The notes under the pieces: model-generated
The model's input: only the letters and a program-made list of their open reading frames with translations
What the model was told of the DNA's origin: nothing
The model's database searches: none
IMG/VR virus record: IMGVR_UViG_3300032224_001389
Location: 1-21,946 of that record
DNA: 21,946 nucleotides
Direction: 5' to 3' (one strand)
Origin: a virus
Program-made: the position numbers and the translations under genes
Shown: positions 1-21,946 of the stretch, piece after piece
Position numbering within the stretch: the first letter of the stretch is position 1
How the letters are laid out: the number at the start of each line of letters is the position of its first letter

Positions 1-41
1 ATTGTTGTTTTTTAACTCAGCATAAAGTAACCAGGGGGGTC

Positions 42-70
42 TAGCTGTACCAGAACAGCTAATTTTTATT
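42..70 (+). terminator. Hairpin with T-rich tail ahead of the first gene
   Basis: A perfect 7-bp inverted repeat (TAGCTGT at 42-48, ACAGCTA at 55-61, 6-nt loop) is followed by AATTTTTATT, the form of an intrinsic terminator on the + strand. It probably ends a transcript entering from the left, or acts as an attenuator for the helicase gene 13 bases later. Bases 1-41 could hold the last codons of an upstream gene (one frame stops at 13-15), but too little is present to call one. Confidence 0.45.
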
Positions 71-73
71 ATT

Positions 74-1168
74 ATGAGTAAAAGAGATGAAATCCAACAA
101 GAAGCTCTAGACATTGCACTAAAACACAAAAGATGTGGATTGGCTCTAAGCATGGGTGTTGGTAAAACTCTCATTGGACTTAAATATATTGACTATTTAC
201 AGGGGAAGAATATGGGGAAGCTTAGGGTGCTAGTAGTAGCCCCTAAGTTATCCATATTTGATGCTTGGAAAGATGATGGTGTAAAGTTTAATATTGATAC
301 AACTAATATTACATTTACTACTTATCTCTCTTTAAACAAGTATAACCCACAAGAGTTTGATATATTAGTTTTAGATGAGTGTCACAGTTTATTATATACA
401 CATGAGATTTTCTTAAGTCAATTTACTGGTAAAATACTTGGTCTAACCGGCACTCCTCCCAGACATTATAAATCTGAGAAAGGAGAAATGGTATTTAAGT
501 ATTGTCCTATAATGTATAGGTATAGTACAGATGTTGCTGTTGATGATGATATTTTAAACAACTATAAAATCATTGTTCATCAATTAGAACTATCAGGTAG
601 CAATAACTTAGAAGTTAAGCTCAAGGATAAATCTTTTTACACATCTGAAAGAAAGAACTATGCCTATTGGACTCAAAGACTAATGGATGCATCTACAAAG
701 AAACAAGAACAGATAGCATCTATAATGAGAATGAAAGCTTTGATGGGATTCAAAACTAAAGAAACCTATACTAAAGAACTTCTTTCAGAGATAGATGATA
801 AATGTATTGTATTTGCTAATACACAAGATCAAGCTGATAAGATGTGTAGATATTCATATCATTCAGGTAATCCAGATTCTGAAGAAAATCTTCAAAGATT
901 TAAAGAAGGAACTATACAAGAACTTAGTTGTGTATTACAGCTTAGTGAAGGTGTAAATATTCCTGAATTAAGATCTGGTATTATTATGCATGCTTATGGT
1001 AATGAACGTAAGTCAGCACAGAGAATAGGTAGACTTTTAAGACTTAATCCTGATGAAACTTCAGTGATACACATACTGTGTTATAAAGACACTGTAGATG
1101 AAAGATGGGTTATAGAAGCCTTAAGAGATCTAGATCAGAGTAAGATAAAATATTTTGATATAAAATGA
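74..1168 (+). CDS. Compact SF2 (DEAD/SNF2-like) DNA helicase
   Basis: This is a superfamily 2 helicase or translocase that couples ATP hydrolysis to movement on nucleic acid. Visible motifs are MGVGKT (motif I, residues 27-32), VVAPK (Ia, about 54-58), DECH (II, 101-104), LTGTP (III, 124-128), IVFANT at the start of the second RecA domain, and QRIGRLLR (VI) near residue 317. At 364 residues it holds little beyond the two RecA-like lobes and lacks the long insertions of cellular SNF2 proteins. Phages of this kind use such enzymes in replication or recombination; the exact role is inferred. The start follows TTTTTATTATT with no Shine-Dalgarno sequence. Its stop overlaps the next start by four bases (ATGA), so the two are probably translationally coupled. 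Confidence 0.9.
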   Translation: MSKRDEIQQEALDIALKHKRCGLALSMGVGKTLIGLKYIDYLQGKNMGKLRVLVVAPKLSIFDAWKDDGVKFNIDTTNITFTTYLSLNKYNPQEFDILVLDECHSLLYTHEIFLSQFTGKILGLTGTPPRHYKSEKGEMVFKYCPIMYRYSTDVAVDDDILNNYKIIVHQLELSGSNNLEVKLKDKSFYTSERKNYAYWTQRLMDASTKKQEQIASIMRMKALMGFKTKETYTKELLSEIDDKCIVFANTQDQADKMCRYSYHSGNPDSEENLQRFKEGTIQELSCVLQLSEGVNIPELRSGIIMHAYGNERKSAQRIGRLLRLNPDETSVIHILCYKDTVDERWVIEALRDLDQSKIKYFDIK

Positions 1169-1563
1169 AACTACAACATTTTGCAGGAAAGTTTATAAAA
1201 AAACAGGGAGAGTTGAAGTTTCCCACTCTAGCAGTGACTAAACAGTATGAAGTGTTTCTGTCTAATATCAATGAAGGAGACATTGTAGAATTTTTCTATG
1301 AAGTTACTCATGATGATGGTACACTTCCACAGTTAGCTAAACTTCATGCCATGTTAAAGCCATTAGCTTCTCATATTGGAGAAACAGTTGAAAATATGAA
1401 GCTTCTGGTAAAAGATAGAGCTGGCTTATGTATAGCAAGAGAAGTTTCTGGTAAAGAATATTTCTTAGCAAAAAGTTTTGCTGAATGTTCTAAAGAAGAA
1501 CTATCTCTGGCTATACAAGCTCTAATTGAAATAGGAGAAGAAGTTAACTTTCTGTTTCCGTAG
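1165..1563 (+). CDS. Small phage protein, possibly a NinB/Orf-like recombination accessory
   Basis: This 132-residue protein starts inside the stop of the SF2 helicase gene (ATGA overlap), so it shares that transcript. The N-terminal half is beta-rich. The C-terminal half reads LAKLHAMLKPLASHIGETVE, then a conserved-looking KLLVKDRAGLC segment, and ends with SKEELSLAIQALIEIGEEV. The pattern of LH, small helices, then S/T-x-EEL with a final IxxLIEIGEEx helix recalls lambda NinB/YbcN-type proteins that assist recombination; this is fold-level pattern recognition, not a confirmed hit. A helicase neighbour and a UDG nearby suit a DNA-metabolism role. Its last 20 bases overlap the 3' end of the opposing gene. 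Confidence 0.7.
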   Translation: MKLQHFAGKFIKKQGELKFPTLAVTKQYEVFLSNINEGDIVEFFYEVTHDDGTLPQLAKLHAMLKPLASHIGETVENMKLLVKDRAGLCIAREVSGKEYFLAKSFAECSKEELSLAIQALIEIGEEVNFLFP

Positions 1564-1855
1564 TAGGAGTATCAGTGATTTCTTCTTCATAAGTGTGCCC
1601 TTCTTTTACAAGAGTAGATTCAACTTCATTAACTAACAAGCTTAATGTGTGAAGATCTTCTATCCAAACTTCAGAAAATTCTTTGGTATTATCCTGAGTG
1701 AATTCTTCAACTTCTTTTTTGAATTTTTGAATATCTTCCTCATTTTTACCAGCTATGATGGCTAACATCATTTTCTGAACTCTAGCTAAGAATCCAGCAC
1801 TTACATTGATGCTTACTACAGCATCTTTTTTAATCATTGTGATTTTATTACTCAT
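1544..1855 (-). CDS. Lone minus-strand small acidic protein, unknown function
   Basis: This protein of about 103 residues (start MSNKITMIKK) is the only minus-strand gene in a run of + strand genes. The open frame extends to 1885, but the ATG at 1853-1855 is preferred: a Bacteroidota-type promoter lies at 1873-1903, so a start at 1885 would fall inside the promoter. The protein is mostly helical, has a short beta segment near DAVVSINVS, and ends in an acidic Glu/Thr-rich tail (EEEITDTPTTETES). There is no membrane segment or catalytic motif, and I do not recognise a function. It converges on the preceding gene with a 20-nt tail-to-tail overlap, so the two transcripts would be partly antisense. 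Its orientation suggests expression at a different time from its neighbours. Confidence 0.65.
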   Translation of the reverse strand: MSNKITMIKKDAVVSINVSAGFLARVQKMMLAIIAGKNEEDIQKFKKEVEEFTQDNTKEFSEVWIEDLHTLSLLVNEVESTLVKEGHTYEEEITDTPTTETES

Positions 1856-1860
1856 ACATT

Positions 1861-1880
1861 TAAATTTTGTAACAAATTTA
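1861..1880. repeat. Perfect inverted repeat, candidate operator
   Basis: TAAATTT-TGTAAC-AAATTTA is a perfect 7-bp inverted repeat with a 6-nt spacer, lying between the lone minus gene and the UDG gene. The right arm forms part of the -7 element of the minus-strand promoter. The left arm reads TAAATTTTG on the + strand, one base off the same element. The symmetry fits an operator for a dimeric regulator or two back-to-back promoters. AT-rich palindromes also arise by chance, so this is suggestive. Confidence 0.4.
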
Positions 1881-1903
1881 AACAAAAATTGTGACAGAAC
1901 AAA
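1873..1903 (-). promoter_or_regulatory. Bacteroidota-type promoter for the lone minus gene
   Basis: Read on the minus strand, TTTG (complement of 1900-1903) is followed by 19 bases and then TAAATTTG (complement of 1873-1880). This matches the Bacteroidota primary-sigma consensus TTTG-N19-21-TAnnTTTG at every defined base. Transcription would begin close to 1866, leaving a leader of about ten bases before the ATG at 1855. The upstream element lies inside the first codons of the divergent UDG gene. Confidence 0.5.
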
Positions 1904-2610
1904 TAAATTTAGAAGATATTAAAGTCAAGCTAATAGATAAGCTTCAGGCTTGTGGGTGGTCCCACCTGCTTAGAGGTTTTATTCAAAGCACAGACTTTGA
2001 TAAAATTATAGAAACCTTGTACAAAGAAAGACAAGATGGTAAAAGGTTCACTCCTCCTTTAAAGAATGTATTCTCAGCTTTTGAGAACTGTCCTTTAAAT
2101 GATTTGAAGGTGATACTGATTGGGCAGGACCCTTATCCCTATCTTAATGTAGCAGATGGTATGGCTTTTAGCTGTAGTATTACACAGAAGCCTCAACCTA
2201 GTCTAAAGTATATATTCCATGCTATAGAGCACACTATACATCAGGACTTTCCTACTTATCAGGAACCTGATTTAACTAGATGGGCTAAACAGGGAGTGTT
2301 ATTACTTAATACAGCTCTTACATGTGAGATAGACAAAGTGGGAAGTCACTATCATATTTGGAAAGACTTCATATCTTATATAATAGATATGCTCAACTTT
2401 ACAAATAGTGGACTAGTGTATATTCTACTAGGAGCTAAGGCTCAAGAATTTGAAGACATAATATCTAACAATCACTATATACTTAAAGCTTCACATCCAG
2501 CTTCAGCTGCACACAATGGAACTCATATATGGGATTGTAAAGATATTTTTAATGAAACAAACAGATTAATAACAGGGAACTTAGGTTCTGAATTTAAAAT
2601 CAACTGGTAA
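1891..2610 (+). CDS. ung: Uracil-DNA glycosylase, family 1
   Basis: This family-1 UDG removes uracil from DNA by cleaving the N-glycosidic bond. The 239 residues cover the whole family, including the N-terminal CGWSHLL segment. Diagnostic parts are VILIGQDPYP (residues 74-83; catalytic Asp80, Tyr82), GMAFSC (90-95), the uracil-binding Asn140 in VLLLNTALT, and KASHPAS (His202). The water-activating loop has GQDPYPY where E. coli has GQDPYHG, a variant common in Bacteroidota enzymes as I recall. The start is a GTG at 1891: it is the only start that preserves the N-terminal region, since the next ATG is well inside the catalytic core. The gene follows an opposing gene, so it probably has its own promoter. 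It may protect phage DNA from deaminated cytosine. Confidence 0.93.
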   Translation: MTEQINLEDIKVKLIDKLQACGWSHLLRGFIQSTDFDKIIETLYKERQDGKRFTPPLKNVFSAFENCPLNDLKVILIGQDPYPYLNVADGMAFSCSITQKPQPSLKYIFHAIEHTIHQDFPTYQEPDLTRWAKQGVLLLNTALTCEIDKVGSHYHIWKDFISYIIDMLNFTNSGLVYILLGAKAQEFEDIISNNHYILKASHPASAAHNGTHIWDCKDIFNETNRLITGNLGSEFKINW

Positions 2611-2611
2611 T

Positions 2612-2971
2612 ATGGAAATCAATAAAAATGAAATTGAAGTTACAGAAGTTAATTTAACAGAAAAAACTATTTTAGAATATCTAAATAGTGGTTTAACATG
2701 GTATAAAAAAGATGATGTAGGTTATGGCTCTATAGAAGAAAAGTATAGTGCTAATCCTTCACAAATAGCAATTATTAGAAAACATCCTTCATTTAAAGGA
2801 GTTAAAACTAAAGTTACAATCTTTAACATTATAAAGGATGACAATAGCACCTCCTCAGAATCGAGATCTACTGGGACAACAAGTAAAGTGGAACAACCAG
2901 TGGTATCAGTGGATGACAACCACACAACAGTGGGAACTAGTGAAGCAGCAGACATCTTTGCCAACCTTTAA
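2612..2971 (+). CDS. Small phage protein of unknown function
   Basis: This 119-residue protein begins one base after the UDG stop (TAATATG), so it is in the same transcript. Residues 15-75 form a compact unit containing TILEYLNSGLTWYKKDD, a GYGSIEEKY segment and IIRKHPSFKGV; from about residue 77 a Ser/Thr/Asp-rich, probably disordered tail runs to EAADIFANL. I recognise this as the kind of small conserved protein found in Bacteroidota phages but cannot assign a role. The tail lies entirely within a 134-nt out-of-frame overlap with the next open frame. It may be overprinted sequence, or the downstream gene may begin later than its longest frame. Confidence 0.65.
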   Translation: MEINKNEIEVTEVNLTEKTILEYLNSGLTWYKKDDVGYGSIEEKYSANPSQIAIIRKHPSFKGVKTKVTIFNIIKDDNSTSSESRSTGTTSKVEQPVVSVDDNHTTVGTSEAADIFANL

Positions 2972-4541
2972 AGATCCTCTTAATATTAAAAAAATGAGAC
3001 CAAGTCCAACAGAAAGTGCTACATTATTTCACTTAGGTTATAGAAAACAAGGTAATGATGGTAGAGATTGGGTAGTAGTGGCTGCAGGCAATACTCAAAG
3101 ATGGGTACCTGCTACACGTGTACAACCAGCACCTGCAGGGATTAATTATAAATTCAATGTAGGAGATGTAGTAGAAGTGGTATTAACAGGATCAGGATGT
3201 GGTGATGGTGAACTAGGTAAAGAAGTAACTATTATAGAAAGAGGAAAATATGGAAGTGCTGGTCATCCAGGGTATAGAGTAAGTCCTGCAATAGGTAACT
3301 GTATACCAGGCTGCACTGGTTATGAGTTATTTGAAGGAATGATAGGAGAAATATCATTTGATTTAGTAGAACAAATAGAATTAAAACAACAAACAATAAA
3401 ACCCCTTAACATGGCAAAGGCAACTAAAACCATTACAAAGAAGACTACTCAAGAAGTACGTCAAATTGAAACTTCCTTAATCAACAAGGAAGAAGTATTT
3501 AAGATGCTAGCATTAGCAGAAGCTACAGGATTACCATTATTATTAGTAGGTGAGCCAGGTGTAGCAAAGACTAAAACTATTATAGAATATGCCAAAGCTT
3601 GGTTAAACAGGGATGGTAAAATGACTGCAGAAGATTTTGCAAACAAAATGTACATCTTAGAGACTGACGAAGGTACTAAAGCATCAGAGATTAAAGGTAT
3701 GCCTGACTTAGGTAAATTATTCACTCAGAATACATATGAAGTTAATGCTCCTGTAGCAGAAGCTGACATTGTAATAATCAATGAGGTGGACAAGGCTAGC
3801 TCAGCTATCAGAAATGCAATGTTAGGTGTAATGAATGAGAAGTTCTTATTTAATGGTAAAGCTAAAATACCATGTAAATGGAAACTGTTCATTGCAACTT
3901 GTAATGAAATCCCTAAAGAAGAGAAAGATTCTCCATTCTGGGATAGATTTATGTTGAAGATGACTGTAAACAGAGTGTCAGCAGGTGACATGTCTAAGTA
4001 TTATGCTAAAGGTGCACGTAACTATAGAGAGAAGTTTACCATTGGTATTCCTAATGAGGCTGAACTAAACACTGTAGAAATACCATCTAATAAGTTAGAC
4101 AAGTATTTAGAAGTGGGTTATCAGCATTCAAGTGATCGTACTCTAACTTTTGTACCAAGACTAGCTAAAGCTGTTAGTTATGTATGGGATATCTCTGTAG
4201 ATAAAGCCCTTGTAAAGACAGCTCAGATTATGATTGGTCAAACAGCAGGTAGTGAGTTACAGAATAAACTAATGAGCCCAGAAATCAAGGCTGTTATGTC
4301 TAAAGTGGAGATGCTACATTCTCATAGTAACAATGAAGCTCTTGAGCTAGCTGTTGCAGAAATTGAGAGTTTGATTAATACATATGCTACTAGAGGTGTA
4401 ATGGACCAAGGTCAAGTGGAAGAGATAGAAATGTCTATGCAGTATATTCTTCAGAACCATCCAGCTCGTAAAGACTACCAGTCTTCAGAAGAGTTTGATA
4501 GTATCATAGATGAAGTTGTAGCTGATGCTAACCCTTTCTAG
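2838..4541 (+). CDS. MoxR-type AAA+ ATPase with an unusual N-terminal extension
   Basis: This is a MoxR-family AAA+ ATPase, normally the motor of a two-part chaperone with a VWA protein, encoded here by the next large gene. The motor core starts near residue 205: Walker A GEPGVAKT (238-245), Walker B IVIINEVDKA (311-320), sensor 1 LFIATCNEIP (350-359) and arginine finger FWDRF (Arg370). The first 190 residues are not part of MoxR: a Trp-rich stretch (KWNNQWYQWMTTTQQW, 17-32), a domain with PSPTESATLF and GNDGRDW (55-78), and an SH3-like beta segment around KFNVGDVVEVV (105-115). Three starts are possible: 2838 (longest; the Trp-rich part looks real), 2994 (A-rich leader, no overlap with the gene before) and 3411 (A-rich leader, motor alone, 376 residues). 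Walker B has Asn-Glu rather than Asp-Glu. The ATPase call is firm; the start is not. Confidence 0.88.
   Translation: MTIAPPQNRDLLGQQVKWNNQWYQWMTTTQQWELVKQQTSLPTFKDPLNIKKMRPSPTESATLFHLGYRKQGNDGRDWVVVAAGNTQRWVPATRVQPAPAGINYKFNVGDVVEVVLTGSGCGDGELGKEVTIIERGKYGSAGHPGYRVSPAIGNCIPGCTGYELFEGMIGEISFDLVEQIELKQQTIKPLNMAKATKTITKKTTQEVRQIETSLINKEEVFKMLALAEATGLPLLLVGEPGVAKTKTIIEYAKAWLNRDGKMTAEDFANKMYILETDEGTKASEIKGMPDLGKLFTQNTYEVNAPVAEADIVIINEVDKASSAIRNAMLGVMNEKFLFNGKAKIPCKWKLFIATCNEIPKEEKDSPFWDRFMLKMTVNRVSAGDMSKYYAKGARNYREKFTIGIPNEAELNTVEIPSNKLDKYLEVGYQHSSDRTLTFVPRLAKAVSYVWDISVDKALVKTAQIMIGQTAGSELQNKLMSPEIKAVMSKVEMLHSHSNNEALELAVAEIESLINTYATRGVMDQGQVEEIEMSMQYILQNHPARKDYQSSEEFDSIIDEVVADANPF
3381..3413 (+). 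promoter_or_regulatory. Possible internal translation start for a motor-only MoxR form
   Basis: In-frame inside the MoxR gene, the ATG at 3411 (MAKATKT, residue 192) follows an A/C-rich stretch containing AAACAACAAACAATAAA. This is the same kind of leader seen before the starts at 19550 and 20825. It sits exactly between the N-terminal domains and the AAA+ core. Translation from here would give a separate 376-residue ATPase. Confidence 0.35.
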
Positions 4542-4561
4542 ATAGAGATTTTCTTAAGCCA

Positions 4562-4672
4562 ATGAACCCAGGGAGTGTAGATTCACTCTCTGGTATTTCA
4601 TTAGGAGATCTCGTAAGACAGGCTAATGAACAAATTAAAAACAATCCAAATGGCAAGCCCAAAGAGTTATAA
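4562..4672 (+). CDS. Possible 36-residue leader peptide between MoxR and VWA genes
   Basis: An ATG at 4562 opens a 36-codon frame with protein-like composition: it begins MNPGSVDSLSGISLGDLVRQ, continues as a polar helix ANEQIKNN, and ends PNGKPKEL before TAA at 4670. Codon choice resembles the neighbours. It fills the 84-base gap between the two large genes and overlaps the start of the VWA gene in another frame, by 47 nt, or by 23 nt if that gene starts at 4650. No family is recognised. It could be a small structured protein or a chance frame. Confidence 0.35.
   Translation: MNPGSVDSLSGISLGDLVRQANEQIKNNPNGKPKEL
4568..4593 (+). other. RNA hairpin between the MoxR and VWA genes
   Basis: CCAGGGAGTG (4568-4577) pairs with CACTCTCTGG (4584-4593) around a 6-nt loop. 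The 10-bp stem is complete if one G-U pair is allowed. What follows (TATTTCATTAGG) is not a good T tract, so it is more likely an mRNA stability or processing element, or partial attenuator, than a full terminator. It also lies within the possible 36-residue frame. Confidence 0.4.
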
Positions 4673-6161
4673 GAATGTATATACCATTCTTGAAAAAGTA
4701 AAGAAAGGAGAAATAAAATCCTATTATAAAGATGATGAAGGTTTGTTTGGGAAGATTAACTTCTATAAAAAACCTGATTTAGTAAAGCCCTATCTCCATT
4801 ATATAGATGAAGCTAGATTAGATAACATAGTGGATACTCATATAAGAGATAATAAAGCAGTGAACGACTCTTACAACAGATTTGCTAAGACCACTGACTT
4901 TAAAAAAATAGATCCAGGTAAGCAACCAGATCAAAGTACATTTTATCATAAGTTTCAGGAAAACTATAAAAAGTTTCCTAAGCATATGGCTAAGGATATA
5001 TTTAAGATGTATTATAACCAGATAGAAAAGCTTGACTTTGAAGAAAGAGATGAAAAGAACCACACTAAGTTTAAGTTCTTAGAGAGAGCTAATAATCCTG
5101 TGGGTAAGATTATGTCTGAGCATAGTAATCTAAAGTCTGCCATCTATACACGTAATATTATTTCTTACTTTATAGCACGTATGACTATTATGGATTTTGT
5201 AGACCCAGATGCATCTCAAGATATTAAGGATGGACTTAGTGGTAAGTCTGACTTTGATAATCAGGGTGCAGATGAAGCTATGGAACAGATGATGGATAGT
5301 AAACAGGGTAAGAGTATGTTAGAAGATGCTATGCAGAAAGCTCAAGACTTATGTAAAGAAATGGATGATGCTATGGATGAAGATGTTCAAGAGCAAATGT
5401 TTGAGAACACTAATAAAACAGGAGAAGAATCTACAGCTGGTAAACTTAGTCCAGACTATCTTAGACAAGTGGCAGCTAAACTTCAGAGTATTAGTCTTTC
5501 TATGGGATCTCTTAAAGAGAAAATCAAGAGACTTCTTGATAGATCTGTAAGCTATTTCAGTGCTAAGAAAGAAACTACATATGAAGACTTATTTAATTCT
5601 GATAACATAGCTGGTCTAGAAGATTATGAACTATTACATCCTAAGCTTAGAAAAATCTTTGCAGAAGACTTGCAGGTGAAAGATACAAAGAGTGTAGGTA
5701 AGATAGACATCTATATAGATATATCAGGTTCTATGGATAGTGATTGTGGTATAAGAAATGCTGATGGAAATGATATTACTAAAATAGACTTCTGTAAATC
5801 ATTTGCAGCCAAGCTTAAAGAGATGGACATGCTTAATGATGTTTATGTATTTAATAACAGAGTGAAGAAAATGAAGAATGATTTACTCACTATCTCTATG
5901 TTAGATACATCTGGAGGCACCACTATTGATGCTGCTGTTCAGTTAATAGAAAAGAATGGAATTAATGCATTAGTAATTACAGATGCAGAAGACAGCTGTT
6001 CTATCTATTCAGAAAAAGCATTCTTTATTGGTGTTAAAGGAGCTAGATTTAACTATTTTAATACAGAAACTATCAAAGAGTATTCTAACAAATCTCAGGT
6101 GGTTGTATTTGATGGTAAATCTATAAGAAATGTAAATGAGAGTGGAATTGCACAGAAATAA
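4626..6161 (+). CDS. VWA-domain protein, partner of the MoxR ATPase
   Basis: This is a cytoplasmic von Willebrand A domain protein of the ViaA/CoxE/NorD type that works with a MoxR ATPase to remodel a target protein. The metal-binding MIDAS site is intact: DISGS (Asp365, Ser367, Ser369), TSGGTT (Thr432/433) and ITDAEDS (Asp453). The N-terminal 350 residues are helical and charged, with an acidic Met-rich stretch around 215-260 (EAMEQMMDSKQG, MDDAMDEDVQEQ), typical of the helical arms of such proteins. There is no signal peptide, so it acts inside the cell. The start is either 4626 or the in-frame ATG at 4650 (MASPKSYK), which has the more typical A-rich leader. It directly follows the MoxR gene and ends before the convergent terminator. 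Confidence 0.85.
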   Translation: MNKLKTIQMASPKSYKNVYTILEKVKKGEIKSYYKDDEGLFGKINFYKKPDLVKPYLHYIDEARLDNIVDTHIRDNKAVNDSYNRFAKTTDFKKIDPGKQPDQSTFYHKFQENYKKFPKHMAKDIFKMYYNQIEKLDFEERDEKNHTKFKFLERANNPVGKIMSEHSNLKSAIYTRNIISYFIARMTIMDFVDPDASQDIKDGLSGKSDFDNQGADEAMEQMMDSKQGKSMLEDAMQKAQDLCKEMDDAMDEDVQEQMFENTNKTGEESTAGKLSPDYLRQVAAKLQSISLSMGSLKEKIKRLLDRSVSYFSAKKETTYEDLFNSDNIAGLEDYELLHPKLRKIFAEDLQVKDTKSVGKIDIYIDISGSMDSDCGIRNADGNDITKIDFCKSFAAKLKEMDMLNDVYVFNNRVKKMKNDLLTISMLDTSGGTTIDAAVQLIEKNGINALVITDAEDSCSIYSEKAFFIGVKGARFNYFNTETIKEYSNKSQVVVFDGKSIRNVNESGIAQK

Positions 6162-6185
6162 TTAGTGTTTAGGGGTTAAAAGAAT

Positions 6186-6216
6186 GGGGAGATGTAAAAG
6201 TCTCCCCTTCTTTTTT
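6186..6216. terminator. Strong intrinsic terminator between converging blocks
   Basis: GGGGAGA (6186-6192) and TCTCCCC (6201-6207) form a perfect GC-rich 7-bp stem with an 8-nt loop. It is followed on the + strand by TTCTTTTTT and on the minus strand by ATTCTTTTAA, so it can end both the rightward VWA transcript and the leftward late transcript. The stop codon of the last minus gene lies inside the T tract. Confidence 0.8.
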
Positions 6217-6343
6217 ATCTTCCCTGACCTACATATTTTTTAGGTCTAGGAGTGTGCTTATTATAAGACTTCTTAGCAGACCCTGTTTTACGTCTACCAA
6301 AACTAATTTTTCTAAGTTCTCCTGATGATTTTGCTTTAGCCAT
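6215..6343 (-). CDS. 42-residue highly basic protein
   Basis: This short gene was found by reading the minus strand. It starts MAKAKSSGELRKISFGRRK and ends PRPKKYVGQGR, with 14 Lys/Arg in 42 residues. The start is coupled to the preceding gene by a one-base TAATG overlap at 6343, and the stop lies in the terminator T tract, which makes it the last gene of the late transcript. The C-terminal NKH...YVGQGR pattern looks like a short conserved basic protein of Bacteroidota phages, from memory. The charge suggests nucleic-acid or acidic-partner binding, but no function is established. Confidence 0.6.
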   Translation of the reverse strand: MAKAKSSGELRKISFGRRKTGSAKKSYNKHTPRPKKYVGQGR

Positions 6344-7722
6344 TATGAATTATTTCTTGTTTTAACTACTGTAAATGTAAATGGACCAGTCATATTATCA
6401 TTGTTAGTCCATTCGTATCCATTTGATCCTATTGTAAGAGTATTAGTTGGTGTACCTGATCCTACATTACTATAAGATACAAGAATACCATCTCCACCAC
6501 CTGCTATCCAAAGTTCCACTCTGCCATCATAGTGATCATTTACCATAAGCATTCCTGAAAAATTAGGAATTACATGAGTGGCACCATTTCCTACAGCCAC
6601 GGTATTATTTGAAGTATCTGCTATAATCACATTACCTTCAGCATCTATAGTAGGACCACTTGTACCACCACTTGTAGCAGCTGTAGTCATTACTGAACCA
6701 TCAGCAAACTTAACAGGCACTGATTGAGGTATCACTGTTCTTGTATAAGCAAATCCTCCACCATTATTTTCAGCTGTCCAACCACTAAATACAAACTTAT
6801 AATATAAATCAGTAGTTAAATCATGCATTATAAGTTCTGTACTAAGTATATTAACTCCTACATTATAATCTAATGCATGTGTAAAATCTGTATAAACTCT
6901 AGATTCTAAATTACTAAGATCAGAAAATCCTGAATAACCAGGTCTTCCATCTACATAAGAGCTATTCCATCTTGTATTTTTAGGAGAGGCTCCTACACGT
7001 GAACGATCTTCATTAAGTGAATTGTATAAAGCTCTTCTATTAGCTCTAGCTAACCATACACCATCAGATATTTTATCTACTGTTTCTGTTTCACCATTTG
7101 GTTTTTCAAAATAAACTGAAGGAAATATTTCCCATCTGTCATAAGCAAAACCATAATTATCAAAATAACCCACTCCCCATTCTGTAAACATAATTAGAAA
7201 GTATCTAATAGTACCTTCACCATCATCAAATTTCATAACAACAGGCATTCCTACATATTGAGGAGGAGCAGCATCATTGTTATCATTAGGAGTTGTAATA
7301 GCATTTCTCCATGTATCAAAACTTCTATTTTGAACATCCCATAAAGGAGCCCATGAGGTATAGTCAGAATTTATAAAAGAAGTACTCCATGATGTATTTA
7401 ATGGAGCAAAGTCATTAGATGATTCTTCTACAGCAATATTATATATACCACCACCATTAGTACCTCTTGTAATTTCAAGAAGACCTGGTATAATTATATC
7501 TTTATTTGTTTCAGGACTTGACCCACTTGCTTTTCTAAAAGATACCTTAGGGCCTATAGAACCAGGTTTAAATCCTAAATCACGAATATCAGGTATAGAA
7601 GGAGTATTATTTATATCATCTATTAATCTATTAAGATGACCAAATCTAGCTAATTCTGTATCACCTTTTATTTTGCCTAATGATTTATCAGGGCTTGACG
7701 GTTTAAATTTTCTTATTGCCAT
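6343..7722 (-). CDS. Modular fibre/adhesin protein with shared N-terminal tag (459 aa)
   Basis: Residues 1-38 are the shared docking module (KFKPSSPDKSLGKIKGD then ELARFGHLNRLIDDIN) found in five proteins of this block. The middle region (about 80-335) is beta-rich and aromatic, with WSTSF, YTSWAPLWD and several Trp/Tyr/Asp-rich strands, suggesting a jelly-roll or carbohydrate-binding domain. After a short linker with FADGSVMTTAATSGG, the C-terminal 110 residues form a beta domain containing VELWIAGGGDGILVSYS. There is no signal peptide or membrane segment. By its tag and place in the late block it is probably a virion surface protein, perhaps for receptor binding. No enzyme motif is visible. 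The stop overlaps the next start (TAATG). Confidence 0.75.
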   Translation of the reverse strand: MAIRKFKPSSPDKSLGKIKGDTELARFGHLNRLIDDINNTPSIPDIRDLGFKPGSIGPKVSFRKASGSSPETNKDIIIPGLLEITRGTNGGGIYNIAVEESSNDFAPLNTSWSTSFINSDYTSWAPLWDVQNRSFDTWRNAITTPNDNNDAAPPQYVGMPVVMKFDDGEGTIRYFLIMFTEWGVGYFDNYGFAYDRWEIFPSVYFEKPNGETETVDKISDGVWLARANRRALYNSLNEDRSRVGASPKNTRWNSSYVDGRPGYSGFSDLSNLESRVYTDFTHALDYNVGVNILSTELIMHDLTTDLYYKFVFSGWTAENNGGGFAYTRTVIPQSVPVKFADGSVMTTAATSGGTSGPTIDAEGNVIIADTSNNTVAVGNGATHVIPNFSGMLMVNDHYDGRVELWIAGGGDGILVSYSNVGSGTPTNTLTIGSNGYEWTNNDNMTGPFTFTVVKTRNNS

Positions 7723-7734
7723 TATTATATAATT

Positions 7735-8172
7735 TTAATATGTGTCTATTCCAACAAATTCAGTACCATTGTATATAACTTCTATACAAATAGGATCAGT
7801 GATAATATAAGGATTTAATATACCACCTCCACCAGAAGGAACAATTGATCCTGCAAAATATACTTTTACACCAGCTCCTGTTAACATAATATACATTTTA
7901 TCTCCAGCTTCTAGATTCATACTAAAATAAGGATCTATATCAACTTGTAATGTAAAATCTTGTGTAAGAGTTCCTTTAAAAGTAACAATAGTTTCTACAT
8001 GATTAGGAACTATACGAACAGTGCTGTTATGAGTAGGAACAGGAAATTCATGTGTTTTTCTAAATTTACTAACTATATCATTTACATGACCTAGTCTAGC
8101 TACTTCATTATCCCCTATAGTATGTCCTAGATAAATATCTGGACTAAGAGGTTTTATTTTTTTTAGTGCCAT
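7735..8172 (-). CDS. Short modular virion protein with shared tag (145 aa)
   Basis: Residues 1-38 are the shared docking module (KKIKPLSPDIYLGHTIGD, then EVARLGHVN). The remaining 105 residues look like one compact beta domain: repeated short strands (TIVTFKGTLTQDFTLQV, YIMLTGAGVKVYFAG), a Gly-rich turn (SGGGGI) and a C-terminal CIEVIYNGTEFVGIDTY. This resembles the capping beta domain seen at the C terminus of many phage fibre-like proteins. Its ATG is two bases after the stop of the 51-residue gene. Probable role: a small surface or decoration protein using the same attachment site as its tagged neighbours. No family is firmly recognised. Confidence 0.7.
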   Translation of the reverse strand: MALKKIKPLSPDIYLGHTIGDNEVARLGHVNDIVSKFRKTHEFPVPTHNSTVRIVPNHVETIVTFKGTLTQDFTLQVDIDPYFSMNLEAGDKMYIMLTGAGVKVYFAGSIVPSGGGGILNPYIITDPICIEVIYNGTEFVGIDTY

Positions 8173-8174
8173 TA

Positions 8175-8330
8175 TTATGCTTTTTTAAATTTAGCTTCTA
8201 AAGCAGCTTTCATTTCAGCTGTTTTAGCTTCAATTCTAGCTCTATTTGGTTCTAGTTCTATAGACATCAATCTAGCTTGAGGTTTAGGACCCCAGTTTTC
8301 AGGTTTTTTAGATAAAAATTTGCTTGACAT
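8175..8330 (-). CDS. 51-residue basic helical protein
   Basis: A short minus-strand gene between two tagged proteins. It opens MSSKFLSKKPENWGPKPQAR and continues as a single predicted amphipathic helix rich in Glu, Lys and Ala (RARIEAKTAEMKAALEAKFKKA). Spacing supports it as real: 18 bases after the preceding gene's stop and two bases before the next start. The helix could form a coiled coil. I do not recognise a family; a virion assembly or chaperone role for the neighbouring fibres would be a guess. Confidence 0.55.
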   Translation of the reverse strand: MSSKFLSKKPENWGPKPQARLMSIELEPNRARIEAKTAEMKAALEAKFKKA

Positions 8331-8348
8331 TATAAATAATTTTAAAGA

Positions 8349-8990
8349 TTAATAAAGAGTAAATTTAAGAGGAGTACCTTCAACAACTAGGAACTCAAAT
8401 TCAAAAGCAGCATCACCATATATAGCATTTACTGCTGTATTAGAAGCTGCAATTAAATATAAGTCTGCTCCATCTGGAGAATATTGATCTATTGCAATAT
8501 TCATAAGTTCTGCAGGAACTAAGTCACCATTATCATCTTCTATAGATGCACCATTTGCAAATGAAGATATAACAGGAACTGGTCCAGGCCAACTTGGAGA
8601 ACAAGTAATAGTTCCTGTAGTTTTAAATGGACTTAAATATAAAGAACTACCATCAGTTGTTTCCACTGTACCAATGTATTCTATAATAAAAGTATCACTT
8701 GCAGAACCTAATTCATACACTCCTCCTACTTTATAACTTTCTAAATTATAAGGAAAGAAAGTTGGGCTAGCTGGAGTATCAATAACCTTAGTGCTGCCTT
8801 TAATCATTGATGGTGTAACAGGAAAAGGATAGATATCATATATTCCAGTTTTGTATGTGGAATACAATTCACTTTTGTTAATATCATCTACTAGTCCATT
8901 AAGATGTCCTAGTCTTGCTAATGCAGCATCTCCTTTAATCTTATTTAAATAGATTTCAGGACTACGAGGTTTAAATTTTTTAAGTGCCAT
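8349..8990 (-). CDS. Modular virion protein with shared tag (213 aa)
   Basis: Residues 1-38 carry the shared module (KKFKPRSPEIYLNKIKGD, then ALARLGHLNGLVDDIN). The remaining 175 residues differ from the other tagged proteins: a Pro/Tyr-rich start (GIYDIYPFPVTPSM), a beta-rich middle (SDTFIIEYIGTVE) and a C-terminal segment ending EGTPLKFTLY. There is no catalytic or membrane motif. The tag marks it as a probable surface component attached to the same virion site as the others; the variable part may bind a receptor or glycan. At the DNA level the first bases (ATGGCACT) match the 7735-8172 gene, consistent with duplication and divergence. Confidence 0.7.
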   Translation of the reverse strand: MALKKFKPRSPEIYLNKIKGDAALARLGHLNGLVDDINKSELYSTYKTGIYDIYPFPVTPSMIKGSTKVIDTPASPTFFPYNLESYKVGGVYELGSASDTFIIEYIGTVETTDGSSLYLSPFKTTGTITCSPSWPGPVPVISSFANGASIEDDNGDLVPAELMNIAIDQYSPDGADLYLIAASNTAVNAIYGDAAFEFEFLVVEGTPLKFTLY

Positions 8991-9000
8991 AATTAAGGTT

Positions 9001-9975
9001 TTATAAAATGTTTAAAAATTGTGTTGTTAAATCTGTCCAGCCTGATACAGAGTTGTACTTTTTAAAAGTAGTAACTTCTACATATGCATTATATCCATGG
9101 TCTACATTGATAAATGTACCACCACAATAAAATACATCTACATTAGTTCCTACGTTAGCACTCACTATACCAGAAGCTCCTGTAAGAAATGTATCTGCTG
9201 CCACTCTAATTAGTTCTGTACAATATTTCATAGAAGCTCCATATAAAGATGGTGTAGATACAAAGTTATAAGTAGATAATATAGTAGCTCTATTAGCATA
9301 TAGTATAGAACAAAGTTTATAATGCTGATCATTATTAGCAAAAACTCCTGTATTATATACTGGAGCACTTCCATTACCTATAACCCATGTAGCAGCAGTT
9401 GCTACAGCACCACAAGTGTTATCTGTTAAAGACTGAGCCTGAGTTTTACCTTTTCTCCATATACGTCCTACATTACCAACTTGTGACACACCTATATGAG
9501 GCATATTAACTAAAAATAAAGCTCCATTAGCTGTAATATGAGAAGCCCATGCTTGTAGTCCTAATACACCTGTATGAGGATAACCAGCTAATCCTGCACC
9601 AAAGAATGGTCCAAGAAAACTAGACTGCTGTGCAGAAGTCTGTCCTAGATTGTCAACATGCTCTATAGCATTAACATCATCAGAACATATGTCTGTACTA
9701 AGAAGTATGTCTTTATAATTGTATCCTTGAGTTTTAATAAACTCTTTAGCAGCTTCAGCAAATCTCAATGCTGGTACAGCACCTTCATATTCACTTTGAA
9801 CAGTGATTGTGTATGATGCTGGATTGGGTGGAAATATAGAAGTTGTACAACATAAGTCTGCTGGAACTTCGTTCCATGTACTAGGGCCATTTGGATATGA
9901 ACCACTAGTTAAGATGAGACTACCAGGTACTATCTTTCCCTGTTTAGAATATCTTACAAATGCTCTTTTTTTCAT
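9001..9975 (-). CDS. Virion-type protein with an LCIB-like beta-carbonic-anhydrase domain
   Basis: Residues 1-43 form a different N-terminal tag from its neighbours (KKRAFVRYSKQGKIVPGSL, ending DLCC), of a kind I associate with Bacteroidota phage structural proteins. Residues about 55-310 match, from memory, the layout of the LCIB/LCIC family of beta-carbonic anhydrases. The order is a helix then DICSDDVN (Cys97, Asp99/100), a Gly-rich loop GPFFGAGLAG, LVNMPHIGVS (His160), NVGRIWRKGK (Arg171/174), TCGAVA (Cys188) and a closing strand VFYCGGTFINVDHGY. Cys97/His160/Cys188 would be the zinc ligands, with an Asp/Arg dyad. If active it would interconvert CO2 and bicarbonate; it may instead be a fold reused for binding. 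No signal peptide is visible. The match rests on motif recall without a search. Confidence 0.6.
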   Translation of the reverse strand: MKKRAFVRYSKQGKIVPGSLILTSGSYPNGPSTWNEVPADLCCTTSIFPPNPASYTITVQSEYEGAVPALRFAEAAKEFIKTQGYNYKDILLSTDICSDDVNAIEHVDNLGQTSAQQSSFLGPFFGAGLAGYPHTGVLGLQAWASHITANGALFLVNMPHIGVSQVGNVGRIWRKGKTQAQSLTDNTCGAVATAATWVIGNGSAPVYNTGVFANNDQHYKLCSILYANRATILSTYNFVSTPSLYGASMKYCTELIRVAADTFLTGASGIVSANVGTNVDVFYCGGTFINVDHGYNAYVEVTTFKKYNSVSGWTDLTTQFLNIL

Positions 9976-10005
9976 TGTTTATTTATTTAAAAGGTTAATA
10001 TTATT

Positions 10006-11424
10006 TTATCCTACTTGACATATAGTAGCTATTATACTAGGTATATGTGGTAGAGTTGGATATAAGCTTGTATTATACAATATTCTAATTGTACTCACTG
10101 TAGATCTCCACATAATTTGTACATTTTGACCTGCTGTTAATGGAAGAAAATAATTCCAAGCAGCCATCACAAGATCTCCATTATTAGCAAGAGTTAATGT
10201 ACCTGCTGTATCAGGAACATCTACACCATTCACTCTAATCCAAAAATATGTTTGAGCAGCTCCACCACCTGATGTTCTACTAAGTTGTGCAGAGAATTGC
10301 AAGTTGTATATTCCTGTATTAGCAGCTGTTATTTTAGTGGGGTTTCCAGATAGGTCATTAACAATACTAAAACCACTTGTACAAGTGAGGTCAGTGGTGT
10401 TAAACTTTGTAGCTAAGTTTTCATTACCAGCTGTTATTTGTGTAGTGGTATCATAAAAAGATCCTCTATAACCACCAGCTGCTCCTGAAATACCTTGAAT
10501 TCCCTGAGGTCCTTGAATCCCCTGAATACCTTGAGGCCCAGTGTCTCCAGTATTTCCCTTATCACCTTTAATCCCTTGTATTCCTTGAATCCCCTGTGCT
10601 CCAGTAGCTCCTGTTGCACCAGTGTCACCTTTTGGTCCAGCTGGTCCAGGATCACCTTGAGGTCCTTTAATATCTCCAGCATCAAACCATATAGAACCAT
10701 TCCAAGAATATAAAGATCCATCTGTAAGAATAATCCATGCATCACCTATATTAGCACCAGGACTTCCTCCTGCACCAGCTAAAAAAGATGCAAGATCAGG
10801 ATAAGATCCTAATATAGTTACAGAGTTACCAGCAGGTCCTTGAGATCCAGTAGCACCAGTATCTCCTTTAGGACCTTGAGATCCTGTGTCACCTTTTACT
10901 CCTTGTATACCCTGTATACCTTGATCACCTTTTGCACCTGTTGAGCCAGTATCTCCTTTCACTCCCTGAATACCTTGCACACCTTGTATACCTTGTATTC
11001 CTTGAGGTCCCTGTATACCCTGTGGCCCTTGTGGGCCTAAAAGATCTCCTGCATCATCCCAAATATTTGTAGAGGTATTCCATACATATAATGAACCATC
11101 AGAAAGAATAATCCAGGCAGCTCCTGCAGTTCCTGGACTACCACCAGCCCCTGCTAGAAAACTAGCTAAGTCTGGATAGGAACCTAAAACAGTTAAAGCA
11201 GCACCTGTATTTCCCTGAATACCTTGGATTCCTTGAATACCTTGTGAACCCTGAGGACCAATTGGTCCCTGTGGACCTACAGGACCTTGAGGACCTACTA
11301 AATTAGTACCATTAATTTGGTCTACTATATTATTTAAATGAGCTAATCTAGCCAATTCAGTATCACCCTTAATTTTACCTAAATAAGGATCAGGACTCTG
11401 TGCTTTTATTTTTTTAATTGGCAT
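10006..11424 (-). CDS. Collagen-like fibre with shared tag and C1q-like tip (472 aa)
   Basis: Domain order: shared docking module (1-38); collagen Gly-X-Y tract 1 (44-74); globular bead A (76-129); collagen tract 2 (130-210); bead B (211-263); collagen tract 3 (264-326); and a C-terminal beta jelly roll (330-472) with features of a C1q/TNF-like trimer head (TGIYNLQFSAQL, TYFWIRVNG, then a final PSIIATICQV strand). The beads share GSYPDLASFLAGAGGSPG and W(N)..S..W.DAGD. Collagen tracts rich in GIQGIQG and GPQGPQG are typical of trimeric phage fibres. The whole would be a long trimeric stalk with a binding tip, anchored by the tag. Probably a receptor-binding or mucus/glycan-adhering fibre. Confidence 0.85.
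   Translation of the reverse strand: MPIKKIKAQSPDPYLGKIKGDTELARLAHLNNIVDQINGTNLVGPQGPVGPQGPIGPQGSQGIQGIQGIQGNTGAALTVLGSYPDLASFLAGAGGSPGTAGAAWIILSDGSLYVWNTSTNIWDDAGDLLGPQGPQGIQGPQGIQGIQGVQGIQGVKGDTGSTGAKGDQGIQGIQGVKGDTGSQGPKGDTGATGSQGPAGNSVTILGSYPDLASFLAGAGGSPGANIGDAWIILTDGSLYSWNGSIWFDAGDIKGPQGDPGPAGPKGDTGATGATGAQGIQGIQGIKGDKGNTGDTGPQGIQGIQGPQGIQGISGAAGGYRGSFYDTTTQITAGNENLATKFNTTDLTCTSGFSIVNDLSGNPTKITAANTGIYNLQFSAQLSRTSGGGAAQTYFWIRVNGVDVPDTAGTLTLANNGDLVMAAWNYFLPLTAGQNVQIMWRSTVSTIRILYNTSLYPTLPHIPSIIATICQVG
10636..10794 (-). repeat. Bead domain B of the collagen fibre
   Basis: This encodes residues 211-263. It is a diverged copy of bead A (11038-11199), with GSYPDLASFLAGAGGSPG identical in the two copies and the same W...W.DAGD ending. 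The DNA differs at many third positions, so the duplication is not recent. Confidence 0.7.
11038..11199 (-). repeat. Bead domain A of the collagen fibre
   Basis: This encodes residues 76-129, the first of two bead domains interrupting the collagen-like stalk. It has AAWIILSDGSLYVWN where bead B has DAWIILTDGSLYSWN. Such GDLY/W motifs are common between Gly-X-Y tracts in phage fibres. Confidence 0.7.
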
Positions 11425-11429
11425 ATTAA

Positions 11430-11492
11430 TTATTTTTTAGGTTTAGCTGGTTTACCACAGCCACAACCATATATGTTATTATTTTTAGTCAT
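11430..11492 (-). CDS. 20-residue Cys-Gly mini-protein
   Basis: A 20-codon frame begins MTKNNN, continues IYGCGCGKPAKPKK and stops with TAA. Its ATG is coupled to the holin-like gene's stop by a one-base TAATG overlap, as at other real junctions in this block, and its stop is five bases before the collagen fibre start. The composition is distinctive: two cysteines in a CGC motif, then a basic Lys-Pro tail. This could bind a metal or form a disulphide, or the peptide may serve only to couple translation. I have a vague memory of similar tiny CGCGK peptides in Bacteroidota phages, but cannot confirm it. Confidence 0.45.
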   Translation of the reverse strand: MTKNNNIYGCGCGKPAKPKK

Positions 11493-11800
11493 TATTCTTC
11501 TTTTTTATCAGACTTCTGTGTACCAAAATAGTATGAAAAAATCATGAGAGTTAAAGTTTTTATTAAATCAAATAGCTGATCATTTTGAGCATCAGACAAT
11601 AATGGCATTTTAAATGCTATTACCTTATCAACTATAAATACACCCACTAAAGAAGCAAATACTAAAAGAATAAATCTAACTAGTAAATCTTTAGTATGAT
11701 TAGCAAACAATTTATTTATATAATGTACTGAATACATAATAAATGACATTCCTCCAACAACACCAAGTAACATCACCCATAGATTAGAATTGCTAAACAT
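11492..11800 (-). CDS. Holin-like membrane protein (three TM segments)
   Basis: This 102-residue protein has three hydrophobic segments (about 7-27, 40-60 and 80-94) and a short charged C-terminal tail (GTQKSDKKEE), the layout of a class I holin that makes inner-membrane lesions at lysis. Its start is coupled to the stop of the endolysin gene by TAATG, so endolysin and holin are made from the same message. Position and topology support the holin call; no family is recognised with certainty. A structural membrane protein is an alternative. Confidence 0.6.
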   Translation of the reverse strand: MFSNSNLWVMLLGVVGGMSFIMYSVHYINKLFANHTKDLLVRFILLVFASLVGVFIVDKVIAFKMPLLSDAQNDQLFDLIKTLTLMIFSYYFGTQKSDKKEE

Positions 11801-12393
11801 TATGCAAGTAATTTATAGTATTCATTAAAATGTTTTATTCTATCTTCTAAACCAATAGTTCCACCATTTACACACTTACTTACAGAGGTAATAGATTCTT
11901 CTGTATTACTAGTAGCTTTCTTAAGACAGTTCTTTTGAAAGAACCAAGCTGCTGAAGCTAATGGATATTTTGTAGCTACTAAGTCAGGATTAGCAACACA
12001 ATCTTCTCCTATAGCAGTAGAGAATGCTTTATAGTTATCATGACCAGTGAGCTGGATGAACCCTCTTCCTCTAAATTTGAATCCCATACCAGATGCCTCA
12101 TCTCCATTACCCATTCTATTAGCATAAACTCTATTAGCTATTTTCTCAGGCTTTCTTTCATATGCAGCAGCTAAATCTTCTGTAGGGAAGTATTTAGGAA
12201 ATACCCCTCTCAATCCTTTAGCACCATAGTTTAGGTTCTCTTGTGTAAGTTTAAACCCACCTGATTCATGACTACATTGAGCTAAGAAATGAGATAGTTT
12301 AACAACTGTATCAATACCAAACTTAGTTATTACTTCAGGAATTTGAGCTAAAACTGAATCAGGTATATGTCCTTTTAACTTACTTATATCCAT
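11800..12393 (-). CDS. GH19 endolysin (chitinase-fold peptidoglycan hydrolase)
   Basis: A glycoside hydrolase family 19 enzyme, used by many phages to cut the glycan strands of peptidoglycan at lysis. Diagnostic segments are FLAQCSHESGGF (36-47; catalytic Glu43), ENLNYGAKGLRGVFPKYFP (52-70), FRGRGFIQLTGHDNY (107-121), AAWFF and VNGGTIGLEDR (175-185). At 197 residues it is a single catalytic domain with no cell-wall-binding module and no signal peptide, so it needs a holin to reach the periplasm. It overlaps the DUF1003 gene before it by 14 bases and is coupled to the holin-like gene after it by TAATG. Confidence 0.93.
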   Translation of the reverse strand: MDISKLKGHIPDSVLAQIPEVITKFGIDTVVKLSHFLAQCSHESGGFKLTQENLNYGAKGLRGVFPKYFPTEDLAAAYERKPEKIANRVYANRMGNGDEASGMGFKFRGRGFIQLTGHDNYKAFSTAIGEDCVANPDLVATKYPLASAAWFFQKNCLKKATSNTEESITSVSKCVNGGTIGLEDRIKHFNEYYKLLA

Positions 12394-12814
12394 GATCTTT
12401 AGGTTTTCTAGTTTTCTTTTCTATTTTTTTAAGCTCAGCTAATATCTTAGCATGGTCTTGCAAAGCTTGTCTATCTAATGTTAAATCTTCTTCTATTTTT
12501 ATAAGAAGAATCATTACTTCTTGTAAAAGTTGATTAGTATTCTCATCCACTTTAAGATCAGCTATTAATTGTTCTCTATCTTTCTCAGCTTGTCTATTAC
12601 CTGACATAAGAATCATAGGTGTAGCATAAGCTGCTTGAGATGATAATAAAAGGTTCATCAATATAAAAGGATAGGGATCAAAATGAACCATATTCTCTAC
12701 ATTTACAAACATCCATATAATAAGAATAACTGTTTGCCATATAATGAACTTCCAGCTTCCTACAAAAGAAGCTACATTGTCAGCCAATGATATACCAAAT
12801 TTTTTCCAGTTCAT
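12380..12814 (-). CDS. DUF1003 family membrane protein
   Basis: Strong family features: FVGSWKFIIWQTVILIIW (TM1, about 19-38), then FDPYPFILMNLLLSSQAAY (45-63), ATPMILMSGNRQAEKDR (64-80) and a C-terminal coiled coil rich in Leu/Glu/Lys (85-135). This matches DUF1003, two-TM inner-membrane proteins of bacteria with no settled function. At 144 residues it is near the usual length. It sits directly upstream of the endolysin and overlaps it by 14 bases, so it is expressed with the lysis genes. A role as a holin accessory or antiholin is inferred from position. It may have been acquired from a host. Confidence 0.85.
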   Translation of the reverse strand: MNWKKFGISLADNVASFVGSWKFIIWQTVILIIWMFVNVENMVHFDPYPFILMNLLLSSQAAYATPMILMSGNRQAEKDREQLIADLKVDENTNQLLQEVMILLIKIEEDLTLDRQALQDHAKILAELKKIEKKTRKPKDHGYK

Positions 12815-12832
12815 TATAATATATTAATTAGT

Positions 12833-13624
12833 TTATAATCTAACTCCCTCTATAGCAAATGTAGCTTGATTATAATATAAATATGTATTTCCTGCAACTC
12901 CTCCATTTCCTATAGTGATTGCTGTTGTAGCAGCTGTTCTATTTGTATATGAAGGAAGAGAGCTATTAGAAATAATTGTCATTCCAGATAATGCATTACC
13001 AATACCTGCATTTTTACCTATAGCATTTACAGTAGTACCAGTAGAATTTTTACCAGCATTATATCCTATAAAATTTGAATAAAGTGCCCCATTAGCACCA
13101 TCACCTGTAGCATAACCTATAAAATTTGAATAAGATGAATTATTTACTGTTGATCCAGCTCTTCCAATAAATACAGAATAATTGGTATTAGTTGCTGTTT
13201 GTCCACTTCCTCTTCCTAAAAAAATACATTCATTAGCATTTGTTGATTGGTATCCTGCTAATGGTCCTATAAATATTGAGTTATTTGAACCAGTAGATTG
13301 ATACCCTGCTCTATCTGCTATAAAAACTGAATCATAAGAATTAGTTGCTGAATTTCCTGCGTCAGGTCCTAAAAATATTGAACCATATGCATTAGATCCA
13401 GATCCTGCATTTGATCCTAAAAGTATAGAGTTAAGAATAGAAAAATTAGATGTAGCAGGACTAGTAGAATATATTGTTGTTCCTAAAGTTTCTATAACTG
13501 CAGGATTATTATTAATTTGATCTACAAGTTGATTTACATGAGCTATACGAGCTAATGTGTTATCTCCTACTGTTTTACCTAAGTAGGGATCTGGACTTTT
13601 GGGCTTTATTTTTTTAATACTCAT
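12833..13624 (-). CDS. Tagged fibre protein with 17-residue beta-roll repeats (263 aa)
   Basis: The shared docking module (1-38: KKIKPKSPDPYLGKTVGD, then LARIAHVNQLVDQIN) is followed by a short linker. About eight or nine repeats of roughly 17 residues then run from 66 to 208, with the core pattern S(I/V/N)F(I/L)G..AG..ST. The C-terminal unit contains AITIGNGG and QATFAIEGVRL. Such SIFIG..AG repeats build left-handed beta-rolls or trimeric beta-prism stalks like those of YadA heads and of Bacteroidota tail-fibre proteins. It is a probable trimeric surface fibre or adhesin. It is coupled to the preceding gene by TAATG at 13624. Confidence 0.8.
   Translation of the reverse strand: MSIKKIKPKSPDPYLGKTVGDNTLARIAHVNQLVDQINNNPAVIETLGTTIYSTSPATSNFSILNSILLGSNAGSGSNAYGSIFLGPDAGNSATNSYDSVFIADRAGYQSTGSNNSIFIGPLAGYQSTNANECIFLGRGSGQTATNTNYSVFIGRAGSTVNNSSYSNFIGYATGDGANGALYSNFIGYNAGKNSTGTTVNAIGKNAGIGNALSGMTIISNSSLPSYTNRTAATTAITIGNGGVAGNTYLYYNQATFAIEGVRL
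13001..13429 (-). repeat. Tandem 17-residue (about 51 bp) beta-roll repeats
   Basis: These encode residues 66-208 of the fibre protein, with units such as SIFLGPDAGNSATNSYD, SIFIGPLAGYQSTNANE and SNFIGYNAGKNSTGTTV. The units are diverged in DNA and vary slightly in length, so this is a protein-level repeat rather than a perfect DNA tandem array. Confidence 0.75.
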
Positions 13625-14289
13625 TATTTATGTAGTTTTATTTTCCAGTAGGAAGACAATCCATATTGAATCTGACCATTCATGTCTATTCCTGCTGATA
13701 TACCAAATATTTTATCACTCTTAGTTTTTAATAATAATCCTAGATTTAATTGGTCAAAGGGAGTAATCTGACTACCCTCCACTGACCCCCCAATATAAAG
13801 CTGGTTTCTTTTTTTTTCCGGTACTATGATAGTGTTAGTTATAATAGGATAGTGTAAGTTGTAGTGTGTGGATCTACCTACTATTAAGTTCTTACTTACA
13901 GTGTCTGTTACATAAACATGACCTATAGAGTCTATCTTTATACTATCAGATTGTATGTTCTTAGCTAGTAATTCTCTAACTATACTTTCATACTGCTTTA
14001 GAAGCTTATCATAATTAGTATCTGGTAGATACTCGGTATTCCATCTATCTATAGGAACAGCATAAGGCTCAGTTTTAACAAGCTGAGGCTTAGTTATTAC
14101 AGTGCCTGAGTGTTCTACATATACAGTGTCTCTTTTAATAACTATATCAGAAATACTATGTCCACCTCCACATCTCTGTAGAAGAAGAATTATTATCAAA
14201 ACAATAATGATAATATTCAATAAGTTTTTTCCTATGTTTTCTAGTTTAAACACTGGTATATTATTTAAGCTATTTATATTATTAAACAC
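13624..14289 (-). CDS. Membrane-anchored periplasmic protein, possible spanin
   Basis: This 221-residue protein has a short N-terminal cytoplasmic part, one very hydrophobic helix (about 22-38, rich in Ile/Leu), then a long extracytoplasmic region with RDTVYVEHSG, a helical stretch (93-112), a second YVTDTVSK strand and a C-terminal beta-rich domain (about 163-219, YIGGSVEGS...GLSSYWKI). The topology fits an inner-membrane anchor reaching across the periplasm towards the outer membrane, like a spanin; the beta C terminus could contact the outer membrane. Cys40 follows LLQR, a poor lipobox. It resembles Bacteroidota phage proteins that I recall under DUF6808, but this is uncertain. It lies upstream of the DUF1003, endolysin and holin genes. 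Confidence 0.6.
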   Translation of the reverse strand: MFNNINSLNNIPVFKLENIGKNLLNIIIIVLIIILLLQRCGGGHSISDIVIKRDTVYVEHSGTVITKPQLVKTEPYAVPIDRWNTEYLPDTNYDKLLKQYESIVRELLAKNIQSDSIKIDSIGHVYVTDTVSKNLIVGRSTHYNLHYPIITNTIIVPEKKRNQLYIGGSVEGSQITPFDQLNLGLLLKTKSDKIFGISAGIDMNGQIQYGLSSYWKIKLHK

Positions 14290-14500
14290 TTTCTTCTGAA
14301 AAGAAATTACTAATCACCTTACCAACTACACCTATAATTAAAGATGTAATAGCTAAAGATTTATTATCTCCCACTATAGAAGCAGTAGATAGAATAGAAA
14401 AGGCTCCTAATAGAGCATCTCCTATTTTTCTCATTTTTAAAGGAGTGGGTTTCCAGTATCCTTTAAGAGTGAGCTTAGTTACTTTTTTCTTCTTTACCAT
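14282..14500 (-). CDS. Small two-TM membrane protein, possible holin
   Basis: This 72-residue protein has a basic start (MVKKKKVTKLTLKGYWKPTP) and a KMRKIGDALL segment leading into two hydrophobic helices (about 28-43 and 46-66), with a short acidic end (SEESV). Basic-head, two-TM proteins of this size in lysis clusters are often class II holins. The KPTPxKMRKIGDALLG motif looks familiar from Bacteroidota phages. It is coupled to the preceding gene by TAATG and overlaps the next gene by 8 bases. With the three-TM protein at 11492-11800 it gives two holin candidates. Confidence 0.55.
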   Translation of the reverse strand: MVKKKKVTKLTLKGYWKPTPLKMRKIGDALLGAFSILSTASIVGDNKSLAITSLIIGVVGKVISNFFSEESV

Positions 14501-14769
14501 TATTTATAAATTTCTTTAATTCTATTAGCTACATCAGCATCTGTCCATTGTCCAATAGCATCATAAGCTGCTCCTTCCCAAAGAACTATTTTACCAGGGT
14601 ATCCTTCAACATTAGCTACCACTTTCTTAGCTTTAGCATTGTCAAGAATAGAACTAATCTTTATAGAACTAAGCTTTAATTGATTAGCTGGAGTGGAATG
14701 AATCACTTTAAGACCTCCAAGATCAATAACAACAGATGTATCTGGTGCTGTTTGTTTTAAATTAGGCAT
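14500..14769 (-). CDS. Conserved-looking 89-residue protein, unknown
   Basis: A small soluble protein with TSVVIDLGGLKVIHSTP near the start, a lysine-rich middle (LDNAKAKKVVANVEGYPGK) and WEGAAYDAIGQWTDADVANR near the end. The VVANVEG...IVLWEG...YDAIGQWTD arrangement suggests one compact alpha/beta domain. There is no membrane, signal or catalytic motif. It sits between the large beta-helix adhesin and the small membrane protein and is coupled to the latter by TAATG. Its position suggests a virion or lysis accessory. I do not recognise a named family. Confidence 0.6.
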   Translation of the reverse strand: MPNLKQTAPDTSVVIDLGGLKVIHSTPANQLKLSSIKISSILDNAKAKKVVANVEGYPGKIVLWEGAAYDAIGQWTDADVANRIKEIYK

Positions 14770-14789
14770 ATTATTATTTTTATAAATTA

Positions 14790-16829
14790 TTAATTGTCAA
14801 TTTCAGTTCCTAAATAAGCTCCAGAACCACTATCCCAATAAATTAATTTTAAACTATTAAAATTATCAACTATTTTAATATCTTTAGAAAATGATTGATA
14901 TATTATACTAGCAGCACTAATATCAGTGGTAACATATCCTTGAGATGTTGTATTAAATATTTGATTACCTGATAGAACTCCACTATTAGTAAAATCCCAT
15001 ATAGAATTATTTAGAACAACTGCAGGTCCTACACTAAATCCACTAAAAGTAGTATTAATTATTTGACTATAGCTTAAATCAGCATTAAAAATAGAGGAAT
15101 TATCAAAACCATTACGTGTTATTAAACTAAATTCTTTCACTGTACAAAAACTTATAGAACTTTGAATACCATCTCCAATAGTTCCTAAATCATTATCATT
15201 AATTCCTGAATAATTACTTATTTCATTATTCATTATATTACTATTATTATCTAAATCATTACTATAAATTCCTAAAACATCATCATCATATTGATCACCA
15301 ATACTATTAGTAATATTGTTATATTGAATTTTAGAAGAATTGTTAAGTAGATTACTATTAATTTGACTAGATTTTAAAACATTATACTGTATAAGAGCAC
15401 TGTTTTGCAAATTATTATTACTAATATTTGCATAATAAGTTCCTCCTCCATATATAGAAGTATCAACAGCTCCTCCATACACTTGGTTATATTGTATAGT
15501 GCTATCTATACTATAATTATTATTCATATAAGAACTATCACTAAATGTATTATGTCCAATATATGAAGTTCTAAAGTAGTTATTATATACAGCACAAACA
15601 GAGAAAGAGTTTACATTAAAAGTTGTATTATAATAAAAGATATTTTCTGATACCTCAGTTTCAAAAAATTTACTTTCTAAAAAATATGCATTATTAGTAA
15701 TTATGTTATTGTGAATATTACTATAATCAAAGTTATTATCACTTATATACCCATAATAAGATATATCATTATTTTCTATAGAAGTAGTACGTGTAAAAAT
15801 GTTTCTTTCAATTCCAGCACTTTGTGATGAAAGTTTACAAGAATATAAATGACTTCCTTGATTTAATATATTTTGTGAAAAAACAGATCCTGTTTCAAAT
15901 ATACAAGATTGTACATAAGAAATTTGTGTTAATGTATTATTTGCTAATTCATTTCCTCTAAAGTTTACACATTCTAAGTATGAATCTATCATTTTATTAT
16001 TAAACACATTTCCATTACCCCATTGAAATAACTTAATTGGATTATCAACAAAGTAATTATTGTAATCAAGATTTGTAGCATCTACTTCATTTCCATTAAT
16101 ATCTTTACGTGAAGATATATAGTCATTATTAATATCATATGTAATAGCATCTAAAACAACATTATAGTCTGTATCATTATATGGTACTAAATCCCAATCA
16201 CCACTATTAAGTGTATATCTATCTTGACTATATCCTAAATTACCACTAGTATTTTCCCAAACTCTTCCTCCCCAATTTACTTTATCTCCTACATTATATG
16301 ATGTAGGTTGAGAAATTATAGAAACAGTATAGTCACTTGATGTTCTATCACAAGTGATGTATTCTATTCCTGAAGACCAAACTATACCATCTGTAGGAAT
16401 TATAAGACCTGCAGATATGTATGTTCCTGTATCACCTAGATTAGAGGTTACAGTGTCACCATTAGAAATATTATAATCTAAGTCAAATATTCCAAACTGA
16501 ATGTATTCAGAGTATACACCATAAGGATCAACAGTACTAACATATTTGGGATTATAAAATAACCCCCAACCATCAGAAGATATTTTATTAGTAGCTACAG
16601 CATGTAACATTATAGTTGTTCCACCATATAAGTTAGTATTTACACCATGAATAATGTAATGTTGACCAGGAACAAGAGTATTATTATCTATAGCTAATTG
16701 TAAATCTTCTGGATTATTAACTACAACAGGTTCTCCTCCACCACCATTACAGCATGAATCTATTTTACAGCATAATTGCTTATACTTATTAGTTAACCAG
16801 TCTAGTTGTTCAAATATTCCTCTTGCCAT
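14790..16829 (-). CDS. Large Asn-rich beta-helix adhesin/tail fibre (679 aa)
   Basis: The largest protein in the window. Residues 1-28 form a helix ending in Cys pairs (QLCCKIDSCCNGGGG), probably a third type of attachment tag. An entry domain follows (VNNPEDLQLAIDNNTLVPGQ, then YIIHGVNTNLYGGTTIMLHA). From about residue 260 to 620 there is a long run of short Asn/Ser/Ile-rich turns (NNNLQNSALIQYN, NNSSKIQYNNITNS, NIMNNEISNYSGINDNDL), the signature of a right-handed parallel beta-helix with Asn ladders. Such helices in phages bind or cut surface polysaccharide; no catalytic residues can be named here. It is second in the late transcript, four bases after the previous gene. Confidence 0.75.
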   Translation of the reverse strand: MARGIFEQLDWLTNKYKQLCCKIDSCCNGGGGEPVVVNNPEDLQLAIDNNTLVPGQHYIIHGVNTNLYGGTTIMLHAVATNKISSDGWGLFYNPKYVSTVDPYGVYSEYIQFGIFDLDYNISNGDTVTSNLGDTGTYISAGLIIPTDGIVWSSGIEYITCDRTSSDYTVSIISQPTSYNVGDKVNWGGRVWENTSGNLGYSQDRYTLNSGDWDLVPYNDTDYNVVLDAITYDINNDYISSRKDINGNEVDATNLDYNNYFVDNPIKLFQWGNGNVFNNKMIDSYLECVNFRGNELANNTLTQISYVQSCIFETGSVFSQNILNQGSHLYSCKLSSQSAGIERNIFTRTTSIENNDISYYGYISDNNFDYSNIHNNIITNNAYFLESKFFETEVSENIFYYNTTFNVNSFSVCAVYNNYFRTSYIGHNTFSDSSYMNNNYSIDSTIQYNQVYGGAVDTSIYGGGTYYANISNNNLQNSALIQYNVLKSSQINSNLLNNSSKIQYNNITNSIGDQYDDDVLGIYSNDLDNNSNIMNNEISNYSGINDNDLGTIGDGIQSSISFCTVKEFSLITRNGFDNSSIFNADLSYSQIINTTFSGFSVGPAVVLNNSIWDFTNSGVLSGNQIFNTTSQGYVTTDISAASIIYQSFSKDIKIVDNFNSLKLIYWDSGSGAYLGTEIDN

Positions 16830-16832
16830 GGA

Positions 16833-17168
16833 TTATGATTTAGGTATGTATTTAGTAATATCGTAGAATTCCTCAGGTTTAAAATACTTATCTCTGTAAG
16901 CTGTAAAATCATACTTTTCAGTTTCATCAGCTGATGCTGTTACCATTGGTGTTTTAAACACTTCATGATCAAGCATTTGTATGTCTTTTTTAAGATTTTG
17001 TATTTCAGTTTTATCTATATTAGACTGAGCTAATAGAGCTTTAATATCTGATCTCATTTCCGTGACATCTCTCCATATAAGAGAGGCTAAAATGGTTACT
17101 AGAGCTGGGAAAAGATACAATTTGATTGTATTTCCCACTGTACTTTTTGGGGTAGGATTTCCACTCAT
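16833..17168 (-). CDS. Single-TM protein with coiled coil, first gene of the late block
   Basis: This 111-residue protein has a polar start, one membrane helix (about 16-33, IKLYLFPALVTILASLIW), a coiled-coil stretch (34-70, with MRSDIKALLAQ and IQNLKKDIQMLDHEV) and a C-terminal FKPEEFYDITKYIP tail. The architecture resembles inner-membrane accessory proteins of phage lysis cassettes (i-spanin or Rz-like, or antiholin), but no family is recognised. It begins the minus-strand transcript next to the divergent regulatory gap, so it should be the most promoter-proximal late product. Confidence 0.6.
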   Translation of the reverse strand: MSGNPTPKSTVGNTIKLYLFPALVTILASLIWRDVTEMRSDIKALLAQSNIDKTEIQNLKKDIQMLDHEVFKTPMVTASADETEKYDFTAYRDKYFKPEEFYDITKYIPKS

Positions 17169-17288
17169 TCCAAAAAAAGTTAAAAAAGTTTACATAAAAT
17201 ATAAAGATTTGGAGAAAAAGACATAACTTTGAAACCCTTTTCTCTACAATATAATATACGTGTTTTTAAAGAATCAACCTAAAAATTT
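17169..17288. promoter_or_regulatory. Divergent regulatory gap between late and replication blocks
   Basis: This 120-bp AT-rich gap separates the two outward-facing blocks and must hold a promoter for each. On the + strand, TTGAAA (17229-17234) and TATAAT (17250-17255) are 15 bases apart, short for a sigma-70 type promoter. A TTTG at 17228-17231 followed by TATACGTG at 17255-17262 is a poor match to the Bacteroidota form. On the minus strand TATATTTT, near 17195-17202, is one base from TAnnTTTG but lacks a clear upstream TTTG. No clear DnaA box (TTATCCACA type) was found. The direction of use is certain from the genes; the exact elements are not. Confidence 0.4.
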
Positions 17289-17756
17289 ATGACAAAACAG
17301 GAAATTGAAAGAAATTTAATTAAAGATTTCATGGATGATTTCTATGAAAAAATTGGATACTATCCAACAGTGGCTACAAGAAATAATATACAGACAAAAG
17401 AGGGACTAAATATCATTCCTTTAGACCAACTAAAAGCATACTTTGACCCATTTCTACCTAGTAGGCATGGTGGAACATTAAAATTAGACTCTAGACACAG
17501 AGCTAGACCCTTGGTAGAACTAAGGTTCATCTTCTTTTACATAGCTAGAACTATGAGATATGATCTTACCACTATAGGTAAATACCTAAAGAAAAGGGAT
17601 CATAGTACAGTGATTCATGGTCTCACTACATTTGGTAATCTTTACCAGACCAATGAGCAGTTTAGACAAAAATACCATACCATCATCAATAAAATAAAAC
17701 AAGATCATGAGTCATCAGCTATGGAATACATTGATCAAACACTCTGTGAGTCCTAA
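17289..17756 (+). CDS. DnaA domain-IV-like DNA-binding protein
   Basis: This 155-residue protein contains the DNA-binding signature of the bacterial initiator DnaA: RHRARPLVELRFIFFYIAR (69-87) followed by LTTIGKYLKKRDHSTVIHG (93-111). RDHSTVxHG is the DnaA-box recognition motif. The AAA+ domain is absent; the first 65 residues have a helical QEIERNLIKDFMDDFYEK segment and do not resemble DnaA. It could bind origin or promoter DNA as a phage initiator, as a host-origin competitor or as a repressor. It is the first gene of the rightward replication block. Its end overlaps the next gene by 50 bases in another frame. Confidence 0.85.
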   Translation: MTKQEIERNLIKDFMDDFYEKIGYYPTVATRNNIQTKEGLNIIPLDQLKAYFDPFLPSRHGGTLKLDSRHRARPLVELRFIFFYIARTMRYDLTTIGKYLKKRDHSTVIHGLTTFGNLYQTNEQFRQKYHTIINKIKQDHESSAMEYIDQTLCES

Positions 17757-18282
17757 TCAAGTGTATTTCTTACATTGTTGTAAGAATAAGATTATTCCAA
17801 CAAAAATTATAAATATAGAAGGAGAGTCTTTAGTTTGCCAACAGAAAGGTTTAATTACTAAAGATGGTCTTATTCTACCTAAAGGAGTGGAGATTTTAAA
17901 TGACTTTGAGGCTTATATAATAAAAAGCAAAAAGAAGTTAGATTCTGAGGTTTTAGGACCTAATGGAGCAGAAAAAGTGAAAAAGTATAGAGAAATGTTT
18001 CCAGAAGGTAGATTTCCTTCTAAAGAACTAGCTAGACAGAATGTAGAAGAACTTAAGACAAAGTTTGTTTGGTTCTTTCAGACATTCCCAGAGTATACAT
18101 GGGATTTGGTATTTGATGCCACAGACTACTATCTATATGTAAAAGGATTAGTGGATTACCAATATGCTGTAACCAGTAGTTATTTTATAAAGAAAACAGA
18201 TAAGTATTCTAAGGAGATAAAGTCAGTGCTGGCTGATTATTGTCAAGAATTATTAGATAATCCAGATTTAAAAAATCACTAA
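17707..18282 (+). CDS. Winged-helix phage replication protein, possible helicase loader
   Basis: This 191-residue protein has a winged-helix-like first half: SPNQVYFLHCCKNKI, then a turn and LVCQQKGLITKDGLILPKGV. The helical second half contains KVKKYREMFPEGRFPSKELA, WFFQTFPEYTWDLVFDATDYY, YFIKKTD and LADYCQELL. This arrangement resembles a conserved phage protein that I recall next to helicase genes in Bacteroidota phages; it has no motif for catalysis. Its place just upstream of the DnaB-type helicase suggests a loader or origin-binding role, which is inference. The ATG at 17707 overlaps the previous gene by 50 bases; the next in-frame ATG lies too far inside to replace it. Confidence 0.7.
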   Translation: MSHQLWNTLIKHSVSPNQVYFLHCCKNKIIPTKIINIEGESLVCQQKGLITKDGLILPKGVEILNDFEAYIIKSKKKLDSEVLGPNGAEKVKKYREMFPEGRFPSKELARQNVEELKTKFVWFFQTFPEYTWDLVFDATDYYLYVKGLVDYQYAVTSSYFIKKTDKYSKEIKSVLADYCQELLDNPDLKNH

Positions 18283-18283
18283 C

Positions 18284-18466
18284 ATGAACAACGTAGACAG
18301 AATATTATACAGATTATTATTAGGGCTTACATTTTCTTTTATTAACTGGTTGATTATCAAAGAGTTAATAGTAGATCTTAGCTTTGTAAAGTCCTTATGT
18401 ATAGAGCTACTCTTAGTAGTTAGCTTTAAATTCTTTATATACACCAAGAAAAAACTTGAACTATGA
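18284..18466 (+). CDS. Small membrane protein (60 aa)
   Basis: A 60-residue protein with two hydrophobic segments (about 8-27 and 33-52) and a basic C-terminal tail (YTKKKLEL). It starts one base after the preceding stop and overlaps the helicase start by four bases (ATGA), so tight spacing supports a real gene. Its function is unknown. A small membrane protein within a replication operon could tether the replisome to the membrane or act on the host; neither is shown by the sequence. Confidence 0.55.
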   Translation: MNNVDRILYRLLLGLTFSFINWLIIKELIVDLSFVKSLCIELLLVVSFKFFIYTKKKLEL

Positions 18467-19527
18467 CTAAACCTTTTGGAGCCAGAAAGTATTCAGAAAT
18501 ACTGAGAGAGGGCTTAAAGTATATTGATGATAGGAGAAAAGGAAGAATTAAGTCTTTCAAAACTCCCTGGATGGGTATTAATCAAGCCGGTGTAGGAGGA
18601 CTAGAATGGGGATCTATGATCACTATAGGTGCAAGACCTGGTTCAGGTAAAACGCTAATAGTTAATCAGATACTTAGAGAGGCCAAACAAAACAATCCTA
18701 CACAGGATTTTAATATTCTGGACTTCCAATTTGAGATGGGAGGAAAACAATCTGCAGCTAGAGCTTTTGCAGCTGAAACAGCATTAGACTATAATGTGGT
18801 ATTAAGTACTAATAAAGACCTAGATGACTTTTCTTTTAAGATGATGGAACAGTATGTATCTGATACAGAAGCTATGGAAAAGATAGGAATTGTTAGACAG
18901 GTTATATCTGAGCCTCTTACACATGAAGGAATCAGAAAAGCTGTAGAGTTTTACTACCATGATCTAGGGGGCAAGCCTATGATTATCACTATAGATCATA
19001 GTTGGTTAATTAGAAAGATGCCTGATGAGAAAGAAAAGATATCCACTCTATATAACACTGTAGAGATGTTAATGCAACTTAAGAATAAATTTCCTATTAT
19101 TGTAGTAATGATCACTCAGCTTAACAGAGGTATGGAAGACTATACTAGGAAGACACCAGGGATTATAGCAAACTATCCTACTAGTACAGATATATTTGGT
19201 GGTGATGCTCTTATGCAGGGATCTGATTTAGTATTAGCCCTAAGTAGACCATTCACTCTAAATATTCCTTTGTATGGAGATAAAGGATATATTGTGAAAC
19301 CTGATGATATTTTTGTACATTTGCTAAAAGTTAGAAATGGTTCAGATAATAACACTATGTTATTTATGAAAGCTGAATTCAATAGACAGAGAATGATAGA
19401 AGTTAGTGAACCCACACCTAGTAATCCTACAGGAGCTAGAGGTAATGGATACACTAGACTTTCTCAAAGACAAACAGGAAGTAATCAACCGTCACCTGCA
19501 GCTGATATAGATGTAGATGATATTTAA
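18463..19527 (+). CDS. DnaB-type replicative helicase, ATPase domain only
   Basis: A RecA-fold hexameric helicase that would unwind DNA at the phage fork. Motifs: GARPGSGKT (Walker A, 56-64), LDFQFEMGG (86-94, matching FSLEM of DnaB), MIITIDHSWL (Walker B, 173-182), VVMITQLNRG (214-223) and KVRNGSDNNT with FMKAEFNRQR (289-310), the region of the DNA-binding and arginine-finger segments. The DnaB N-terminal helical domain is missing: only about 45 residues precede the P-loop domain. The C-terminal 40 residues are polar and end in an acidic DIDVDDI tail that could bind a partner. The start overlaps the preceding gene (ATGA). Confidence 0.9.
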   Translation: MTKPFGARKYSEILREGLKYIDDRRKGRIKSFKTPWMGINQAGVGGLEWGSMITIGARPGSGKTLIVNQILREAKQNNPTQDFNILDFQFEMGGKQSAARAFAAETALDYNVVLSTNKDLDDFSFKMMEQYVSDTEAMEKIGIVRQVISEPLTHEGIRKAVEFYYHDLGGKPMIITIDHSWLIRKMPDEKEKISTLYNTVEMLMQLKNKFPIIVVMITQLNRGMEDYTRKTPGIIANYPTSTDIFGGDALMQGSDLVLALSRPFTLNIPLYGDKGYIVKPDDIFVHLLKVRNGSDNNTMLFMKAEFNRQRMIEVSEPTPSNPTGARGNGYTRLSQRQTGSNQPSPAADIDVDDI

Positions 19528-19535
19528 TAACAATT

Positions 19536-19549
19536 AAAAACAAACAAAC
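19536..19549 (+). promoter_or_regulatory. A/C-rich leader replacing a ribosome binding site
   Basis: AAAAACAAACAAAC lies directly before the ATG at 19550; no purine-rich Shine-Dalgarno motif is present. A similar TTAAAACAAACAAGT precedes the ATG at 20825. Such A-rich leaders are typical of translation initiation in Bacteroidota, and they help choose starts in this window. Confidence 0.5.
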
Positions 19550-20113
19550 ATGGCAGAATTACAAAATCCGTCAGTTGATTTGAAAGAATGGAAGAAAGCT
19601 AAGCTTGACTCTATCCGTTCTTTTCACTCAGATCTTATCAAAGATCTTGGAATTAGTCCTTTAGACTTCAACATGAAGAAAGCCTTCTATGACACTAGAG
19701 GGGTGGAAGTAGTTGGAATCTTTGGTTCTGAGTTCCGTAAAGAAAAAGGTTTTTTCTTTGAATTAATCAGTAGTGATTTGGATCCTATTGACCCTGAAAG
19801 AAAGGTCTATAGAGTACCACCAAACACTTGTTATGAAGAGGAGTATGAACTAAACCCTAAGAATTCTTACAATGTGCCGTTGGAAGAATTAAGAGTGGTA
19901 AACAGTTATGCTGCTGCTATTTCAAAGGAAAAAATAATTGAGACAATGGATGAAAATCCTAAGGAAAAAGTTTTGAAATCTACACAGAATTCAGTACCTT
20001 TACAAGACTCACCGTACAGTGAAATGACTATCAGAGATTACTATGCAATTCACACTGGTAAGCCTGTTAGTCTAAAGAGCTGGCTCAACGATTTAATCAA
20101 AACATCTAAATAA
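19550..20113 (+). CDS. Unknown 187-residue protein between helicase and Sak4-like ATPase
   Basis: A soluble, mostly polar protein: a helical start (KEWKKAKLDSIRSFHSDLIK), a beta-rich middle (EVVGIFGSEFRKEKGFFFEL, then RKVYRVPPNTCYEEEYELN), and a helical C-terminal part with MTIRDYYAIHTGKPVSLKSW. The ending IRDYYAIHTGKPVSxKxWLNxLI looks like a small conserved unit. No catalytic or zinc motif is seen and I do not recognise a family. It has an A-rich leader, lies two bases before the next gene, and by context belongs to replication or recombination. Confidence 0.65.
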   Translation: MAELQNPSVDLKEWKKAKLDSIRSFHSDLIKDLGISPLDFNMKKAFYDTRGVEVVGIFGSEFRKEKGFFFELISSDLDPIDPERKVYRVPPNTCYEEEYELNPKNSYNVPLEELRVVNSYAAAISKEKIIETMDENPKEKVLKSTQNSVPLQDSPYSEMTIRDYYAIHTGKPVSLKSWLNDLIKTSK

Positions 20114-20115
20114 AC

Positions 20116-20799
20116 ATGGCACAGAGTATTTTAGTAATTGCTGAATCCGGCAGTGGTAAGTCTACAAGTATAGAAAACTTGGACCCTAAAGAAACCTTTA
20201 TAATTAACGTAGCAAACAAGCCGTTACCATTTAAAGGGTGGAAGAAAAAGTATACCATTTGGAGTAAAGATAACCCCACTGGTAATATGTATGACAAAGC
20301 CACTGTTCCTAACATTGAAGCATGTATTAAGTATGTTAATGACAAAAGACCTGAAGTAAAGGTGTTAGTTATTGATGACTTTCAATACATGAGTTCATTT
20401 GAATTCTTTGAAAGAGTAGATGAGAAAGGTTATGATAAGTTCACTCAGATTGGTGCAGGTTTAGCTAGAATAGCTAGAATGCCTAAAGATTTAAGAGAAG
20501 ACTTACAGATCTATTTCCTCACTCATGCTGAAGAATCTACAGATCTTGAAGGAAAGAAAAGATACAAAGCTAAAACCATTGGTAGAATGGTAGATGAGAA
20601 GCTAACTTTAGAAGGCTTATTCTCTATTGTACTATTTGGTAAAGTGAAGAAGGACAAAGATGGTAACATCCGTCATGTGTTTGAAACACAGAATAACGGA
20701 GAAAACACCTGTAAAAGTCCTAAAGGCATGTTTCCTACTTTTGAGATAGTGAATGATCTAAACTATGTAAGACAGGCAATTATAGACTACGAAAACTAA
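20116..20799 (+). CDS. Sak4-like RecA-fold AAA ATPase (single-strand annealing/recombination)
   Basis: A P-loop ATPase of 227 residues with Walker A AESGSGKST (9-17), an early KPLPFKGWKKKY segment, Walker B VLVIDDFQYM (83-92) and LQIYFLTHAEES as the sensor strand. The order and the GSGKST...DDFQY pairing match the AAA_24/Sak4 type of phage ATPase that works with a phage SSB in recombination; an SSB-like gene follows directly. The C-terminal region (GRMVDEKLTLEGLFSIVLFG) suits the family. Sak4 versus another RecA-like ATPase cannot be settled by eye. Confidence 0.8.
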   Translation: MAQSILVIAESGSGKSTSIENLDPKETFIINVANKPLPFKGWKKKYTIWSKDNPTGNMYDKATVPNIEACIKYVNDKRPEVKVLVIDDFQYMSSFEFFERVDEKGYDKFTQIGAGLARIARMPKDLREDLQIYFLTHAEESTDLEGKKRYKAKTIGRMVDEKLTLEGLFSIVLFGKVKKDKDGNIRHVFETQNNGENTCKSPKGMFPTFEIVNDLNYVRQAIIDYEN

Positions 20800-20824
20800 A
20801 TCTTAATTATTAAAACAAACAAGT

Positions 20825-21433
20825 ATGTTTAACACAAAAGGACAGGAAATTAAAACGGGTGGAGGCACCCCTAAGTCATTACAACCAGGTGTTGTATATG
20901 CACACATCTTTGGTGGTCAAGTAAGAACTGCCAAGAGTGGTAAGAAAGCTCTAGAATTGGTTTTAGAAGGACCAGCTTTAGAAGGTTTCGAAGGATGGTC
21001 TATTGATAAAAATGATCAAGAAGGTCCTAAGTATACTGGTCAATCTAGTAGAGTTAGTGCTACCATTTATTCTGATCAATTTGATTCAGATAGCCCAGCT
21101 AAGAATGAAATCATCTATAAGCTTCTTTACATTGCTTCTGAACTAGGACTTAGAGATGAAGCAGATAATGTAAGTGCTAAGACTATAGAAGAATGGGTTG
21201 AGAAAGTAATCAACATTCTAAAAGGTCAAAACTTATATTTCTTTTTAAAAGGTACAGAAGAAGAATATAATGGTAAAACAATTGTTAAACTATCTCTACC
21301 AAGATATAAGTTTGCAGCTGTAGACCAATCTTCATTAGATAAGTTTGATAAAAACAATCAGTATCATTATAAGGCTTTACAGACAAAATCTGTAAGTGGT
21401 TTTGAACCAGCTGTTGATGACTTTGAAATGTAA
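20825..21433 (+). CDS. Single-stranded DNA-binding-like protein (OB fold)
   Basis: This 202-residue protein has beta strands VYAHIFGGQVRTAKSGKKAL and LVLEGP, then SRVSATIYS, a helical insert (about 94-134) and later strands LYFFLKGTE and KTIVKLSLPRY. The C terminus is acidic and ends DDFEM, like the tip that SSB proteins use to contact partners. Direct linkage to the Sak4-like ATPase and the primase fits a phage SSB. The OB fold is inferred from the pattern; a distant relation to T7/T4-type SSBs is possible. An A-rich leader precedes the ATG, and a terminator follows. Confidence 0.65.
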   Translation: MFNTKGQEIKTGGGTPKSLQPGVVYAHIFGGQVRTAKSGKKALELVLEGPALEGFEGWSIDKNDQEGPKYTGQSSRVSATIYSDQFDSDSPAKNEIIYKLLYIASELGLRDEADNVSAKTIEEWVEKVINILKGQNLYFFLKGTEEEYNGKTIVKLSLPRYKFAAVDQSSLDKFDKNNQYHYKALQTKSVSGFEPAVDDFEM

Positions 21434-21470
21434 TTGTCTTTCTGTTTTCATAGTTTAAGGTGTTTTCAAT

Positions 21471-21500
21471 GGGGGTGGTTTCTACTACCCCCTATTTTTA
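21471..21500 (+). terminator. Intrinsic terminator after the SSB-like gene
   Basis: GGGGGTGG (21471-21478) pairs with CTACCCCC (21485-21492), giving 8 bp with one G-U pair and a 6-nt loop, followed by TATTTTTA. It separates the SSB-like gene from the primase gene starting at 21515, which may depend on read-through or on its own promoter in the short AT-rich gap. Confidence 0.7.
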
Positions 21501-21514
21501 TAAAATAAAATAAG

Positions 21515-21946
21515 ATGTTTAAAACAAAAAATCTAGTACATGATATAAAGAATGTTCCTGTTCCCTGGATATTTGAACATTTTTGTAAACTAAAAGAAAA
21601 ACTTACAGGACAAGATGTAAAGATTAAGTCACTCTTTAATCCTAAAGAACGTACTCCTAGTATGTGTATATATACTAGTAAAGATAGTGTGTATAGGTAT
21701 AAGGATTTCTCTACAGGTAAAGGAGGTAGTGCTATAGATTTAGTAAAAGATTTAACTCAGCTTTCCTTCTATAAGACATGTCAGGTTATTATAGAAAAGT
21801 ATAATGACTTTGTACTACATAATAATGGAGGGTACGATGTAGGAGAATTTAAACAACAATCTAGGTATAAAGTAAGTAAATGGAAAGTGAGAACATGGAC
21901 TACACAAGATCAGTATTTCTGGACCCAGTTTAATATTGGATCTAAA
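21515..21946 (+). CDS. DnaG-type primase, N-terminal part (cut by window end)
   Basis: The frame starts MFKTKNLVHDIKNVPVPWI and runs open for 144 codons to the window edge. The middle matches the N-terminal zinc-ribbon region of DnaG-type primases: SLFNPKERTPSM corresponds to the CPFHxxxTPSF segment, and YRYKDFSTGKGGSAIDLVK to the CFxCxxGGDxIxFV segment. The zinc-binding cysteines and histidine are absent, so the domain keeps the fold pattern without the metal site. Its place after helicase, ATPase and SSB-like genes supports primase. The catalytic TOPRIM part would lie beyond the window. Confidence 0.7.
   Translation, partial: MFKTKNLVHDIKNVPVPWIFEHFCKLKEKLTGQDVKIKSLFNPKERTPSMCIYTSKDSVYRYKDFSTGKGGSAIDLVKDLTQLSFYKTCQVIIEKYNDFVLHNNGGYDVGEFKQQSRYKVSKWKVRTWTTQDQYFWTQFNIGSK

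Follow-up and report, generated by a model that had tools for sequence, protein, structure and literature searches.

A candidate surface protein of a crAss-like phage pairs a putative docking tag with an LCIB-type carbonic anhydrase domain

The viral DNA analyzed here, a stretch of 21,946 nucleotides (IMG/VR record IMGVR_UViG_3300032224_001389, positions 1 to 21,946; hereafter the window), contains an open reading frame whose product joins a 43-residue N-terminal tag to an LCIB_C_CA domain. With a probability that we put close to even, this product would be a modular crAss-like phage surface protein, in which a docking tag carries a displayed, most likely active LCIB carbonic anhydrase. The broader proposal, that a crAss-like lineage mounts an active LCIB enzyme by a universal tag, among dozens of exchangeable domains, and swaps a helical cassette within it, is one that we offer more tentatively, as a possibility that falls clearly short of even. 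In the collections and literature searched, we found no earlier description of an LCIB-class carbonic anhydrase in phages and no precedent for an LCIB enzyme in a tagged fibre-type crAss-like phage protein. A CO2/bicarbonate enzyme on a virion would be unexpected, if true, and would raise the question of how turning over CO2/bicarbonate or protons, at the cell surface or within a biofilm, could help a phage.

Results

The open reading frame reads from ATG to stop on the minus strand and is laid out as follows.

9001..9975, minus strand: whole open reading frame, N-terminal tag plus LCIB-type carbonic anhydrase domain, 324 aa
9847..9975, minus strand: tag 1, residues 1-43 (RAFVRY..VPGSL..W.EVPADLCC), a small compact beta module by AlphaFold that recurs on viral proteins
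9061..9774, minus strand: LCIB_C_CA domain (PF18599), residues 68-305, from Pfam, raw-DNA match and fold search

The motifs named in a sequence-only reading of this DNA all lie where it had placed them: DICSDDVN with Cys97, LVNMPHIGVS with His160, NVGRIWRKGK, TCGAVA with Cys188, and VFYCGGTFINVDHGY. The observation of a tagged LCIB-type open reading frame is thereby confirmed. Phage LCIB proteins split into a window-like group A and a group B with a different version of the tag (LKPYARF..EIVPGSL). A Pfam search of the window protein returned a single match, LCIB_C_CA (PF18599), at 92.2 bits (E 3.7e-26, residues 68-305), and group B members scored 64-68 bits, also above the curated cut-off of 25 bits. 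The raw DNA matches the LCIB family as well, at 9061-9774 on the minus strand. Against PDB sequences, phmmer detected 6kfs (E 3.4e-13), PtLCIB4 (5b5y, E 2e-10) and 9vzj; Chlamydomonas LCIC and LCIB were matched weakly. An AlphaFold model built on 32 sequences had a mean pLDDT of 79.9, with residues 190-324 mostly above 90. When this model was searched with Foldseek, the top 8 matches all belonged to the LCIB family and other beta-carbonic anhydrases followed; LCIB crystal structures were matched at E values of about 1e-16 to 1e-15 with TM scores up to 0.86, including the H88A structure of PtLCIB4 (E 1.9e-15, TM 0.86). The protein had no match among PHROGs, and a fold search against the BFVD viral predicted structures gave nothing significant. 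All available tests of sequence and fold agree that the protein belongs to the LCIB family; the sequence-only reading had proposed an LCIB-like domain, and both the profile match and the structural match to LCIB bear it out.

The predicted active site comprises six residues.

9685..9687, minus strand: Cys97, predicted metal ligand 1, invariant in alignment
9679..9681, minus strand: Asp99, predicted Asp of the catalytic dyad, invariant in alignment
9538..9540, minus strand: His146, aligned with PtLCIB4 His88 (the residue altered in 5b5z), invariant, from PDB alignment
9496..9498, minus strand: His160, predicted metal ligand 2, invariant in alignment
9454..9456, minus strand: Arg174, predicted catalytic Arg, invariant in alignment
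9412..9414, minus strand: Cys188, predicted metal ligand 3, invariant in alignment

Across 17 aligned phage proteins and 15 cellular ones, all six residues and ten others were invariant, and the active-site motifs were present in each of the 29 viral open reading frames of sufficient length. Cys97, His160 and Cys188, which had been proposed as ligands from the sequence, are among the invariant positions; from the known LCIB family pattern (general family knowledge and reviews) we take these three to be the metal ligands. Structural and sequence alignment to PtLCIB4 implies that they would converge on one metal site. In the PDB alignment, the H88A change of 5b5z falls on phage His146 and the S47R change of 5b60 on phage Ser98, which corresponds to PtLCIB4 Ser47. 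An Asp/Arg dyad had also been proposed; the dyad is best assigned to D99 and R174, while the position of the algal Arg that follows CSDEVN is occupied here by Ala103. We considered whether Ala103 abolishes the dyad and rejected this, because the Bacteroidota cellular enzymes also do without that Arg.

According to a review (PMC5876011), His162/161 and Arg194/193 of Chlamydomonas LCIB/LCIC are important for active-site integrity, and some LCIB homologues keep the fold and the zinc motif yet lacked carbonic anhydrase activity, so a conserved residue set allows activity but does not prove it. PtLCIB3 and PtLCIB4 are apparently constitutively active (PMC9614477). Given that the phage domain keeps the full set of metal and catalytic residues, metal binding and CO2/bicarbonate interconversion are most likely retained, and we regard catalysis as likely but unproven.

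A single-protein scan of IMG/VR found the full protein on eight contigs and, at locus L009, a tag 93% identical to that of the window protein in front of a different C-terminus. A profile scan extended the tagged LCIB protein to 34 IMG/VR contigs. A tblastn search of a collection of named phage genomes, run with the two tags as well as with the window protein and one from group B, gave no match (the short tag queries have low power), and a scan of genome contigs with the tag peptides found no relatives. A phylogenetic tree united the phage LCIB proteins in one clade (support 100/100). Its stem measures about 3 changes per site, yet the active-site residues stayed invariant; because of this long branch, the tree does not place the exact cellular source of the clade. 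Median dN/dS values of 0.27 in group A and 0.50 in group B, which are rough because part of the gene has recombined (see below), indicate purifying selection on average.

The tag is far more widespread than the domain behind it. Tag 1 was found on 180 distinct viral proteins, N-terminal in 175 and doubled in 16, and the parts that follow it fall into about 49 clusters; the size of the LCIB cluster among them is biased, because LCIB loci belonged to the seed set. Every one of the 30 distinct viral LCIB open reading frames carries the tag, as do 150 other viral proteins, and the LCIB motif occurred in 15 of the 122 loci retrieved by tag 1 alone. The suspected phage-type tag is real, in that it recurs on unrelated proteins. 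Its partners match Fib_succ_major, LRR_5, Lcl_C and mucin-like models as well as tail-fibre PHROGs. Some proteins bear the tag as a tandem pair (L008 6996-8039 and L009 7250-8314), and many combine it with long Thr/Ser/Pro-rich mucin-like tracts (L077, L121, L123, L124 and others). Modeled alone, tag 1 is compact and three-stranded (AlphaFold mean pLDDT 89); it has no match in PDB sequences, PDB folds or PHROGs. Together, the tag families amount to a large display-like system in environmental crassviruses, with one small module and dozens of payloads, of which we found no description in the literature.

Within the domain, one segment has a history of its own.

9190..9408, minus strand: allelic cassette, residues ~190-262, at least three alleles exchanged between phages, from identity and nucleotide windows

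Proteins of loci L061 and L065 are 95, 90 and 92% identical over three segments before residue 190, 36% identical over 190-262 and 76% identical thereafter. Conversely, L008 (group A) and L052 (group B) share 86% identity in the cassette and 24-57% elsewhere. Compared in nucleotide windows, the cassette is bounded near residues 185-193 and 249-257, allele 2 is present in both groups, and Q217 within the cassette is invariant among the 17 phage and 15 cellular proteins. These comparisons are direct evidence of intragenic recombination in the phage LCIB gene. They also suggest that the cassette is an exposed, selected surface; its exchange would fit a surface under diversifying selection.

Cassette exchange at 190-262, of the kind seen between L061 and L065, is typical of specificity regions, and it is an argument for reading the domain as a repurposed binding module: an LCIB fold serving as an adhesin or receptor-binding head, with a stabilizing metal site and a cassette that sets specificity. 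Of the tag partners that can be recognized, most resemble adhesins or structural proteins more than enzymes, and the higher dN/dS of group B (0.5) points the same way. However, D99, H146 and R174 are invariant along with the ligands, though a metal site with no more than a structural role could do without them, and we consider the binding-module reading unlikely, if the most serious of the alternatives to a displayed enzyme.

The genes around the open reading frame bear further tags.

6343..7722, minus strand: tag 2 plus a 420-aa domain
7735..8172, minus strand: tag 2 plus a small domain
8349..8990, minus strand: tag 2 plus a domain of unknown fold
10006..11424, minus strand: tag 2 (SPDxxLGKxxGDxxLARxxHLN) plus collagen repeats
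11492..11800, minus strand: small membrane protein, holin-like, from sequence and position
11800..12393, minus strand: glycoside hydrolase 19 endolysin within the tag cluster (PHROG 181, E 6e-64; PF00182)
12833..13624, minus strand: tag 2 plus a repeat domain
14790..16829, minus strand: tag 3 (LxWLTxxxKxLCC) plus a long repeat-rich domain

Tag 2 is thus found on five neighbors and tag 3 on one, with the endolysin and holin-like genes interspersed in the cluster. Tags 2 and 3 are two further N-terminal tag families that unrelated C-terminal domains of this cluster have in common. In group B phages (loci L066-L083, e.g., L083 14599-14886), a conserved protein of ~95 aa (MQINKKFFPEVMQDNDIAYFAHLEGIIDS), the N-terminus of which resembles tag 2, is encoded upstream of the LCIB gene.

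A close relative of the window, G002, encodes an LCIB protein 92% identical to that of the window in the same gene order (helicase, UDG, MoxR, VWA, tag cluster, DnaB-like, Sak4). It also encodes a TerL of PHROG 6681 and a portal protein assigned to PHROG 6547, and its capsid protein matches PHROG 11589 in part; the portal and capsid of crAss001 belong to these last two families. A second relative, G005 (117 kb), shows the same crAss-like TerL, portal and capsid families. The TerL relatives are from crAss-like gut phages and from Flavobacterium, Bacteroides and Cellulophaga phages. On this gene content, the window phage is crAss-like (Crassvirales-type), an assignment that holds through G002 and G005 because the 21.9-kb window has no TerL, portal or capsid genes of its own. 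From the crAss-like genes and the TerL relatives, we infer a Bacteroidota host.

The cellular relatives of the domain are mostly from Bacteroidota and Balneolota, with some from Planctomycetota. In Flavobacteriaceae (L022, L025, L032, L036, L039, L041 and L046), LCIB genes adjoin FolE, QueD-like PTPS, COG0523 or MerC genes; at L022 and L036, for instance, the gene lies beside GTP cyclohydrolase I, 6-pyruvoyl tetrahydropterin synthase, CobW/COG0523 GTPase or MerC. In proteobacteria, such genes mark zinc-limitation regulons, which can contain an additional carbonic anhydrase from a different class (PMC2770081), so the bacterial LCIB enzyme may, by analogy, be a low-zinc (zinc-sparing) or alternative-metal form.

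That Bacteroidota cells themselves encode LCIB enzymes, and that the phage domain has a complete active site, would suit an intracellular auxiliary metabolic carbonic anhydrase, acting late in infection to support bicarbonate-dependent synthesis or host pH, with the tag incidental or tethering. Against such a role, the fibre-type tag is present on 30 of 30 distinct viral copies, and the gene sits in a fibre and lysis cluster, away from metabolic genes. We therefore rate a metabolic role as distinctly improbable.

Discussion

Precedents for a display function come from two reference crassviruses. In crAss001, two head fibres, the trimeric gp21 and the dimeric gp29, are anchored in hexon pockets through residues 1-38 and 1-58, respectively; the authors suggested that external molecules are bound by these fibres and that uncharacterized analogues may serve other crassviruses (PMC10172136). 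The crAss001 gp29 gene lies among lysis genes, between holin-type and peptidase genes. In Cellulophaga phage phi14:2, the genes adjoining the GH19 lysis cassette owe their annotation as structural proteins to mass spectrometry. We rejected homology of tags 1 and 2 to crAss001 gp29/gp21 (hhalign probabilities below 2%), and the tags were not found in phi14:2, FPSV-S29 or the examined parts of crAss001 and Lbo-JY46 (matches at E >0.05 only). Because the tag has no PDB or PHROG match and no profile match to gp21/gp29, docking is an analogy. The label "virion-type" given in the sequence-only reading remains reasonable in view of the tag partners, the collagen-type neighbors and the crassvirus gene position, but does not extend to detectable homology with the crAss fibre-docking segments. 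Virion display of the tagged LCIB protein is, by this analogy, likely but unproven.

In the mechanism we propose, the 43-residue beta module would be a docking tag that fixes interchangeable C-terminal domains to one site of the particle; a fibre site on the capsid or associated with the tail is most likely. The LCIB-type domain would then be mounted outside the cell, on the virion, where it would interconvert CO2 and bicarbonate; the phage may benefit through host contact, or through an effect on pH or bicarbonate close to the cell surface. Crassviruses do hold cargo proteins inside the capsid (PMC10172136), but packaging by the tag, with ejection of the enzyme into the host at entry, is a most improbable account, as the LRR, Fib_succ_major and long Thr/Ser-rich tag partners fit the outer surface better.

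Compared with the LCIB/LCIC family (beta-type, also called theta; PtLCIB4, 6kfs, CrLCIB, CrLCIC; PF18599), the displayed-enzyme candidate described here has the same fold and the same order and identity of the Cys-His-Cys ligands, the Asp, the second His and the Arg, and it shares with PtLCIB4 the Ser after the first Cys. It differs in its phage origin, its N-terminal docking-like tag, its long separate branch, an insertion at about residues 104-120 and the exchanged cassette at 190-262. The LCIB proteins of Bacteroidota (Flavobacterium, Zobellia, Cecembia) and Balneolaceae have the same active-site set in a full-length domain, but lack the tag and are about 25% identical to the phage protein; Bacteroidota are the hosts of known crassviruses as well as carriers of cellular LCIB.

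Viruses are known to carry carbonic anhydrase genes of other types, as in Pandoravirus (in BFVD), a giant virus of Karenia brevis (PMC13037468) and, for a carboxysomal-type gene, a sponge virome (PMC7863781). Those cases concern eukaryotic viruses or another carbonic anhydrase class, and a fibre-type tag was not reported there.

The likeness to the crAss001 head fibres is, by comparison of layout, one of design and position, not of membership. Both gp21 and gp29 consist of a short N-terminal segment, of 38 and 58 residues, that carries a distinct C-terminal domain, as in the window protein, and gp29 is encoded among lysis genes just as the window LCIB gene lies in or beside a lysis cluster. 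The N-terminal segments of these fibres have no detectable sequence similarity to tags 1 and 2, and gp21 and gp29 end in phi29 gp8.5-like and Ig-like domains that are not enzymes, whereas the C-terminus of the window protein is of the LCIB enzyme type.
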